Origin: Herpetosiphon giganteus
GTDB lineage: Bacteria > Chloroflexota > Chloroflexia > Chloroflexales > Herpetosiphonaceae
Length of the DNA: 64,000 bases
Assembly: GCF_016907925.1 (NCBI RefSeq)
Contig: NZ_JAFBCZ010000012.1
Coordinates: 62,001 to 126,000, forward strand
Direction of reading: 5' to 3'
The translations under genes and the position numbers were made by a program. This document shows positions 1 through 64,000 of the stretch, one piece after another. The notes below the pieces were generated by a model, which made no database searches, was not told where the DNA came from, and worked only from the letters and a program-made list of their open reading frames with translations. Within the stretch, counting starts at the first letter, position 1; each line of letters starts with the position of its first letter.

Positions 1-1
1 T

Positions 2-277
2 CCATTGCGCCCAGATATTGTGCTGTTTGAGGAAGCGATTCCGACTTGGGCCGAAGCTCACGCCAAACGCAGCCTGCGTGAATGTGATTTCTTTTTGGCG
101 GTTGGCACATCGGGCACGGTTTTTCCTGCCGCAGCCTTTGCGCGCACAGCGCAAATGCTGGGCGCTCGCACAATGTTGGTCAACTTAGAGCCGCATTCCG
201 AAGCCGATTCGGCGTTTGAAGAACAGCAGATTGGCCGCGCCGAGGAGCTACTGCCGACCTTGCTAGGAGTTGCCTAG
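2..277 (+). CDS. Sirtuin (Sir2-family NAD-dependent deacylase), C-terminal part
   Basis: This is the end of a gene that begins before the window; the frame is open from the first bases and ends at a TAG at 277. The residues LRPDIVLFEE followed by GTSGTVFPAA match the conserved Sir2 stretches that contact NAD and the ribose in the Rossmann fold, and a final motif around LVNLEP is also typical. Sirtuins remove acyl groups from lysine using NAD. The catalytic histidine and zinc cysteines would lie upstream and cannot be seen. The 3' end overlaps the convergent lipoprotein gene by 15 bases. Confidence 0.85.
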   Translation, partial: PLRPDIVLFEEAIPTWAEAHAKRSLRECDFFLAVGTSGTVFPAAAFARTAQMLGARTMLVNLEPHSEADSAFEEQQIGRAEELLPTLLGVA

Positions 278-790
278 CTGAATCGTGACTGGCAATTGTT
301 CAACCGCCGAGGTGCAGTAACCTTTGCTGCTACAGAGCATAAAACTCAGCAAAATTTGCTGATCAGGCTGTTGAGGATCAAGCTCAACGGGCATGCGCAA
401 GGTTACTGGCCCCGCTGGATAAATTAACAACGGCTTGCTAGTTTGCAAGGTTGGGTCTGGCGCGGCAATTGCATCGGCGACAATTGGCCCGACCGAGCGC
501 AATTGGCCTGCTTGAGTTAGCTCAAGCAAGGTTGGCCGCCCCATGCCATCAACCCCGTTGCGCGGCAAATCTTTGGAATACAAGTGTAAATGAGGTTCTT
601 TGGGTTGGTAGGTTGCCGCCAAAATGATTTGGTTGGCACTATCACGCTCTAAGCGCAATTCAACCTGAGCGTGCTGGCTATCGACAGTTTCCAACACCTC
701 GAGCACCTGATACGGTGCTTGGGGCGTGGCGATCTCTGGGCCACAACTTGCCAGCAAGAAGATTAATCCCAACCAAATCATTTTGCGCAT
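263..790 (-). CDS. Predicted lipoprotein, function unknown
   Basis: A 175-residue protein whose start MRKMIWLGLIFLLASCG is a lipoprotein signal peptide with lipobox LASC, so the mature protein should begin at Cys16 and be membrane anchored. The rest is a probable beta-rich extracytoplasmic domain with no family I recognise; it has two cysteines near the end (LCSSKGYC), which could form a disulfide. The ATG follows the stop codon of the upstream 210-residue gene without any gap, so the two are translationally coupled and form the end of a three-gene minus-strand operon. Confidence 0.7.
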   Translation of the reverse strand: MRKMIWLGLIFLLASCGPEIATPQAPYQVLEVLETVDSQHAQVELRLERDSANQIILAATYQPKEPHLHLYSKDLPRNGVDGMGRPTLLELTQAGQLRSVGPIVADAIAAPDPTLQTSKPLLIYPAGPVTLRMPVELDPQQPDQQILLSFMLCSSKGYCTSAVEQLPVTIQLGNS

Positions 791-1423
791 TTAGTTAATC
801 TCCGCTTTGAGCATTTTTATGCCATTCCACACATGCCAAACCACCGTGTGCTCAGGGTATTGGCGGCGATTGGCCGCGCTGATTGGCTGGCCTAAGCGGG
901 TCATTCTGCCTTGGCGATCAACCGGACGACGGCCAACCACTGGCGCTGCTTCCGAACGCGGCGCAGGAAAATAGCTCTGGCCAATTGGCACTGGCGTATG
1001 AAATTGCCAATTGCCCAATGCCCCATAATCAACGTTCAAGACATACAAACTATAATAATCGGTTTCGAGGCCTTCGCGCTGACATTTGGCGCAACCGCCG
1101 GTTGTCTCTGCATATTCCACGGGCGAAAGATTGGCCTTGCGCGCCTGCGCACGACAATTCTCACATAGCCAAATCCGCGTTTTCGGCGTTGGGCCTTCAA
1201 GAATCCCCAAGCTCACCGAGGGCGATTGGCTGAGATATAGCGTTTGAATCGCCCGTTCTTTGAGCAAATAGAGTGATTGCGCCCGATCAAAGGCGCTCAG
1301 CTCTTCGCGGCTTGGCGTGCGTTCGGCTTTGGGGTCAGTTTCGTAGAACGTGGCCCATTCATCAAGCAATTTCAACCAACGAGACAAACCGACAATCGGC
1401 GGTTCTTCAATGACAGTACTCAA
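791..1423 (-). CDS. Hypothetical protein with two CxxC pairs (zinc-ribbon-like)
   Basis: A 210-residue protein. Two cysteine pairs, CENC and CAKC, about 20 residues apart in the middle of the protein, look like a zinc ribbon; the flanks have no recognised domain. The start is taken as TTG at 1423 because an excellent GAGGAGG ribosome binding site lies 4-5 bases upstream, while no ATG or GTG fits. It sits 9 bases behind the VOC gene and abuts the lipoprotein gene, so the three are probably co-transcribed. A cytoplasmic metal-binding or nucleic-acid-binding protein is possible, but I cannot assign a function. Confidence 0.65.
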   Translation of the reverse strand: MSTVIEEPPIVGLSRWLKLLDEWATFYETDPKAERTPSREELSAFDRAQSLYLLKERAIQTLYLSQSPSVSLGILEGPTPKTRIWLCENCRAQARKANLSPVEYAETTGGCAKCQREGLETDYYSLYVLNVDYGALGNWQFHTPVPIGQSYFPAPRSEAAPVVGRRPVDRQGRMTRLGQPISAANRRQYPEHTVVWHVWNGIKMLKAEIN

Positions 1424-1432
1424 CGAGCCTCC

Positions 1433-1813
1433 TCAATCGAGCGGCGCAAATAAATCAACTAAATTTCCATCAGGATCAACGACAACTGCATAGCGCTGAC
1501 CCCAAAATGCATCCCATGGCTCTTTGGAGCCAGCATAACCTGCTGCCAAAATCTTAGCATAGAGTTCATCAACTGCTGCAGGGGTGTCACATTTGAACGC
1601 CATGTTCATGCGATGGCCACGTGGTTCTTCCCAATCGCTCTGCAATTGCTTCATCAAGGCTTGGCTATCCCAGGCCAAACGCATGCCGTTGGGCAAGGTT
1701 GTTTCAACATGATTTTCGCCACCAGAATCGCTTGGCAAGTCCAAATCAAACAAGCGATAAAAATTCAAGGCCTTGTCCATGTCGGCAACCACTATCCCAA
1801 TCATATCAAACAT
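1433..1813 (-). CDS. VOC-superfamily (glyoxalase/bleomycin-resistance-like) protein
   Basis: A 126-residue single-domain protein starting MFDMIGIVVADMDKALNFYR, the typical first beta strand and helix of the vicinal oxygen chelate fold, and ending in VVDPDGNLVDLFAPL, the typical last strand with its metal-ligand-like acid region. Relatives include glyoxalase I, dioxygenases and antibiotic-binding proteins, so the substrate is open. The ATG at 1813 is preferred over an upstream in-frame start because AGGAGG lies just before it. It heads a minus-strand operon with the zinc-ribbon-like and lipoprotein genes. Confidence 0.8.
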   Translation of the reverse strand: MFDMIGIVVADMDKALNFYRLFDLDLPSDSGGENHVETTLPNGMRLAWDSQALMKQLQSDWEEPRGHRMNMAFKCDTPAAVDELYAKILAAGYAGSKEPWDAFWGQRYAVVVDPDGNLVDLFAPLD

Positions 1814-2182
1814 TGGCTTCCTCCTGTAAATACAAACACATGTGCTATTATACAGCTTAAATAGCTTGGTTTGCCAACCGTTGTCTCGCCTCATCGATTG
1901 GGCTTTGCATTAATCAACTCCAACAAGCATAGTACTTTGGCTGTATTATTCTAGCCTAGTTGGCATTTTAAATTGATGCCAAAACAGCTATAGATTTTTT
2001 GAATTAAGCAAAAATAATGCCTAAATTATTGCCAATGGTCATAGCATTATGCTAGTACCACCAGATTAGATATTTGATTGAGAGAATAAAGTACTAGCTA
2101 ATTAATTGTTTATTGCCTTTGATCAGCGCATAATTGCTGCCAAGAGTTTGCCTCATTCGGTTTCTTGGGAAGGATTATGCTC
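1814..2182. other. AT-rich intergenic region between divergent genes
   Basis: About 370 bases between the VOC operon (leftward) and the repeat protein gene (rightward). It is clearly richer in A and T than its surroundings, especially around 1930-2120, which fits promoters for both directions, but I see no confident paired -35/-10 boxes and no open frame with a ribosome binding site. Confidence 0.5.
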
Positions 2183-3571
2183 ATGCAGCTGATAAAAATT
2201 GTGCCACTGATTATTATTTTTTTGCAATTCTATGCAGTTATTCCTATCGCTGCTAAAAATGACGCTTCATTGCAATTAACTATCGCCAATGAGCAACTTG
2301 ATAGCGATAGCGATAGTCTAATCAATACTTGGGAAATTCAACATCAGCTTAACCCCTACAGCGCACTTGGCCCCGATGGGGCAGCAGGCGATCCCGATAA
2401 CGATGGCTTGAGCAATGCAGCCGAGCAAATTCACACCACCAATCCGCGTAATCCCGATAGCGATGCCGATGGCATGGGCGATGGCTGGGAAGTTGGCTAT
2501 GCGCTGAATCCAACCAGCCCTCATGGTGAGGATGGCGCAACTGGCGATGCCGACCGCGATAACTTGACCAATCAAGAAGAATTATTCAGTTCAACCAATC
2601 CCCGCAATGTCGATACTGATGGCGATGGCTTGCGCGATGGCTGGGAAGTTGATCATCAATTATCGCCGATTAATTCGACCGGCTATCACGGCAGCGCCGG
2701 CGACCCTGATACCGATCAGCTCAGCAATCTGCAAGAGCAAACTGCCACCACCAACCCGCGCAACCCCGATAGCGATCGCGATGGCTTGCCCGATGGCTTA
2801 GAAATTGAGCATGGCACAAATCCCTTGGATTGTGAGCTTGACGCTGATGCTGATGGCTTGGAGAATCAGCAGGAAATGGCATTAGCAACCAATCCATTTA
2901 GCGCCGATAGTGATGGCGATGGCTTGCCCGATGGCTGGGAAGTGGCGCAGCAACTCAATCCGCTCAGTAGCGCAGGCGTGCATGGCGCAAATGGCGATGG
3001 CGATGCTGATGGCTTGATTCAGCTTCACGAATATCAACACCAGACCAACCCACATCAGGCCGATAGCGATGCCGATGGTTTGGGCGATGGCTGGGAAGTG
3101 CGCTACAACTTGAATCCACTGAATGCAGTTGGTAACGATGGCGCGCAGGCCGACCCTGATGGCGATTCGTTGAGCAATGTGGCTGAGCAAGGCTTTCACA
3201 CCAACCCGCGCAACGCCGATAGCGATGACGATCACTTGCCCGATGCTTGGGAACTGCAACAGCAACTTGATCCATTGGACGCGAGTGCTGAATTTGGCAC
3301 AGCTGGCGATCCTGATGCTGATGGCTTGAGCAATCTGGCCGAATATCGCAACAGCACCCTCCCATTGCTTGCCGATTGTGATGGCGATGGCATGCCCGAT
3401 GGCTGGGAAGTGCGCTATCTGCTTGACCCGCTTGATGGATTTGGTTTGAATGGCGCGGCGGGTGATCCTGATGCTGATGGATTGAGCAACGTGGTTGAAT
3501 TTCAACGCCAAACCCACCCGTTGCAGGCCAGTTACCTCGTGATGCTACCACTTGCCCAACATTCGTACTAA
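2183..3571 (+). CDS. Secreted protein of eight thrombospondin-type-3-like (calcium) repeats
   Basis: A 462-residue protein with an N-terminal signal peptide (MQLIKIVPLIIIFLQF...AAKND) followed by eight units of about 52 residues, each with an acidic DSDGDGLPDGWEV core, a NP turn and a second acidic DPDADGLSNLAE segment. Such cores resemble the D-x-D-x-D-G calcium loops of thrombospondin type 3 repeats and suggest a rigid calcium-loaded rod outside the cell. Unit 4 is shortened (DGLEIEHGTNP). The end, SYLVMLPLAQHSY, carries a short LP-containing tail like that of other secreted proteins here. ATG 2183 is chosen because GGAAGG lies nine bases upstream; ATG 2177 would be too close to it. The repeats explain the long open frames on the other strand. 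Confidence 0.8.
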   Translation: MQLIKIVPLIIIFLQFYAVIPIAAKNDASLQLTIANEQLDSDSDSLINTWEIQHQLNPYSALGPDGAAGDPDNDGLSNAAEQIHTTNPRNPDSDADGMGDGWEVGYALNPTSPHGEDGATGDADRDNLTNQEELFSSTNPRNVDTDGDGLRDGWEVDHQLSPINSTGYHGSAGDPDTDQLSNLQEQTATTNPRNPDSDRDGLPDGLEIEHGTNPLDCELDADADGLENQQEMALATNPFSADSDGDGLPDGWEVAQQLNPLSSAGVHGANGDGDADGLIQLHEYQHQTNPHQADSDADGLGDGWEVRYNLNPLNAVGNDGAQADPDGDSLSNVAEQGFHTNPRNADSDDDHLPDAWELQQQLDPLDASAEFGTAGDPDADGLSNLAEYRNSTLPLLADCDGDGMPDGWEVRYLLDPLDGFGLNGAAGDPDADGLSNVVEFQRQTHPLQASYLVMLPLAQHSY

Positions 3572-3599
3572 TCTAGGTGCAGATTTGGCCCAAAACAGA

Positions 3600-3634
3600 G
3601 CGCTAGACCTAGTGAAATTGCTAGGTCTAGTGCT
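3600..3634. repeat. Perfect inverted repeat downstream of the calcium-repeat gene
   Basis: CTAGACCTAG and CTAGGTCTAG form a 10-bp stem around an 8-base loop, 30 bases after the stop codon at 3571. There is no T-run on either side, so it is either a weak terminator or an operator-like palindrome; it sits just before the -10 box of the glycosyltransferase gene. Confidence 0.5.
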
Positions 3635-3643
3635 ATTTAAACT

Positions 3644-3652
3644 TGGTATAAT
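3644..3652 (+). promoter_or_regulatory. Extended -10 promoter of the glycosyltransferase gene
   Basis: TGGTATAAT at 3644-3652 is an extended -10 (TG-n-TATAAT) about 52 bases before the ATG at 3704. No good -35 box lies 17 bases upstream, as is usual for extended -10 promoters. Confidence 0.5.
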
Positions 3653-3703
3653 GGCCCAACATTGTTGTTTGAAACCTGACTCAATCATAGGAGTAGAGCA
3701 TCC

Positions 3704-4903
3704 ATGCGCGTCTTGATGTTGGCTTGGGAGTATCCACCGCATATTGTTGGCGGTATGGGCAAGCACATTGCCGAATTGGTTCCGGTGCTTGATGCAGCGG
3801 GAATCGAAGTGCATGTGTTAACGCCATGGCTGCGCGGCGGCCAACAACACGAGCGTTTTGGCATGCACAGCCATATTTGGCGGGTTCAGCCACCGGCCAT
3901 GCCCGATTATGGCTTTGTTTCGTTTACCCAAGAAACCAACCGCTATCTTGAGCGCTTTGCCTATGATTTGGGCAAAACCCATGGCCCTTTCGATTTGATT
4001 CATGGTCACGATTGGCTAACGAGTTATTGTAGTGTGGCCTTGAAATATGCTTGGCATACTCCGTTGATCACCACGATTCACGCGACTGAGCGTGGGCGCG
4101 GGCGCGGCTCGCTAGGCGGCGATCATGCCAAAACGATCAATGGCTTGGAATGGTGGTTGGCCCACGAAAGCTGGCGGGTGATTGTGTGTAGCGATTTTAT
4201 GGCCGACCAACTGCATCAATTTTTTGGCACACCCTTCGACAAACTCGATGTGATTGCTAATGGCGTGAATGTGCCAACCATCGAATGGCCGAGCCAAGAA
4301 CGCCAGCAATTTCGCCAAAAATATGCCGCCGAAAACGAAAAAATTGTGTTTAGTATTGCGCGCATGGTCTACGAAAAAGGCATTCAAGTGTTGGTTGAGG
4401 CAATTCCCCATGTTTTGGCGCAACGTCGCGACGTAAAATTCGTAATTGCAGGTATGGGGCCGTTAGCAGAACAATTGCGCAATCGCAGCCATGAATTGGG
4501 CATTGATAACCATCTTTATTGGACAGGCTTCGTGACTGATCAAGATCGCAATTATCTCTACAACGTTGCTGATGTAGCGGCCTTTCCCAGCATTTACGAA
4601 CCATTTGGCATTGTGGCCTTGGAAGCGATGGCTGCGCATTGCCCAGTGATTGTTTCGGATACGGGCGGCTTGCACGAAGTTGTGCAAAACCACGAAACAG
4701 GTTTGACGATCTATCCTGATAATCCAGAATCGCTGGCTTGGGGCATTTTGCACACCCTTGAATACCCCGAATGGACCAAGCAGCGGGTTGACCATGCCTT
4801 CAAAACTGTTGTCGATATTTATAATTGGCCATTAATTGCCAGCCAAACCCAAGCAGTCTATCAGCGAGTTTGCGACGAGCGTGCAGTTAGTATGTGGGGA
4901 TGA
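3704..4903 (+). CDS. Glycosyltransferase family 4 (glycogen-synthase-like fold)
   Basis: A 399-residue GT-B enzyme. The N-terminal LAWEYPPHIVGGMGKHI motif with the glycine loop and the C-terminal EPFGIVALE motif (about residues 299-307, the E-x7-E that grips the donor sugar nucleotide) are clear, as is the linking FSIARMVYEKG segment. Family members transfer glucose or other hexoses from nucleotide sugars to glycans, lipids or phosphosugars; the WEYPP-VGG start is common in GT4 proteins annotated as alpha-glucan or cell-surface glycosyltransferases. No signal peptide or membrane helix is present. The next gene starts 4 bases after its stop, so both form an operon. Confidence 0.88.
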   Translation: MRVLMLAWEYPPHIVGGMGKHIAELVPVLDAAGIEVHVLTPWLRGGQQHERFGMHSHIWRVQPPAMPDYGFVSFTQETNRYLERFAYDLGKTHGPFDLIHGHDWLTSYCSVALKYAWHTPLITTIHATERGRGRGSLGGDHAKTINGLEWWLAHESWRVIVCSDFMADQLHQFFGTPFDKLDVIANGVNVPTIEWPSQERQQFRQKYAAENEKIVFSIARMVYEKGIQVLVEAIPHVLAQRRDVKFVIAGMGPLAEQLRNRSHELGIDNHLYWTGFVTDQDRNYLYNVADVAAFPSIYEPFGIVALEAMAAHCPVIVSDTGGLHEVVQNHETGLTIYPDNPESLAWGILHTLEYPEWTKQRVDHAFKTVVDIYNWPLIASQTQAVYQRVCDERAVSMWG

Positions 4904-4907
4904 TTCT

Positions 4908-6341
4908 ATGAGTACAGAAGCGTTTCAGGCTGGGGTTGCAGCCCTGAAAAGTGGCAATAAAGCCTTGGCCCGCCAACATTTGATGCAGGTTGTTGAGCAG
5001 GACGAAAATAACGAACAGGCCTGGTTGTATCTCGCAGGAGCCTTGGAAGATCCGCAGGAAATGCGGATTAGTTTGGAAAATGCGCTGCACATTAATCCGC
5101 AAAGCAGCCGCGCCAAACAAGGCCTCGAATGGCTGCGCAAACAACATCCGGCTATGTTTGTTGAACCAACGCCAGCCATAGCTGAAGCAGCACCAGCAGC
5201 GACAGCTCCGGCTTACACTGGCGCAACCTTGGCCTTGGCTGATATGCCGCTATCCTCGAATGCGATTCCTGATCAGCCAAGCGCTCCCGGGCCTGCGCCT
5301 ATGATGCAGCCAGCGATTGTTGCCCAACCAAGCCCAGTTGCCGTGCCAGCGCTTGGTGAAGTTCCCGATATTTTGCCATGTCCACGCTGTGGGGCGCAAA
5401 CCCGCTATGCTGAGCAGCGCTGCCGTCAATGTGGCATGAACCTGACGATTAAGGCTGATCGCCAAGCTCCATCTAGAGCACCAGCCATAATTGCCGCAAT
5501 ATTAAGTATGTTACCAGCTCTATTATGGACATTGCTTGCCATCCTTATTTTTGTTGATGTATTTCAAAACTATACTGATTTCCAAAAGCAAATAAAAGTT
5601 ATAGCCCCTCCAGGCCTAAGCCTACCAGAAGCACAGCAAAAGCTTCAAGATGAAAAAGTTGCTATCATGGAGGAAATTTTTTCGGCATCGATAACTCCCT
5701 CGCTTAATGCGGCAGTCGTTTTCCTATTAATTGGGGTCTTTGGGATCGTAATGGCAATCGCCTTGATGCGCCGTAAAAAATATGGTTTCTGGGGAACTCT
5801 TATTTATAATAGTATTTTTGCGTTTTCTTGGCTTTCATTATTATTTGCAGTATTTCGATTAGAAAGCGAAATTACACCATTAATGCAGCTTCTCAGTCAA
5901 TCATTTATAATTGACCCCTCAATGAATGCTTCAGGCAATGCTGATCCATTTTTTACCATGCTCAAGCAAATTCTCTTTGCTTTTGCTAGCTACTATCTGA
6001 TTATTTTGGTATTGCTGATCTTTGCTTGGAAATCTGTCTCACAGCAGGTTGTGCGCTTTGTGCCGCAATTCGAAGAATTGGCTGATGGCAATGGCCACTT
6101 CAATCGTGGGGTTGTCTATCAAAAGCGTGGGATGTGGTATCTTTCTATGCTAGAGTGGGAACGAGCAGTCAAGCTCAACCCACGTGATTCGACCTATCGC
6201 CATGCCCTTGGCTTGATTTATGAGCAGATGAAGCGGCCTGCTGATGCGTTACAGCAATTTGAGCAAGCCCTCACCGAAGATCCCAATAATCTTCGCATTA
6301 GCCAAGATCGGGATCGCTTGGTGCAAACATTGCGAGCCTAG
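4908..6341 (+). CDS. Membrane protein with TPR repeats and a zinc ribbon
   Basis: A 477-residue protein. Residues 1-75 form TPR-like helices (ALARQHLMQVVEQDENNEQAW), then a proline/alanine-rich linker, a zinc ribbon at about 162-185 (CPRCGA...CRQCG), about four hydrophobic segments between about 195 and 375, and a C-terminal TPR-like unit (YQKRGMWYLSMLEWERAVKLNPRD). The ATG at 4908 is used because it follows the glycosyltransferase stop by 4 bases and starts the TPR domain. The arrangement suggests a membrane-anchored scaffold; function unknown. The membrane part (5480-6050) is more AT-rich than the rest. Confidence 0.75.
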   Translation: MSTEAFQAGVAALKSGNKALARQHLMQVVEQDENNEQAWLYLAGALEDPQEMRISLENALHINPQSSRAKQGLEWLRKQHPAMFVEPTPAIAEAAPAATAPAYTGATLALADMPLSSNAIPDQPSAPGPAPMMQPAIVAQPSPVAVPALGEVPDILPCPRCGAQTRYAEQRCRQCGMNLTIKADRQAPSRAPAIIAAILSMLPALLWTLLAILIFVDVFQNYTDFQKQIKVIAPPGLSLPEAQQKLQDEKVAIMEEIFSASITPSLNAAVVFLLIGVFGIVMAIALMRRKKYGFWGTLIYNSIFAFSWLSLLFAVFRLESEITPLMQLLSQSFIIDPSMNASGNADPFFTMLKQILFAFASYYLIILVLLIFAWKSVSQQVVRFVPQFEELADGNGHFNRGVVYQKRGMWYLSMLEWERAVKLNPRDSTYRHALGLIYEQMKRPADALQQFEQALTEDPNNLRISQDRDRLVQTLRA

Positions 6342-6374
6342 CGTGATCCATGGCTTGTTATAAGCGAGGCCCGC

Positions 6375-7445
6375 ATGCCCGGAAATAGTTTTGGCCGTTT
6401 GTTCCGCATTTCAACTTGGGGCGAATCCCACGGCGCTGGTTTAGGCGTAGTCATCGATGGCTGCCCTGCTGGCCTAGATCTTGATCTGGCCGCGATTCAG
6501 GCCCAATTGGATCGCCGTCGCGTTGGCCAAAGCCGCATGACTTCAGCTCGCCGCGAGCCTGATGAAGTCGAGATTTTATCGGGCGTTTTCGAGGGCCGCA
6601 CAACCGGCACGGCCTTGGCAATGCTGATTCGTAACACCAATGCCCGCTCCAGCGATTACGATGCGATTAAGCATTTGTATCGGCCTGGCCACGCCGACCA
6701 TAGCTACGATGCTAAATATGGCTTTCGCGATTATCGTGGTGGTGGCCGTTCAAGCGCCCGCGAAACTGCTGCTCGGGTTGCTGCTGGCGCAGTGGCGCGC
6801 CAAATTTTGGCCACAATGGGCATTAGCTTGGTAGCCTATACGCTGAGTTTAGGCCATCTCAAAGCCCAAATCATCGACGAAAATGAAATTGAAAATAACA
6901 TTATGCGCTGCCCCGACCCAGCTGTCGCCGAGCAAATGATTGCCTATGTCGACCAAGCCCGCCGCGATTTAGATTCGTTGGGTGGCGTGGTTGAAGTAAA
7001 GGCGCGTGGCGTTCCCTCTGGGCTGGGCGAGCCAGTGTTCGATAAACTTGATGCGCTGATTGGCCACGCAATGTTTAGCATTCCTGCGATCAAATCGGTG
7101 GAAATTGGCTCAGGCATCGAGGCTGGCAACGCCCGTGGCTCACAAAATAACGATCCATTTATCCAACGCGCCGATGGCAGCATTGGCACCAGTAGCAACC
7201 ATGCTGGCGGCATTTTGGGTGGCATCAGCAGCAGCGAGGAGATTGTGGTGCGCCTGACAGCCAAGCCACCAGCTTCAATCGCCCAAGAACAAACTACGGT
7301 TGATCAAGCGGGCGAGCCAGCGACGATTGTCGTCAAGGGCCGCCATGATCCAACCGTTTTACCGCGTTTGGTGCCAGTTGCCGAGGCAATGTTGGCGTTG
7401 GTGCTGGTCGATTGTATTTTGCAGCAACGCGCCGCTCGATTGTAG
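6375..7445 (+). CDS. aroC: Chorismate synthase
   Basis: A 356-residue enzyme making chorismate from 5-enolpyruvylshikimate-3-phosphate with reduced FMN, the last step of the shikimate pathway. Conserved signatures are seen: [15 protein letters not shown] near residue 15, the [15 protein letters not shown] region near 97, and [20 protein letters not shown] near 121. Length is normal. It is followed after 6 bases by a membrane-protein gene and then tyrA, so aromatic amino acid genes cluster here. Confidence 0.97.
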
Positions 7446-7451
7446 GTCCGA

Positions 7452-8474
7452 ATGACAGATCAGCCGCCAGCATCCAACCAAGCCACCGATCCTGAGCAAG
7501 CCGAGCCACGTCGCAGCAGTTCGGCTCCGCCTCAATTGCGCTCAGCGATTAGCCGCGCATTATCGCGCCGCAAAGCCGAATTGCAAAGCCAAACTAGCTC
7601 CGAACAGGTGTCAGTTGATGCTGCCATCGAGCCAAGCGTCGTTGCTGAGCCAGCAGCGCCAAATCCCATGCGCCAAGAGCGCTATCGGGTGGCTGCTAGC
7701 CGCGCCATCAGCCGCCAACGCCCAAGCAGCGATGCGCAACAAGCGAGCAATGGCGCAAACAGCCGTGGCCGTGATCGCACCCGCACGCGCTTGCGTCCGC
7801 CAACCTTGCCCAACCAACCTTTGCCCAAGCTGCCTGCCGAGCAACCAGCCCGGCGCGAATTGCCGCCAGCGGTTGTTGCGGCCTTGCAACCAGAGAGCCT
7901 GCCAGCGCCTGAGATTCAACGGCCACCGTTGTGGGTTGCCTTCGTTGCAGGTTTAGGCTGGACGGCCATGCTGGTTTGGATTTTCTTTGGCGGGCTTTCG
8001 CCCCAATCTGGTTTGTGGGTTCGCACGTTGTTTGGCATTGCAAGCTTGGGCTTGGGCTTAACCACGTGGTTGCCAGTGCAATGGGCTTTGCGTTTGCCAG
8101 CATTAACCTGGCGCGGCACAGTTGGCTGGGCCATAATTTTCTGGGTGCTGGCCTTTGTGCCTGCGCCAACCACGACGATTGCTGCTGGCCTGCCCGATTT
8201 ACCAATTTACTTGCTGTTTCTGAGTGGGGTGTTTTTGGCCAGCAACGCCTTGGTTTTGCCCTTGGTCTATGTTTGGGGCATTCGGCGCTACCACAATCGG
8301 GCGCAGCGTTTCGATGTGCGCCGTTCGCATCGCCAAGCAGCAGAAGCTGGGATTTTTTGCAGCTTGTGTGTGCTGTTGGCAGCAATGAACATTTTCGAGC
8401 CAGTCACAGTGTTATTGTTAATCGCCATTTTGGTGCTAAGCGAGATGGTGATTTTATCGTTACAGGCCAAATAG
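7452..8474 (+). CDS. Hypothetical membrane protein with a long disordered N-terminus
   Basis: A 340-residue protein. The first ~150 residues are rich in Pro, Ser, Gln and Arg (many RSS, SRALSRR and RPP stretches) and look disordered and basic. From about residue 155 there are five or six hydrophobic segments (LWVAFVAGLGWTAMLVWIFF and on), ending in a cytoplasmic-looking tail. It begins 6 bases after aroC and 34 bases before tyrA, so co-expression with the aromatic pathway is likely, but I recognise no family and no enzymatic motif. Confidence 0.75.
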   Translation: MTDQPPASNQATDPEQAEPRRSSSAPPQLRSAISRALSRRKAELQSQTSSEQVSVDAAIEPSVVAEPAAPNPMRQERYRVAASRAISRQRPSSDAQQASNGANSRGRDRTRTRLRPPTLPNQPLPKLPAEQPARRELPPAVVAALQPESLPAPEIQRPPLWVAFVAGLGWTAMLVWIFFGGLSPQSGLWVRTLFGIASLGLGLTTWLPVQWALRLPALTWRGTVGWAIIFWVLAFVPAPTTTIAAGLPDLPIYLLFLSGVFLASNALVLPLVYVWGIRRYHNRAQRFDVRRSHRQAAEAGIFCSLCVLLAAMNIFEPVTVLLLIAILVLSEMVILSLQAK

Positions 8475-8508
8475 CAGGCTTGATCGCTACACATGGGGGT
8501 TTTGTTCT

Positions 8509-9501
8509 ATGCCACATACCGTTGCAATTCTCGGAACTGGGCTAATTGGCGCGTCGCTGGGCTTGGCGTTGGGCACTGCTGATCCTGAGACCGCTCCACT
8601 AGGGCGTTGTCGGGTTATTGGCTACGATGGCAGCAGCCAACAATTGCGAATTGCGCGCGGGCGTTTGGCAATCGATGACGAGGCCAAAACTGCTGCCGAT
8701 GCGGTCAAAGAAGCGGATATTGTGGTGTTGGCAACCCCAGTGCAAACCTTGCCAGCCTTGATGCGTGAAATTGCCCCACACTTGCGCTATAAGGCCTTGG
8801 TAACCGATGTTTGTAGCACCAAAACCAGCGTTTTGCAATGGGCCAAAGAATTTTTGCCCTCCACCGTGAGCTTTGTTGGTGGCCACCCCATGGCTGGTCG
8901 CGAGAAGATTGGAGCCGAGGCTGCTGAATTAGATTTGTTCAAAGGTGCGGTTTATTGCTTGTGCCCACCAGTTAACGCCACGCCCGAAGCTACCGATTTG
9001 GCGACTGCCTTTGTCGAAACGATTGGAGCCAAGCCCTACTATATCGATCCCGAAGAGCATGATATTTATGTTGCTGGCATCAGCCATTTGCCGTTTTTGC
9101 TGGCCGCAGCCCAAACCGAAGTGGTCACTCGCTCGCCTTCTTGGCGCGAAATGCAGATGATCGCTGCCAGTGGCTTTCGCGATCTGACGCGCTTGGCTTC
9201 GGGCGATCCAGTGATGCATCGCGATATTTGCAGCACCAATCGCAGCGCAATCAAACATTGGGTCAACGAATCAATTCGGGTCTTGGTCGAGATGCGCACC
9301 GCGCTCGAAGACGACAAGATGGATGAGTTGCAAAGCATGTTTGAGCATGCCAAAACCATGCGCGACCAATGGCTGACCCTGCCGCAAAACCAACGCCCAG
9401 GCGAAAGCGATCAATTAGCCGATGCCGAAATTGGCACCAGTATCAGCCAACGCTTGTTTGGCAACCCCGCTGCCTTGTTGCGTGGCGGCAAGAAAAAATA
9501 G
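8509..9501 (+). CDS. tyrA: Prephenate dehydrogenase
   Basis: A 330-residue protein that oxidatively decarboxylates prephenate to 4-hydroxyphenylpyruvate for tyrosine synthesis. The NAD-binding fold is shown by VAILGTGLIGASLGLAL at the N-terminus; the prephenate site signatures FVGGHPMAGREKIGAEAA (about residues 123-140) and the helical dimerisation part with GISHLPFLLA are present. No ACT domain is seen at the C-terminus, so allosteric control by tyrosine through ACT is not predicted. It is the third gene of the aroC cluster, with a GGGGG ribosome binding site. Confidence 0.95.
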   Translation: MPHTVAILGTGLIGASLGLALGTADPETAPLGRCRVIGYDGSSQQLRIARGRLAIDDEAKTAADAVKEADIVVLATPVQTLPALMREIAPHLRYKALVTDVCSTKTSVLQWAKEFLPSTVSFVGGHPMAGREKIGAEAAELDLFKGAVYCLCPPVNATPEATDLATAFVETIGAKPYYIDPEEHDIYVAGISHLPFLLAAAQTEVVTRSPSWREMQMIAASGFRDLTRLASGDPVMHRDICSTNRSAIKHWVNESIRVLVEMRTALEDDKMDELQSMFEHAKTMRDQWLTLPQNQRPGESDQLADAEIGTSISQRLFGNPAALLRGGKKK

Positions 9502-9517
9502 GCCAAGAATTAAAAAC

Positions 9518-9546
9518 TTGCTCAATTTACCAAACTATGCTATACT
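9518..9546 (+). promoter_or_regulatory. Promoter of tRNA-Trp
   Basis: TTGCTC (9518-9523), a 17-base spacer, and TATACT (9541-9546) with an upstream TG making an extended -10. Transcription should start near 9553, about 25 bases before the tRNA 5' end. Confidence 0.7.
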
Positions 9547-9578
9547 CCGCCTCGTCTGATAAAACAGACAACCAGCGA

Positions 9579-9653
9579 AGGGGTGTAGGCTCAATGGTAA
9601 ACCGCTGGTCTCCAAAACCGGATTTCAGGGTTCGAATCCCTGCGCCCCTGCCA
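9579..9653 (+). tRNA. trnW: tRNA-Trp (anticodon CCA)
   Basis: A 75-base cloverleaf. Acceptor arms AGGGGTG and CGCCCCT pair with one G-U; the anticodon stem CTGGT/ACCGG encloses loop CTCCAAA with anticodon CCA; the T arm has GGTTCGAATCC. The discriminator is G and the 3' CCA (9651-9653) is encoded in the DNA. It stands alone with its own promoter and terminator. Confidence 0.97.
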
Positions 9654-9679
9654 AACGCTCCATTACGGAGCGTTTTTTG
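9654..9679 (+). terminator. Rho-independent terminator of tRNA-Trp
   Basis: AACGCTCC and GGAGCGTT form an 8-bp stem with loop ATTAC, followed by a T-run, starting immediately after the encoded CCA end. Confidence 0.9.
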
Positions 9680-9746
9680 TTGCCAGATAGCTAGCTCCAA
9701 ATCACCTAAATGGCCTATAGCACAGATGTTCAAATTCTGGTTGACA

Positions 9747-9755
9747 TGCTATAAT
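9747..9755 (+). promoter_or_regulatory. Extended -10 promoter of mutS
   Basis: TGCTATAAT at 9747-9755, 45 bases before the mutS GTG. A TTGACA lies too close (3 bases) to be the -35 for this box, so recognition probably relies on the extended -10. Confidence 0.6.
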
Positions 9756-9799
9756 TTGCTGGTTGAACTGAGTTTTTGCAGCATGCTTGAGGGTCTACC

Positions 9800-12583
9800 G
9801 TGTCAAAAATGACGATGTGGCAGCAATATCTGTCGATTAAGCAAAAATACGCCGATGTGATTCTGTTTTTCCGGCTGGGCGATTTTTATGAAACCTTCGG
9901 TGATGATGCTAAATTAATTGCCGAAGTGCTCGATATTACCCTAACCGTGCGTGGCCTGAGCAGCGACGAAAATACGCCGATGGCTGGCGTGCCCTATCAC
10001 GCCGCCGATAATTATATTGAGCAATTGGTCAGTCGCGGCTATCGCGTCGCCATCTGCGAACAAATGGATGAGATGGTGCATAAAACCTTGCAAAAACGTG
10101 AGGTTGTGCGCATCGTTACCCCAGGCACGCTGACCGAACCAACAATGCTCCAAGCTGAACGCAATAGCTACCTTGCTGCAATTTTGGTCGATCGCGGCAG
10201 CGTAGGTTTGGCCTATGCCGACCTGACAACTGGCGAGTTTTGCGCCACTGAATTGCGTGGCAACGAGGCCTTGAAGCAGCTTGAAGGCGAATTGGCGCGC
10301 TTGGGTGCTGCCGAATTGTTGGTTTCCGATGCGCCCGAATTGCGCCCCGCTGGCTTGGAGATTGCCAAAAAGCAGCTAACCCAAGATCTCGCGCCAATGC
10401 GCAAGGCCGAACGCGAGCGCCTGCTGCCCCATGAACGCACCGCCAAAAAAGTCGAAGGCAACAACGAAAGCACGTGGGTTCAAGGCAATGTTACCCAATG
10501 GCCAAATTGGCATTGGGAGGCTCGTACTGCCCGCGATGCCTTGCTGAATCAATTTAAAAGCCAGTCGCTTGATGGTTTTGGGATTGGCAATAAAGCGCTA
10601 GCAACGCGGGCCGCTGGCGCATTAATTCAATATTTGCACGAAACGCAGCGCGATAGTGTGGCCCAAATTCGCAGCTTGCGCGTGTATGATACGACGCGCT
10701 TTATGTTCCTTGACCCCCAAACGCGGCGCAATTTGGAGCTAACCGAAGGTGCTGCTGGCCAACGTAAAGGCTCATTGATTGCAGTGCTCGATCAAACACG
10801 CACGCCGATGGGGGCACGCTTGCTGCGCCAATGGATTTCGCAGCCATTGATTGAATTAGGCCCATTGACCGAGCGTCAACAAGCGGTCAGTTGTTTTGTC
10901 GAAGAAACGTTGGTGCGGGCCGAAGTGCGGGCTTTGTTCAAAGGCGTTGGCGATATTGAGCGCACGATCAATCGGGTTGTGCAGGGCAATGCCACGCCGC
11001 GCGATTTGGTGCGCTTGCGCGAAGCACTGCGCCTCACGCCCGATATTTTGAGCCAAATCGAACGTACTGGTTTGCGCTCAACCCGCCCAACCGAAATTGC
11101 GCCTAGCGATGATGATTTGTTTGATGACGAGCCAGCCAGCAACCAAATTGATGCCTGCGCCGATATTTGCGAATTGCTCGAACAGGCGATTGCCAACGAT
11201 CCGCCTGCTTTGCTTGGCACATGGGATAACGCCCGCAGCGATGAGAATGTGATTCGCAAAGGCTACGCTGGCGAAATTGATGCAATTGTTGAAGCAACCC
11301 GCGATGCAGCCCGCTGGATCAATGAGCTTGAAGCGAAGGAACAGCAACGCACTGGCATCAAAACGCTCAAAGTTAGTTATAACAAAGTTTTTGGCTATTA
11401 CATCGAAGTCACCAAGGCCAGCGGCGAAACGCGGATTCCCGATGATTACATTCGCAAGCAAACCTTGGTTAACGCAGAGCGCTACATCACACCCGAACTC
11501 AAAGAATACGAATCGCTGATTCTGAATGCCTCGGAAGCCTTGAACGAAAAAGAGCGCCAAGCTTTTCGCCAAATTCTGCGCCAATTGGCGAACGCAGGCC
11601 ACCGCTTGCTTGATTTGGCGCGGGCGATTGCCGAGTTTGATGTTTATAGCACCTTGGCTGAGGTGGCGGTGCGCCAGCGCTTTGTGCGGCCAACCCTGCG
11701 GCTCGACGATGTATTTGTGATTCAGAATGGCCGTCATCCGGTGGTTGAGCACAATTTGAATGAGCCATTTACGCCCAACGATGCTCATTTTGATGCTGAG
11801 CATCAAATCGTGGTGCTGACTGGCCCCAACATGTCGGGTAAAAGCACCTTTTTGCGCCAAGTAGCCTTAATTGGCTTGATGGCCCAAATTGGCTCGTTTG
11901 TGCCAGCTGATTACGCTGAAATTGGCCTGCTCGATCGCATTTTCACGCGGATTGGGGCGCAAGATGATATTGCAACTGGTCAATCGACGTTTATGGTTGA
12001 GATGATCGAAACTGCCAATATTTTGCACAATGGTTCGCCGCGCTCGCTGATTATTCTCGATGAAATTGGCCGTGGCACCAGCACCTACGATGGGCTTTCG
12101 ATTGCGCGCGCAGTGGTTGAGTATATTCATAATCAGCCCCGCCTGCGGGCCAAAACCCTGTTTGCAACCCACTACCACGAACTGACTGAGCTAGCCAACA
12201 TTTTGCCACGAGTGCATAATTGGACATTGGCAGTGGCCGAAGAAGGCGATCATGTGGTCTTTTTGCGCAAAGTGATCGAGGGCGCTGCTGATCGTTCATA
12301 TGGGATTCATGTGGCGCAAATGGCGGGCCTGCCACCAGCCGTAATCAAACGGGCAAGCGAAGTGCTGAGCGAGCTTGAAGGCAAAGGTGAGCGTGAGCAA
12401 CGCCGCGAAGCGATGCGTCGAGTCAATGCAGCAGGCAGCACGGCTGCGCCGCAAATGTCGCTGTTTAGCAGCAACGAGCCAAATCCAGCGCTGGAGCTGT
12501 TGCGCGAAATGGATGTGACCCAACTTACGCCAATCGAAGCGCTGACCAAACTTTACGAGCTGCAACGCTTAGCCAAGGATTGA
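9800..12583 (+). CDS. mutS: DNA mismatch repair protein MutS
   Basis: A 927-residue MutS. The mismatch-reading F-x-E motif is seen in GDFYETFGDDA near residue 30, followed by connector, lever and clamp domains, then the ABC-type ATPase with Walker A TGPNMSGKSTFLRQV near residue 675, the signature region TGQSTFMVEM, and Walker B LIILDEIGRGTSTYDG. It binds base mismatches as a dimer and starts repair. GTG at 9800 has GAGGG seven bases upstream; an ATG three codons later is an alternative. No mutL neighbours it in this window. The length is slightly above the usual 850-880 residues, with extra sequence between core domains. Confidence 0.97.
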   Translation: MSKMTMWQQYLSIKQKYADVILFFRLGDFYETFGDDAKLIAEVLDITLTVRGLSSDENTPMAGVPYHAADNYIEQLVSRGYRVAICEQMDEMVHKTLQKREVVRIVTPGTLTEPTMLQAERNSYLAAILVDRGSVGLAYADLTTGEFCATELRGNEALKQLEGELARLGAAELLVSDAPELRPAGLEIAKKQLTQDLAPMRKAERERLLPHERTAKKVEGNNESTWVQGNVTQWPNWHWEARTARDALLNQFKSQSLDGFGIGNKALATRAAGALIQYLHETQRDSVAQIRSLRVYDTTRFMFLDPQTRRNLELTEGAAGQRKGSLIAVLDQTRTPMGARLLRQWISQPLIELGPLTERQQAVSCFVEETLVRAEVRALFKGVGDIERTINRVVQGNATPRDLVRLREALRLTPDILSQIERTGLRSTRPTEIAPSDDDLFDDEPASNQIDACADICELLEQAIANDPPALLGTWDNARSDENVIRKGYAGEIDAIVEATRDAARWINELEAKEQQRTGIKTLKVSYNKVFGYYIEVTKASGETRIPDDYIRKQTLVNAERYITPELKEYESLILNASEALNEKERQAFRQILRQLANAGHRLLDLARAIAEFDVYSTLAEVAVRQRFVRPTLRLDDVFVIQNGRHPVVEHNLNEPFTPNDAHFDAEHQIVVLTGPNMSGKSTFLRQVALIGLMAQIGSFVPADYAEIGLLDRIFTRIGAQDDIATGQSTFMVEMIETANILHNGSPRSLIILDEIGRGTSTYDGLSIARAVVEYIHNQPRLRAKTLFATHYHELTELANILPRVHNWTLAVAEEGDHVVFLRKVIEGAADRSYGIHVAQMAGLPPAVIKRASEVLSELEGKGEREQRREAMRRVNAAGSTAAPQMSLFSSNEPNPALELLREMDVTQLTPIEALTKLYELQRLAKD

Positions 12584-13000
12584 GCAACGAGGGATGAGGT
12601 TTCAGGGATCAGGGGCTAGGGATTGGTATGTTGAAGCATCCCGTCGCCTCTGATCCCTTTTTTTTGATCCACGAAGGACACGAAGCGCATGAAGGCTAGG
12701 AACCGCGAAGAACGCGAAGCGTCACGAAGATTTATTTTTCGCCACAGATTAGCTAGATTATGTTCTTTTTAGCCACGAATTCCACGAATTGCACGAACAA
12801 GGTTCCGATAGCCAAAAGCCAAAAGCCTAGAGACTCATCGCGATTTTGACTTCTGACTTCTGACTTTTGACTTTTGCTCTCGCTTGGTTTTGTCACAATA
12901 GTTGGGCTGCTGTAAATGCTAGCGAAATGAGCGCGTGATAGTTGCGTGATAGCCTCAGTTTATGCTGCTGGGCATTGAATGTGTTGCTAAGGAGGGTTCC
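12584..13000. repeat. Intergenic region filled with dispersed repeats
   Basis: About 415 bases without a gene. It holds a GATCAGGGGCTAGGG-type G-rich repeat (12600-12625), the 9-nt-period repeat CCACGAAGGACACGAAG and ACCGCGAAGAACGCGAAG (12667-12735), a related CCACGAATTCCACGAATTG run (12773-12800), tandem GCCAAAA units (12810-12830) and tandem TGACTTC/TGACTTT units (12845-12880). The same families recur at many other gene borders in the window. The last 100 bases should hold the promoter of the next gene, but no strong boxes stand out. Confidence 0.75.
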
Positions 13001-16000
13001 ATGCCACGCTTCGTGCTCCAGTTTGTGCTACTCATCGCACTTATCGTTAGTGTTAATCTCCCTGTAGCCCAAGCTCAACCTCAGGTTTTTTTGGCTCCCG
13101 ACGAAATCCAGGCCGTCGCCGATGATCAATTTTGGAATAATAGCGGCCTGATTGCAGGCGCAAATAACACAATTCGCGCCCTCAGTTCCCAATCTGGGGA
13201 TTTATTTGTTGGTGGTTTGTTTGATCGGATTGCAGGCATTAGCGCCAATCGGGTGGCGTTTTGGGATGGCAATCGCTGGAATGCAATGGGCAGTGGAGTC
13301 AACGGCCCAGTCGATGATCTCGATGCCTCAACTGGTGGTTCGGTGTATGTGGTTGGCTCGTTCAGCAGCGCTGGTGGCATTGCCGCCGATGGAATTGCGC
13401 GCTGGAATTCGGGCACTGGTCAATGGTCGGCCTTGGCTACCAATGTCAACGGCGCAGTTACCGCAGTTCTTGTACAACAAGTTGGCGGCAACGATATGGT
13501 GTATGTTGGCGGCACCTTTACCTCGATTAATGGGGTCAGTGCCAATCGCATCGCCAAGTTTAGCAATGGCACTTGGTCGGCCTTGAGCAGCGGGCTGAGT
13601 GGCGGAACCACGCCGCAAGTGTTTGATTTGGCGGTCAATCCAGCCAACGTCAATCAAATTGTGGCTGGCGGCACGTTTAGCTCGGCTGGCGGCAGCACTG
13701 CCAACAATGTGGCAATTTGGACAGGCTCAGCGTGGCAAAGCCTTGGCACTGGCAGCAGCAACGGGGTCAATAGCAGCGTGCGCTTTGTCGACTTTCGCGG
13801 CACGAATATGGTTGTGGTTGGCGGCAGTTTTAGCAATGCTGGCCCAATCAGCAATGTTGGCGGCGCGGCGGTTTGGCAAGGCGGCAATACTTGGCAAGCG
13901 ATGGCCGGACGCGGGGTTGCTGGCGATGTGCGCGGCATCGTCGAAAACGTGAATTTTACCTATGTGATGGGTAATTTTGGTAGTGGCGTAAACCCCAATG
14001 GCAACAGCGTTTTCTCGCCCAACATCGCCCGTTGGGATGGCAATATTTGGTCGCCTGTGCCGAATGCCAGCAATGCCTTGGGTACAAACGGGGCAATTTT
14101 ACGCACTGAACGCTTTGGCAGTGGCAGCGATAGCTTTTTCATTGCTGGCGCGTTTGGCACAGCCCATGGCCTTGAATTGAATTTTGTGGGCATGGTTTTG
14201 CCACAACAAGGCTTTTTGCCGGGTGCGGTTGATCGCTTTTTCCCCTTGGCTGGTGGCTTAGAAGGCGCGAACGCCAAAGTATTTGCGATTCAGCCACGTT
14301 CGGGCCAAATTATTGCGGCTGGGCGCTTTGATTTGGGCAGCAATCGCTTGCTTAACAATATTGCCAGCTTCGACCCAGTTGCGCGGGTTTGGTCGGCCTT
14401 GGCTGGCGCAAGCGATAGCGGCGTTAACGACGATGTGCGCGATTTGGCCTTGCGCGGCACTGATTTGATCGCGGTTGGTGAATTTACCAAAGCAGGCGGT
14501 GTTGATGCTGCTGGAGTCGCCAGTTGGAATGGCTCGACCTGGACGGCTTTGGCAACCAGCATCAATGGGCGGGTCAATGCGGTGGCAGTCAGTGGCAGCG
14601 ATATTTACATCGGCGGCGAATTTACCCAAGTTGATGGTGTGCCCGCCAATCGGATTGCCCGCTTGAGTGGCGGGGTCTGGCAAGCGTTGGGTGCTGGCAG
14701 CGATGGCGCAATCAATAGCCTGTTGTTCAAATCGGGCCAGTTGTATGCTGGTGGATTGTTTGCCAACGCTGGCGGCGCTCCGGCCAGCAATCTTGCGCGC
14801 TGGAATGGCACATCGTGGCAAGCAATTGGCACGGGCACGAATGGCGAAGTGCTGGCGTTAGCCGATGTCAACAGCAGCACATTGGCGGTTGGCGGACGCT
14901 TTAGCAGTGCTGGCGGCGTTGCCAATACCCGCGCAATTGCCTTGCTGAACCATAGTAGTTTGGCATGGACGGCGCTTGGCACTGGCACTGATGGCTATGT
15001 AACCAGCCTCGCCGTGCGGGGTGATGACCTCTATGCTGGTGGTTTGTTCAGCCGCATGGATGGCTTGACAGTCAATCATGTGGCGCGTTGGAATGGCAGC
15101 AATTGGAATGCGCTGGGCAGCGGGGTTGCTGGTGGCAGCCTGCCAAATAGCGAGGTTGGCGGCTTGGCGGTCAACGGCGATAACGTGTATATTGGCGGGC
15201 GCTTCGATCGCGCTGGCGATAAAGTTTCGCATCGTTTTGCAGAATGGCGGCAGCCAGAAGTCGATCTAAGCCTGAGAATTACTGATTCGCCTGATCCGGT
15301 GACGGTTGGTAATGCGATGAGCTACCGCGCCAGTGTTAGCAATTTGGGCACGATTAGCGCGAACAGCGTCGTTTATGAGCAAAGTTTTGCCAATAGCTTG
15401 GTTTTTGGCCAAGTGACGACCTCGCAAGGAACATGTAGTTTTCCCACAGCCACGACCTTGCGCTGTAATTTAGGCACGTTGGCGGCCAATGCCAGTGCCA
15501 ACATCACGATTAATGCTACGCCCAGCCAAGTTGGCAGCATCAGCAGCACAGGCACGGCTTCGTCGCCAGCGAATGAGGCTTTTCCAAGCAACAACAGCCG
15601 CACGCTCACAACCCAAGTGATTGTGCCTGGCAACCCTGTGCCGACGATTAGCAACATCACACCTGATAGTTTTATTCGCCAGCCGATTGGCTTTCCACCG
15701 CCGCCAGCAGTGCGAATTACGGTTAATGGCACGGGCTTTGTGGCCAATTCCAAGGTGGTTGTAGACGGTACTGAACGTAGCACCAGCTTTATCAACAGCA
15801 ATCGGCTGGAATTTACGATGGCAGCAACCACGGCGCAAGGCGTGTACCCCGTGTTGGTGCGCAACCCAACGCCAGGCGGCGGCGATTCGAATAGCGTGAG
15901 TTTGCGAGTTTCGTTTGGCTTCGTTGGCGTAAGCAGCATCACGCCTAATGTTGGCGGCACTGACGTTGATTTACAAACGACGTTCAGCGTCAGTTGGACA

Positions 16001-16405
16001 CACACCACCGATCCATGGCGCATTATCGAGCACCTTGATTTACGCTTGGTCGATGGCGATGGCGTGGCGTTGTGGGCACGCTTTACCGAGGGCGTTTCGG
16101 GCACATTTAGCCTGCTCGATAGCAATGGCGATGTGCTTGGCTATGCTACGGCTGGCACAAGCGAGCCATTAGAGAGCGATAGCGCGATTCTTGATTTGGC
16201 CGATAGCACCTTTGCAGGCAGCGGGCCAACCGGCTTTAGCATGCAAGTAGATTTCACGGTTCGCTTCAAGGCCAGCGCCGCCGGACGACGCTACAACATT
16301 GAGCTGTATGCGACCGACGATAATGGCGGTGTGCAAGGCCCCGATGTGATGGGCATGTTTACGGTTGGCATGCACAACATCTACCTACCAATGACGATTA
16401 AATAG
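13001..16405 (+). CDS. Large secreted beta-propeller-like repeat protein with DUF11 and IPT/TIG domains
   Basis: A 1134-residue exported protein. After a signal peptide (MPRFVLQFVLLIALIVSVNL...AQA) come about 13-14 units of about 50 residues of the form GG-F--AGG----IA-WNG--W-ALG-G-NG-V, a Kelch/Rax2-like pattern that probably folds as one or two beta-propellers (to about residue 760). Then follow a DUF11/CARDB-like beta domain (SYRASVSNLGTISANSV...), an IPT/TIG-like domain (PTISNITPDSF) and a final beta domain ending in NIYLPMTIK. ATG 13001 is chosen for its AAGGAGGG site; an earlier ATG lacks one. Probably an adhesin or surface protein; no catalytic motif is seen. Confidence 0.85.
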   Translation: MPRFVLQFVLLIALIVSVNLPVAQAQPQVFLAPDEIQAVADDQFWNNSGLIAGANNTIRALSSQSGDLFVGGLFDRIAGISANRVAFWDGNRWNAMGSGVNGPVDDLDASTGGSVYVVGSFSSAGGIAADGIARWNSGTGQWSALATNVNGAVTAVLVQQVGGNDMVYVGGTFTSINGVSANRIAKFSNGTWSALSSGLSGGTTPQVFDLAVNPANVNQIVAGGTFSSAGGSTANNVAIWTGSAWQSLGTGSSNGVNSSVRFVDFRGTNMVVVGGSFSNAGPISNVGGAAVWQGGNTWQAMAGRGVAGDVRGIVENVNFTYVMGNFGSGVNPNGNSVFSPNIARWDGNIWSPVPNASNALGTNGAILRTERFGSGSDSFFIAGAFGTAHGLELNFVGMVLPQQGFLPGAVDRFFPLAGGLEGANAKVFAIQPRSGQIIAAGRFDLGSNRLLNNIASFDPVARVWSALAGASDSGVNDDVRDLALRGTDLIAVGEFTKAGGVDAAGVASWNGSTWTALATSINGRVNAVAVSGSDIYIGGEFTQVDGVPANRIARLSGGVWQALGAGSDGAINSLLFKSGQLYAGGLFANAGGAPASNLARWNGTSWQAIGTGTNGEVLALADVNSSTLAVGGRFSSAGGVANTRAIALLNHSSLAWTALGTGTDGYVTSLAVRGDDLYAGGLFSRMDGLTVNHVARWNGSNWNALGSGVAGGSLPNSEVGGLAVNGDNVYIGGRFDRAGDKVSHRFAEWRQPEVDLSLRITDSPDPVTVGNAMSYRASVSNLGTISANSVVYEQSFANSLVFGQVTTSQGTCSFPTATTLRCNLGTLAANASANITINATPSQVGSISSTGTASSPANEAFPSNNSRTLTTQVIVPGNPVPTISNITPDSFIRQPIGFPPPPAVRITVNGTGFVANSKVVVDGTERSTSFINSNRLEFTMAATTAQGVYPVLVRNPTPGGGDSNSVSLRVSFGFVGVSSITPNVGGTDVDLQTTFSVSWTHTTDPWRIIEHLDLRLVDGDGVALWARFTEGVSGTFSLLDSNGDVLGYATAGTSEPLESDSAILDLADSTFAGSGPTGFSMQVDFTVRFKASAAGRRYNIELYATDDNGGVQGPDVMGMFTVGMHNIYLPMTIK

Positions 16406-16597
16406 CTTTTAATCACGAAGAGCACGAAGGCTAGGCTTAATTTTTATCCACGAAGGGCACGAAGAGCACGAATATTTCGATGTTTGGAAACTTGAATAGT
16501 GAATCTATTTCAGAGTTCCAATCAATGAAACCTTCGCGTAACTTCGCGTTCTTCGTGGTTCCATTCCCCCTGATCCCTAACCCCAAACCCCTGAACC
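16406..16597. repeat. Dispersed 9-nt-period repeats between convergent genes
   Basis: Between two convergent genes. Runs of CACGAAGAGCACGAAGG (16412-16432) and CCACGAAGGGCACGAAGAG (16449-16468) occur on one side and the inverted form CTTCGCGTTCTTCGTGG (16543-16560) on the other, followed by CCCTGATCCCTAACCCC-type repeats (16567-16597). The inverted arrangement could fold in the transcript and act as a two-way terminator. Confidence 0.65.
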
Positions 16598-18358
16598 CTA
16601 ATTTTTTGTTACTACAGGCAAATGGGTGAGCATTAGCGTTGGCGTAACGCTCAGCACTGGCTCAACAGTAAATTGCTGCACGATCACTGGCACACGACTC
16701 ACAACTTCATTGGGATTGTTGGCCAACTCGCTGGTTCCATAGGTATCGATGCCGTAGGTCGAAACCAGCAGCGTCTGCGAGGGCAGGCTAATGCCAAATT
16801 CCGTCCAGCCAAAATAGTGGCCCGCCAAATAGCGTCCTTGCAGCAACCTCGTACGTTCAGCAAATGGCGCATCGTCCAAGCCGACTGGCGTATAGCCAAA
16901 TAAATTTAAGCTGGTGTTGAGCCAGCCTTCCGCCATTGCATCTTGTTGCGGGTTGGGCAATTGTAAATAATTATTATAGGTGGTTTGGCTAATAATGCCT
17001 GTGGCTAAGGCTGCTGAAGCCACTCGCGCCCCATACGGCGAGCTGGTGGCAACCGAGCCAACCGAAATCTCCCAAGCATTGGTTGCAATTTGCGGTTGGT
17101 TGGCGGCAGTTTGGTAGCTCAAATTATTGACAACCGTGCCATGAATATCGGCGGCAATAAACACCACATTTTCAATTGCATGTTGATTGATAAAGCTCAA
17201 AATCCGCGTGCGCTCGGCGGCGTAGCCCTCAAAGCGATCATTCGCCGCTGCGATGCCAAGATTTTGAATTGGCTCAGGCACGACCACAAATTTCCAGGTA
17301 ATCTTGGCTTGTTGAGCTGCCAATAGATCGGTTTCGAGTTGCTCAAGTTGGGCTTGGCCAAGCAAGGTGCGGGTTGGGCTGAAAACTGCGGTCAGGAAGG
17401 CGGCAATTTGGGCTTGCGTATTGTTGGGTGCTGTCAGCTTTTGGTCGCGGAATGAACGCCCATCGAGCACAAAAAAGGCCGCCGTGTTGCCATAGCGTTG
17501 GTAGCGATAGAGTTTGCGTTCGTTGGCGGTGCGCTGGTCGCCAGTTGCACCATAAAATTGCTCATTCAGTGGGTTATATTCAACGAAGGCTTGGTAGCCA
17601 GCCTCAAAATACGCAGTGTCGTTGATGTAGCTTGCATTTGAGGGCAAAAAACGCGGGTCGCTGCTCGGATTTGCCCCGCCAGCATGATCGTTGGCAACTT
17701 CGTGGTCGTCGGTGGTGGCTAGCCACGCAGTGGTTGCGCGTAAATCGGCCAAGCTATTCAAATTAAGTCGCGTGCTATAACTTTCGGTATGCTTCAAGCG
17801 AAATTCAGCTAAAGTTTTGGCGGTTGTGCCGAGCACCGGCGAGCCAATATCGGCGTAAATCGAATCGCCAAGATGGATAAAAAGATCAAGTCTGCGTTGA
17901 TCGGCATTGGCTAAGGCCGGAAACGGCGCGAGTGCGCCTTGTTGATCGCCGCTGGCCCCAAAGCGCAAATTGCTATAGCTGCCAAGCGCTGGCGCAGTGC
18001 GGAATTTGCCGCTTACCGAGGCATTATTCAGGGTTGTGGCGCGATAAAAATAGTTTGTAGCAGGTTGTAAATTGCTAATGCTGGCTTTGGCTGGCAACAT
18101 CGGGTCGCTAACCACAACTGGCACCAAGCCAATAATTGGGTTGAAATCTGGATTGAGGCTATATTCAAAATTGACAGTGCCAAGGCTGGCAGCCCGCGCC
18201 CACAGCACAGCGCTGGTGGTCGTTACGTCGCCAACTGCTATGCCTTGCGGCAAGTCGGCGGGCGGCAGCGTTTGATTGATTCGGCCATCACTTGGGCTGC
18301 TTGACCAACTTCCAACGAGCAAGCAACCCAGACAACATAGCCCGAAAATGCGGCGCAT
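16598..18358 (-). CDS. PhoD-type alkaline phosphatase/phosphodiesterase, secreted
   Basis: A 586-residue exported metallophosphoesterase. After a signal peptide (MRRIFGLCCLGCLLVGS) comes the beta-rich PhoD N-domain (VTTTSAVLWARAAS), then the metal-site motifs FIHLGDSIYAD, TTDDHEVANDH and FIAADIHGTVV. PhoD enzymes release phosphate from phosphate mono- and diesters using calcium and iron. ATG 18358 is preferred since AAGGAG stands just before it. The tail LMLTHLPVVTKN resembles the LP-containing ends of other secreted proteins in this window. No Pho-box was recognised. Confidence 0.88.
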   Translation of the reverse strand: MRRIFGLCCLGCLLVGSWSSSPSDGRINQTLPPADLPQGIAVGDVTTTSAVLWARAASLGTVNFEYSLNPDFNPIIGLVPVVVSDPMLPAKASISNLQPATNYFYRATTLNNASVSGKFRTAPALGSYSNLRFGASGDQQGALAPFPALANADQRRLDLFIHLGDSIYADIGSPVLGTTAKTLAEFRLKHTESYSTRLNLNSLADLRATTAWLATTDDHEVANDHAGGANPSSDPRFLPSNASYINDTAYFEAGYQAFVEYNPLNEQFYGATGDQRTANERKLYRYQRYGNTAAFFVLDGRSFRDQKLTAPNNTQAQIAAFLTAVFSPTRTLLGQAQLEQLETDLLAAQQAKITWKFVVVPEPIQNLGIAAANDRFEGYAAERTRILSFINQHAIENVVFIAADIHGTVVNNLSYQTAANQPQIATNAWEISVGSVATSSPYGARVASAALATGIISQTTYNNYLQLPNPQQDAMAEGWLNTSLNLFGYTPVGLDDAPFAERTRLLQGRYLAGHYFGWTEFGISLPSQTLLVSTYGIDTYGTSELANNPNEVVSRVPVIVQQFTVEPVLSVTPTLMLTHLPVVTKN

Positions 18359-18474
18359 AGTCAACTCCTTGTTGATAGTGGAAAAATCCCCCCAAGTCTA
18401 GGGGCTTTGTCAATCCACAAATTGACCAAATGATGGTAGTATGCTGCAACAGCATCTTGCACCTGAGGCTCCCA

Positions 18475-19587
18475 ATGGCAGAAACCACCGCCGCGCCCCG
18501 TCAGATTGAGGATCTGCTTCAAACCTCGAATGAACAACGGATTAAGTTGTTTAGTTTGGTCGAAGGTTTGGCTTTGTTCGCCGTTATGCTCATTTTGCTT
18601 TTCGCTGGCAATGCCCAACAATTAAAAATTGGTTTGAGCATTTGTGCGATTGCTGGCACAATGTTGGGCATAACCTTTGCCATGCGCCGTTCGCGTTACG
18701 TCGAATGGCTGATTTATATTAATTTGGCCTCGATTACGCTCATGCTTTCGTTAACAGGGCCGATTATTGGCGAAGTTGATGGCTCAGTTTGGGTTTTGTT
18801 TCAAGTGCCACCATTAATCGCCACGATTGTGCTCAATACCTCACGCGCCACCACAATTATTTGTATTGCTTCGATGATTATTCTTTCGCTTGTAATTGGC
18901 AGCGAATTCACTGGGATTATTCCAATTAAGTTTTTGGTTCCTAAATCGGCCTTATTGATTAATTTCTTCTGCCAATTATTAGTACTTGGTGTGATTGCGG
19001 TGACGGTACGCTTATTGGTTGGGCGGGCCAAAGGGGCTTTTGCAGTGGTAGCCCAAACCGAGGCCAAGCTTGAACAGCAATTGGCCAAAGAGCGTGAATT
19101 GGCGCTTCAGCGCGAGCAACTGAATGCGCAATTGAGCCAAAGCCTCGCCGAAATTAGCCAGCGCGATAGCCAAATTCAGGCCGAGCAAGCGGCTCAAGCA
19201 GCCTTACGTGCCCAGTTGCGCCAGCTGAGTTTGCCCGTGATTCCAGTGCTCAAACATACGGTTGTTATGCCCTTGGTCGGCGATCTTTTGGCAACTTCAA
19301 GCGAGGGCATCGAAGAAACCTTGCTGGCCGGAGTTAGCCATCATCGAGCCAAAATTGCGATTTTAGATGTAACTGGTGTGCCAACGATTGATACCGAGCT
19401 TGGGCGACGCGTAATCCAGGCCACAGCGGCAGCGCGTTTGCTCGGCGTTCAGACAATTATTGCGGGAATTCGGCCTGATGTGGCCCAAACCTTGGTGAGT
19501 TTAGGCATTGATTTTAGTGCCGTGGTAACTGTTGCCAGCTTGCAAGATGCAGTTGCGATTGCGATTAAACGTTTAGGCATGGGCTAA
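18475..19587 (+). CDS. Membrane sensor with coiled coil and RsbR-type STAS domain
   Basis: A 370-residue protein with about five or six membrane helices (residues ~20-175), a glutamine-rich coiled coil (~185-250) and a C-terminal STAS domain (LPVIPVLKHTVVMPLVGDL ... ILDVTGVPTIDTELGRRV). The VTGVPTIDT loop is characteristic of RsbR/RsbS stressosome proteins, in which a threonine there is phosphorylated by RsbT; here T and T flank the P-T-I-D core. Ordinary RsbR proteins carry a soluble globin or PAS-like N-domain, so a membrane N-domain is less common. No rsbT or rsbS lies alongside. ATG 18475 has GAGG upstream. Confidence 0.82.
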   Translation: MAETTAAPRQIEDLLQTSNEQRIKLFSLVEGLALFAVMLILLFAGNAQQLKIGLSICAIAGTMLGITFAMRRSRYVEWLIYINLASITLMLSLTGPIIGEVDGSVWVLFQVPPLIATIVLNTSRATTIICIASMIILSLVIGSEFTGIIPIKFLVPKSALLINFFCQLLVLGVIAVTVRLLVGRAKGAFAVVAQTEAKLEQQLAKERELALQREQLNAQLSQSLAEISQRDSQIQAEQAAQAALRAQLRQLSLPVIPVLKHTVVMPLVGDLLATSSEGIEETLLAGVSHHRAKIAILDVTGVPTIDTELGRRVIQATAAARLLGVQTIIAGIRPDVAQTLVSLGIDFSAVVTVASLQDAVAIAIKRLGMG

Positions 19588-19715
19588 TTCATGCTACAAT
19601 TTGGCAATTCCCCAACTGTCACGACAGGATTTAGGCTGAAGAGTACCTTTTGTGCCTGCGTAGGCTAGAATATGCCGTATCAGCGATTTATCAGCAGCTC
19701 ACGAGCAAGGTTTGA

Positions 19716-19745
19716 TTGACGCTAGAATCTGCCACGCCCTATGAT
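19716..19745 (+). promoter_or_regulatory. Promoter of the VanW-family gene
   Basis: TTGACG (19716-19721), an 18-base spacer, TATGAT (19740-19745), 37 bases before the chosen ATG. Confidence 0.6.
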
Positions 19746-19781
19746 AGAGCGCATCTGACATAACGATTGATGGGGGCAGTT

Positions 19782-21710
19782 ATGATGAGTAGTATGGCCG
19801 CAGTTGCGCCGAACCCACAAGCAGTTGCTTGGGCCAAAGCTGGTTTGTTGGCAATCAAATATGGGCGTTATCGTGATAGTGCCGCTTTGTTGACCCGCGC
19901 CGTCAAAATCGACCCTATGTTGGGCGAAGCATGGCGCTGGTTGGGCGCGTTGCACAGCGGTCAACGCCAAGCCTATTGTTTACGTTGGGCGCAACGCTCG
20001 TTGCCGCGGGCCACAATTCCGCGCTTGCCCAGCGTGGTTGCTGCTCCTGCGCCAAGTGTGCGCAGCAAAGCCAAACCGCAACGGCGGCGCAACTGGCGCA
20101 GAATTGCCCGTTGGTCGAGCGCCGCAGCGCTGGCGGCATTGCTTGGTTTTGGTGGGTTTCAGGCTGCCTATGCCAATCGCGTCTATCCTGGGGTGCAAGC
20201 CTTTGGCCAATCGCTGAGCGGCTTGACCAGCAACGAGGCGGCGCATGCGATTCTGCCAACCTTGCAAGCGTGGAACAACCACCATTTTAAAGTTCAATTA
20301 GGCGATCAAACGGCGATTGTGCCATTCAATGCCTTGACCAGCTTTGACCCCCAAGTGATTGCTGATCGCGCCTTGCAGATTGGCCGCGAAGATTCGTGGT
20401 CGGAGCGGCTGAGCAATCAAAGTTTGGGGATTGTCAGCACAATTAAAGCTGATGGTCTTTTGCTGAATCAACAAGCGCTTGATAACGCCATTCAAACCTT
20501 GGCCGAGGCCAGCGATCGGCCTGCGGTTGATGCCCAATTTCAGCGTAATCCTGATGGCACTTGGGTGGTGAGCAACGATGTGATTGGCTTGAAGCTTGAT
20601 CATGCGCAAACCAAGGCCGCATTTCAAGCAGCTTGGGATGCGATCGATTGGAGCGCCGCGCCGCGCGATTATAGCGTGCTGGTGGTGCAAGAAGGCTTGA
20701 ACCCAAACCAAAAAGCCTCGACGCTTAACGCCATGCTGCCAAAGCTCAATCAACAAACTGCCGCGCCATTAATGCTGACGATCAATGGTATGCAACATCA
20801 ATTTGATCGGGCTAGCTTGCTCGATCTGAGCACATTGCCGCAAACTGGGCAGAGCTTTGGCCAAAACCAGCCAGCAATCGCTGCATTGGTACAGGAATTG
20901 GCCAAAACCTATGATCAGCCAGCCCAAGCTTCGCGCTTGGTACGTAACGGCAATCGGGCTACTGAATGGCAGTTTGGCCAAATTGGCTACACGCTCGATC
21001 AGGCCCAACTTCAGGCCCAAATTGGTCAAGCCCTAAGCACTGCCAATAACGAAGCGTTGAGCTTTAGTTTGCATGAAACTGCTCCACCAGCGGGCGAGCT
21101 TGAAGCGCTAGGCATTTATCAGGTGATTGGGGTTGGGGCATCGGATTTTAGTTCGTACCCAGATTACAATCGCGATCGCAATGTTGAAGTTGGTGGCAAG
21201 GAATTTGATGGTCTACTGATTGCTCCTGGTGAAGTAGTGTCGTTTGGTGGCACGGTTGGCGATATTTCGCTTGAAAAAGGCTACCAAATTGGCGAGATGA
21301 TTGAAAATGGCATGGCGGTGCCAAGTATTGGCGGCGGAATTTGCCAAGTTTCGACGACCCTGTTTCGGGCGGCATTTTGGGCTGGTTTGCCCATCGAGGA
21401 GCGCCATAACCATAGTTGGCGTTTGGCTTGGTACGAGGTCGATGCCCCGCCAGGCATGGATGCCACGATTGCCTTGGGCGGGCCAGATTTGAAATTCCGC
21501 AACGACACCAACGGCTATATTCTGATCGATGTCAACACTGATTTAGTCAACAAAAACCAAACCTTTACCTTGTATGGCAGTGACACTGGGCGCACCGTGA
21601 CGATGGAAGCAACTGGCAACGGCTGGAATGCCTTCCAGATTTTTCGGACTATTAGCGAACGCGATGGCACAAGCCGCAGCGACCGCTGGGATAGCTATTA
21701 TACGCAGTAG
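19782..21710 (+). CDS. VanW-family protein with N-terminal TPR and one membrane anchor
   Basis: A 642-residue protein. Residues ~10-75 resemble a TPR pair (AIKYGRYRDSAALLTRAVKIDP), a basic patch precedes one membrane helix (~105-125), then two PG-binding-4-like segments, and the VanW domain near the C-terminus (GKEFDGLLIAPGEVVSF, IGGGICQVSTTLF, HNHSWRLAWYE). Family members (YoaR/VanW) are exported cell-wall-associated proteins of unclear biochemistry. Placing a TPR on the cytoplasmic side of the anchor suggests a link to an inside partner. ATG 19782 or 19785 follows a GGGGG site. The permease gene starts 10 bases downstream. Confidence 0.85.
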   Translation: MMSSMAAVAPNPQAVAWAKAGLLAIKYGRYRDSAALLTRAVKIDPMLGEAWRWLGALHSGQRQAYCLRWAQRSLPRATIPRLPSVVAAPAPSVRSKAKPQRRRNWRRIARWSSAAALAALLGFGGFQAAYANRVYPGVQAFGQSLSGLTSNEAAHAILPTLQAWNNHHFKVQLGDQTAIVPFNALTSFDPQVIADRALQIGREDSWSERLSNQSLGIVSTIKADGLLLNQQALDNAIQTLAEASDRPAVDAQFQRNPDGTWVVSNDVIGLKLDHAQTKAAFQAAWDAIDWSAAPRDYSVLVVQEGLNPNQKASTLNAMLPKLNQQTAAPLMLTINGMQHQFDRASLLDLSTLPQTGQSFGQNQPAIAALVQELAKTYDQPAQASRLVRNGNRATEWQFGQIGYTLDQAQLQAQIGQALSTANNEALSFSLHETAPPAGELEALGIYQVIGVGASDFSSYPDYNRDRNVEVGGKEFDGLLIAPGEVVSFGGTVGDISLEKGYQIGEMIENGMAVPSIGGGICQVSTTLFRAAFWAGLPIEERHNHSWRLAWYEVDAPPGMDATIALGGPDLKFRNDTNGYILIDVNTDLVNKNQTFTLYGSDTGRTVTMEATGNGWNAFQIFRTISERDGTSRSDRWDSYYTQ

Positions 21711-21719
21711 GGAGGCTTT

Positions 21720-22934
21720 GTGGAGCCAAAAGCACCAGTCCCAATCATCAAAACAATTCCAACTTGGCGCGATTTAGCCCGCTGGACGCTGACAGCCTTT
21801 GCTATTTGGCTGGTGCTGTGGTTGCTCTGGCGCACTGGTAATCAACTGTTGCCGTTTGCGTTTGGGCTGATCTTTGCCTATTTATTGTTGCCCTTGGTGA
21901 ATAAATTAGAGCGCTGGATTCCGCGTTGGGCCGCAATTCTGGTGGTGTATGTGGTTGGCTTAGGTGCGATCGTTGGTTCAATTTTGTATATTGTGCCACC
22001 AGCAATTAACCAAGTCAGTGGTTTTTTTGGCTCGCTGCCTGGCTTTTATGAAAATACGCTTGAGCCAAAAATTAACGAAGGCCTTACCTGGTATCGCAGC
22101 GAAGTGCCTGCTGATATTCAAGCGAATATTGATGGCCAGGTGGGCAAAGGCATCAACACGCTTAAAGAAAATGCTGCCAATTATGTTGAAACTGGGGTCA
22201 ATGGTGTGCTGAATGGCTTGGGTGTGGTTTTCCAAACCCTGATCTTTTTGGCGGGCTTTTTGATTATTCCGTTTTGGCTATTTTATGTGCTGCTTGATGA
22301 GCGTAAAGGCAAGGCCGCCATTATTCGCATGATCCCTAAATCGATTCGTACCGATGTGTTAACTGTACTTTCAATCTTCGATCGGGTGTTTTCATCGTAT
22401 ATTCGTGGCCAATTAATCCTCGGCTTGGTGATTGCGATTATGTCGTACATTGGCTTGTGGGTTGTTGATTTGGTGATGCCAGGCGAGATTCCTTACAAGT
22501 TGCTCTTAGCCTTGGTTGCTGGCTTTACCGAATTAATCCCCGTAATTGGGCCGATTATTGGCGCAATTCCCGCAATTATTGTGGGCTTGACGACCTCGCT
22601 GCCGATGGGTTTGGTCATTGCTGGCTTGTATATTCTGATCCAGCAGATTGAAAATAATTTCTTAGTGCCACGAATTATTGGGGCGATTGTCGAAATTCAT
22701 GCCGCAATTTTGATGGTGCTGTTGGTCGTTGCTGGCACAGTTTCGGGGCTGGTCGGGGTGATTATTTTTGCCCCAATGGCGGCTGTTGCGCGTGATAGCT
22801 ATCAATACATCAATGGTCGGCTGCGCCAACCAGACGATCCACGCTATTTACGGGCTGGCGAGTTGCCGTGGGAGCATAAAGAAGAGCCAGAAACGCCGAT
22901 GCCGCCGATGCTTGCCTTTCAAAACAAAGCCTAA
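21720..22934 (+). CDS. AI-2E/PerM-family membrane permease
   Basis: A 404-residue protein with about seven to eight membrane helices and the family pattern: an N-terminal helix pair, a large soluble loop (~100-165), and a C-terminal block GFTELIPVIGPIIGAIPAIIVG and LVPRIIGAIVEIHA. Family members are proposed exporters or sodium/proton antiporters; the AI-2 exporter TqsA belongs here. The start is GTG at 21720, five bases after GGGAGG. It is co-transcribed with the VanW gene and followed by a strong terminator. Confidence 0.88.
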   Translation: MEPKAPVPIIKTIPTWRDLARWTLTAFAIWLVLWLLWRTGNQLLPFAFGLIFAYLLLPLVNKLERWIPRWAAILVVYVVGLGAIVGSILYIVPPAINQVSGFFGSLPGFYENTLEPKINEGLTWYRSEVPADIQANIDGQVGKGINTLKENAANYVETGVNGVLNGLGVVFQTLIFLAGFLIIPFWLFYVLLDERKGKAAIIRMIPKSIRTDVLTVLSIFDRVFSSYIRGQLILGLVIAIMSYIGLWVVDLVMPGEIPYKLLLALVAGFTELIPVIGPIIGAIPAIIVGLTTSLPMGLVIAGLYILIQQIENNFLVPRIIGAIVEIHAAILMVLLVVAGTVSGLVGVIIFAPMAAVARDSYQYINGRLRQPDDPRYLRAGELPWEHKEEPETPMPPMLAFQNKA

Positions 22935-22944
22935 TTGACCACCT

Positions 22945-22979
22945 GCCCCTTGGTTTGTACAAACGCCAAGGGGCTTTTG
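22945..22979 (+). terminator. Rho-independent terminator after the permease gene
   Basis: GCCCCTTGG and CCAAGGGGC form a 9-bp stem around a short self-complementary loop, then TTTT, 10 bases after the stop codon. Confidence 0.9.
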
Positions 22980-23062
22980 CTTCAGCGAATTCCAAAACCA
23001 TACTGCATAACACCACTCATCGTAGTATAATAGCGCCATCTTGGACTTGGGGAGACCGATCC

Positions 23063-25720
23063 ATGGGCCGCAACTCGTCTTTTCGCATTTGGCTAACTCG
23101 TATTCGTCCTCTTGCTTGGGCCTTAGCTTGCTTTGCGCTCGTGCTTTTTGGCTACACGTTTAGCACCAGCATTCCAACTGATCGCCTGACGATTATTGCG
23201 AGTGTTTTAGGTGTAACTGCCGTGGCCTTGCCATGGCTTTTTAATCCCGAAGGCGATTGGCGCGAGTTGCGCACGCTTGGTATTTTGGCCTTGCCCTTGA
23301 GCGTGGCAATTCTCAGCGAAGGCTATCATACAGCGCTTTGGTCGGTGCTGCTGATTCCAGCAATTGCGATTCCGCAAATGTTGCCACCACGCTGGGCATT
23401 CAGCGCAATTGGCTTGATGGTGATTGCTTGGGCGGTCAGCAATGTCTTGGTTCCAGCGGTTGAGGTTGAAACGGTTGCGCTCGAAGTTGGGTTGCGTAGC
23501 GTGGGCTTTGTCTTGGTTGCAGTTGCGGTTTGGTTGGCGGCGCGACCGCGCTTTGATTATCCAGCGATGCTGCCAGAAGCGCCAATTCGGCGGGCAACCA
23601 GAGCTGCCGAGCGTTTGCGTGGCTCGCTTAGCCCAGAAGAAACCCTCGAAGAATTGGCTAGCGCAGCCAAAGCCTGTGGCCCGTTTATTTTTGCCAGCGC
23701 TTCAACGGTCGATTGGCGGGCACGCACGTTGCGGCTGGCGGTGGCAATTGGCGCAAGTGGCCGCACGCTTGGCGCAACCGAAATGCTTTCCATTCCGTGG
23801 GATGAGATTTCGGTGCTGTTGCGCGACGATCGCCGCATTGGCGATAATGCCTATTTGGCCGATTCGTTACCATTCCGCGATATTGCTGGCGAGCACTATA
23901 TGTTGGTGCCGGTGCGCACCGCAACTGGCGAGATTTGTGGGTTGCTCACGGTTGGCGATGATGATCCTAAGGCCCGCAAACGCCTGACTGAAACCGCACC
24001 CTTGCTTGAATTATTGGCCTCGCAGGCTGCTGCTGTGCTCGAAAACGCCGCGCTGCAAAATACCTTGGCCCAACGCATTGAAGCCACCACCGCCGAAATG
24101 GGTCGTACCGCCGAAGATGCCATGCGCGCCCGAACCCGCGCCGAAAGCATGTATCAGATTGTGCGCGCGCTGAGCGGCACGCTCGAACCGCAACCATTGC
24201 TTGATCAAGCGCTGTTGTTGATTGCTCAAGCGACCCAAGCAGAACGTGGCGGGATTATGCTGATCGATCCTAAGAGTGGGCGCTTGGCATTTAGCACCAA
24301 TCTTGATCGCAACATTACGCGCACCGAGGCTATTTCGTTGGAACGCGGCCAAGGCTTGGCTGGTTGGGTCGTCGAGCATCGCGCCCCTGTTATCATCCCC
24401 AACACTGCCGAAGATAACCGTTGGATGGTGCGCACTGAATACGACAAAAAAGGTCGTTCGGCGCTGGCCGTGCCAATGGAGCAGGATGGGAGGGTAGCTG
24501 GAGTGATTGTGCTGATCAACAGCCGCATCAATCACTTTACCCAAGAGCACATTCAATTTGTGCAGGTCATTGGCGATCAAGTGATGACGATGCTCAGCAA
24601 TGTGCAGCTCTATCGGGCTACGACTGAGCAAGCCCGCCGCTTGAGCCAAGCCCTCGAACAACGCGAAGAAGAAGTCAGTCGCAGCTTGGCGATTGTGCGT
24701 TCAATCGGCGATGGCGTGGTGGTTGGCGATCGGGTTGGGCGAATTCGGTTGATCAACCCAGCTGCCGAGCAATTGCTCAACATCGAAGCCGTCGAATGGC
24801 TCGGCAAGCCCTTGATGAGCCTGCCTGGTGCGCCAGAGAGCGAGCCACGCCTGACCGAAAAGCAAACCTACCAGCAATTTGAGCTAAGCGGGCGCATGAT
24901 TCGGGCATCGAGTACGCCAGTGTTTACTTCGCAAAGCGAATGGCTTGGCAGCGTGGTGGTTTATCACGATATTACGGCGGCTGAATTGGCCGATCGGATG
25001 AAAACTGAGTTTGTCGCCACCGCCTCGCACGAATTGCGCACCCCATTGACCTCGATCAGCGGCTATATTGATTTGCTGATGTTGAACACGCTTGGTCCTT
25101 TGACCGAGCAGCAACGCCAATTCCTGAGCGTCGTCAAAAACAACATCGAACGTTTGAATGCAATTCTCAACGATTTGCTCGACGTTTCGCGCATCGAATC
25201 GGGCAAAGTGCGTTTGCAGCGCAAACCAATTAATCTTGATGAGCTGATTCAATCGACCGTCATGGCAATTCATCAACAATGGAGTGGCAAGCAAATTTCG
25301 TTGGCGCTTGATGTGCCCGATGATTTGCCGCCGATGATTGCCGACCCCGAACGGATGCGCCAAATCGTCACCAACTTAATCTCAAACGCCTACAAATATA
25401 CCCGCGATGGTGGGCGCATCGATGTGGTGGTGAGTAATGGCAGCGATTCAGTTACGTTGGCGGTCAAAGATAGCGGCGTGGGGATTGCAGCTGATGATCA
25501 ACAGCATATTTTTACCCGTTTCTTCCGCTCGGAAAACCCACTCAAGGAGCAGGCTGGCGGCACCGGCTTGGGCCTGAACATCACCAAATCGTTGGTAGAG
25601 TTGCACGGCGGCAAAATCTGGTTTGATAGCGAAGAAGGCCGCGGCACGACCTTTACGGTGCAACTGCCGGTTGGCGGCGATTCCGACTGGACTCCAGCTT
25701 CATGGCTTGAGGGCGTGTAA
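23063..25720 (+). CDS. Membrane-bound hybrid-free histidine kinase with two GAF domains and a PAS domain
   Basis: An 885-residue sensor kinase. Residues ~10-155 hold about six membrane helices; GAF-like domain at ~186-330; coiled coil ~330-365; second GAF at ~365-520; PAS at ~538-645; HisKA with SHELRTPLTSISGYIDL, the phosphorylated His being residue 656; and HATPase with NLISNAYKYT (N box), KDSGVGIA (G1) and GGTGLGLNI (G2). It should sense an internal or membrane signal and phosphorylate an unlinked response regulator, since none is adjacent. ATG 23063 follows GGGGA; a TATAAT at 23026-23031 may be its -10. Its stop overlaps the next start. Confidence 0.92.
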   Translation: MGRNSSFRIWLTRIRPLAWALACFALVLFGYTFSTSIPTDRLTIIASVLGVTAVALPWLFNPEGDWRELRTLGILALPLSVAILSEGYHTALWSVLLIPAIAIPQMLPPRWAFSAIGLMVIAWAVSNVLVPAVEVETVALEVGLRSVGFVLVAVAVWLAARPRFDYPAMLPEAPIRRATRAAERLRGSLSPEETLEELASAAKACGPFIFASASTVDWRARTLRLAVAIGASGRTLGATEMLSIPWDEISVLLRDDRRIGDNAYLADSLPFRDIAGEHYMLVPVRTATGEICGLLTVGDDDPKARKRLTETAPLLELLASQAAAVLENAALQNTLAQRIEATTAEMGRTAEDAMRARTRAESMYQIVRALSGTLEPQPLLDQALLLIAQATQAERGGIMLIDPKSGRLAFSTNLDRNITRTEAISLERGQGLAGWVVEHRAPVIIPNTAEDNRWMVRTEYDKKGRSALAVPMEQDGRVAGVIVLINSRINHFTQEHIQFVQVIGDQVMTMLSNVQLYRATTEQARRLSQALEQREEEVSRSLAIVRSIGDGVVVGDRVGRIRLINPAAEQLLNIEAVEWLGKPLMSLPGAPESEPRLTEKQTYQQFELSGRMIRASSTPVFTSQSEWLGSVVVYHDITAAELADRMKTEFVATASHELRTPLTSISGYIDLLMLNTLGPLTEQQRQFLSVVKNNIERLNAILNDLLDVSRIESGKVRLQRKPINLDELIQSTVMAIHQQWSGKQISLALDVPDDLPPMIADPERMRQIVTNLISNAYKYTRDGGRIDVVVSNGSDSVTLAVKDSGVGIAADDQQHIFTRFFRSENPLKEQAGGTGLGLNITKSLVELHGGKIWFDSEEGRGTTFTVQLPVGGDSDWTPASWLEGV

Positions 25721-25926
25721 TGCGGCGGCGTAAAGTGCAACCCTTGAATGACCAGCGGCGCGAGGTGCTCTTATGGTTGGCGCAACGCAGCTGGACGGTG
25801 GCTGAACTGGCGGCGGCGAGCGGTTGCGATGCGGCGATTTTACGGGCTTGGTTGGAAGGCAAGCGTTCATTGAGTGAAGCCGAACGCTTAGCGATTGAGG
25901 AAGCACTACAACAACATCATGAATAA
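25720..25926 (+). CDS. Small helix-turn-helix protein
   Basis: A 68-residue protein whose middle, WTVAELAAASGCDAAILRAW, has the pattern of a helix-turn-helix followed by a helix typical of Cro/C1-like folds. Its ATG overlaps the kinase stop (TAATG) and its own end overlaps the methyltransferase start by 8 bases, so all three are translationally coupled. A DNA-binding regulator of the methyltransferase, like the C proteins of restriction systems, is a reasonable guess but not shown. Confidence 0.65.
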   Translation: MRRRKVQPLNDQRREVLLWLAQRSWTVAELAAASGCDAAILRAWLEGKRSLSEAERLAIEEALQQHHE

Positions 25927-26755
25927 ACTTTATTTTGGCGATAATCTGGCTGTTTTGGCGAGCCTGCCAGCAGCCAGCTATGATTTAATCTACATTGATC
26001 CGCCTTTCAACACTGGCAAAGTGCAAAGTCGCACCCAATTGCGTACCGTTCGTTCCGAGCATGGCGATCGGATTGGCTTTGGTGGGCATCGTTATAGCAG
26101 TATCAAAGTTGGCGAGCGGGCTTATGGCGATAGTTTTGATGATTTTCTGGCCTTTATTGAGCCACGTTTGCTCGAAGCCTACCGTTTGCTGAAGCCCCAA
26201 GGCAGTTTCTTTTTTCATATTGATTATCGTGAAGTACATTATTGCAAGGTGCTGCTCGACCAGATTTTTGGCCGCGATTCGTTTATCAACGAAATTATTT
26301 GGGCCTACGATTACGGCGCACGCTCGCGCAAAAAATGGTCAACCAAGCACGATACGATTCTGTGGTATGCCAAAGATCCAGAAAACTATACCTTTAATTA
26401 TGAGGCAATCGATCGCATTCCCTACATGGCTCCAGGTTTAGTTGGGCCTGAGAAGGCAGCGCGCGGTAAAACACCGACTGATGTCTGGTGGAACACGATT
26501 GTTAGCCCGAATGGCAAGGAAAAAACTGGCTACCCCACCCAAAAACCGCTCGCAATCCTCAACCGCATTGTGCGCGTGCACTCTAACCCCAACGATCAGG
26601 TGCTCGATTTTTTTGCAGGCAGTGGCTCGTTTGGCGAGGCCGCCGCACGCAATGGCCGCAATTTCACGCTGATCGATCAAAATCCCCAAGCAATCGAGGT
26701 AATGCGCCAACGCTTGGCTTTTGCCAACCCCGAATTTTATGAAGTACACCGTTAA
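25919..26755 (+). CDS. Solitary DNA N6-adenine (or N4-cytosine) methyltransferase, beta class
   Basis: A 278-residue enzyme. The catalytic motif DLIYIDPPFNTGK stands near residue 20 and the S-adenosylmethionine motif DFFAGSGSFGEAAARNG near residue 230, with YPTQKPLAILNRIV just before it; this IV-TRD-I order marks the beta class (CcrM/HinfI-like). The target recognition part between them cannot be read from sequence. No restriction endonuclease gene lies beside it, so a regulatory orphan role is likely. It is coupled to an HTH gene and a histidine kinase gene. The ATG at 25919 is chosen by overlap and by alignment of the MNKLYFGDNL start. Confidence 0.9.
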   Translation: MNKLYFGDNLAVLASLPAASYDLIYIDPPFNTGKVQSRTQLRTVRSEHGDRIGFGGHRYSSIKVGERAYGDSFDDFLAFIEPRLLEAYRLLKPQGSFFFHIDYREVHYCKVLLDQIFGRDSFINEIIWAYDYGARSRKKWSTKHDTILWYAKDPENYTFNYEAIDRIPYMAPGLVGPEKAARGKTPTDVWWNTIVSPNGKEKTGYPTQKPLAILNRIVRVHSNPNDQVLDFFAGSGSFGEAAARNGRNFTLIDQNPQAIEVMRQRLAFANPEFYEVHR

Positions 26756-27098
26756 CCGCGAAGAACGCGAAGGTACACGAAAGGCTATGGGCTGGAGGCT
26801 TTTGGAGATTGCTTGGAGCTACCAACACTTGTTCCGCTAGCCGAGAGCCTTATTCTTCGTGTTCTTCGTGGATCAAGCTTTTAACGCAGAGGCGCAGAGA
26901 AATTGAGGACAAAAGGTATGGGCTATTAGGAATTGATTTCAACATCACAACCCACTAGCCCATAACCAAATTAACCGCGAAGAACGCGAAGTTCCACTAA
27001 GGTTGGATTTTTTGGTTCTCTGAGGCTTGTACAAAACTCAGGTTTCCAATTAACCTAACATTCGTGCTCTTCGTGTCCTTCGTGGTTTAACTCAATAA
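26756..27098. repeat. Intergenic region with dispersed repeats
   Basis: About 340 bases between convergent genes with no gene. It contains ACCGCGAAGAACGCGAAGG at both 26755 and 26972, inverted CTTCGTGTTCTTCGTGG (26855-26871), the sequence TTTTAACGCAGAGGCGCAGAG (26879-26899) also present in the inverted-repeat element at 44829-44947, and an 83-base stretch (26797-26879) that is the reverse complement of 44998-45096 with few changes. It ends in another CTTCGTGTCCTTCGTGG run (27070-27086) next to the amylase stop. Confidence 0.75.
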
Positions 27099-28907
27099 TT
27101 ATTTCCAGCTATCGTTGCGGGTAACGCTGCCACTGCCGGGCGTGCTAAACGTGCGGTTCGTCCCGCTTTCCCAGGTTACATTGCCTGAGCCATCTTTTTT
27201 GATGTATTTGTATTCGATGGCGGTGTTGGCTGGCAAGTTGATCGTTTTGCTCCAAACTGGGTAGCTTGCTGATGAGAGCAGCACGGCATTGGCGGTATTC
27301 CAGCTGCCAAGCGCCGCAACATTGCCAATCACATACACATTTTGGCCCCAAGTTGTGGTGGCGTTTTCGTTGAAGGTCACCGCAATGGTGCTGCTTGGTG
27401 GCGTGGTTGGCACTGGTGGCGTGGTTGGCACTGGGGTTGGGTTGGTGCCATTGATTTTTGCCCCACCGTGAATTGCCACTGAATCCATCGCTGCCACCGT
27501 GATCGTTGCTTGACCACTGCCATTGACGCTGACGGTTGGGCCTGAACAAACCCCATTGTTGAAATCGCCGTGAATCACATCGCAGTAGGTGCCTGCTGGC
27601 AAGCCAGTTGCAAAGGTGCGGCTTAAGCTATTGCCTTCGCGGTTGATTGCCACAAAGCCCAAGCTACCACGGCTGAACGAGATTTGATTATTGCCATTCG
27701 ACCACCAATTGCTGGTGCTAAATGCGCTGCTAGTGTAGTTGCGGAAGCCAACCATGTTGGCGATGCCGCGCCAGCGATGCTCACAAACCCAGTTGCTGCC
27801 GCCACAATCGGCGGTGTTGCCATTGTAAACATTGCTGCTTGGTGGGCCTTGGTCGCCATTGCTGAAATTGTAGCTCGACATAACTTGGGGATAGCCATAT
27901 GGCCAAGCCAAGGCAAAGACGTTGGCAAGTTCGTAGAGTTTGCCATCTTTGAAGGTTACCACGTTGCCAGCGCCACCATGGCCGCGTTGGTTATCGTGGT
28001 TATCGGTAAAGACCACGGCGCTATCGCTGGCGATAAAGCCCCATGGTGTGCCGAAGTTGCTCATGTTGGCGAGCTTATCGGTTTTGAACATACGGCCAAT
28101 GTTGGTGCTGTATTTGAACTCGGTTACATCGCCGTTGCCGGTGTATTCGCCAGAGGTAATTGGCTCGCCGCCTTGGTCGATTACTTCTTGATAGATGTAA
28201 GGATTGCTGGCGCGGCTCATAATGTTGGCGATGTCGGCGGCGGGCATGTGTTTGGCGGCATCGATGCGGAAGCCAGCCACGCCCAAGCCACGCAGATCAT
28301 TCAGGTAGGCAGCTAACTTGCCGCGTACATAATCTGATTCGGTTTTGAGGTCGGCGAGGTTCACCAACTCACAATTTTGCACTTCCCAACGATCTTGGTA
28401 GTTGCTAATATCGTCGTTGCCATTGCGGCCACAGTGGTGGAAATCTTGGGTCTGATAGTTGCCTGGGTAGTTGTAGCTGCTATAGCTGGTGCCAGCAACG
28501 CCAGTGCCGCTGCCAACGCCAGTCATATGGTTGATCACAGCATCGACATAAATATCTACGCCAACTGCTTTACAGCGGGAAACCATGTTGGCAAACTCGG
28601 CGCGGGTGCCGGAGCGGCTTTGAATTTGATAACTGACTGGTTGATAGCGCGTCCACCATTGTGCGCCTTGGATATGTTCTTGAGGTGGTGAGACTTGAAC
28701 CGCTGCGAAGCCTTTGGGTCCGAGCCAATTTTCGCATTCTTTGGCAATGTCAGTCCATTTCCATTCGAACAAGTGGACGAAAGCCGTGCGTGGTGTCGTT
28801 TGAGCTTGGGTTGCTCGTGGAGCGGTTCCAAGGAAGCCAACCGAGAAGATGATCACAACCAAGACGAACAGTGTCAACCGCGCGATTGCGCGAGTGGTCC
28901 GTGACAT
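27099..28907 (-). CDS. Secreted animal-type alpha-amylase with C-terminal CBM20
   Basis: A 602-residue exported GH13 enzyme that cuts internal alpha-1,4 bonds in starch. A signal peptide (LTLFVLVVIIFSVGFLG...TQAQ) is followed by the catalytic barrel with VDAVINHM, GFRIDAAKHM (nucleophile Asp), YIYQEVIDQGG (acid Glu) and FTDNHDNQRGHGG (third Asp). The FEWKWTDIAKECENWLGPKG and MSSYNF segments resemble animal and Streptomyces amylases, and the Arg, Asn and Arg that bind chloride in those enzymes are all present (GFRID, DNHD, CEHRW). A Pro/Thr linker leads to a CBM20 starch-binding domain. ATG follows AGGAGGG. Confidence 0.95.
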   Translation of the reverse strand: MSRTTRAIARLTLFVLVVIIFSVGFLGTAPRATQAQTTPRTAFVHLFEWKWTDIAKECENWLGPKGFAAVQVSPPQEHIQGAQWWTRYQPVSYQIQSRSGTRAEFANMVSRCKAVGVDIYVDAVINHMTGVGSGTGVAGTSYSSYNYPGNYQTQDFHHCGRNGNDDISNYQDRWEVQNCELVNLADLKTESDYVRGKLAAYLNDLRGLGVAGFRIDAAKHMPAADIANIMSRASNPYIYQEVIDQGGEPITSGEYTGNGDVTEFKYSTNIGRMFKTDKLANMSNFGTPWGFIASDSAVVFTDNHDNQRGHGGAGNVVTFKDGKLYELANVFALAWPYGYPQVMSSYNFSNGDQGPPSSNVYNGNTADCGGSNWVCEHRWRGIANMVGFRNYTSSAFSTSNWWSNGNNQISFSRGSLGFVAINREGNSLSRTFATGLPAGTYCDVIHGDFNNGVCSGPTVSVNGSGQATITVAAMDSVAIHGGAKINGTNPTPVPTTPPVPTTPPSSTIAVTFNENATTTWGQNVYVIGNVAALGSWNTANAVLLSSASYPVWSKTINLPANTAIEYKYIKKDGSGNVTWESGTNRTFSTPGSGSVTRNDSWK

Positions 28908-29180
28908 AAACGACCCTCCTTTGGGACGTGAACGGTTGATCGAGTCAAGGCAGCTGGATGATACTCAGGCCTAGGATGTTCGAGATCACACAGCATCTAC
29001 GGGGAATGAATCAACGGCGATTCATCGAGCCACTATCAATTTGTTTATAGAGCGAACAAAGTTTTAGCCCTAGAAAAATACCGTCGTACAAAGCTGAAAT
29101 GTTAGCTGGCGTTGTAAGCACGATTAGGCAAATGTCCCGATTTGGGCTGGTACTTTTGGTTCGTTCGTTTGTTGGACGAA

Positions 29181-29209
29181 GTATACACAAGCGATTTGGG
29201 CTTGTCAAG
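29181..29209 (-). promoter_or_regulatory. Near-consensus promoter of the alpha-amylase gene
   Basis: On the minus strand TTGACA (29209-29204), a 17-base spacer and TATACT (29186-29181). The transcript would start near 29174, leaving a leader of about 270 bases before the ATG, room for control at RNA level. Repeated CGAAC units follow the -10 (29155-29175) and could be an operator. Confidence 0.8.
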
Positions 29210-29820
29210 CCAAAATTGGGCTAAAAATTTAGCTTTTTAATAATTTAGCTTATTCAGCTCATGGTGCGTCTTTTCATTCAAGGTTATGGTTGTTAATCAA
29301 GGATTGCAGTTCAGCATCAAGTGTTTGTCACCACCCTTCCGTCCCGCCTCAAGGCGGGAGACGCAGGGGTTTTCAGCCCCTGCACCCCAAATATTCATGT
29401 GTTGGAGTGTTGCTGTGCATCTTTACCCCCAAACTTCGTACTCTTCGTGGATCAAACCTTCGCGCTCTTCGCGCTCTTCGCGGTTCCAACCCCTAGCACC
29501 CCATCCCCGATCCCCAACCCCTGATTACTGACCCCTCGCTCACCACCCTCTGTTGCCAACCCCAATGATTTTCCGAGAGCCAAGAGCCTTCTCCCCTTCG
29601 TGTTCTTCGTGCTCTTCGTGGTTCCCGTTTATCCGGCCCCCAGCACCCGATCCCCGATCGCCAACCCCTAGCAGATTGTTGAGGCATTTTGTGACAATTG
29701 CCACAAAATAAGCAAAATGGTTGGCATTGGGGATAAAAACATGGCTAGGCTAATGCGAGCTAAGGCGATTTCTGCCCGTTACAAAGGGATTGAGCCTATT
29801 CTTGACTAATGTTAACAAGT

Positions 29821-29849
29821 TTGACAAGAGCATAGCCATCCTTTATACT
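29821..29849 (+). promoter_or_regulatory. Near-consensus promoter of the ATP synthase operon
   Basis: TTGACA (29821-29826), a 17-base spacer, TATACT (29844-29849). The start would be near 29856, about 110 bases before the atpB start. Confidence 0.85.
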
Positions 29850-29966
29850 TGAGAATGTGCAAAAAAGCACAAAATCCCAACAGTCGTGAAAGTTGTATTG
29901 CCCAGCGTTGTGCAGAGCCAGCAGTGTACCGCTTTACGATGGGCCTATAAACGCGGAGGGATCGCC

Positions 29967-30947
29967 TTGTCCACAAAACAAAAGGTAATTATAGCGGTCG
30001 CAATTACCGCAGTGATTGGGATTGCTTTGCGCATATTCCTGCCTGTTGGTACGCCGCTGGTATCGGTGCGAGCCGAAGAACTGTTCCACATTGGTGGTTA
30101 TACGATCACGAACTCGCTGTTGCTCACTTGGATAGTGATGGCACTCTTGATCGTGCTTGCGGTCGTTGGCACAAGCAAATTGCGCAGTGGCAACGCTGAA
30201 GCTTTGAAGCAACCACGTGGTTTGCAGAACGCTTTGGAATATGCGGTTGAAATGTTCTACAACACCATGCAAGGGGTCAGCCCCAAATTTGCAGGGCGTT
30301 TCTTTGTAATCGTTGCAACCATCTTCTTCTTAGTTCTGCCATCAAACTGGTTTGGTTTGATTCCAGGTGTCGGCTCAATTGGGTTGTGCTATAGCCACAG
30401 TGCCGAGCATGCCGCCGCTCCAAACTATGTTGCAACCGCTGGCATCAGCACCGATACTGCTGCGCCAGTGCTGGCTGCTGCTGCTGAAGGTGGCAAATAC
30501 ACCCACAACTGCCCAAGTGGCACGGCCTTCCACCCATTCTTGCGCCCAGGGAGCGCCGACTTGAACATGACCTTGGCTTTGGCCTTGATCTCGTTCGCGG
30601 TGACTGAATTCTGGGGCTTCCGCTCGTTGGGCTTTGGCTACTTAGGCAAGTTCTTCAACTTCCGCGGTGGCTTGATTCAAGCTGCGGTCGGGATCATCGA
30701 ATTGATTTCGGAATTTGCGCGGATTGTCTCGTTTGCCTTCCGGCTTTTCGGCAACATCTTTGCCGGTGAAGTTGTGCTCTTGGTAATGGCATTCCTGTTC
30801 CCAACCTTGCTATCTCTGCCATTCTACGGCCTCGAACTCTTCGTCGGCTTGATTCAAGCCTTTGTGTTCGCGATGTTGACGATGGCATTTATCGATATGG
30901 CTGCTGAATCGCACGGCGATCATGGCCACGAAGAACACGCGCACTAA
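29967..30947 (+). CDS. atpB: ATP synthase F0 subunit a
   Basis: A 326-residue membrane protein forming the proton half-channels. The essential arginine stands in RIVSFAFRLFGNIFAGEV near the C-terminal third. TTG at 29967 is taken as start because GGAGGG lies six bases before it and the first membrane helix follows (KVIIAVAITAVIGIALRIF); a GTG at 29886 lacks a site. Two features are unusual: an inserted loop of about 50 residues with two cysteines (from GLCYSHSAEHAAAP to THNCPSG) between membrane helices, and a histidine-rich C-terminal tail (SHGDHGHEEHAH). First gene of atpBEFHAGDC; no atpI is seen. Confidence 0.95.
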   Translation: MSTKQKVIIAVAITAVIGIALRIFLPVGTPLVSVRAEELFHIGGYTITNSLLLTWIVMALLIVLAVVGTSKLRSGNAEALKQPRGLQNALEYAVEMFYNTMQGVSPKFAGRFFVIVATIFFLVLPSNWFGLIPGVGSIGLCYSHSAEHAAAPNYVATAGISTDTAAPVLAAAAEGGKYTHNCPSGTAFHPFLRPGSADLNMTLALALISFAVTEFWGFRSLGFGYLGKFFNFRGGLIQAAVGIIELISEFARIVSFAFRLFGNIFAGEVVLLVMAFLFPTLLSLPFYGLELFVGLIQAFVFAMLTMAFIDMAAESHGDHGHEEHAH

Positions 30948-31033
30948 GCGCTTGATCGACGCAAACTAACGGTTTGATCATACACTTTTCTTTTGACTAC
31001 TTATTGACACTCAGTTTTTGGAGGATTCAGCTC

Positions 31034-31267
31034 ATGACCGATGAAGGTGTACGCCTGATTGCAGCGGCCTTGGCTATTGCTTTATCGACCCTCGGCCCTG
31101 GTATTGGTATTGGGATGTTGGTATCGGGCGCATTGCAGTCAATTGCTCGCAACCCTGAAACCGAAGGCACGATCCGCACCAATATGTTCGTCGGTATCGC
31201 TTTGACAGAAGGTCTCGCGATCTTCGGTCTGGTTATTTCGTTGTTGATTGGTTTCAACGTTATCTAA
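31034..31267 (+). CDS. atpE: ATP synthase F0 subunit c
   Basis: A 77-residue hairpin of two membrane helices joined by the ARNPE loop, forming the rotor ring. The ion-carrying carboxylate is Glu59 in ALTEGLAIFG. The residue equivalent to the sodium-binding Gln in GPGxGQG is isoleucine (GPGIGIG), so proton rather than sodium coupling is inferred. The ATG at 31034 follows GGAGGA; an earlier in-frame start would add a non-conserved 20-residue leader. Confidence 0.96.
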   Translation: MTDEGVRLIAAALAIALSTLGPGIGIGMLVSGALQSIARNPETEGTIRTNMFVGIALTEGLAIFGLVISLLIGFNVI

Positions 31268-31358
31268 GAACCAACCGCCGACGAACGACGATTCAATGAC
31301 ACTATTCCTGCAAGCGCCATGCACCTAGTGGCGTGGCGCTCTTGCTAAGGGGGATGTA

Positions 31359-31853
31359 ATGGATAAGCTTGGGGTCGATCTCCCACTGCTACTCTCACAA
31401 ATTGTCAACTTCTCATTGTTGGCGATTTTGTTGAATATGTTTCTCTACAAACCAATTTTGAATGCCCTGCAAGCTCGCTCAGAACGCATTCGCGAGAGCT
31501 TGGATAACGCTGAAAAAGTGAAGCAACAATTGGCCCGCGTTGATGCCGACTACGATGCGAAGCTGCAAGAAGCTCGCCGTGAAGGTCAAACCATCATCAG
31601 CCAAGCCCAAGAACGCGCTCGGGCGCAAGAAGCCGAATTGTTGGTTGTTGCTCGCAATAACGCTGCCAAAATTGAAGAAGAAGCCCGTAACAAAGCTGAA
31701 CAAGATCGCCAACAAATGTTGCGCGGCTTGCAAGGCCAATTGGCTTCTTTGGTTACCGAAACCGCCAGCAATGTGCTTGGTCGCGAACTGCAAACTAAAG
31801 GTCACGACGAGTTGATCAATAAATCAATTGACCAACTTGGGAGGCTGAACTAA
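31359..31853 (+). CDS. atpF: ATP synthase F0 subunit b
   Basis: A 164-residue stator protein: one N-terminal membrane helix (LLLSQIVNFSLLAILLNMFLY) and a long charged helix rich in Ala, Glu, Arg and Gln that pairs with a second copy. The motif YKPILNAL after the helix is typical. It overlaps atpH by one base (TAATG), so the stator pair is translationally coupled. No b' gene is present, so a b homodimer is expected. Confidence 0.95.
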   Translation: MDKLGVDLPLLLSQIVNFSLLAILLNMFLYKPILNALQARSERIRESLDNAEKVKQQLARVDADYDAKLQEARREGQTIISQAQERARAQEAELLVVARNNAAKIEEEARNKAEQDRQQMLRGLQGQLASLVTETASNVLGRELQTKGHDELINKSIDQLGRLN

Positions 31854-32209
31854 TGAGCAGCCGCGAACCCGCAAGCTACGCCCGCGCTGTCTATGATTCA
31901 CTCGTTGCAGCGCTCAAAGCCGAAGGCCAAGAAGATCTCTTGTCAAACGTGCTGGATGAGTTGGTGCAGTTGGCGCGTTCGGGCGGCCCAACCGCGGCTG
32001 AAGTTACAAGTGCCGTAGAACTGAGCGCTGAACAACGCACCAAGATCGCCAACGATCTCAAGGCGCGTTATGGCGCATTGCTCGACATCACCTACAACGT
32101 CGATCCAGAAATTCTGGGCGGCTTGTTGGTGCGTGTTGGCGATAAGGTGCTTGATTCAACTCTCCGCCAACGCCTCAACGCAGTCCAACGCAATATGATG
32201 GCCGGTTAA
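31853..32209 (+). CDS. atpH: ATP synthase F1 subunit delta, unusually short
   Basis: A 118-residue protein; delta is usually about 175-185. The N-terminal YARAVYDSLVAAL helix and the C-terminal VDPEILGGLLVRVGDKVLDSTLRQRL, which binds subunit b, are both intact, but about 55-60 residues of the central part of the N-terminal helical bundle that binds alpha are absent. The frame is continuous and coupled to atpF, so this is a shortened protein and not a broken gene. Confidence 0.9.
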   Translation: MSSREPASYARAVYDSLVAALKAEGQEDLLSNVLDELVQLARSGGPTAAEVTSAVELSAEQRTKIANDLKARYGALLDITYNVDPEILGGLLVRVGDKVLDSTLRQRLNAVQRNMMAG

Positions 32210-32220
32210 CTGTGAGAAGT

Positions 32221-32240
32221 GATGAAGCACCAGCTTCATC
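32221..32240 (+). other. Hairpin between atpH and atpA
   Basis: GATGAAGC, loop ACCA, GCTTCATC: a perfect 8-bp stem 29 bases before the atpA start, with no T-run. It could protect or process the operon mRNA and tune the ratio of F0 to F1 subunits. Confidence 0.5.
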
Positions 32241-32268
32241 CTTCATACTTCGATCATAGAGGCAAACA

Positions 32269-33822
32269 ATGGCTGTAACAGCAGAAGATATTCTTAGTCG
32301 TCTTAAAGCCAGCGTTCAGCAACCACTCAGCGCTGACCCAACTGCGGTCAACGTCGGGACGGTTGCCAGCGTTGGCGACGGCGTAGCGCGGATCTCAGGT
32401 CTGCGTGATGTTATGGCTTCGGAGTTGCTTGAATTCAAGCAAACGAAGTCAGGCGAAACCGTCATGGGCATCGCGCTGAACTTGGAAAAAGATAACGTCG
32501 CTGCCGTTATTTTGGGCGATTATCTCGAAATTGAAGAAGGCGACTTGGTACGCTCAACTGGCAAGATTATTTCAGTGCCAGTTGGTCAAGAGTTGCTTGG
32601 CCGCGTCGTTGACCCACTGGGCCGCCCACTCGATGGCAAAGGCCCAATCAGCGCAACCAAAACCCGCGAAGTCGAACGGATTGCCCCCGGGGTGATCGAG
32701 CGTAAATCGGTTAGCCAACCAGTGCAAACTGGGATTTTGGCGATCGATGCCTTGATTCCAATCGGGCGTGGTCAACGTGAGTTGATCATCGGCGACCGCC
32801 AAACTGGTAAGACCGCGATCGCAATCGATACGATCATCAACCAACGCGGGCAAGGCATGGTGTGTGTGTATGTCGCTATCGGCCAAAAGCGCTCGAAAGT
32901 GGCTCAAACCATCACCACACTTGAGCAAAATGGCGCGATGGATTACACCATCGTGGTCAATGCTTCAGCCTCAGAATCAGCAGCATTGCAATACATCGCC
33001 CCATACTCAGGCTGTGCCATCGCTGAAGAAGTGATGGAAGGCGGCGTGACGGTCGATGGCGCATTGGTCAAAGATGCCTTGATCATCTATGACGATTTGT
33101 CGAAGCATGCTGTGGCCTATCGCCAAGTGTCGTTGTTGCTGCGCCGCCCTCCAGGCCGCGAAGCCTACCCTGGCGACGTGTTCTACTTGCACTCACGCTT
33201 GTTGGAACGGGCTGCTCGTTTGAGCGAAGCCAATGGCGGCGGTTCGATTACGGCCTTGCCAATCATCGAAACCCAAGCTAACGACGTTTCGGCCTACATT
33301 CCTACCAACGTGATTTCGATCACCGACGGTCAAATCTTCTTGGAATCGGACTTGTTCTATGCTGGCCAACGCCCAGCCTTGAACGTGGGTATTTCGGTGA
33401 GCCGCGTCGGTTCATCGGCCCAAACCAAAGCCATGAAGACCGTTGCTGGTAAGATGAAGCTCGAATTGGCTCAGTTCCGCGAATTGGCAGCCTTTGCGAT
33501 GTTTGCCTCCGACTTGGATGCAGGCACCAAGGCCCAAATTGAACGCGGTCAACGCCTTTCGGAATTGCTCAAGCAACCACAATACCAACCAATCTCCTTG
33601 GAAGACCAAGTGATTATTCTGTGGGTTGCTGGAAACGGCTTCTTGGATGATGTTCCAGTTGCTCGGATCAACGACTTCAAGCGCGATTTCTGGCAGTTTA
33701 TCCACAGCAGCTATGCTGAGGTTGGCCGCACTATCGCTAGCGATAAAGTCTTGAGCGAAGCAACCATCGCCAACTTACGCAAAGCCGTGACCGAATTCAA
33801 GCAAACGGCGAGTTATAAATAG
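32269..33822 (+). CDS. atpA: ATP synthase F1 subunit alpha
   Basis: A 517-residue non-catalytic nucleotide-binding subunit. It has the Walker [14 protein letters not shown] near residue 171, the [22 protein letters not shown] region and the [22 protein letters not shown] signature. Length is normal. It forms the alpha3beta3 head with atpD. A hairpin lies upstream and a G-rich run directly after its stop. Confidence 0.98.
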
Positions 33823-33825
33823 ATA

Positions 33826-33850
33826 GGGGTTAGGGGCTGGGGGTCAGGGG
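33826..33850 (+). other. G-quadruplex motif after atpA
   Basis: Four G-runs (4, 4, 5 and 4) separated by TTA, CT and TCA start 4 bases after the atpA stop, on the mRNA-like strand. This is a canonical intramolecular quadruplex pattern within the atp operon, 55 bases before atpG. It belongs to the G-rich dispersed repeat family of the window. Confidence 0.6.
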
Positions 33851-33904
33851 TCAGTTAAACCTTGATCCCGCCCTTGCCTCAATCTCTTTCTTTACGAGGA
33901 TTTT

Positions 33905-34792
33905 ATGGCTTCAGCACGAGAAATTCGGCGGCGGATCAAGAGTGTCAAGAACACTGGCAAAATCACCAAAGCGATGGAGCTAGTGTCGGCCTCGAAGATG
34001 CGTCGCGCTCAACGAAACGTGCTTGCAACCCGTCCGTATGCCGACCGCCTGTATGATGTTATGGGCGAGTTGACCATGCGTTCGATGGGTGGCAGCTCGA
34101 AACACCCGTTGTTGCAGCCGCATCCCACAGTAACTCGTGTTGCGTTGATTTTGATCACGCCCGACCGTGGGCTGTGCGGTGCGCTTAATTCAAACTTGAC
34201 GCGTGCAGCGGCTCGCTTTATCACAGATCAAAAAAGCCAAGGTCGTAGTGTTTCAGTCATCGCTGTCGGCAAAAAAGGTCGCGATTTCATCTTGCGGGCT
34301 GGTCAAAAGCTCGATTCTGAAATTATTGGTTTGGGCGATGCGCCACCGTTGGTGGATGTCTTGCCTGCTGCCACAACCGCGATCAATGGCTATAGCCCCG
34401 ATGCGAATGGCAACTATGCCTACGATGAAGTCTACTTGCTTTGCGCTGAGTTCGTAAACACCTTGGTCCAACGGCCAAAATTGCGCCGTTTCTTGCCAGT
34501 CGAAGCCCCAGGCAACGCAGGTGCAACCAAGGTCGATTACTCATACGAACCAAGCCAAGAAGATGTGCTTGACCAATTATTGCCACGCTTCATTGAAGTG
34601 CAGCTCTACCAAGCCATCCTTGAATCAATTGCAAGTGAACATTCGGCCCGGATGATGGCCATGCGCAATGCCAACGACAATGCCAAAGAGTTGGTGCGCG
34701 ACTTGACCCTGACCTATAACAAGGCTCGGCAAGCAGCCATTACCACTGAGATTAGCGAAATCGCCGCTGGTGCAACAGCGCTCAACCAATAA
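33905..34792 (+). CDS. atpG: ATP synthase F1 subunit gamma
   Basis: A 295-residue central shaft. The N-terminal [28 protein letters not shown] and the C-terminal [20 protein letters not shown] helices that form the coiled-coil rotor are well conserved, with the Rossmann-like middle domain ([11 protein letters not shown]) between. ATG follows GAGGA. It lies 82 bases after atpA, separated by the G-rich motif. Confidence 0.97.
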
Positions 34793-34800
34793 TCAGCTAG

Positions 34801-36252
<1,452 letters not shown>

Positions 36253-36274
36253 GCGATCAATGATTATGCGACCC

Positions 36275-36318
36275 TGCGCCGGCTGGAACGGGCATTATAC
36301 CCGCCCCATTCCGGCGCA
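36275..36318. other. Hairpin between atpD and atpC
   Basis: TGCGCCGG and CCGGCGCA form an 8-bp outer stem enclosing an imperfect inner stem (GGAACGGG / CCCATTCC). No T-run follows on the plus strand, so it probably attenuates or stabilises rather than fully terminates transcription ahead of atpC. Confidence 0.5.
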
Positions 36319-36343
36319 TTGTCTATAATCGCTGTGAGGATGT

Positions 36344-36757
36344 ATGCCACTCCAATTGGAAATCGTCACCGCTGAGCGCGTGGTTCTTTCCGAAGAAGTC
36401 GATATGGTTAGCGCGCCTTCGTATGAAGGTCGGGTGGGGATTTTGCCCCGCCACGAGCCATTATTGACTGTCTTGCAACCAGGCGAATTGCACTATGTGA
36501 AAAATGGTGTTAGCATGCCCTACGCCATCAGCGGCGGCTTCATGGAAGTCTTGCCAGATCGGGTAACGATTTTGGCCGATACCGCTGAACGCGCTGATGA
36601 AATCGATGAAGCTCGGGCTGAACAAGCACGCGCCAAAGCTGAACAGGCTGTGCGCGATCGTCAAGGCGCTGTCGATGTTGCTCAGGCCGAAATTGCCCTG
36701 CGCCGCGCTACAGTGCGCTTGCAAGTTGCCAAACTGCGCCGCAATCGTCAACAGTAG
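36344..36757 (+). CDS. atpC: ATP synthase F1 subunit epsilon
   Basis: A 137-residue subunit: N-terminal beta sandwich (MPLQLEIVTAERVVLSEEVDMVSAPS..GRVGILPRHEPLLT) and a C-terminal two-helix part rich in Ala, Arg and Gln, which in bacteria can inhibit ATP hydrolysis. It is the last gene of the operon, separated from atpD by a strong hairpin that may lower its output. Confidence 0.96.
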   Translation: MPLQLEIVTAERVVLSEEVDMVSAPSYEGRVGILPRHEPLLTVLQPGELHYVKNGVSMPYAISGGFMEVLPDRVTILADTAERADEIDEARAEQARAKAEQAVRDRQGAVDVAQAEIALRRATVRLQVAKLRRNRQQ

Positions 36758-36769
36758 TAAACATGAGTT

Positions 36770-36830
36770 GAAAGAACATCAGCTAGCACCCATGGCATGC
36801 AAACCAGTGGTAATCGCTCGGTGTTCTTTC
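36770..36830 (+). terminator. Possible terminator of the ATP synthase operon
   Basis: GAAAGAACA and TGTTCTTTC form a 9-bp stem around a 43-base loop, followed by TTCGTTTGG. The loop is long and the T-run weak, so read-through into mreB is quite possible. Confidence 0.35.
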
Positions 36831-36851
36831 TTCGTTTGGAATAACTAAGGT

Positions 36852-37853
36852 ATGGCACGAAAACTTGGGATTGACCTAGGCACGGCCAATGTGCTTGTCT
36901 ACATCAAGGGCAAAGGAATTGCCTTGTCCGAGCCGTCGGTGGTGGCGCTCTCGCGCAAAACCAATAAGATTCGCGCAGTTGGCGCTGATGCCCTCGCGAT
37001 GCTTGGCCGTGAACCAGAAAGCGTTGAGGTGATTCGCCCAATGCTTAACGGGGTTATCGCCGATTATGAAACCACCAAGGCGATGTTAGAGCACTTTATT
37101 GATAAAACCCGTGGCTTTGGCAAGCCCGATGTGATGATCTGTATTCCGGCTGGCGTAACCACCGTCGAGATGCGGGCCGTGCGTGATGCTGCGCGTAAAG
37201 CTGGCGCTCGCCGCGCTTATTTGATTCGTGAGCCACTTGCTGCTGCGATTGGCGCGAATATTCCGGTGGCCCAACCATCGGGCAACTTGATTATTGATAT
37301 TGGTGGTGGTACAACTGAAGTTGCCGTGATTTCGCTCAACGATATTGTGGTGAGCAATTCGGTACGGGTTGGTGGCAATAAGTTCGATGAAGCCATCGCC
37401 GCCTATATTAAACGTAAATATAATATGATGATCGGCGAACGGACTGCTGAAAGTATTAAAATTGAAATTGGTTCAGCCTTGCCGCTTGACCGCCCATTGA
37501 CCATGCAAGTGCGTGGCCGCGACCAAGTTGCGGGCTTGCCGCGCACAATCGAGGTCGATTCCAACGAAATTACCGATGCAATTCAAGAGCCACTTGAAGC
37601 AATTATTAGTGCCGTGCGCTCGGTCTTGGTCGAAACGCCACCAGAATTATCATCGGATATTATTGATAAAGGCATGGTGATGACCGGCGGTGGCTCGATG
37701 CTGCGCCGGATCAACGAATTGCTGACCGAAGTAACTGGCGTGCCTTGTTATGTTGCCGACCAGCCCGCCAACTGCGTGGCCATCGGCACAGGTCTTGCCC
37801 TAGAAAATCTTGAGATTCTCCGCGAAAGTTTGTCGGGGAGTGATATAAATTAG
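36852..37853 (+). CDS. mreB: Rod-shape protein MreB
   Basis: A 333-residue actin-like protein. The phosphate-1 loop [12 protein letters not shown], the phosphate-2 region [16 protein letters not shown] and the adenosine motif [17 protein letters not shown] are clear. MreB polymers beneath the membrane guide lateral cell-wall synthesis, which suits a filament of rod-shaped cells. No mreC or mreD follows. It starts 94 bases after atpC and its stop is followed by a G-rich repeat. Confidence 0.96.
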
Positions 37854-37970
37854 GTTCGAGGGTTCAGAGGTCAGGGGTCAGGGGCGAGGGACTAGGGATC
37901 AGTAACTAGCCTTTAAATACTCAAGCCTGAACCCTAACAACTGAACCCTGACCCCTACTCGTGATTATTC
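37854..37970. repeat. G-rich dispersed repeat pair with quadruplex pattern after mreB
   Basis: AGGGGTCAGGGGC-type units (37864-37897) followed by inverted CCTGAACCCTAAC / CTGAACCCTGACCCC units (37926-37957). GGGG-TCA-GGGG-CGA-GGG-ACTA-GGG (37874-37897) fits a quadruplex pattern; alternatively the two halves can pair as a long imperfect hairpin and end the mreB transcript. Confidence 0.6.
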
Positions 37971-38091
37971 AACGTTGAATGATCGCATTGACCATTGACA
38001 TTTATGCAAGCTGGCAGCGATGCTGGCCCATTCATTGAAGTAATGAACTGAGTAGTTTTGGGCTACGGTTGTTGCTTCAGCGAGGTTTTCT

Positions 38092-38964
38092 ATGGATATG
38101 CGCGATGATGCGCGGCTCGCCGATGAAGTCGAGAAGCTAACCCATACAGCGGATGCGCTTTCGCTTGATGCGAAAAATCGCATGCGCAAGGTTGTTGAAC
38201 CTAAAATTGAGGCTGCGGTTGCCCAACGCGAGGCAATGGTCGCCGAATTAACCAGCGAACCTGTCCAGGCTCCAGCCAGCGAATTAGCCAAGGCTGATCC
38301 CCGCCGTGTGACAATTACCCATGTGCGCAATCATCCCCATACCTTTGCCTACCTTGATGCTGCCAACCAGCAGCTCAAGCTGATTGGCTATACTGAGCAT
38401 GGCCGTCGCCATGCCGCTTTGGTTGGCCACATTGGGGCTAATGTCTTGCGCCGCCTCAACTTTTCGGCGCGCGAAATTGAGCTGGCCGAAATTGCAGGCT
38501 TGTTGCACGACATTGGTAATAGCATTAATCGCAACGATCACGGCCAAACTGGGGCAATTCTGGCCAAAGATATTTTGAGCAGCCTCGCGATGCCAATCGA
38601 CGAGATCATCACGATTATGGGTGCGATTGGCAATCACGAGGAAGAACGCGGCCATGCGGTTTCAAGCGTGGCGGCGGCGCTGATTTTGGCCGACAAATCC
38701 GATGTGCATCGCTCGCGGGTTCAAAACAGCGATCCCACGACCTTTGATATTCATGATCGGGTCAATTATGCAGCGACCAAATCGTTCTTGCGGGTTGATA
38801 GCGAGCAACGGCGTGTTACACTGCAATTGACGATCGACACCGAGATGGCCTCGGTGATGGATTATTTTGAGATATTTCTCTCACGAATGGTAATGTGCCG
38901 CAGGGCTGCCGAGTTTCTTGGTAGTCGCTTTGGGCTTTCGATAAACGATGTATCGGTGTTGTAG
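38092..38964 (+). CDS. HD-domain phosphohydrolase
   Basis: A 290-residue protein. An N-terminal helical, charged segment (~1-70) precedes an HD domain with GRRHAALVGHIG, GLLHDIGNSINRNDHG, AIGNHEEE and LADKSDVHRSR, giving the usual metal-binding His, His-Asp, His and Asp. HD proteins hydrolyse nucleotides, cyclic dinucleotides or other phosphoesters; no GYP motif of c-di-GMP-specific HD enzymes is seen, so the substrate is unknown. It stands alone between mreB and pckA. Confidence 0.85.
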   Translation: MDMRDDARLADEVEKLTHTADALSLDAKNRMRKVVEPKIEAAVAQREAMVAELTSEPVQAPASELAKADPRRVTITHVRNHPHTFAYLDAANQQLKLIGYTEHGRRHAALVGHIGANVLRRLNFSAREIELAEIAGLLHDIGNSINRNDHGQTGAILAKDILSSLAMPIDEIITIMGAIGNHEEERGHAVSSVAAALILADKSDVHRSRVQNSDPTTFDIHDRVNYAATKSFLRVDSEQRRVTLQLTIDTEMASVMDYFEIFLSRMVMCRRAAEFLGSRFGLSINDVSVL

Positions 38965-39067
38965 CTGCTACGCTAGCTGGCTCACCAAGCGCAGGTTAAA
39001 CGCGCTTGTGCTGGTTGTAGCCGCTACGGCAGTTTAATTTATTTCTCTTTACTAAAGGAGCCATCTC

Positions 39068-40648
39068 ATGACCGAACGAGCCGTATTAAGTGAAGGCGAC
39101 ACTGTAGGCACTAATTTACATGTCAAGCAAGCCTATCGCAACTTAACGGTGCCGCAATTGGTGGAAGCTGCGCTCAAACGGGGCGAAGCCGTTTTATCGG
39201 CTACTGGGGCTGTTGTTGCCACCACGGGCGCACGCACGGGTCGTTCTGCAGATGATAAGTTTGTGGTGGAAACACCAGCAGCCGCGTCAATGCACTGGAC
39301 GAAATTCCATAAAGCTATGAAGCCCGAAACCTATGCCACGATCAAGGCCAAGGCGTTGGCGCACATGGCCGAACGTGAGATGTTTGTTTTAGATGCCAGC
39401 GCTGGCGCTGATCCAGCCTATGCGCTGCCAATTCGCGTGGTGACTGAATATGCTTGGCATAATTTGTTCGCCAAGCAATTGTTCCGCGATGCAATTAGCA
39501 ACGATCAACAACCACAATGGACGGTGCTCAATTTGCCAAGCCTGAAGCTTGATCCAGCGGTCGATGGCTCGCGCTCAGAAGTCGCCGCCATGATCAATCT
39601 CGATGAAAAATTGATTTTGATCGTTGGCACCGAATACGCTGGCGAGATCAAGAAATCGATCTTTACAGTGCTGAACATGGTCTTGCCAAGCCAAAACGTA
39701 ATGCCAATGCACTGCTCAGCCAATATTGGCAGCAAGGGCGATGTGGCCTTGTTCTTCGGCCTCTCGGGCACTGGCAAAACCACGCTCTCAGCCGACCCAG
39801 AACGGGTGCTGATTGGCGATGATGAGCATGGTTGGAGCGCCAACGGCGTGTTCAACTTTGAAGGCGGCTGCTATGCCAAGTGTATCCGCTTGCGCCGCGA
39901 ATCGGAGCCAGAAATTTTCGATGCAATTCGCTATGGGGCGGTGCTCGAAAACGTGGTGCTCAGCGATAGCCGCGATCCCAATTATGATGATGCGTCATTG
40001 ACCGAAAACACCCGCGCCGCCTATCCCTTGGAATTCATTCCCAACGTCAGCGAAACGGGTATGGGCGGCCAACCAGAAACGATCATCTTCTTGACCGCTG
40101 ATGCCTTTGGGGTTTTGCCGCCAATCGCTAAGCTCAGCCCTGAACAAGCGATGTACCACTTCTTGTCGGGCTATACCGCCAAGTTGGCAGGCACCGAAAC
40201 GGGCGTTGGCTCAGAGCCACAAGCAACGTTTAGCACCTGCTTTGGCGCACCGTTTATGCCATTGCATCCAACCGTGTACGCCGATTTGCTCGGCCAAAAA
40301 ATGCGCGAACACAAAGTGCGGGTATTTTTGGTCAACACTGGCTGGACTGGTGGTTCGTTCGGGGTTGGCAAGCGCATGAGCTTGCGCGATACTCGCACGA
40401 TGGTGCATGCCGCGTTGGCTGGCAAGCTCGATGATGTGGAAATGTGGCACGATGCTCGTTTCAACCTCGATGTGCCTGTGGCGATCGAAGGCGTTGATAA
40501 CAGCGTGCTGCAACCCCGCCAAACTTGGGCCGATGCCAGCGAATACGATCAAGTTGCCGATGACTTGGCCGCGCGCTTCCGCAAGAACTTCGAGCAATAC
40601 GCCGAACGCGCTGGCGAAACCGTGGTAAACGCTGGGCCACAAGCGTAG
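39068..40648 (+). CDS. pckA: Phosphoenolpyruvate carboxykinase (ATP)
   Basis: A 526-residue enzyme converting oxaloacetate and ATP to phosphoenolpyruvate, CO2 and ADP, the entry to gluconeogenesis. GARTGRSADDKFVV (substrate binding), the kinase-1 P-loop GLSGTGKTTLSADP near residue 232 and kinase-2 IGDDEHGW are present, marking the ATP-dependent form. An AAAGGAG site precedes the ATG. Downstream lies a palindromic element. Confidence 0.97.
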   Translation: MTERAVLSEGDTVGTNLHVKQAYRNLTVPQLVEAALKRGEAVLSATGAVVATTGARTGRSADDKFVVETPAAASMHWTKFHKAMKPETYATIKAKALAHMAEREMFVLDASAGADPAYALPIRVVTEYAWHNLFAKQLFRDAISNDQQPQWTVLNLPSLKLDPAVDGSRSEVAAMINLDEKLILIVGTEYAGEIKKSIFTVLNMVLPSQNVMPMHCSANIGSKGDVALFFGLSGTGKTTLSADPERVLIGDDEHGWSANGVFNFEGGCYAKCIRLRRESEPEIFDAIRYGAVLENVVLSDSRDPNYDDASLTENTRAAYPLEFIPNVSETGMGGQPETIIFLTADAFGVLPPIAKLSPEQAMYHFLSGYTAKLAGTETGVGSEPQATFSTCFGAPFMPLHPTVYADLLGQKMREHKVRVFLVNTGWTGGSFGVGKRMSLRDTRTMVHAALAGKLDDVEMWHDARFNLDVPVAIEGVDNSVLQPRQTWADASEYDQVADDLAARFRKNFEQYAERAGETVVNAGPQA

Positions 40649-40668
40649 GCTCTACAACCAAGTTTTGT

Positions 40669-40781
40669 AACCGCGAAGAACGCGAAGAGCACGAATGTTA
40701 GGTTTAGTGGTTCGCTGACATTTCTCCAATTATCAGAGAACCACTAAATTAGCCTTAGCGTCCTTCGCGTTCTTCGCGGTT
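40669..40781. repeat. 113-bp palindromic (MITE-like) element downstream of the CHAT gene
   Basis: The outer arms AACCGCGAAGAACGCGAAG (40669-40687) and its exact complement (40763-40781) are 19 bp. Inside, TTTAGTGGTTC and GAACCACTAAA form a second arm pair, so most of the element folds on itself. It lies between the convergent pckA and CHAT-protein genes and could serve both as terminator. The arms belong to the 9-nt-period repeat family. Confidence 0.7.
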
Positions 40782-40797
40782 AAATTACCCCTTATCC

Positions 40798-43700
40798 TTA
40801 TGGCTTTTCTGCCTTTTGACTTTTGCCTTCTGAATTGGCTTCCAGCTCCTCGAGCACCCGTAAGATCAACAATGCAATCTCTAGGCTTTTTATCTCAGCA
40901 CATAATGAATTCCAATCGCGCTCGCCTGCCCAGATGCGCTGAATGCTTGCTGGTACTTTGCCCCAATCGCCTTGCTGCATCTTCGGGAATTCTTGCTCGA
41001 CCGCAGCTCGCATTTCTTGATTGCCTTGGGTTGCTGTGACAATTGCTGCGATCAATTGCCCAAATTGTTGATCGATATGCCAGCGATTGGCGGCATGGGC
41101 AGTAAATGCTGTTTGTGCTTGCTGACGATACTCTGCTGCTGTCACTGCTTGGCCTGCTAGATTGGCTAAGTCGGCAAGGATGCTAAAAGATAACCATAAT
41201 GAAGCACTATTGGGATCAAGAGTTTGCTTGATTGCCAAGGCTTGTTCAGCATAGGCTTGAGCTTCGACTAAGCGGCTTGACGGCCATGCTCCAGCTTGGA
41301 TTTGATTAGCAATCAGATCAGCGAGATTATTGAGTGTTCCCGCCTGATAAAATGCTGGCAGATCAGGGGTTTGTAATACCCGTTGATACCAGCCCTCAGC
41401 CTCGCTTGGCTTGCCTGCTGATTCAGTCACGATTGCCAAATTATTACAGGTTTGCGCTACCCCAATGCTATCGCGCAAACCTTCGTGGATAGCCAGACTC
41501 TGGCGATAATGTTGCTCGGCGTTCGGCCAATCTTGTTGCTCTTCTGCAACTCTGCCCAGTTGATGATAGATCGTGGCTTCAGCACTTGGCGCGTTCAACT
41601 GCTGATAGATCTCTAGGGCTGCATCGTATTTTTGGGTGGCCTCAGCATACTGGCGCTGTTGCAACGCTAATGTCCCAAGTAACTCTAAATCTACTCCTTG
41701 ACTATGCAGATCATCAAGTGTTTTATCGATTTCTAGTCCTTGCTCATAACAACGCTTAGCCTCAGTAAATTGGCCTTGATCGCGGTGGCAATTGGCAAGA
41801 TCAGTCAATACTGCTGATTTCTGATGAAAATACATCTTGGCATCTGGTTGTTGGATGAGCAACTGTTCAATCATAGTTAATGCATGCTGCTGCACCTGCT
41901 GGGCTTGAGCCGGTTGGCCTAAGCGCAGTAAACAACGCCCAATTCGCGCAAGGGTTACACAATGCTCATAGGAGCCACGGCCACACGGCTGATCATCTGG
42001 CTGTTGCTCGATCCGCGCTAAAAGTTGCCCAAAGCGTTGGAGCGCTGCATCATAACGACCTTGAGCAAATTCAGCCTCACCAAGCCCAGTTTCATGTAAA
42101 AACTGGGCTTCGGAAAGCTGTTCTTTGATAACCATATGCTGGGCAAGTTGTTGATTGAGCAAATTGCGCTCGCGCTGCATACCAAAATTGTTATAAAACT
42201 TATTTAGGTTATCAGCCATATCTACTGCGGCATCAATCTCCTTTAAGCTTAATAACCCTTGGAGTGCCTTTTGCAGGTTGGGCAGTTCATAGCGCATCAA
42301 GGCTCGAACTGCTTGCGGGGTTTGGCGATCTTGCTCATAACAATATCTTGACAACTGGTAATAACGCACGGCAAAGCGTTGCTCTAGCTCAGTGCTAGTG
42401 GGGTGCTGCTGGCGCAAATAGGGCGTGAGAGTTGGATGAAAGTGCAAAAATGGCACGGTAATATTTTCAATTGCCACAGGCACAATTAATGCCGCATGCT
42501 CTAGGGCGGCGCGGAGTTGCTGCCATTGCTCGGCAGGAATCTCCGTAATAACAAGCAAATTTTCTTCTAACGTACCGCCTTCAAAGGGCGTGAGCATTGC
42601 TAGCCACTTACGCTGTTCCGAGCTGAGGCGTTGTAGCGAGTAGGTTAGCGAGGCTTCGAGCGAGCTATGGCGCGGGGTCGGGCTGTTTTCATCGGTGAAT
42701 TGGGCCAAGGCGCTGCTATAGTCGCTCAGCAGTTGCTCGATGCTCAAGTTGGGGTCGCGCAAGGCGCGTAGGGTCAAGCCCATCGCCAAGGGGTGATGAT
42801 CGAGCCGTGCCAATAGGCTGCTTAGTTGCAATTTTGGCGCACGCCGCCGATCAATCGCCAAATCATCGAGCAAGGCCGTGGCAAAGCTGTAGGCTGAGGG
42901 TGCATCCAAGCCGCGCATGGCAATCAGGCTGGTGTATTGGCCTTGCTGCAAGCGGCTATCACGCAAATCATAATCGCGGCAGGTCAAAATGATGCCTGCG
43001 CCTGCTTGCCGCAAGCCCAGCACACAATCCCACAAGGCTTGGCGTTCTTGGGCTTCCAACACATTTAGCTCAACATTACCCGCGTTGGGCAAAATGCTCT
43101 CCAAATTATCAGCGATAATTAGCAATGGCTTGTTGCGTAGGTGCGGCTTGAAGCGCTTTAAGGCTGCTTGTAAATCGTGCGAATCGGTTTCGGGCAACTC
43201 ATAATGGCGAGCAATCGCGCTGAGCAGGGCAATTTGGTTGCCGCCATGTTCAAACGAGAGCAGCAACGCGCCTTGATAGAGCTTGGTTTGGGTGAGCCAA
43301 GCGGCAGCTTCGCTGGCAAGGCGGGTTTTGCCAATGCCGCCAAAGCCATACAACAAGGCGATTTTGCCTTTCAGCAAAGCCCGTTCAAGCTGCAAAAGCT
43401 CTTTGGCGCGGCCAACAAACGGGCGTTGATGCGGGTTCTCAACAAAGCCCGAAAGCTTGGTCGGCTTGGGGCGCGGCGGCTTGCCGGTTGGGGTGAGATT
43501 GATCGCTGCTTGCTGATAAAAATGCGGCATCCACCAATCGGCTAAGCTAATTGGATCGGCGGTTTGCTCGGCATTGCGGGCGAGGTGCAGGCGCACGGGC
43601 TGACTTTGCAAGGCTTGGCGGGCGCGCTCCAAGGCTACAGGTACCGAATCACCTTTGGCGATCAAGCCATAGAATTCGCCAAAAAAGATCGCTGTCGTGA

Positions 43701-44724
43701 TGGGCAGCACGCTAGCGCTCATGGCCACCACCGCTGGCACGCCTGCCGTCAACAACTGGGTTGCTACGCTGCTCAACGCCTGTTGCTTTTGATACTCGGC
43801 ATCGTCGCTTGCACTCGTATCCATCACACTGGTTTGGCAGGCATCCAACAGCACCAAACGCACCCCTGCGCCATTCAACAACTCGGCAAAGCGCCGAGCC
43901 TCAACCGTATCAACCTGATAATCGGCTTTTTCAAACGATAAAACCCCTTGCGGCACGTTGGCTGATTTATAGAGCGTGCTGGTTGGCTGCATTTTGGGAA
44001 AGCCGCCATGACCATCGAAATGCAGAATATGTACGGGCTTGCTAGCATCTTGCAGGCGACGCGCCAGTTGATCATAGGTTGGCGGGCGCAAAAACTCCAA
44101 CTCGATCATGCCAGGCTTGAGTTTTTCAGTTTGTTCTAATTGCTGCAATTGCTCAAAAATCGTCTGGGCTGATGTTCGTGGATCAAGAAACCCTTGATCA
44201 TCAGGCCGTGCCACAACCACCAGCACTCGCAAAGGCATGGCAAATTCATCGACAATTGATTCTTCTTCTGCGATCGTAGGAATGGTTCGATAGATCGCAA
44301 CTGGGCTGCGCCGCCGTTGGTTCAAAAAGCCAAAATCATCGTGTAGCAATTCCCATGGCACGCTCAACACGGCGGGAATCACGCTTAAAATTTGCAAGGT
44401 TGGCACACCAGCATCAACCTGCATCCACTCAGCATAAATTTTGGCAGCGTTGGCACTTGATTCAAAAATTGCGGCAAAGAGCGCCTTGCCAACTGTGGCT
44501 AAATCGGCTTCAACTCGTGCGGCGCGTTCGCGAAACTCCAGAAATGGCCATTTCAGGTATTCTTCAAAATACCATTGAAAATCGGCGCGTTGCTGTTTGG
44601 TTGGTAGCTCAGGCAACGTGCCGTTGGCAGTCAGTTGATTGAAGCGCAACGTCCATTGGGCTAAATCGGGCGAATCAGGGGCGGCAGCGGTACATTCGAG
44701 GGTGAGGATGTTTGGTTGGCTCAT
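40798..44724 (-). CDS. CHAT protease-like domain fused to NB-ARC-type ATPase and TPR repeats
   Basis: A 1308-residue cytoplasmic protein. After a ~165-residue N-terminal region comes a CHAT (caspase-like) domain: ILHFDGHGGF with His239 and LVLLDACQTS with Cys296 form the expected catalytic dyad. Next is an NB-ARC/STAND ATPase with Walker A LLYGFGGIGKTRLA (Lys466), Walker B LLIIADN (Asp539) and sensor ILTCRDYDLR, a winged-helix-like stretch, then TPR repeats from about 840 to 1210 (YEQGLEIDK, YDAALEIYQQL, YRQSLAIHEGL). STAND proteins are switches that assemble on ligand binding; the TPR would sense and the CHAT part would cleave. A role in regulated death or phage defence is inferred. The last ~10 residues come from a dispersed repeat. 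Confidence 0.9.
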   Translation of the reverse strand: MSQPNILTLECTAAAPDSPDLAQWTLRFNQLTANGTLPELPTKQQRADFQWYFEEYLKWPFLEFRERAARVEADLATVGKALFAAIFESSANAAKIYAEWMQVDAGVPTLQILSVIPAVLSVPWELLHDDFGFLNQRRRSPVAIYRTIPTIAEEESIVDEFAMPLRVLVVVARPDDQGFLDPRTSAQTIFEQLQQLEQTEKLKPGMIELEFLRPPTYDQLARRLQDASKPVHILHFDGHGGFPKMQPTSTLYKSANVPQGVLSFEKADYQVDTVEARRFAELLNGAGVRLVLLDACQTSVMDTSASDDAEYQKQQALSSVATQLLTAGVPAVVAMSASVLPITTAIFFGEFYGLIAKGDSVPVALERARQALQSQPVRLHLARNAEQTADPISLADWWMPHFYQQAAINLTPTGKPPRPKPTKLSGFVENPHQRPFVGRAKELLQLERALLKGKIALLYGFGGIGKTRLASEAAAWLTQTKLYQGALLLSFEHGGNQIALLSAIARHYELPETDSHDLQAALKRFKPHLRNKPLLIIADNLESILPNAGNVELNVLEAQERQALWDCVLGLRQAGAGIILTCRDYDLRDSRLQQGQYTSLIAMRGLDAPSAYSFATALLDDLAIDRRRAPKLQLSSLLARLDHHPLAMGLTLRALRDPNLSIEQLLSDYSSALAQFTDENSPTPRHSSLEASLTYSLQRLSSEQRKWLAMLTPFEGGTLEENLLVITEIPAEQWQQLRAALEHAALIVPVAIENITVPFLHFHPTLTPYLRQQHPTSTELEQRFAVRYYQLSRYCYEQDRQTPQAVRALMRYELPNLQKALQGLLSLKEIDAAVDMADNLNKFYNNFGMQRERNLLNQQLAQHMVIKEQLSEAQFLHETGLGEAEFAQGRYDAALQRFGQLLARIEQQPDDQPCGRGSYEHCVTLARIGRCLLRLGQPAQAQQVQQHALTMIEQLLIQQPDAKMYFHQKSAVLTDLANCHRDQGQFTEAKRCYEQGLEIDKTLDDLHSQGVDLELLGTLALQQRQYAEATQKYDAALEIYQQLNAPSAEATIYHQLGRVAEEQQDWPNAEQHYRQSLAIHEGLRDSIGVAQTCNNLAIVTESAGKPSEAEGWYQRVLQTPDLPAFYQAGTLNNLADLIANQIQAGAWPSSRLVEAQAYAEQALAIKQTLDPNSASLWLSFSILADLANLAGQAVTAAEYRQQAQTAFTAHAANRWHIDQQFGQLIAAIVTATQGNQEMRAAVEQEFPKMQQGDWGKVPASIQRIWAGERDWNSLCAEIKSLEIALLILRVLEELEANSEGKSQKAEKP

Positions 44725-44828
44725 AGGGTGGCTCCTCGGCTAGCAACACAGCCTTATCCTATCATGGCCTAACCGCGAATGGTAGCCTACGAGCAGCACA
44801 AGTTTTGATCCACGATACCTGAAATAGC

Positions 44829-44947
44829 AGTTTAACGCAGAGGCGCAGAGAAACGATGTTTTGGTAGTGAGCACAACAGCATTTTGTTAAATGCAACGTG
44901 CTGTTCTGCTGCTCAACAAACAATGCTTTGCGCCTCTGCGTTAAACT
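44829..44947. repeat. 119-bp inverted-repeat (MITE-like) element upstream of the CHAT gene
   Basis: Perfect 19-bp arms AGTTTAACGCAGAGGCGCA (44829-44847) and complement (44929-44947) flank a core that itself contains GAGCA-CAACAGCA and a bulged complement, so the whole element can fold into one hairpin. One arm recurs alone at 26879-26899. No transposase is nearby and no target-site duplication is obvious. Confidence 0.75.
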
Positions 44948-45193
44948 TTCGCAAATCTTCGGGTAGCTTCGCGTTCTTCGCGGTTACGAAATACGTTTTG
45001 ATCCACGAAGGACACGAAGAGCACGAAAAATAAGGCTCTAGGCTCTCGGCTATCGGAACAAGTGTTGGTATTTGCAAGCAATCTCCGAAAGCCCAAAGCC
45101 AATAGCCCTTCGGGTAGCTTCGCGTTCTTCGCGGTTAAAAATAACATTCCTTGCCCCTTGCCCCTGAATCCTGACCCCTCATTCAGACACTCC

Positions 45194-45222
45194 TTGCACA
45201 AGCCTCGATCTTCTCGGATAAT
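45194..45222 (+). promoter_or_regulatory. Leaderless-type promoter of the iron-sulfur flavoprotein gene
   Basis: TTGCAC (45194-45199), 17-base spacer, GATAAT (45217-45222). The ATG at 45229 is exactly 7 bases after the -10 box, where transcription is expected to begin, and there is no Shine-Dalgarno site, so the mRNA is probably leaderless. Confidence 0.65.
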
Positions 45223-45228
45223 GCTGCT

Positions 45229-45975
45229 ATGCAAACAGTTATTCTCGATCAGCAACAATTGAATTCGCACTATGGCTTGCTGACTGTGGCCTCGCCGCAA
45301 CTTGCCAGCGCGCAGCCAGGCCAATGGGCAATGCTGCATCACGGCTTGGGCAACGACCCATTCTTGCGTAGCCGCGCTTGGATTATTGCGACCAATCGTA
45401 GTAGCACCGCTACTTTGGCCTTGGATTTGCACGACCCACTCTTGGCGACGATTGCGCGTATGCCCAAATCCAGCGAGCTTGATGTGCTTGGGCCGTTGGG
45501 TCGACCGCTGAGCAGCGATGGCCAAAAAGCAACGTTGCTGATTGCTGAGGGCAATGCAATCTATAGCATGTTGTTCTATGCCCAACGCATTAGCGAAACC
45601 GGCGCGCCTGTGCTGTTGCTGGCCAGCGCCAGCGACGAGTTGCGCGTGCCGCCATTTGTGCTACCAGCAGAGATTGAATATTTGGCAACCAGCGACGATG
45701 TGCTTGATTTGCTGGAAAGTAGCGGCAAACTTGATTCGCCGTTGGTTTGGGCCAATCGCTTGTTAGCTGCAGGCAGTGTCGATTTGGCGAATCGGTTGAG
45801 CCAACGCATTCGCCGCGAGCGCTATGCTTGGCAACAAGGCTTTGCCGCATTTATCGTCGATCAGCCCTACCCGTGCGGAATTGGCATGTGTGGCGCGTGT
45901 TGGCAAAATACTCGCCAGCAGCCAAAATTGTTGTGTAGCCATGGCCCAGCGCTTGATCTGCGCGAATTGATCTAA
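45229..45975 (+). CDS. PyrK-like dihydroorotate dehydrogenase electron-transfer subunit
   Basis: A 248-residue protein with a ferredoxin-reductase-like FAD/NAD fold and a C-terminal 2Fe-2S site whose cysteines are spaced C-x4-C-x2-C-x11-C (PCGIGMCGACW ... LLC), as in PyrK. PyrK passes electrons from dihydroorotate dehydrogenase B to NAD. No pyrD lies beside it, so a relative serving another partner is possible. The start is probably leaderless. Confidence 0.78.
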   Translation: MQTVILDQQQLNSHYGLLTVASPQLASAQPGQWAMLHHGLGNDPFLRSRAWIIATNRSSTATLALDLHDPLLATIARMPKSSELDVLGPLGRPLSSDGQKATLLIAEGNAIYSMLFYAQRISETGAPVLLLASASDELRVPPFVLPAEIEYLATSDDVLDLLESSGKLDSPLVWANRLLAAGSVDLANRLSQRIRRERYAWQQGFAAFIVDQPYPCGIGMCGACWQNTRQQPKLLCSHGPALDLRELI

Positions 45976-46053
45976 CTTAATCGGCATAATTTCGGATAAA
46001 ATATTGATAACCTGATCCAAATAAGCAATGGCGCTTATCGCTAGGAGATGTAC

Positions 46054-47607
46054 ATGTTACCCGATTACCGCCCCGAACCGTTTGTCGATTTCAGTGTCAA
46101 GGCCAATGCCGATGCCATGCGCACGGCGCTTAGTAAAGTTGGCGATGAATTAGGCCGGACGTATCCGCTGCTCATTGGTAGCGAACATATCGAATTGGCC
46201 GACACCTTCGATTCACTGAATCCGGCCAAGCCAAGCCAAGTTGTTGGCAGTTTTGCCAAGGCAACGGTTGAGCATGCCAATCAAGCGGTCGAAGTTGCCG
46301 CCACAGCTTTTGAAACATGGCGCAACGTTGCGGCAGAAGAACGCGCTCGCTATTTGTTCCGCGCTGCGGCTGTGATGCGCCGCCGTAAGTTTGAATTTAT
46401 GGCATGGTTAGTTTACGAAGTGAGCAAAAGTTGGGCTGAGGCCGATGCTGATGTGGCCGAAGCAATCGACTTTATGGAATATTATGGTCGTCAAGCGATT
46501 AAGTTTGGTGGCCCGCAACCTGTCGTTGCCTACAACGGCGAAGAAAACGAACTCCGCTATATCCCGCTCGGCGTGACCGTGGTTATTCCACCATGGAACT
46601 TTGCCTTGGCGATTATGGTTGGTATGACGACCGCCGCGATTGCTGCTGGCAATACGGTTGTGCTGAAACCTGCCTCGGCCTCGCCAGCAATTGCCGCGCA
46701 ATTTGTGCGCTTGTTGGTCGAAGAAGCTGGCTTGCCCGATGGCGTGGTCAACTTCGTGCCTGGCTCGGGCGGCGCAATGGGCGATGCCTTGGTTGATCAC
46801 GCCAAAACCCGCGTGATTGCCTTCACTGGCTCGAAAGAAATTGGCCTACGGATTTTCGAACGCTCAGCGAAATTGCAACCAGGCCAAATCTGGCTCAAAC
46901 GCACAATCTTAGAAATGGGTGGCAAAGATGGGATTGTGGTTGATGAAACCGCCGATCTCGATGCTGCCGCCGATGCTATTGTGGCCTCGGCCTTTGGCTT
47001 CCAAGGCCAAAAATGTTCGGCCTGTTCGCGGGCGATTATCGTCGAGAGCGTGTATGATTCAGTCTTGAAGAAGGTTGTTGAGCGCACCAAGAAACTGACC
47101 ATGGGCGATCCGACCGATCCCAAGCAGCACATGGGCGCTGTGGTCGACCAAAAAGCCTTCGATAAGATTCGCGAATACATTGAAATTGGCAAGGGCGAAG
47201 GTCGCTTGATGCTCGGCGGCGAAACTGGCGATGCAGCAGATGGCTATTTCATTCCGCCAACAATTATTGCTGATATTGCTCCCGAAGCTCGGCTTTCGTT
47301 GGAAGAAATTTTCGGGCCGGTGTTGGCGTTTATCAAAGCTAACGACTGGAAGCATGCACTGCAAATTGCCAATAACACCGAATATGGCCTGACTGGCGCA
47401 GTATTCAGCCGCTCCCGCGAACGGCTGGAAGAAGCTCGCCGCGATTTCCATGTTGGCAACTTGTATTTCAACCGCAAGTGTACTGGCGCGTTGGTTGGGG
47501 TGCAACCGTTTGGTGGCTTCAACATGAGCGGCACCGACTCCAAAGCGGGCGGCCCCGATTACCTCTTGTTGTTCACCCAAGCCAAAACGATCACCGATCG
47601 CTTCTAA
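46054..47607 (+). CDS. pruA: 1-pyrroline-5-carboxylate dehydrogenase (glutamate semialdehyde dehydrogenase)
   Basis: A 517-residue aldehyde dehydrogenase that oxidises glutamate-5-semialdehyde to glutamate with NAD, the second step of proline breakdown. The catalytic [11 protein letters not shown] cysteine and the [14 protein letters not shown] glutamate are present, along with the [13 protein letters not shown] and [11 protein letters not shown] segments; the EMGGKD form and overall length match the RocA/PruA group. ATG 46054 is chosen since TAGGAG lies seven bases upstream, while ATG 46048 is adjacent to it. Proline dehydrogenase is not in the window. Confidence 0.93.
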
Positions 47608-47614
47608 AAAAAGT

Positions 47615-47650
47615 GGGATGCAGCATGGTATTAACTCCATGCTGCATCCC
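47615..47650. terminator. Strong 14-bp hairpin after pruA
   Basis: GGGATGCAGCATGG and its perfect complement enclose an 8-base loop, 7 bases after the pruA stop. The T-run (TTTTTTT) is on the minus-strand side, so it reads as an intrinsic terminator for leftward transcripts, though it may work for pruA too. Confidence 0.75.
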
Positions 47651-47660
47651 GTAAACAATA

Positions 47661-47682
47661 AAAAAGCCCGATGGGTATCGGG
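47661..47682 (-). terminator. Rho-independent terminator of the response-regulator gene
   Basis: On the minus strand CCCGAT, loop ACCC, ATCGGG then C and a T-run, 30 bases after the receiver gene stop. Confidence 0.8.
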
Positions 47683-47711
47683 TTGGCATCCTCACCAGAT
47701 CAAACTTCTTG

Positions 47712-48083
47712 CTAAGCTACTTGCAGCACCAATTGGGCAATCACGCTGCGCAGCTTCACAAAATCCAGCGGCTTCAAAAGATATTCGCTACAGCCAGCAG
47801 CAATTGCATGACTGCGATACTCGTTGCTGCCAAAGGCGGTCATGGCAATAATTGGCAGATGCTTGGTGCTGCTATTGGTGCGTAATTGCTTGGCTACGGT
47901 TAAACCATCAATGCCCGGCAACGCCAGATCCAATAACACCAAGGCTGGGCGAACAAGCGGAATCTGCTTCAACGCTTCACTACCATTGTGAGCGCCGACC
48001 ACCGTATAGCCATCTAACTCAAGAAGCCGCGCGAGAATAATGTGAGTGTCTGGTTGATCATCAACAATATATAAACAAGCCAT
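47712..48083 (-). CDS. Stand-alone response-regulator receiver domain
   Basis: A 123-residue receiver without output domain. Acid pair VDDQPD near residue 7, phosphorylated Asp in LLDLALPGIDG near residue 53, switch Thr in AMTAFG and Lys in LLKPLD are all present. Such proteins act by binding partners or within phosphorelays; it could be a target of the orphan kinase at 23063-25720. ATG 48083 has GGAGCAGG upstream; an in-frame earlier start would add an unrelated 20 residues. Confidence 0.92.
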   Translation of the reverse strand: MACLYIVDDQPDTHIILARLLELDGYTVVGAHNGSEALKQIPLVRPALVLLDLALPGIDGLTVAKQLRTNSSTKHLPIIAMTAFGSNEYRSHAIAAGCSEYLLKPLDFVKLRSVIAQLVLQVA

Positions 48084-48236
48084 ACCTGCTCCAGTGTCCG
48101 TAGAGCTCGAAAAATCACGCTCGCTGTGTCGGCAAACACTCATTGGACAATAGGAATTGAGTCCTCGATTGGATAGTTCCTTTAATTAGCATGCAGGGTA
48201 ACATAGATAGATAGCACTGACAAGCCTCAAAGGTAT

Positions 48237-48270
48237 AAAAAAACTTAATTTTTTCTGAAAAATAAGTTTT
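48237..48270 (-). terminator. AT-rich terminator of the lipoprotein-NUDIX operon
   Basis: On the minus strand AAAACTTATTTTT pairs with AAAAAATTAAGTTTT and is followed by TTTATACC. It lies 108 bases past the NUDIX stop. Confidence 0.55.
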
Positions 48271-48377
48271 GGGGCTTTGTGAGCATTGTAAATCACATTT
48301 GCGCTTAACCAAGCACGCTTCTAGACGATTCTAATCGGCCAAAAACGTGCTGGCTAAGCTCCGAGCGAGGCTCATTT

Positions 48378-48821
48378 TTAGTGGTAATTCAAGGCTTGGC
48401 GCAGCTGTTGCAGAACGTTAAAAGTATATAAATCGTTAACAATTAAGCTTGGCCACGTTTGCGGGGCTGCTAGGTTTACCCAGCCAACTTCAGCAATACC
48501 TGCGCTTGGATCGTTGGGGTTGGGAGTTTCAAAGCCTGGTTTTGGCCTGCCCTCAATAATGCGGCAACGATAGGTTTTGAAGGCTTGATAGGTTGCGTCA
48601 GGCTGATCCTGTTGGTGCAAAATTAGCCCTTCAACCGCAACCAGCACGCCCAGCTCCTCCCATGCTTCGCGTTCGACACAGGCAATTTCGCTTTCCTCAG
48701 GCTCGCGTCCGCCGCCAGGCAACAGCCAGAAATTGCTCATTGCATCAGCAAAACGAATCATTAAGAGCTGGTCGTGCTCAATAATCGCAATTTGATAGCG
48801 GGTATGGCGCAGGGTTGCCAT
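48378..48821 (-). CDS. NUDIX hydrolase
   Basis: A 147-residue pyrophosphohydrolase. The NUDIX box GGGREPEESEIACVEREAWEEL matches G-x5-E-x7-REUxEExGU exactly, at about residues 37-60. Substrates of this fold include nucleoside diphosphate derivatives and oxidised nucleotides; the sequence alone does not tell. The ATG overlaps the stop of the lipoprotein gene (TAATG), so translation is coupled. Confidence 0.92.
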   Translation of the reverse strand: MATLRHTRYQIAIIEHDQLLMIRFADAMSNFWLLPGGGREPEESEIACVEREAWEELGVLVAVEGLILHQQDQPDATYQAFKTYRCRIIEGRPKPGFETPNPNDPSAGIAEVGWVNLAAPQTWPSLIVNDLYTFNVLQQLRQALNYH

Positions 48822-49774
48822 TAAATATCGCAGCCTTGGGTTAATGTTTGAATGAGCACCATCGCAGGCCCGCTGTCTTGCAGATAGCCGCTGTTTAAGC
48901 GCCAAACCTCTGCTTGTTTGCTCGCGCCATAACAGCCCACCCAAAGCGCGTTGGTATCGGCCAAAACAATTGTTTGCAGAAAAGCCGAAGCCGCAGTTTC
49001 AACTGGGTTTACATTCACATAGACGCTCAGTTGCTTGCTTTGGCGTAGGCTATCGGGCACATTGGGCAAGGTTCCCTCAACCCATGTTTCAGCTGTTTTG
49101 GCCGAATCTGCCTGAGCAAGCGCGGCATAGTAGCTAAACAGCAGCTCGGGAATTGTGGTTTGGCTGCTGAGTGGCAATTGCTCAAGCGGCGTGCCACATT
49201 CACGCACCTGTTGATCAAGCACGCCCAAAACATTATTGCCGCTGGTGGGCATCGATTTGCTTGAACTCAAGCGCCATGGGCTATTTGCGTCAGCCCGAGT
49301 TGCCACATAACAAGCAGTATCGGCGCGCGCTCCGCCATCCTTCATGCCGAGCAAGACAATCCCTGCCATGCGGGCTTCGGTTTGGTTTTCGTTCAAAGTT
49401 GGCGCTGTCACCAAGCCAACCACTGCATCGATGCCAAAGAAACTTGCACTAAACCCAGCTTGATCAATCCCGCCTGGTGGGCTTGCCCAGTAGCCATAGG
49501 CCCGCTCATACTCTTGGCGATTGAGTGCATTGACCAGCGAACCAAACAGCTTAATCGGGCTGGTTTGATCATCAAACGCTGCGACCATTGGTACTTGTGG
49601 CTCGCCAACCACTGCGGTTGCGCTTGCCTCTGCTGAAGTTGGCGTTGCCGCTGCTTGGGTTGGGCTAGCCTCAGCTTGCAAGGTTGGGCCAACGGTTGGT
49701 GCTTGGGTTTGGTTGCTACAGCCAGCCAAAAGCAGAATGGATAGCAAGCAAGCGCGCTGTAAAAAGAGCTTCAT
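48821..49774 (-). CDS. Predicted lipoprotein with Thr/Ala/Pro-rich linker
   Basis: A 317-residue protein. The signal MKLFLQRACLLSILLLAGCS ends in lipobox LAGC with Cys19 as the anchor. A Thr/Ala/Pro linker (~20-65) leads to an extracytoplasmic domain (~75-317) with the segment LFGSLVNALNRQEYERAYGYW, typical of NTF2-like or DUF-type surface domains found on bacterial lipoproteins. It contains several cysteines in possible disulfides. It lies just downstream of the nitroreductase gene and is coupled to the NUDIX gene. Confidence 0.75.
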   Translation of the reverse strand: MKLFLQRACLLSILLLAGCSNQTQAPTVGPTLQAEASPTQAAATPTSAEASATAVVGEPQVPMVAAFDDQTSPIKLFGSLVNALNRQEYERAYGYWASPPGGIDQAGFSASFFGIDAVVGLVTAPTLNENQTEARMAGIVLLGMKDGGARADTACYVATRADANSPWRLSSSKSMPTSGNNVLGVLDQQVRECGTPLEQLPLSSQTTIPELLFSYYAALAQADSAKTAETWVEGTLPNVPDSLRQSKQLSVYVNVNPVETAASAFLQTIVLADTNALWVGCYGASKQAEVWRLNSGYLQDSGPAMVLIQTLTQGCDI

Positions 49775-49787
49775 CGATCAAACTCCT

Positions 49788-50342
49788 TTATTCTTTCCAA
49801 GTGGTTTTGCTTTGCCAATCGGCGCGGGTTAATGGCTTTGGAGTTACCGCAGGCTTGCCAACATATAAAAAGCCCAACAATTTGGTTGGTGCTTCAAAGC
49901 CCACAGTTTTGGCAACAAGCTCGTGGGTTCCAATCGCGCCGCTCGACCATTTGGCGGCCAAACCAAGCTGCGCCGCCATAATGTGGGCATTTTGGACTGC
50001 CATTGCAACCGCCGCTAACTCTTCCCATTCGGGATTTTTGGGCTGTGGCTGCATGCCCAGCGCAATCCAGACGGGAGCCATCCAGACCTTATCGCGTTGC
50101 TTAGCCTCTTGAAATGGGTCGCCTTGGGCGGCGGCAACCAAGGCTGCGCCTAATTCGGCCCGCGCATCGCCAGTATAGACCACAAAGCGCCATGGTTCGG
50201 TCACACCATGGCTCGGGGCCAAGGTCGCTGCCTGTAAAATTAATTCAATCGCCGAGCGCTCGATTGGCTCAGGAGAAACTTCTTTTAAGCCGTATGATCG
50301 GCGTTGGGCCAAAATGGCCAAAACTTCGCTACTCGTTGCCAT
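49788..50342 (-). CDS. Nitroreductase-family FMN protein
   Basis: A 184-residue flavoprotein of the YdjA/NfnB type: LAQRRSYG (FMN-binding start), AATLAPSHGVTEPWRFVVY and the central NAHIMAAQLGLAAKWSSG helix fit the family. These dimeric enzymes reduce nitro compounds, quinones or other acceptors with NAD(P)H. ATG 50342 follows GAGG. It heads a minus-strand set with the lipoprotein and NUDIX genes (13-base gap). Confidence 0.87.
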   Translation of the reverse strand: MATSSEVLAILAQRRSYGLKEVSPEPIERSAIELILQAATLAPSHGVTEPWRFVVYTGDARAELGAALVAAAQGDPFQEAKQRDKVWMAPVWIALGMQPQPKNPEWEELAAVAMAVQNAHIMAAQLGLAAKWSSGAIGTHELVAKTVGFEAPTKLLGFLYVGKPAVTPKPLTRADWQSKTTWKE

Positions 50343-50407
50343 TGCCAAACCTCATCAACTAAATCAATTGCGCTTTAAAGAGTAGCATGAATCAATCAAG
50401 CCTGTAA

Positions 50408-50893
50408 TTACCAGCCAAAAGCTTGGGCTTCCCAACTGAGCAAATCGCCCTCGATATGCTCGCTGCAGCCAAGTTGCTCCAACATCAGCATAATTTGGGC
50501 GCGATGATGCATGCTATGGGTGATGAGATGGCCAATTGTGCCGCCATAGGTTTTTTGCGTTGGCGGATCATCCAAGCCATCAGTGTACACCGCATCCCAG
50601 CGTTGTTCGCGGCTGATGCTGCGCGCAATTGTGGCAAAATCTTTTCCAGCAGCACCCAAGCGTTGCAATAAACCATCGATCGAGGTGTCGCTCAAGTCGC
50701 GCACTGGGCGCTCGGCCATCAGATCGCACCAAGCTTCCATATTTTCGATAATATGCTCAAAACATTGGCGCAAGCTCCGTTGATCGATTGGAAACTGGCG
50801 ATCAAGTTGCTCCGGCGTGAGCGTTTGGGCTTGCAATAACAATTGCCGAGTTGTCCAGACATCATGGCCAAGCAAACGATCTAACAAATCCAT
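50408..50893 (-). CDS. DinB/YfiT-like metal-binding protein
   Basis: A 161-residue four-helix-bundle protein. The metal triad of the family is suggested by a His in CFEHIIENMEAW and the HLITHSMHHRAQIMLML motif. Members include thiol-dependent transferases (bacillithiol, mycothiol) and proteins of unknown role, so no reaction is assigned. The name DinB refers to the Bacillus damage-inducible gene and not to DNA polymerase IV. Confidence 0.85.
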   Translation of the reverse strand: MDLLDRLLGHDVWTTRQLLLQAQTLTPEQLDRQFPIDQRSLRQCFEHIIENMEAWCDLMAERPVRDLSDTSIDGLLQRLGAAGKDFATIARSISREQRWDAVYTDGLDDPPTQKTYGGTIGHLITHSMHHRAQIMLMLEQLGCSEHIEGDLLSWEAQAFGW

Positions 50894-50997
50894 TGTTTAA
50901 TTCCCATCTACATTAACGATCCAAGGGTGCAGTATACAGCACAAATGTACCATTGTTTTAGCGCACAACGAGCTTGTTTCGCCGAACTACAGCCATC

Positions 50998-51006
50998 TGC
51001 TATACT
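50998..51006 (+). promoter_or_regulatory. Extended -10 promoter of the DUF402 gene
   Basis: TGCTATACT, the same form as for tRNA-Trp, 35 bases before the ATG. The -35 is poor. Confidence 0.55.
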
Positions 51007-51040
51007 GTAGGGATAAAGCCACCTGCATTTAGGGAAGACC

Positions 51041-51676
51041 ATGATGGATAAGCTCCCACATACGTTTTACCGCCGCCGTTTTGTTGATGGTCGCCATCAT
51101 GTGTTCCATTCGTATGGATTTGGTCGGGTTGTGCGCAACGATGCTGAGGTTTTGATTTATGACTGGTCGCTTGGCACGCCGCAGCGCATTAGCGATACGC
51201 TTGGCTGGGGCAGCGACGCACCGCGCACTCGGCTATTTGATCAACGGGCCTCACGGGCGTTTGGGCGTTCGTGGTGGTGGCGTTCGCGGCCACTCAATAT
51301 CACCAGCATGTATGATGAATGGGGCAATTTGATTGTCCAGCGCATCGATTTTGCCAGCAAAGCTTTGGATATTAGCGGCAGTTTCTATCAAACTGATCTG
51401 TATCTTGATTGTTTTGTGGCTGCCAATGGCGTGACCCATGTGGTCGAAGATGAAGATGAAGTGATCGAGGCCAATCAAATTGGCTTGTTAAGCAATCCGC
51501 AACGCGAGATGATTGAAACTGAGCTGGATAGCGTGCGCAATCTGATGCGCGCTGGCACATGGCTTAGTTGGCTCGAAACCATCGCCGGTACGCCATTCGA
51601 CCGCAAATTTTTGCCCAAAGCACGCAACTACGATGGTTTTTGGCAATCGCGGGCGAGCTATTGGCCGGAGGATTAA
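51041..51676 (+). CDS. DUF402-family protein
   Basis: A 211-residue protein with the DUF402 barrel: ITSMYDEWGNLIVQRIDFA, YQTDLYLDCFVAANGVTHVVEDEDEV and a helical end QREMIETELDSVRNLM. The DED residues match metal ligands of FomD/Ntdp-type nucleoside phosphohydrolases, which hydrolyse activated nucleotides, but members vary. The glycosyltransferase ATG is 2 bases after its stop, so they are coupled. Confidence 0.82.
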   Translation: MMDKLPHTFYRRRFVDGRHHVFHSYGFGRVVRNDAEVLIYDWSLGTPQRISDTLGWGSDAPRTRLFDQRASRAFGRSWWWRSRPLNITSMYDEWGNLIVQRIDFASKALDISGSFYQTDLYLDCFVAANGVTHVVEDEDEVIEANQIGLLSNPQREMIETELDSVRNLMRAGTWLSWLETIAGTPFDRKFLPKARNYDGFWQSRASYWPED

Positions 51677-51677
51677 C

Positions 51678-52604
51678 ATGGCGCTCGATTGTAGTGTCGT
51701 GATTATTTCATGGAATGTGGCAGATTTGCTGCGTCAATGTTTAACCTCAATCAACCAATCGCTGGCGGCGAGCAGCTACAGCTATGAAGTGATTGTGGTC
51801 GATAATGCCTCGCACGATGCTTCGGTTGCGATGGTTCGCCACGAATTTCCCAGCGTCCAAATCATCGAAACTGGAGCGAATTTAGGCTATGCTGGCGGGG
51901 TCAATGTTGGGATTGAGGCCGCCCAAGCGCCATGGATTTTGGTGCTCAACCCTGATACCGTTATGCAAGCAGATGCAATTCCTCAGTTGCTGGATTGGGC
52001 GCAACAGCACCCCGCTGCGAGTGTGATTGGCCCGCAATTGCGCTACCCCGATGGCTCGATTCAATCGTCACGTCGCCGCTTACCCACCAAAGCCAGCTAC
52101 TTTTTCGAAAGCACGTTGCTAGAACGCTGGTGGCCTGCTAATCCTTGGGCTGCTGCCTATCGTTGCGCCGATCTGCCCGACGATCAGCCGCAGCAGGTCG
52201 AATGGCTGATGGGTGCAGCCTTGTTGGTACGCAAATCGGCAATCGCGCAAGCAGGCGCGATGGATCGGCGCTTCTGGATGTATTCCGAGGAAGTCGATTG
52301 GCAAGCCCGCTTGGGGCGATTTGGGCCAATTTGGTATGTGCCGCAAGCAGTGATTATTCACCACGAAGGCAAATCGAGCGAACAAGCGCCAGCGCGCAAA
52401 CATTGGGCCTTCCAACAATCGAAGTTGCGCTATGCAGCCTTGTACGAAGGGCCTGCTTTTGCTACTGCCTTACACTTCTTTTTGGCAAGCAGTTATTTGT
52501 ATGAACTGCTGGTTGAGAGCGCTAAGTGGCTGCTTGGGCATAAACGCCAATTGCGTTGGCAGCGCATGCGCATCTATTGGCAGGTGCTGCGCCAGTTTGG
52601 CTAG
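51678..52604 (+). CDS. Glycosyltransferase family 2 (rhamnosyl/hexosyl transferase type)
   Basis: A 308-residue GT-A enzyme. N-terminal CSVVIISWNVADLLRQCL, the VVDNASHDASV segment, ILVLNPDTVM (metal-binding D-x-D-like), and the acceptor-side GAALLVRKSAIAQAGAMDRRFWMYSEEVDW, typical of WbbL-like rhamnosyltransferases. Hydrophobic stretches near 270-290 may associate with membrane. ATG 51678 follows GGAGG, and it is coupled to the DUF402 gene. Confidence 0.9.
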   Translation: MALDCSVVIISWNVADLLRQCLTSINQSLAASSYSYEVIVVDNASHDASVAMVRHEFPSVQIIETGANLGYAGGVNVGIEAAQAPWILVLNPDTVMQADAIPQLLDWAQQHPAASVIGPQLRYPDGSIQSSRRRLPTKASYFFESTLLERWWPANPWAAAYRCADLPDDQPQQVEWLMGAALLVRKSAIAQAGAMDRRFWMYSEEVDWQARLGRFGPIWYVPQAVIIHHEGKSSEQAPARKHWAFQQSKLRYAALYEGPAFATALHFFLASSYLYELLVESAKWLLGHKRQLRWQRMRIYWQVLRQFG

Positions 52605-52612
52605 GCTGTGTT

Positions 52613-52810
52613 CCCTCACCCCAACCCCTCTCCCACCCAGCAGGCGAGGGGCTTTAATACTGTGGTTCTTGCGCAATGCGTTGCTACAAACGGGTGCTCC
52701 TGCCTCGCAGGCGAGGGGCTTTAATATTGTGATTCTTGCGCAATGCGTTGCTACAAACGGGTGCTCCCCCTCGCCCGCGTTTAGTGGGAGAGGGGGCTGG
52801 GGGGCGAGGG
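52613..52810. repeat. 198-bp inverted-repeat element with internal 67-bp tandem repeat
   Basis: Outer arms CCCTCACCCCAACCCCTC-type (52613-52636) and inverse (52784-52810) flank two 60-base near-identical copies (52641-52700 and 52708-52767, spacing 67) that differ by only a few bases. It separates the glycosyltransferase gene from the DUF2270 operon. The arm type recurs perfectly at 59057-59115. Confidence 0.75.
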
Positions 52811-52826
52811 AACGTTGCAGCGGGCT

Positions 52827-52854
52827 TTGACATTTACCCATGGCCTCGTATAAT
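52827..52854 (+). promoter_or_regulatory. Consensus promoter, leaderless, for DUF2270-GH57-PP2C operon
   Basis: TTGACA (52827-52832), 16-base spacer, TATAAT (52849-52854). The first in-frame ATG downstream (52861) is 7 bases after the -10 box, the same layout as at 45229. An ATG at 52840 is inside the promoter and cannot be the start. Confidence 0.8.
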
Positions 52855-52860
52855 GCCTAT

Positions 52861-53616
52861 ATGCGACCTTCACGTTCGGCCCAACAGGCAGCCCCACCAG
52901 CAGCGATGGTTCATCTCTATCGTGGTTTGATGGATCGCGCAGTTACTTGGCGATCACGGATCGATACGCCAACCAACTGGGCGGTGGCGATTACGGGCAC
53001 CGTTGCCAGTTTTGTGCTTGGCGATGCTGATCATCATCATGCGGTTGTGCTGCTGACGATTGTGTTTTGTATGGGCTTTTGGTTTATCGAAGCCCGCCGC
53101 TATCGCTACTACGATTTATGGGCCACATGGGTTCGTATCCTCGAAACTGATTATTATGTGCCATTGCTTGGCCAAAATACCCTCGCGGTTGATCAATATT
53201 GGCATAAATTGCTGATTACCGACATGAACACGCCCCATTTTAAGATTTCTACCGTCGAAGCGTTGGGGCGACGTTTACGCCATAATTACATGGCGATTTT
53301 CTTGTTTTTGCTGTTTATCTGGCTGTTGAAGCTGATGATTCATCCGCAGATTACCAATCGGCCATCGCTGGAAACCTTCATTTATGATGCCAGTTTGGGG
53401 CCGTTCGGTGGCAAATTGGTCATTTTATCGGTCTTAGGCTTCTATGCATGCTTGATTATCATGGCCCTGATTACGATTCCCCGTTGGGGTTCGCGCACCG
53501 AGATGGTGGGCCATGAACGGGTGCTGCGCAAGCTCGCGCTGCCAGAAGCCATGCCAGTGGGTAAATCCAAACGACGAGGAGGGCGACGTAAATCATATGG
53601 AAAAGCCCACGACTAA
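52861..53616 (+). CDS. DUF2270 membrane protein
   Basis: A 251-residue protein with four or so membrane helices. The segment WRSRIDTPTNWAVAITGTVASF and EARRYRYYDLWATWVRILE are characteristic of DUF2270, a family without known function. It ends in a basic tail (KSKRRGGRRKSYGKAHD). The GH57 gene starts within its last 20 bases. ATG 52861 is at the expected transcription start, so translation is probably leaderless. Confidence 0.82.
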   Translation: MRPSRSAQQAAPPAAMVHLYRGLMDRAVTWRSRIDTPTNWAVAITGTVASFVLGDADHHHAVVLLTIVFCMGFWFIEARRYRYYDLWATWVRILETDYYVPLLGQNTLAVDQYWHKLLITDMNTPHFKISTVEALGRRLRHNYMAIFLFLLFIWLLKLMIHPQITNRPSLETFIYDASLGPFGGKLVILSVLGFYACLIIMALITIPRWGSRTEMVGHERVLRKLALPEAMPVGKSKRRGGRRKSYGKAHD

Positions 53617-55036
53617 CCAGCCAACCGATCTCTGCATTATTATGCATGCTCACGCGCCGTTTGTGCGCCAACCTGGGCCTTCGAGCCATGGCGAGGAAGA
53701 ATTGCATGGCTTGATGGCCGATTGCTATATTCCGCTGCTGCGTGGCCTTGCCGACCTGATTGAGCAAAACAAAGCGGTTAAAATGGGCTTGGCCATTAGC
53801 CCCATTCTCTTGCATCAATTGAATGATCCTGTCGTGCAAAAGCATATGTTGCATCATCTTGATGAGGCGATTGCGCAGGCCGAGCGCCGCCTTGAAGCTG
53901 CCAAGGGTGGCGATGAACATAGTGCCTACTTGGCGCAATTTTATTTGCAATTGCACCAACGCACCTTGCACGTGTTTGAAAAGCAGTGGAGCCGCAATAT
54001 TGTGGCCATGACCCGCGAGTTGGTCGAGGCCGAAGCGCTCGAAGTGCTGGGCCATACCGCCACCTACCCCGTGCCGCATTTGTACGATCGGCCAACTTTG
54101 CGCACGCAAGTGGAAGTTGGCACGATTGCCTTGATGCACATGCTCGGCCAAACCCCAAGCGTGCTCTGGAGCGCCGAAGATCCAGTTACGCCCGAATGGG
54201 AGCAGATTCTCAAGCCGCTCGATATGCGGGCCTTGGTGGGCACTGCCAACCCTGAATTGCGCGGCCAAGCGCTTTCGTGGCTTTCCGAAGCTCGCCAAAC
54301 AACCGTTATTACGCCCGATCAACGTTTATTAACCCATATTCGCTCGGTTGGTTTGGGCTATCCTGGCGATCCGCTGTATCGCACGCCGATGCCAATTCCG
54401 CTGGATGATGGCATGCTGAGCCGTGATGGCAACGCCTATGATCCGTTTTATGCCTATGCCCGCGCTCGCCAGCATGCCCGCCATTTTACTGCGGTGCTAA
54501 CTGAAACTGCCAGCAATGGCCAGCCGTTGGTGATTGTGGCGGATATGGAATTGTTTGGCAGCGGTTGGTTTGAGGGTGGGTTATGGCTGCGCACTTTGCT
54601 CGAAGAATTGCCAAGTCATTTTCGCTTAGTTACGCCAAGCACCTTGCTAAAACGGCATAAACCAAGCGTGGTTGTGCCACCACAGCATTTTTCGGGGATT
54701 ATTGATGGTCGTTTGAGCGCTGCTCATCGCCAATTACAAGCTGCGGTTGCTGAATATCCGCAAGCCTATGGCGACCGCGAACAGGTGCTCAACCAAGCGG
54801 CGCGCGAGTTTTTGCTGGCCCAATCGGGCGATTGGGATCGTTGGGTTGGCACGCCAGGCGCTGATTATGCGAATGCCCGCCGTAGTGACCACCTGCAAAA
54901 GTTCGATTGGCTGATGCAGTTGTTGCCCCATGAAACCTTGTTGCCAGTTGCAGCGCGTGAATTTGCCGCCTTGCAAGAGCGCGACAATCCTTTTCCTACC
55001 CTCAATTATCGGTTGTTTGGGGATTTTGAACGATGA
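53597..55036 (+). CDS. Glycoside hydrolase family 57 protein
   Basis: A 479-residue protein of the GH57 (DUF1957) superfamily. The first motif MHAHAPFVRQPG (H-x-H) is at the N-terminus, and VIVADMELFGSGWFEGG has the catalytic-type Asp of motif 4. The nucleophile motif of branching enzymes (WxPE) is not intact; the nearest match is LWSAEDPV. Family members are alpha-amylase, branching enzyme or 4-alpha-glucanotransferase, so the activity is uncertain. It overlaps DUF2270 by 20 bases and PP2C by 4. Confidence 0.82.
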   Translation: MEKPTTNQPTDLCIIMHAHAPFVRQPGPSSHGEEELHGLMADCYIPLLRGLADLIEQNKAVKMGLAISPILLHQLNDPVVQKHMLHHLDEAIAQAERRLEAAKGGDEHSAYLAQFYLQLHQRTLHVFEKQWSRNIVAMTRELVEAEALEVLGHTATYPVPHLYDRPTLRTQVEVGTIALMHMLGQTPSVLWSAEDPVTPEWEQILKPLDMRALVGTANPELRGQALSWLSEARQTTVITPDQRLLTHIRSVGLGYPGDPLYRTPMPIPLDDGMLSRDGNAYDPFYAYARARQHARHFTAVLTETASNGQPLVIVADMELFGSGWFEGGLWLRTLLEELPSHFRLVTPSTLLKRHKPSVVVPPQHFSGIIDGRLSAAHRQLQAAVAEYPQAYGDREQVLNQAAREFLLAQSGDWDRWVGTPGADYANARRSDHLQKFDWLMQLLPHETLLPVAAREFAALQERDNPFPTLNYRLFGDFER

Positions 55037-55836
55037 CAACCTACACTTGGCTTGGCCAAAACCAGCCACATCTTGATACCATGTTCGTTCATGACCTTGG
55101 CTCAATGGTTTTTGCCAGTTTTGGCGGGGTAACCGCCCAAGGCGCACACAAAAACGAAGATGCCGCTGCAATCTTCATCGATCCTGCTGGGGCTTGGGAA
55201 TTGGCCTTGGTGATCGATGCTCATCATTCGGCTCAAAGTGCGCAGCTGATTTTGAACACGGTGGTTGAAGCCGAAAGCCAACTGCGCGATTGCTTGAACC
55301 AACCCTTGAATCAAGCCTTTTTTAGCCTTGATCGGGCTTTGCTTGATTTGTTTCGCAGCAATAGCTTTCGGGCGCAGTGTGCCACAATTCAAGGCGAAGC
55401 TTCGTGCCTGTTTGTGGCGCGCAAAGATGAATATGTTTGGTATTGGGCGGTCGGCGATTGCATTGGCTATATTTTTCATCCCAGCATTGCGCGGCTTGGC
55501 GAGATGCAGCTCAATCAACGCCGTTTCTACGAATGGATTGGCAATGTCAATACCTGGGATGGTGTGTTGCCCTCGTATTCCACCGGCATTCGTTTGCTGC
55601 AACCTGGGCTGACCACGCTGATGCTCACCACCGACGGCTTGCTCGAATGCGGCAAACGCCCATTTGAGCAACCAACCACCTTGTATAACACCGTTTGTTG
55701 GCAGCATAGCACGCTGCCTCGCGCCGCCCGTGCCTTGCTCGAACGCGTGCAAACCGAAGGCGGTCGCGATAGTGCAACCGTCATTTTGTGGCAATTTGAT
55801 AGCACCTGGGCTGGAATGAATCGCGACTTCCGCTAA
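55033..55836 (+). CDS. PP2C-like Ser/Thr phosphatase, degenerate metal site
   Basis: A 267-residue protein with the PP2C pattern: GAHKNEDAAAIF (R/K-x-NED), LVIDAHHSAQ in place of DGxGG, VGDCIGYI, TTDGLLECG and GRDSATVILW. The aspartates that bind metal are mostly kept, but the DG is DA, so activity is possible though not sure. ATGA overlaps the GH57 stop. It may regulate glucan metabolism through dephosphorylation; inferred from the operon only. Its 3' end overlaps the convergent methyltransferase gene by 56 bases. Confidence 0.72.
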   Translation: MTTYTWLGQNQPHLDTMFVHDLGSMVFASFGGVTAQGAHKNEDAAAIFIDPAGAWELALVIDAHHSAQSAQLILNTVVEAESQLRDCLNQPLNQAFFSLDRALLDLFRSNSFRAQCATIQGEASCLFVARKDEYVWYWAVGDCIGYIFHPSIARLGEMQLNQRRFYEWIGNVNTWDGVLPSYSTGIRLLQPGLTTLMLTTDGLLECGKRPFEQPTTLYNTVCWQHSTLPRAARALLERVQTEGGRDSATVILWQFDSTWAGMNRDFR

Positions 55837-56530
55837 ACAAATGGGCCAAGCCACCCCAAATTGGCTGATGCTCGATGGACAAACCAGCTTGCTTGAAGGC
55901 TTGTAGCACATGCTTGCCTGTGCCAAAACGCTGAGCCAACGGTGCAAGCTGACGGTAAGGCAAGCTCGGCGCTCCCAAACCACGTGCCAACAATGGGACA
56001 ACCGTTTGTAAATAGATATGGCCCAAACTGCTCACCCATGAATTGCCTGTGCCAACCTCAATCAAGCTAAACCGCCCATCTGGCCGCAGCAAACGCCGAA
56101 TTTCGCCTGCAAAACGCACCAATTCGCTATAACAAAACGTTTTTAATCCAAAACAACAGACTACGCGATCAAGGCTTTGGCTCGGTAGTCTGTTGGCAAA
56201 AATATCACAATTGTGTACTTCAATTCGCTCCAGATAAATTGGGTGCTTCAAAGGTTGTGCTACTAGATCGAGGGCAATTAACGAGCCGCGTCCTTGTAAC
56301 GCTTGCTCCAGCCAGGGCCAAGCCTCGCCGCCGCCACACAGCAAATCACCAACAACCATGCCTGGCTGAATCTGCGCCGTGGCGATACAGCGTTTGCGCC
56401 AAGCATTGATAATGCCCAAACTGCCGAGCGAACTAACCTGATCGTATGAGGGAGCCATTTGTTCAAACAGCGCTTGTAAATCGCTGTTATCAAACTGATC
56501 GGCTAAGCCATAATTGGGTGCTGAAATCAT
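55781..56530 (-). CDS. Class I SAM-dependent methyltransferase (UbiE/COQ5-like)
   Basis: A 249-residue protein. MAPSYDQVSSLGSLGI and GDLLCGGGEAWPWL (motif I) with DLVAQPLKHP (motif II acid) and LLRPDGRFSLIEVG (motif post-II) fit UbiE-type quinone or lipid methyltransferases. The glycine motif is CGGG rather than the usual CGTG. The 3' end overlaps the convergent PP2C gene. A GAGG site is nine bases upstream of its ATG. Confidence 0.78.
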   Translation of the reverse strand: MISAPNYGLADQFDNSDLQALFEQMAPSYDQVSSLGSLGIINAWRKRCIATAQIQPGMVVGDLLCGGGEAWPWLEQALQGRGSLIALDLVAQPLKHPIYLERIEVHNCDIFANRLPSQSLDRVVCCFGLKTFCYSELVRFAGEIRRLLRPDGRFSLIEVGTGNSWVSSLGHIYLQTVVPLLARGLGAPSLPYRQLAPLAQRFGTGKHVLQAFKQAGLSIEHQPIWGGLAHLFSGSRDSFQPRCYQIATK

Positions 56531-56591
56531 TGTGGAAACCTCACAAATAGCTGCTTGGTATCCACGATAGCGCTGGGATGTTACACCAATG

Positions 56592-57362
56592 TTACAAGGC
56601 CGCGTTGGCCAAGCGTTCGATCAAGCTGCGCATGCTCGGATCGACCTGCGTATGCTGGGCCAAAAATTCGACAATTGCCAAGGCTGAGGCTGGGCTATGC
56701 TGATAGCCTTGGACCCATGTGGCCAGCAACGGCTTCAAATCTGGCAGGCGTTGCTCGATGCGGCGTTCGTTGGCAAAAACATCGCCAGCAACAAGCCCAA
56801 ATTGCGGCCATGTGCCAATTAATTCCAGCACTCGATCGACCGCAAAATGTTGGATAAAGCGCTGCGCCGAAAGCCACTCACCTCGCTGATAGCGGCACAA
56901 GCCAATATACAAACAGGTTAATGCTTCGCCCAATAACCAGCTAGGCTGTTGGCGATTGGGCGTTGGGAGCGCAAGCTGTGGCAAGCCAATCGCAGCATCA
57001 ACGTGAGCTGCTTTCCAAATAATCTGGCCTGGTGCAAAGGGAATATTGGGCAATTCTGCTGGTTCGAACACCGCAAACTCACAAAAAATCTCGTCGCTAT
57101 AAAGTACTTTATAGCCATCGACGGTATTTTGAAAGGCATAACTAATTGGCTGAATCGCCGCCAGCCAACCAAGATCATTCAAAAATTGGGCTTTGCTGCC
57201 AGCTTCGACGATGGCAAAAAAATCGAGATCTGACCATTGATCAAGCCGTTCGCGTTCTAAGCCAACCGAGCCAAGCCCGATTAAGGCCAAGCCATGGCCA
57301 CTGGCTGCCAGCGCTTGACCAATCGCAGCCAAGCGTTCTAAAAGTTGTTGGGGGGTAGGCAT
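56592..57362 (-). CDS. Nucleotidyltransferase-fold protein
   Basis: A 256-residue protein. GLGSVGLERERLDQWSDLDFFAIV fits the GS-x(10-13)-D-x-D metal motif of the polymerase-beta-like nucleotidyltransferases, as in aminoglycoside adenylyltransferases. Residues after ~130 are helical and could bind the acceptor. ATG 57362 has GGAGG upstream; an ATG nine codons earlier lacks it. Could be an antibiotic-modifying enzyme or a housekeeping one; no acceptor evidence. Confidence 0.75.
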   Translation of the reverse strand: MPTPQQLLERLAAIGQALAASGHGLALIGLGSVGLERERLDQWSDLDFFAIVEAGSKAQFLNDLGWLAAIQPISYAFQNTVDGYKVLYSDEIFCEFAVFEPAELPNIPFAPGQIIWKAAHVDAAIGLPQLALPTPNRQQPSWLLGEALTCLYIGLCRYQRGEWLSAQRFIQHFAVDRVLELIGTWPQFGLVAGDVFANERRIEQRLPDLKPLLATWVQGYQHSPASALAIVEFLAQHTQVDPSMRSLIERLANAAL

Positions 57363-57537
57363 GGCGTGCCTCCATTGATTAAGCCTCAAACTACCGCATA
57401 GCTCTAAGTTTGGGCGATTCAGCCTCGTATGGTAGCATACAACTCCGCCCTAAGCCGCATAGCAATTGTGTCACTGTATGTCACAATGCTGCTGTTTACT
57501 AGCAAGCGCATTGCATAGCGTCAAGCAAGGAGGGTTT

Positions 57538-58005
57538 ATGCCCAGCTATCAGCTTGCCCAACTGAATATTGGCACGATTAAAGCGCCATTAGATACACCG
57601 CTCATGGCCGATTTTACCAATAATTTGGATCGAATTAATGCCTTAGCTGAAGCAAGCGATGGCTTCGTTTGGCGCTTAAAAGATGATTCTGGCAATGCGA
57701 CTGATTATCGCCCACTCGACCCGCTGACGATTGTGAATATGTCGGTTTGGCGCGATCTCGATGCCTTGATGCACTATGTCTATAAATCGGAGCATGTGGC
57801 GATTATGCGGCGACGCAGAGAATGGTTCGAGCGCATGGATACAGCTTTTATGGTACTCTGGTGGGTTCCAGCAGGCCACGAACCAACTGTCGCCGAAGCC
57901 CTTGAGCGCTTAGAATACTTACGCGCCAATGGCGAGAGTAGTGCTGCGTTTAGTTTTCGCAAGCCATTTGCCGCGCCCGACCAACAGCTTTCAGCCGAGG
58001 CTTAA
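57538..58005 (+). CDS. DUF3291-family protein
   Basis: A 155-residue single-domain protein: YQLAQLNIGTIKAPLDTPLM, a DRINALAEASDGFVWRL segment, NMSVWRDLDALMHYVY and RRREWFERM are hallmarks of DUF3291, whose fold is ferredoxin-like and whose role is unknown. ATG 57538 follows AAGGAGGG. It is followed after 3 bases by the GNAT gene, so they form a pair. Confidence 0.87.
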   Translation: MPSYQLAQLNIGTIKAPLDTPLMADFTNNLDRINALAEASDGFVWRLKDDSGNATDYRPLDPLTIVNMSVWRDLDALMHYVYKSEHVAIMRRRREWFERMDTAFMVLWWVPAGHEPTVAEALERLEYLRANGESSAAFSFRKPFAAPDQQLSAEA

Positions 58006-58008
58006 TCA

Positions 58009-58482
58009 ATGGCTGAACTGTATTTACGCCCAGTCGAAGAGGCCGATCTGCCCAGCTTTTTCGCGCAGCAACAAGATCCAGTGGCGATTCACATGGCTGC
58101 CTTTACCGCCAAAGATTCCAGCGATGATGCTGCGTTTCAGGCGCATTGGCAAAAAATTATGGCCGATAGCAGCATCATCAAGCGGGCAATTATCTGTGAT
58201 AACCAACTGATTGGCCAGATTGCCCAATTTGAACAATTTGGCGAGCCAGAAGTGACCTATTGGCTCGATCGGCGCTATTGGGGCCAAGGGCTTGCCAGCC
58301 AAGCCTTGCAACTATTGCTCAACGAAATTACCCTGCGGCCATTGTTTGCCCGCGTCGCCCAAGATAATCACGGCTCGCTCAAGGTGTTAACCAAAGCTGG
58401 CTTTCAGATTATTGGTGAAGATTCGGGTTTTGCTCATGGCCGTGGTTGCGACGTAGCCGAATATGTGCTGCGGCTCGATTGA
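58009..58482 (+). CDS. GNAT-family N-acetyltransferase
   Basis: A 157-residue acetyltransferase of the RimJ/RimL-like group: LYLRPVEEADLPSFF start, YWLDRRYWGQGLASQALQLLL (acetyl-CoA loop, R-x-x-G-Q/G-G-x-A) and ARVAQDNHGSLKVLTKAGFQIIGE. The acceptor is unknown; such proteins acetylate proteins, antibiotics or small amines. Coupled to DUF3291. Confidence 0.88.
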   Translation: MAELYLRPVEEADLPSFFAQQQDPVAIHMAAFTAKDSSDDAAFQAHWQKIMADSSIIKRAIICDNQLIGQIAQFEQFGEPEVTYWLDRRYWGQGLASQALQLLLNEITLRPLFARVAQDNHGSLKVLTKAGFQIIGEDSGFAHGRGCDVAEYVLRLD

Positions 58483-58534
58483 TCCACCCTACGTCCGAGT
58501 TAGTATGAGTTTGTTTTTTTAGGAGGATAACGCA

Positions 58535-59047
58535 ATGACTCAACCACCTATGCCACCGCAAGGTAGCTACCAATTGCCACCCCAAGGCAATTATCAAATG
58601 CCAACCAATGATCAAGCTGGCGGCAGCAAAGCCAAGGCGCTCTTGATTGGGCTGGGCGCTGTTGTTTTGGGTGCAATTATCTGGGGGCTTTTGGCCTATT
58701 TCACCGAACGAATCTTTTTCTACGTCGCTATTTTGATTGGGATGGGGATTAGCTATGCCATGATCTCGCCTTTTCGCAAGCCTGTCTCAAAAGCGATCCT
58801 TTTTTCCTTGGTTGTGCCAGCAATTCTTTTTACCTTGCTTTCATTGGAAATCGGTAGCCTGATTACCTTGGTGATCTTTTTGCAACGGGAGCCTGGAATT
58901 GAAATTCCATTAGGCCAAGCGATTTCGTTTGGCTTCGATGGGCTCTTAAGTGAAGAATGGTACAAAAGCAGCGATCATATTTTGACGGTTGTTTTTGGGG
59001 TCTTAGGGGCTGGCTTGGGCTTCTACAATACCTTGAAACGCTCGTAG
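58535..59047 (+). CDS. Small membrane protein, unknown
   Basis: A 170-residue protein: a Pro/Gln/Gly-rich N-terminus (MTQPPMPPQGSYQLPPQ) followed by four or so hydrophobic segments (ALLIGLGAVVLGAIIWGLLAY, FYVAILIGMGISYAMIS, KAILFSLVVPAILFTLLSL, LTVVFGVLGAGLGFY). AGGAGG lies nine bases before the ATG. The family is not recognised. It ends 10 bases before a perfect palindrome. Confidence 0.75.
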   Translation: MTQPPMPPQGSYQLPPQGNYQMPTNDQAGGSKAKALLIGLGAVVLGAIIWGLLAYFTERIFFYVAILIGMGISYAMISPFRKPVSKAILFSLVVPAILFTLLSLEIGSLITLVIFLQREPGIEIPLGQAISFGFDGLLSEEWYKSSDHILTVVFGVLGAGLGFYNTLKRS

Positions 59048-59056
59048 GGTTTAAGA

Positions 59057-59115
59057 TCCCCTCACCCCCCAACCCCTCGCCCGTGGCGCGGGCGAGGGGT
59101 TGGGGGGTGAGGGGA
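59057..59115. terminator. Perfect 27-bp inverted repeat between convergent genes
   Basis: Arms TCCCCTCACCCCCCAACCCC-type (59057-59083) and exact complement (59089-59115) with a 5-base loop. It lies between the small membrane protein stop and the pepF stop, and probably terminates both. The same arm family flanks 52613-52810. Confidence 0.85.
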
Positions 59116-59125
59116 TAAAGGAACC

Positions 59126-60943
59126 TTATTTATTGGCCAGCAATTGCTCCAAGCGATCAACATAGCTTGCCAACACGCGGAAGGCGGCCTCAACTGGCTC
59201 TGCTGAAGTCATATCAACCCCAGCCAATTTCAGCGCATCCAACGGGGCCAACGAGCTACCAGCGCTCAAGAATGCCAAATAGTTGCTTTGGGCATCGGGC
59301 TTGCCTGCCAACACACCTTCGGCCAAGGCATGGGCTGCGGCAATTCCGGTTGCATATTGATAGACATAGAAATTGGCGTACATATGGCCTGAGAAGGTGG
59401 CCCAGGTAATCCCCATGCGATCTGCATCGGGCACAACTTCTTCGCCATAGCCTTCGCGGAACAAATCGAACATGATGCCGTTGAGGGTGGCAGCGGTTAA
59501 TGGCTCGCCACGTTGGCCGCGTTCGTGAATTTCAAGCTCAAATTGGGCCAAAATTGGCATGATGAAGAAATAGCGATGGAAATTGCTCATGGCTTCTTCA
59601 ATCAAAGCAATTTGGAAATCTGGGTCTTGGTTGGTGTTAAACAAGTGGTTGCGCACCAAAGCTTGGTTGAAGTTTGAGGCGACTTCGGCCACAAACAAGC
59701 CATAGTTGCTATACACCGTTGGTTGGTTTTGCCAGGTCAGATACGAGTGCATCGAGTGGCCAAGCTCGTGGGCTAAGGTGCTCATGCCAAAAATATCGTT
59801 GTTGTAGTTCATCAAGATATAAGGCGGCGTGCCTTTCCAGCCACTCGAAAATGCTCCGGCGCTCTTGCCTTTGTTGGGGTAAATATCAACCCAGCGATCG
59901 TCGAGCAAGCCGCGTTTGGCAACGCTGGTGTAGCCTTCGCCCAACGGCTTCATGCCTTCAATAATCCAATCAACTGCTTCGGTGTAGGGAATATCAAGCT
60001 GTTTGGTGCTCAATGGCGCTTTAATGTCGTAGACATGCAATTGATCGTAGCCCAAGGCTTCGCGGCGTAAGCGCCAGTAGCGATGCCAAGTTGGGTAGTT
60101 TTTGCGCACCGTCGCCACCAATTGATGAAACACATCGGTTGGGATGTTGTTTTCGCCCAGTGCTGCGGCCAAGGCTGAGCTATAGTTGCGCACCCGTGCA
60201 TTGAAGACATGTTGTTTGACACAGGTCGCCATACAATTGGCCATGGTGTTTTTGTTGGCCAAGTGGGCATCGCTATAGTTTTCAAAGGCGGTGCGGCGCA
60301 CTTCCCGATCGGGGTCGGTCAGCAACAGGCCAATTGTGCCTTGGGTCAATTCCAATTCGGTTGCATCAGGGCCATGGGCCGCTGGATAGGCCAAATCAGC
60401 ATCGGTCAAAATGCGGTGGGTCGAGTTGGCTGAATCAAAGGCATCACTGACCAAACCCAACACTTGCTCAACTTCTGCTGAACGCACATGGGCTTGGCGA
60501 CGCTCAACTTCGTTGAAATATTGACCATAGCTGGCCAAATCGACGTTTTCTGCTTGCCATTGCTTCAGCGTTGCAAAGCCAATGCCAATAATTTCTGGCT
60601 CGATAAAGGCCGCGCTGGCCATCATGCGGGCATAAACCCCCATAACTCGATCCATTTTGGCTTTGGCTACTTGATCGGTGGTATCGACGCTATAAAACAG
60701 GCTGGCGTAAATGTAGAGCTTGCCTAGCCGTTCGTTAAGCTGATCGGCATAGTTTAGCGCTGCCAAGAGGGTTGGCGCACCTTCAGCCAAACGGCCTTGA
60801 TATTGTTCGATCTCAGCAATCGATTGCGCATAGGCATCGAGTGCTTGTTCCCATTCAGCATCAGAAGCGAAAACTTTGGTTGCATCCCACGTATCGGCGA
60901 GGGCTACTTCCTGACGAGTTGGGACTGTTGCAGCGGTTGTCAT
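59126..60943 (-). CDS. pepF: Oligoendopeptidase F (M3 zinc peptidase)
   Basis: A 605-residue peptidase. The zinc motif HELGHSMHSYL has His392 and His396, with the following Glu about 25 residues on (FVAEVASNFNQALV) giving the third ligand. The N-terminal helical domain (ADTWDATKVFASDAEWEQAL) is typical. It cuts short peptides and may process signals. ATG 60943 follows GGAG. No partner gene is linked. Confidence 0.94.
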   Translation of the reverse strand: MTTAATVPTRQEVALADTWDATKVFASDAEWEQALDAYAQSIAEIEQYQGRLAEGAPTLLAALNYADQLNERLGKLYIYASLFYSVDTTDQVAKAKMDRVMGVYARMMASAAFIEPEIIGIGFATLKQWQAENVDLASYGQYFNEVERRQAHVRSAEVEQVLGLVSDAFDSANSTHRILTDADLAYPAAHGPDATELELTQGTIGLLLTDPDREVRRTAFENYSDAHLANKNTMANCMATCVKQHVFNARVRNYSSALAAALGENNIPTDVFHQLVATVRKNYPTWHRYWRLRREALGYDQLHVYDIKAPLSTKQLDIPYTEAVDWIIEGMKPLGEGYTSVAKRGLLDDRWVDIYPNKGKSAGAFSSGWKGTPPYILMNYNNDIFGMSTLAHELGHSMHSYLTWQNQPTVYSNYGLFVAEVASNFNQALVRNHLFNTNQDPDFQIALIEEAMSNFHRYFFIMPILAQFELEIHERGQRGEPLTAATLNGIMFDLFREGYGEEVVPDADRMGITWATFSGHMYANFYVYQYATGIAAAHALAEGVLAGKPDAQSNYLAFLSAGSSLAPLDALKLAGVDMTSAEPVEAAFRVLASYVDRLEQLLANK

Positions 60944-60987
60944 TCCAAAACTCCTTCAACACACAGGTTTATGGCAATTGGCAACGA

Positions 60988-61746
60988 TTATTCATCGTCA
61001 TCATCATCAAAATCATCGTGATCATCGTCAAAATCAGCGTCGATGTCACCATTCGCAGGGCGGAGATTCAAGCGATGCAGCAAGCGCACCGCCAAAGCCC
61101 AGCCAGCTTCCGAAAAGTGCATGGTTTGTTTGTCGTGGCTGGTGGCCAACAATTCGAGCATCGCCCGATATTGGGGTGGCAAGCTAAATTCGAGTGGCAA
61201 GCTGTAACTGCCATCGTCATTGATGCTGCTATCGATTTCAATATCGGCATCGTAGGTGGCATGGGCATAGCCAAGCAACACGCCAGCATCTTCGCTCAAG
61301 GTCGCTAATTGCGCGCTATCATTCGGCAAGCGCTCAATCCGAAAATAATCGCCGCCAGTGCGCGAACGACGACGGCGGGCAACCCGATGTTCTTCAAAAG
61401 CCACAAACAAGCGTGAGCCGTTGGTTTGGGCTTCGACAGCTTGCCATGTCAACGTTTCGCCATCAAAGCGAAACCATTGATCGCGTGCTCCGGTCTCGAT
61501 TTGCAACAGATTGCCTGGTGCTTGCACATTCGGCATTTCTGGCAGCCGATCGATTTTATCCTTGAGCGTGACAACCCGATAATTGCGGGTGCGCAAACGG
61601 GCAATCAAGCCCAAGCCACGGGCTGATGTGAGGGTAAACGAGTGGCCATTGACTGTGCCCTCGCCCCGCAAAATCGGAATCATCGCCGTATCGGCAATTA
61701 AAAAGGTATTGACGCTCACTTCTTCAAGATCTGGCCGACGAACCAT
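60988..61746 (-). CDS. Hypothetical protein with an extremely acidic tail
   Basis: A 252-residue protein. The first 180 residues are beta-rich and contain a short Arg-rich segment (EEHRVARRRRSRTGG); the last ~17 are almost all Asp (ADFDDDHDDFDDDDDE). It starts right after the ruvC stop codon (TAGATG), so it is coupled to ruvC. Acidic tails of this kind mimic DNA or bind basic partners; here an involvement in DNA handling is possible. I recognise no family. Confidence 0.7.
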   Translation of the reverse strand: MVRRPDLEEVSVNTFLIADTAMIPILRGEGTVNGHSFTLTSARGLGLIARLRTRNYRVVTLKDKIDRLPEMPNVQAPGNLLQIETGARDQWFRFDGETLTWQAVEAQTNGSRLFVAFEEHRVARRRRSRTGGDYFRIERLPNDSAQLATLSEDAGVLLGYAHATYDADIEIDSSINDDGSYSLPLEFSLPPQYRAMLELLATSHDKQTMHFSEAGWALAVRLLHRLNLRPANGDIDADFDDDHDDFDDDDDE

Positions 61747-62244
61747 CTAGGAATCCTCCTGAATTCGGTTAAGATACGGTGCTGCGTAGGCGTGGCACAT
61801 GGCAACGGCAAGGGCATCGGCGGCATCATCGGGCTTGGGAATATGATCCAAATTGAGAGTCATTTGCACCAGATGTTGCATCTGCTTTTTGTCGGCGTTG
61901 CCATATCCAACCACGGCCTGTTTCACAGACAACGGTTTATATTCAAAAATTGGCAGTTTGGCTTGGCGCAACGCAAGCAAGGCCACGCCCCGCGCATGGC
62001 TTACGGCCATGGCAGTTGTCACATTTTTGGCAAAAAAGAGTTCTTCAACTGCCGCAACCACAGGTCGATACTCGGCCAAAACATGGGCTAAATCATTGTA
62101 AATGGTCACTAAGCGATCAGGCAATGGCTGTTTGGCTGGCGTGGTAAAAGCACCATAGGCAATCATCGTCAAATCGCTGCCATCAGCCTCAATAATGCCC
62201 CAGCCCATAATTGCTGTACCTGGGTCAATCCCGATAATTCGCAT
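61747..62244 (-). CDS. ruvC: Holliday junction resolvase RuvC
   Basis: A 165-residue nuclease that cleaves four-way junctions. The acidic residues are in IGIDPGTAIMGWG (Asp7), VEELFFAKN (Glu) and KPDDAADALAVAMCHA (two Asp). Length is normal. No ruvA or ruvB is present in the window. The next gene is directly coupled. Confidence 0.97.
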   Translation of the reverse strand: MRIIGIDPGTAIMGWGIIEADGSDLTMIAYGAFTTPAKQPLPDRLVTIYNDLAHVLAEYRPVVAAVEELFFAKNVTTAMAVSHARGVALLALRQAKLPIFEYKPLSVKQAVVGYGNADKKQMQHLVQMTLNLDHIPKPDDAADALAVAMCHAYAAPYLNRIQEDS

Positions 62245-62289
62245 TCTGCTTCCTCAATGATCGTGCTGCTTGCATTATAACGGGTTTCG

Positions 62290-63441
62290 CTATTCAGCCC
62301 GTCCGCGTCCTGTATCGCCATAGCCAGTCAGTTCAACGTAGCCATAACCGGTCGCAGTGCCGCTAATCGCCACCGAGCCTTCCCAATAGCGAATCGTCAG
62401 CGGCATTTCTTGGTTGGCAACTTGCGGCGTAATGCTCAATTCAAGTTGTTCGCTGGGCAAGCTCAAACGCCATTGGCCTGGATACTGAATGCCTTGCTCG
62501 CTTTGCCATTGCTTGGTTACTTCGAGGGTTAGCTCGCTCTGAGCAATTTTGCGGGTCGAGCCATCGGCCAAGGTCAACATTCCACCCGATAGATGGTTGA
62601 TTGAGCCATCTTGATTGCGAATATTGAAGTAGGTCAGTTCGCGTTGGTCATCAAGCTGGATTGCAAACCAATCCCAGCCAACCGCTTGACCTTCGAGCGC
62701 CCCCGAACCCCATTCGTGATCCATCCATGCTTTGCCAGTTACCGCAATTTCGCGACCATCAATGGTCAGCGTGCCGCTGGTGGTCATGTTGGTTAGCGAA
62801 TAATAATACGAAGCATTGCCCAGCTCAGCACCTTTTTGGCTCAGGCCACGATCGCCTTGCAAGGTTGGGGTTTTGCTCGATTCAAGTTTGAGGTTAAGCG
62901 CAATCGGTGCTTGCTGCGCTGTGAGCTGCATGGTCATGCCTTCGGGGCCGCTGCCAACTGCCTGCCAATCTTCAACAAAAACCTTGAAAGGATCACCAGT
63001 TGCATTGGCCAGTTGGGGATTGCCACGCATAAAGCGCTCGAAGGCATAAAAGCGTTGATTGGCCACATCGGTTAATCCCAAGTGCGCCATATAAATGTCG
63101 CTGGTTGCCAAACTCGCGGTGCGACTAATCACCTGATCGGTGGCGGCTGAGCGAAAAAAGGTCAGTTGAAAGCCAAAACGCTGGCCATCAGCACTGACCA
63201 AATTGCCAGTGTAATACCACCATTCGGTGCGATAGCCAGCATGCAGGCCATGATCGGCGGGAAACTGAAATGGTCGTGGCTCGGTTGCGCGCACATAATC
63301 GCCCTGATTGGCTTGGCTCAACATCCCAACGGCACTGATCGAGGTTTGAATTTCGGTTTGGCTTGGTTGCAACAGCCACCAAGCGCCACCAGCAAGCACA
63401 GCCACAATCAGCAATGAACCTATAATCAAACGTATTCGCAT
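62290..63441 (-). CDS. CrtC/AttH-like lipocalin-fold exported protein
   Basis: A 383-residue protein with an N-terminal signal anchor (RIRLIIGSLLIVAVLAGGAWWLL). FPADHGLHAGYRTEWWYYTGNL and FGFQLTFFRSA, with WMDHEWGSGALEGQAVGWDWFAIQLDD, are the signature of the CrtC/AttH family (carotenoid 1,2-hydratase and predicted secreted hydrolases). In many bacteria this gene accompanies an ABC transporter; none lies here. Carotenoid modification is possible but secretion argues for another substrate. Confidence 0.87.
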   Translation of the reverse strand: MRIRLIIGSLLIVAVLAGGAWWLLQPSQTEIQTSISAVGMLSQANQGDYVRATEPRPFQFPADHGLHAGYRTEWWYYTGNLVSADGQRFGFQLTFFRSAATDQVISRTASLATSDIYMAHLGLTDVANQRFYAFERFMRGNPQLANATGDPFKVFVEDWQAVGSGPEGMTMQLTAQQAPIALNLKLESSKTPTLQGDRGLSQKGAELGNASYYYSLTNMTTSGTLTIDGREIAVTGKAWMDHEWGSGALEGQAVGWDWFAIQLDDQRELTYFNIRNQDGSINHLSGGMLTLADGSTRKIAQSELTLEVTKQWQSEQGIQYPGQWRLSLPSEQLELSITPQVANQEMPLTIRYWEGSVAISGTATGYGYVELTGYGDTGRGRAE

Positions 63442-63465
63442 ACGACGTTACTCCTTGAAAACAGC

Positions 63466-63494
63466 AACGCATCCAGTGCAATGCTGGATGCGTT
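63466..63494 (-). terminator. Hairpin ending the partial membrane gene
   Basis: AACGCATCCAG and complement form an 11-bp stem with a 7-base loop; TGTTTT follows on the minus strand. It lies 28 bases past that gene and just upstream of the CrtC/AttH start. Confidence 0.75.
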
Positions 63495-63521
63495 ACATAG
63501 CAATCGTATCACGAAATTAGC

Positions 63522-64000
63522 TTATGAGAATAGCCAAATTAGGCCGGCAACCACCAAACTAAGCAAGCCAAAGAGTACAAAAATGCGCCGTTGAACGCGT
63601 GAAACACCACTAAAATCAAATGGCACTTGATAATCGTTGGTTGCTGGCAGTTGTTGCAACAACATTGGCCAAAGCTTAGCGATGTTTGCCCAGCGCAATG
63701 GATTGATAATCACAATCGTATTGCGCAGATCCTCGCTGGCTAAACGCCGCAGCTGTGGCTCGGGCAAATTGGCATGAGGCTGGCGCAAAATGAGGTAAGG
63801 CAGGGCTAGCCCGGCGATGCTCTGCAACGTGCCAACTCCTGCAACCTGCTCCCAATCAATCGTCACGGTATGGCCTGATTGTTTGATGATCAAGTTGGTT
63901 GCGCTGATGCTGAGCCGCTGATTCAGCCCCCGCCCAAGCCAAATCAGGATGCCGACTAAAAATAAGAGGCCAATCCCAAGTTTTACGCCTGGCGCAGTTA
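63522..64000 (-). CDS. Membrane protein, 5' end outside the window
   Basis: The frame is open to the window edge, so at least 159 residues are present and the start is missing. An N-terminal membrane helix (LGIGLLFLVGILIWL), a central beta domain (IIKQSGHTVTIDWEQVAGV...), and a C-terminal helix (FVLFGLLSLVVAGLIWLF) suggest a PH-like domain between two membrane anchors. A TTG at 63893 is not taken as the start because the upstream frame is continuous and hydrophobic. Function unknown. Confidence 0.6.
   Translation of the reverse strand, partial: TAPGVKLGIGLLFLVGILIWLGRGLNQRLSISATNLIIKQSGHTVTIDWEQVAGVGTLQSIAGLALPYLILRQPHANLPEPQLRRLASEDLRNTIVIINPLRWANIAKLWPMLLQQLPATNDYQVPFDFSGVSRVQRRIFVLFGLLSLVVAGLIWLFS

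Follow-up and report, generated by a model that had tools for sequence, protein, structure and literature searches.

The stretch of DNA analysed here (the window) comprises 64,000 nucleotides of the 6.16-Mb draft genome of Herpetosiphon giganteus (G000), positions 62001-126000 of contig C12. It was compared with Herpetosiphon congeners, labelled G001-G005, and with a sample of 151 Chloroflexota genomes, outside which G002 lies. Genes were called as plain longest open reading frames, repeat families were defined by regular expressions of our own making, and the counts below are approximate. At the locus of interest, a large gene encoding a CHAT-domain protein lies between a PEPCK gene and a DHODB gene, and palindromic repeats occupy the spacers on both sides:

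39068-40648, plus strand: PEPCK, the constant left neighbour in all six Herpetosiphon genomes
40669-40781, no strand: element A, a 113-bp palindrome with arms AACCGCGAAGAACGCGAAG and an inner hairpin
40798-44724, minus strand: CHAT - AAA/NTPase - TPR protein of 1308 aa (open reading frame and domain match)
44805-44828, no strand: left remnant of the A-type element that hosts B, TTGATCCACGA..., a site also compared in relatives
44829-44947, no strand: element B, a 119-bp palindrome with arms AGTTTAACGCAGAGGCGCA
44957-44987, no strand: right A-type arm past B, ending CTTCGCGTTCTTCGCGGTTA
44998-45139, no strand: second complete A-type element with a different core, in the spacer from CHAT to the DHODB-like gene (match to R1 with 66.1 bits on one strand and 54.0 on the other)
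45229-45975, plus strand: DHODB Fe-S domain protein, the right neighbour here, which directly adjoins PEPCK in G004 and G005

The CHAT domain was verified (PF12770, E 4e-20) and is followed by an AAA/NTPase region and then by TPRs, the same regions as in CHAT-domain NTPase-TPR (STAND-like) proteins. The protein carries the motifs HFDGHGG and DACQTS, which we take to be the His and Cys motifs of the CHAT protease type. A search with PADLOC matched the gene to no named defence system, only to a TPR model. The TPR-rich C-terminal part (window 40798-42120), the last third of the gene, diverges much faster between congeners (71-81% identity) than the CHAT/NTPase part, a pattern as expected for a variable sensor. 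An Rfam scan of the window returned a single tRNA (9579-9650) and no family match for either palindrome, and there was no match to plasmid records at E 0.01.

Element A occupies the gap in which PEPCK and CHAT converge, starting 20 bases beyond the PEPCK stop and ending 16 bases before the 3' end of the CHAT open reading frame. Its outer 19 bp pair perfectly, positions 40668 and 40782 pair too, and the inner hairpin spans 40703-40748. Element B, also with perfect 19-bp arms, lies upstream of CHAT, with 104 bases between it and the start codon. Calculated folding energies on the two strands are -61.9 and -62.9 kcal/mol for A (z -9.2 and -10.8) and -62.3 and -58.1 kcal/mol for B (z -8.7 and -8.0), and none of 200 shuffles was as stable as A or B on the strands for which the comparison is reported. 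An earlier note on this DNA had described two palindromes bracketing the CHAT gene, and in this it was right: the coordinates and perfect outer arms hold, and both elements fold strongly on both strands. B is, moreover, nested in a damaged A element, with A-type remnants on either side at about 44805-44828 and 44957-44987. Because B interrupts an A-type element and a further A element follows at 44998-45139, the CHAT gene is flanked on both sides by A-type repeats, with B as an extra.

Both palindromes belong to repeat families. Matches to the A-arm pattern ACCRCGAAGNNCRCGAAG number 391 in G000, 378 in G004, 320 in G005, 154 in G001 and 145 in G003, and the reversed pattern has none in any of these five genomes. 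Beyond Herpetosiphon, 18 of the 146 other Chloroflexota genomes sampled have any match, with a maximum of 20. Most A elements end in TTAACC..GGTTAA. Searching G000 with element A gave at least 61 matches, mostly to a single arm of ~27-37 bp, with 40 of 290 candidates scored; searching with B gave at least 45, again mostly single arms, with 40 of 219 scored, and these included no other copy of the full B core. Full-length A elements whose core is close to that at 40669 seem to be few in G000: a covariance-model search (150 of 3688 candidates scored) placed at least three sites above 95 bits, all on C12 and within 25 kb. Further members of the A family in the window include:

12670-12729, plus strand: A-type arms bordering a segment inverted with respect to G004
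16443-16563, no strand: A element 3' of a gene for a 1147-aa protein
26751-26876, no strand: A-type element with another core
26970-27090, no strand: A element near an alpha-amylase gene, the full-length copy most like element A in G000 among the scored candidates

The placement of the repeats was examined across 1.42 Mb from five congeners, 89% of which was called coding. Of the 145 A-arm clusters found here, 127 lie between genes, and A arms within 160 bp of each other mostly face inwards (>< 25, >> 10, <> 4, << 3), as do 31 of 36 such neighbours among arms of a third family, C. B arms numbered 23, mostly solo, with one inward-facing pair within 160 bp; element B is a rare pairing of usually solitary arms. 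The density of A arms is 1.60 per kb between convergent genes, versus 0.60 between co-directional and 0.65 between divergent ones. A arms adjoin genes of every kind: on C12 they lie on both sides of 5 of 121 genes (GAPDH, beta-propeller, alpha-amylase, CHAT and ABC1-kinase), and across five contigs on both sides of 19 of 1021 genes, or 26 of 1021 when A, B and C are taken together. The A and B palindromes are not CHAT-specific and have no specific tie to this gene. The C repeats (CCCTCACCCC..CCCCTCTCCC..GGGAGAGGGG..GGTGAGGG) occur as inverted pairs at L030:5931-6060, L032:6085-6210, G000 C12 3770-3915 and in many other spacers. Further repeats seen in spacers (window 12604-12658, 29310-29400 and 12800-12880) are GGGATCAGGGG heptads, CACCACCCTTCCGTCCCGCCTCAAGGCGGGA, GACTTTTGACTTTTG and GGATGAAGGATGAA heptads, and CCACAGATT units.

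In an alignment of 11 A elements, standard pairs make up 94.3% of the paired cells; 12 cells are changed on both sides, a number that 3 of 500 shuffles reach, and the covariation score of the alignment is reached by none of 500. Five pairs show two-sided change, a count reached by 68 of 500 shuffles, and as the alignment also contains orthologues, the covariation support for A is moderate. Core folding was assessed for 21 of 25 A pairs, cores shorter than 25 bases being left out in the other four, and compared with 80 qualifying intergenic pieces, chosen randomly as controls. The cores of 13 of the 21 A pairs had z below -2, versus 8 of the 80 controls, and mean z was -2.5 for A pairs, -4.6 for C pairs (n = 31) and -0.4 for controls. 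One G005 copy (L034:6107-6222) differs from window 40669-40781 in that its central loop faces the other way relative to the arms, which may be a sign of flipping or exchange within the palindrome.

The locus itself differs among congeners. CHAT is present beside PEPCK in four of six Herpetosiphon genomes (G000-G003) and absent from G004 and G005. In G001, G002 and G003 PEPCK is followed by a CHAT protein with 80-84% amino-acid identity to that of the window. In G004 and G005 PEPCK is followed by DHODB, with only A elements and remnants between them: two tandem A elements plus remnants in G004 and one A element in G005. In the PEPCK-CHAT spacer of G001 and G003 a C repeat takes the place of half the A element. 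Upstream of CHAT, after A-type repeats, comes a mutS-like gene in G001 and a folK-like stretch in G002 and G003 (named by eye), and the DHODB-ALDH pair of G002 and G003 lies about 163-170 kb off in the opposite orientation. A single inversion was considered for the G002/G003 arrangement and set aside, since on the G000 contig the folK block points the same way and several steps would be needed. Three genomes from outside the genus but within the family show no match to CHAT, DHODB or ALDH beside PEPCK; in one of them the sequence stops ~2 kb past PEPCK.

Changes of gene order are associated with these repeats more widely. Across five contigs, A, B or C repeats occur at 28 of 61 broken versus 96 of 548 conserved gene adjacencies (Fisher p 2e-6), and A alone at 21 of 61 versus 65 of 548; the comparison covered spacers of 40 bp to 4 kb and orthologue pairs at most four genes apart. 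Divided by spacer length, the p value was 0.54 for 40-200 bp, 0.07 for 200-400 bp and 0.01 for over 400 bp. Because the same loci recur across genome pairs these values are indicative, and longer spacers also hold more repeats. On C12, two ends of inversions between G000 and G004 lie within spacers containing A arms, and on the G004 side A arms are found either at the ends or no more than ~110 bp away. The edges of three smaller indels (738, 924 and 547 bp) are free of A, B and C repeats. Spacer content turns over fast between congeners, and orthologous spacers mostly hold different repeats.

How the palindromes came to lie around CHAT can be read in several ways. If CHAT and its frame of A and B moved together, as the earlier note had proposed in suggesting a mobile cassette, the presence of the gene at this place in four of six congeners with its edges within repeats would follow. 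Full-length relatives of this CHAT elsewhere, however, number four (one at G003 C29, two at G003 C38 and one at G004 C8, with identities of 79, 71 and 68% in G003 and 73% in G004), and A, B or C arms were found at none of them in the loci of 9.7, 19 and 14 kb examined, so the palindromes do not travel with CHAT. A elements also stay at the PEPCK locus where CHAT is missing, and together with the repeat-free relatives this indicates that gene and palindromes move separately. Among the other CHAT genes of G000, 2 of 11 have A, B or C arms in adjoining gaps (two of the 11 lie near a contig end), and the G000 candidates scored with B contained no second full-length palindrome of that kind. A cassette is thus extremely improbable, and the expectation that gene and palindromes come and go together is not borne out, though presence and absence of the gene at the locus is itself seen. 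Of the two contrary signs named at that time, elements near all kinds of genes are what we find for A, whereas a locus syntenic in all relatives is not. That note also suggested insulators, for which no result here speaks, and terminators; in a bidirectional form of the latter reading, A would end convergent PEPCK and CHAT transcription and B would act in the CHAT upstream region. A does lie between two stop codons, and A arms are densest between convergent genes, but no T run follows either hairpin, a terminator scan marks neither A nor B, and the same-site spacers of congeners carry different repeats. Enrichment at 3' ends would also be expected if selection acts against insertions near promoters, and we hold termination to be quite improbable.

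Transposition offers two further readings. A (and B) may be MITE-like, non-autonomous elements whose 19-20-bp terminal repeats are acted on by a transposase, DDE or other, with B having jumped into an A element. Like MITEs, A and B are short and intergenic, with terminal inverted repeats that are perfect; B interrupts an A-type element, and C replaces half an A element in G001 and G003. Since most A ends read TTAACC..GGTTAA, a TA or TTAA duplication would hide inside the palindrome, which we count in favour of this reading. However, direct repeats of at least 4 bp flank none of 25 A elements and only one of 31 C elements, the five contigs hold no clean empty site, and no parent transposon was found, with nine genes sampled from spaces bracketed by A clusters including no transposases. 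Of the features of a MITE, the terminal inverted repeats stand and a target duplication of that length does not, and we consider this origin unlikely. The other reading is that the repeats were spread by a Y1 (HuH) REP-associated transposase since lost from G000. Y1_Tnp (PF01797) occurs in 60 of the 151 Chloroflexota genomes sampled, in 9 of 9 non-Herpetosiphon genomes with at least two A-arm matches and in 11 of 18 with any match. It is, however, absent from G000 and G005 despite their 391 and 320 arms, the Y1 loci of G001, G003 (twice) and G004 lack A arms within the 6-8 kb examined, and by inspection the Y1 match adjoins a TnpB-like open reading frame in G001 and at G003 C9. By eye, moreover, no GTAG or CGTC tag stands at the foot of 25 A elements, and we judge a lost transposase of this kind very improbable.

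The closest known systems include REP-like repeats. The A family resembles the REP/REPIN sequences associated with RAYTs, as described in the portions available of PMC3116915 and PMC3733652, in consisting of short palindromic intergenic repeats in hundreds of copies with paired inverted units. It differs from them in lacking the GTAG/CGTC tag, in the lack of Y1 in G000, and in having longer paired units (57-141 bp) with variable cores. A has the features of the broad REP-like class, namely many copies, intergenic position and the capacity to form hairpins. Untagged REP-like families are a recognised open class, with a cyanobacterial case credited to Elhai et al. 2008 in the available part of PMC3733652; as with A, they are palindromic and repeated and have no terminal tag. 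A is another sequence family, and that part of the paper does not mention Herpetosiphon. By eye, the Herpetosiphon C repeats match the BoxC/PIT/TMECO intrastrand triplex motif and likewise form inverted pairs (Holder et al. 2015, PMC4666352, as far as available); A and B differ from the motif in sequence. The same portion of that paper links the motif to local genomic instability. A title search, whose coverage mostly excludes subscription journals, found no publications naming A or B repeats, and six literal arm strings retrieved only an unrelated fish eDNA paper. In the available text of the H. aurantiacus genome paper (PMC3368417) the word 'palindrom' is absent, and the A and B families are unnamed in the parts available of PMC3368417, PMC3733652 and PMC4666352.

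We regard A and B as probably being untagged REP-like intergenic repeats that act as sites of recombination and breakage, and probably neither insulators nor the frame of a mobile cassette. Similar copies flanking a segment could undergo RecA-type recombination or replication template switching, leading to deletion or rearrangement of what lies between, a mechanism suggested by its products only. Recombination of this kind at the locus might have left CHAT missing between PEPCK and DHODB, with two tandem A elements remaining in G004 and one in G005, and might have joined CHAT to other genes in G001-G003. Most of what was observed is explained in ordinary terms, and the locus is genuinely polymorphic and repeat-rich. 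The earlier interpretation of the palindromes holds in part: the CHAT locus is polymorphic, and its edges lie in these repeats, as do rearrangement breakpoints. The results speak against terminators and a mobile cassette. Where the spacers of a genome teem with such repeats, finding a gene between paired palindromes says little for a cassette. A bolder proposal, which we hold to be unlikely, is that an undescribed and still active set of hairpins (A with arm swaps and loop flips, B, and the BoxC-like C) spreads without a RAYT and provides standing recombination sites, with loci such as PEPCK-CHAT-DHODB as exchange points that gain and lose fast-evolving CHAT/NTPase/TPR genes. Should the link to breakpoints prove true across the whole genome, Herpetosiphon would lend itself well to the study of how palindromic repeats of the untagged kind spread and affect gene order without a resident RAYT.

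The direction of change at the locus can be approached through gene identities. For the first third of CHAT, identity is 85-88% when G000 is compared with G001-G003 and 91-92% within the latter group, and the corresponding values for DHODB-ALDH are 88% and 95%. Vertical inheritance is thus suggested for the first part of CHAT, a point in favour of loss in G004 and G005. For DHODB-ALDH, G000 and G004 are 96.4% and G004 and G005 95.0% identical; as G000 and G004 are closest, the loss reading needs two losses or exchange. In the last 700 bp of PEPCK, G000 agrees with the G001-G003 clade at 5 of 5 cleanly separating sites, which would fit a gain of CHAT in G000 by recombination, and a separate site-pattern comparison of the same end gave a mixed result. 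Judging from these sequence comparisons, a gain of CHAT by G000, in place of its loss from G004 and G005, is a possible history.

Several minor features were seen around CHAT genes in the congeners. The PEPCK-locus copies of G003 (L187, G003 C10) and G002 (L188, G002 C8) contain one stop each, so these copies may be decaying or may have a shifted start or end. Among the CHAT relatives elsewhere (L190, L191 and L192, that is, G003 C29, G003 C38 and G004 C8), the first of the C38 pair (C38a) and that of G004 C8 have in common a small upstream coding stretch, of 137 aa in L192 and without a Pfam match. In G001, an IS605-type insertion outside the window, in which a Y1 match with an internal stop accompanies a TnpB-like open reading frame, lies a few kb from ALDH (L085, C1 6042500-6050500). 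G003 carries two of the CHAT relatives in tandem, and a NERD-helicase gene adjoins this tandem.

Follow-up and report, generated by a model that had tools for sequence, protein, structure and literature searches.

Among the described systems that come closest to the gene considered here, the two-gene EACC1-caspase "System 4" (Kaur et al. 2020, PMC7159879) has an N-terminal caspase-superfamily peptidase followed by a STAND NTPase and repeats, with a small gene encoding a TM helix directly 5'; it occurs in multicellular hosts, being reported mainly from actinobacteria, and EACC1-caspase-STAND systems have been predicted to act against invaders in multicellular bacteria (PMC7159879). Avs/AVAST and bNACHT proteins are built from an N-terminal effector, a central STAND ATPase and a C-terminal repeat sensor, and according to work cited in PMC10907252 TPR-sensor STAND proteins bind phage proteins. 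CHAT proteases are found in Craspase (Csx29/TPR-CHAT with Cas7-11, type III-E CRISPR) and in SAVED-CHAT, and the domains listed for Borvo and type III-E CRISPR defence systems include CHAT (PMC10952713). Proteolytic activation of nucleases has been shown for Hachiman and Avs, and caspase-nuclease (canu) loci are also protective (PMC12799240). Finally, the Apaf-1 apoptosome, the ZAR1 and Roq1 resistosomes and the fungal HET NLRs combine an NB-ARC ATPase and a repeat sensor with a death-effector logic.

The gene lies in a stretch of 64,000 nucleotides, here called the window (Table 1), from Herpetosiphon giganteus, a filamentous soil bacterium. It shares with System 4 a multicellular host and the order of peptidase, STAND NTPase and repeats, and seven of its relatives also have a small TM-helix gene directly 5'; however, the small protein falls below the Pfam EACC1 cut-off (E 0.06-0.09), the window copy has no such gene, and the published cases are mainly actinobacterial. 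The overall plan is that of Avs and bNACHT proteins, and Avs4 is among the fold matches, but the effector is a CHAT protease, and PADLOC returns for the window protein a generic TPR match only, with no Avs or other defence-system model. Fold matches are also obtained to Craspase and to SAVED-CHAT; unlike these, the window protein has the order CHAT-STAND-TPR and an ATPase switch of its own, and no Cas7-11, Csx30 or SAVED was identified among its domains or the five NCBIfam-assigned flanking genes. With respect to the apoptosome, resistosomes and HET NLRs, the differences are that the protease is fused rather than CARD-recruited, that the repeats are TPR and not WD40 or LRR, and that the protein is bacterial. 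A protein of this kind is therefore one that is already known; what is undescribed is the small partner of the relatives, its absence in the clade of the window copy, and a C-terminal helical module referred to below as GERD. On balance, the window protein is probably a STAND receptor with a caspase effector, of the sort known from bacterial conflict systems, with a predicted activity and a predicted role in defence.

Domain architecture and conserved residues

The original prediction had proposed a fusion of CHAT domain, STAND ATPase and TPR array at this position, and Pfam and profile matches bear this out, adding that the gene is on the minus strand (no ORF spans the same interval on the plus strand). 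A GAGGAG stands a few bases 5' of the ATG.

Table 1 Features of the CHAT-STAND-TPR gene and its flanks (positions in the window; residues are those of the encoded protein)
Feature	Position	Strand	Remarks
CHAT-STAND(NB-ARC-like)-TPR gene	40798..44724	-	complete ORF, 1308 aa, ATG start
CHAT caspase-like domain, residues 104-378	43591..44415	-	Pfam E 4e-20; PDB fold match 8tl0
His239 codon (FDGHGG)	44008..44010	-	invariant, 17 relatives
Cys296 codon (LLDACQTS)	43837..43839	-	invariant, 17 relatives
STAND/NB-ARC-like ATPase, residues ~430-720	42565..43437	-	AAA_22; profile matches Roq1, Apaf-1, ZAR1, PH0952
Walker A GFGGIGKT, residues 460-467	43324..43347	-	invariant core
Walker B LLIIADN, residues 534-540	43105..43125	-	nearly invariant
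TPR solenoid, residues ~850-1200, variable putative sensor	41125..42174	-	Pfam TPRs, AlphaFold pLDDT, dN
C-terminal GERD helical module, residues 1216-1291	40852..41079	-	absent from Pfam
Imperfect palindromic intergenic repeat (TAACCGCGAAGAACGC...GCGTTCTTCGCGGTTA), between pckA and gene	40668..40782	.	
Intergenic repeats upstream of gene	44829..45148	.	inverted repeat 44829-44850/44926-44947; direct copies 44957-44997/45108-45148, related to 40763-40784

In the window protein CHAT (PF12770, clan CD caspase-like) scores 72.8 bits against a curated cut-off of 24, AAA_22 exceeds its Pfam cut-off at residues 454-557, and TPR_12 matches with E 2e-29, the best TPR stretches being at ~970-1120; the Pfam NB-ARC model itself matches relatives only. 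A PDB profile search with the N-terminal alignment found NB-ARC/AP-ATPases over residues 432-713, namely PH0952 (a STAND TPR sensor), wheat G10, Roq1, Apaf-1 and ZAR1, with NBD-to-winged-helix spans at 450-708 for Roq1, at 433-542 and 575-713 for G10 and at 436-542 for Apaf-1. Both the architecture and the matches to Apaf-1, Roq1 and ZAR1 lend support to the apoptosome- or NLR-like logic that had been suggested.

The catalytic dyad and the Walker motifs, which had been described as intact, are so: H239 and C296 are invariant in 17 of 17 aligned sequences at identities down to 26%, and in the same alignment G463, G465, K466 and T467 of Walker A are invariant and D539 and N540 of Walker B nearly so. 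The AlphaFold model of the CHAT-ATPase part (residues 1-760) was built on a shallow alignment of 5 sequences and has a mean pLDDT of 56.8; in this low-confidence model H239 follows strand 232-236 and C296 follows strand 290-294, and this placement after strands 3 and 4, taken with the invariance of both residues, is that of CHAT peptidases. Using the same low-confidence model, Foldseek gave as top PDB match the activated SAVED-CHAT filament 8tl0 (E 2e-7) and as second the wheat NB-ARC G10 resistosome 9h2l, followed by Avs4, ZAR1 and Csx29. The top match and the strand order point towards the expected CHAT fold, as far as a model of such low confidence can show it. The TPR half is modelled well in the repeats (pLDDT >90 across much of 990-1160) and resembles the solenoids of LGN/Pins and kinesin light chain.

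The GERD module that follows the solenoid comprises about 74 aa, with the consensus ...I.RIWAGERDW..LC.E......LLI.RVL, and no Pfam family matched it. A profile of the module, run against 158 genomes of the class, finds it in 41. It sits at the ends of large STAND/TPR-like proteins, in two small stand-alone proteins of this genome (G000:C26:76851-77483 and G000:C10:26118-26738) and, in three Chloroflexus-like genomes, in what was recognised by reading the sequence rather than by family search as a small TPR-like protein whose gene adjoins a CoxE-like vWA gene. Such a distribution fits what an adaptor would show, making GERD a candidate adaptor outside Pfam, and we infer that it may bind homotypically. 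A related Herpetosiphon copy (G003b, L051:15057-19589) carries ~200 extra C-terminal residues with what appear by eye to be tandem GERD-like modules.

A proposed switch and the turnover of its gene

By analogy with STAND and CHAT systems, the receptor reading would work as follows. At rest, the CHAT protease at the N-terminus would be kept inactive by the NB-ARC-like ATPase, with ADP bound, together with the solenoid of TPRs. The variable TPR surface would then bind a ligand, most probably a protein of the invader or some change that the invader brings about, whereupon nucleotide exchange would allow the ATPase to oligomerise. CHAT domains clustered in this way would be activated and would cleave a protein of the host, or a partner, whose gene lies elsewhere; the affected cell of the filament is predicted to stop growing or to die, with defence as the predicted role. 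Since protease effector, ATPase switch and sensor are present in one chain, the apoptosome/NLR principle becomes testable in a single purified bacterial protein.

Support for this reading comes from patchy presence (0-4 copies per Herpetosiphon genome), absence from the pckA site of the two nearest relatives and the fast divergence of the TPR part. The six members of the genus that were compared (G000-G005, G000 being this genome) have 1, 1, 1, 4, 0 and 1 copies respectively, and H. aurantiacus DSM 785 carries an ortholog, the sole match in one single-protein scan of genome contigs. The window gene is convergent (tail-to-tail) with pckA and outside any operon, and the window copy itself is surrounded by housekeeping genes: the five flanking genes encode, by NCBIfam, PEP carboxykinase, MreB, P5C dehydrogenase, a DHODB-electron-transfer-like protein and an HD-domain protein, and no defence gene was recognised among the immediate neighbours. 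The orthologs of G001, G003 (copy G003a) and G005 share the tail-to-tail arrangement and form one clade with the window copy (100%), so that four species keep the gene convergent with pckA. In G002 and G004, which are the nearest relatives as judged from neighbouring genes (dS 0.05-0.25), pckA is followed by the gene that comes next in the backbone of the window, nothing but intergenic repeats separating the two, in a site that is otherwise syntenic, and because of this direct adjacency the CHAT-STAND-TPR gene was most likely lost there. Ortholog G003a has a premature stop (an amber codon at position 100), and G003 also has a tandem pair of copies; taken together, loss, amber codon and variable copy number mean that the gene is dispensable and turns over.

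Palindromic repeats flank the window gene, and where the gene is missing in G002 and G004 the site is taken up by similar ones. An exact 20-mer of the palindromic repeat occurs 3-10 times per genome of the genus, 4 of the 10 in this genome being around the window gene. It is possible that such intergenic repeats served as recombination sites for loss of the gene.

Beyond the orthologs, the settings are different. In G003 the tandem copies have as neighbours a NERD-helicase gene (with a DRT-type PADLOC match) and a NACHT-FGE gene; three IMG/VR contigs hold relatives at 27-28% identity, two of them beside serine recombinase genes (in one case also with HsdM) and the third directly following prophage tail and muramidase genes; and relatives on cyanobacterial plasmids lie near integrases. 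The distant relatives and the G003 tandem copies are therefore in cargo and defence-type settings, and the homologues as a whole are not confined to housekeeping operons, an outcome that would have spoken against the original prediction. In the IMG/VR contig L122:88-8853, GTA-like tail and muramidase genes are followed by the CHAT-STAND gene, likely as prophage cargo. A phage origin of the family was considered and rejected, INPHARED giving one weak CHAT-only match and the IMG/VR relatives being cargo of such low identity.

Divergence within the gene is uneven. Across three ortholog pairs dN is 0.17-0.27 in the TPR part versus 0.04-0.06 in CHAT-ATPase, i.e. 3-5 times higher, a difference that none of 2000 codon shuffles attained. 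For the window copy against its orthologs, dN/dS is 0.08-0.17 for CHAT and ATPase and 0.24-0.27 for TPR, all purifying, and positive selection was rejected, dN/dS being <0.5 in every computable domain and pair. In two of the three pairs the TPR part significantly exceeds the rest of the gene in dS as well; the absolute dS of the gene is not unusual, because neighbouring genes span dS 0.16-0.88. Exchange of TPR segments is possible but is not claimed here, given this range among the neighbours and a test on the TPR tree that leaves the ortholog clade, and with it simple descent, acceptable (p-AU 0.32).

The four-species pckA neighbourhood fits a resident regulatory gene as well as it does a defence gene, and to that extent counts against the defence reading. 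The protein might accordingly have a signalling role in the development, predation or stress response of a filamentous bacterium that moves by gliding, as a protease switch acting on a host regulator rather than in defence. Purifying selection in all domains is in keeping with this, as are the 8-14 CHAT matches per Herpetosiphon genome, which suggest general use, and the occurrence of GERD in the small TPR protein beside the CoxE-like vWA gene. Patchy presence, loss in the two nearest relatives, one premature stop and multiple copies in another genome do not sit well with it, however, and neither do the fast TPR part and the mobile-element context of distant relatives, so that we regard it as unlikely. 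A switch for allorecognition or kin discrimination resembling the fungal HET NLRs, in which a polymorphic TPR part would sense non-self products once cells had met or exchanged DNA, and would set off death, has been raised for STAND conflict systems of multicellular bacteria (PMC10907252), and the TPR is indeed the part that is polymorphic between species; but the divergence data are between-species only and dN/dS is <1, and this seems to us very unlikely.

A candidate partner gene in the relatives

The receptor reading would have the window copy work without a neighbouring small gene, whereas in related copies the protein encoded upstream would probably be a membrane anchor, a sensor or the first substrate. 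It had been stated that no partner gene lies beside the window gene and suggested that the neighbours of homologues be surveyed. The first statement holds for the window copy but not for the family: the survey found that in seven relatives (G002, G003c, G045, G007 at two loci, G043 and G042) the CHAT-STAND-TPR gene is immediately preceded, on its 5' side, by a small gene of about 96-152 aa. As read from the sequence, the small protein has the layout strand, helix, one TM-like helix, strand, C-terminal helix, and the TM-like helix contains small residues, e.g. IVKTGIEIAGGVAGILTFL.

A sequence search made independently of CHAT neighbourhood gave three strong matches, in G042 (upstream of the CHAT-STAND gene) and in contig C48 of this genome and C2 of G001 (both directly downstream of a TPR-CHAT gene). 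All three adjoin CHAT genes, of which a genome has so few matches that the chance of each adjacency is estimated at < ~1%; weaker matches in G010, G023 and G040 are not beside CHAT genes. Because the small gene is 5' in seven relatives and 3' of a TPR-CHAT gene in two genomes, the CHAT-STAND-TPR family appears to have a candidate partner or regulator gene, and the conserved small gene offers a concrete candidate partner or substrate. It is absent beside the window copy and those of G001, G003a, G003b, G003d and G005, and a search of the flanks of five loci, that of the window copy included, turned up no remnant; nor does an EACC1 gene stand immediately 5' of the caspase gene at the window locus. 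The clade of the window copy, which has no small gene, spans four species. That the window copy is decaying or inactive, its switch having lost the neighbouring partner and ceased to work, is scarcely probable: the missing gene and the amber codon of G003a would agree with it, but the window copy encodes the complete protein with its motifs intact, purifying selection acts throughout the gene, and the partner-free clade has the breadth just given.

The small genes are not assigned to EACC1 here, since in addition to the sub-threshold Pfam match hhalign gave 1.5% probability for the small family against genuine Chloroflexota EACC1; the two do have the same layout and the same helix hydropathy, and we retain the description "EACC1-like in layout". 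A wider proposal can be put forward only tentatively, and with considerable doubt: Chloroflexia may possess a two-gene, membrane-linked caspase-STAND switch with a small partner family of its own (not EACC1) and a shared GERD adaptor, through whose homotypic contacts CHAT-STAND-TPR proteins would be linked to HTH-STAND-TPR and CoxE-vWA-associated ones; the clade of the window copy would then have become a one-gene, partner-free version.

Two further loci may be mentioned. In another Chloroflexota genome (L165:3-1818) a genuine EACC1 gene, over the Pfam cut-off, is directly followed by a gene matching nSTAND_NTPase5, whose caspase-like start was judged by eye only; EACC1 matches are few in Chloroflexota. 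In this genome, C48 (L118:2549-10805) holds a defence-like cluster in which TPR-CHAT and the EACC1-like small gene are followed by the gene of a STAND-TPR protein at whose end lies a phosphorylase-superfamily (PNP) effector, with a PADLOC match, the whole being preceded by two unrecognised, possibly membrane-associated genes.
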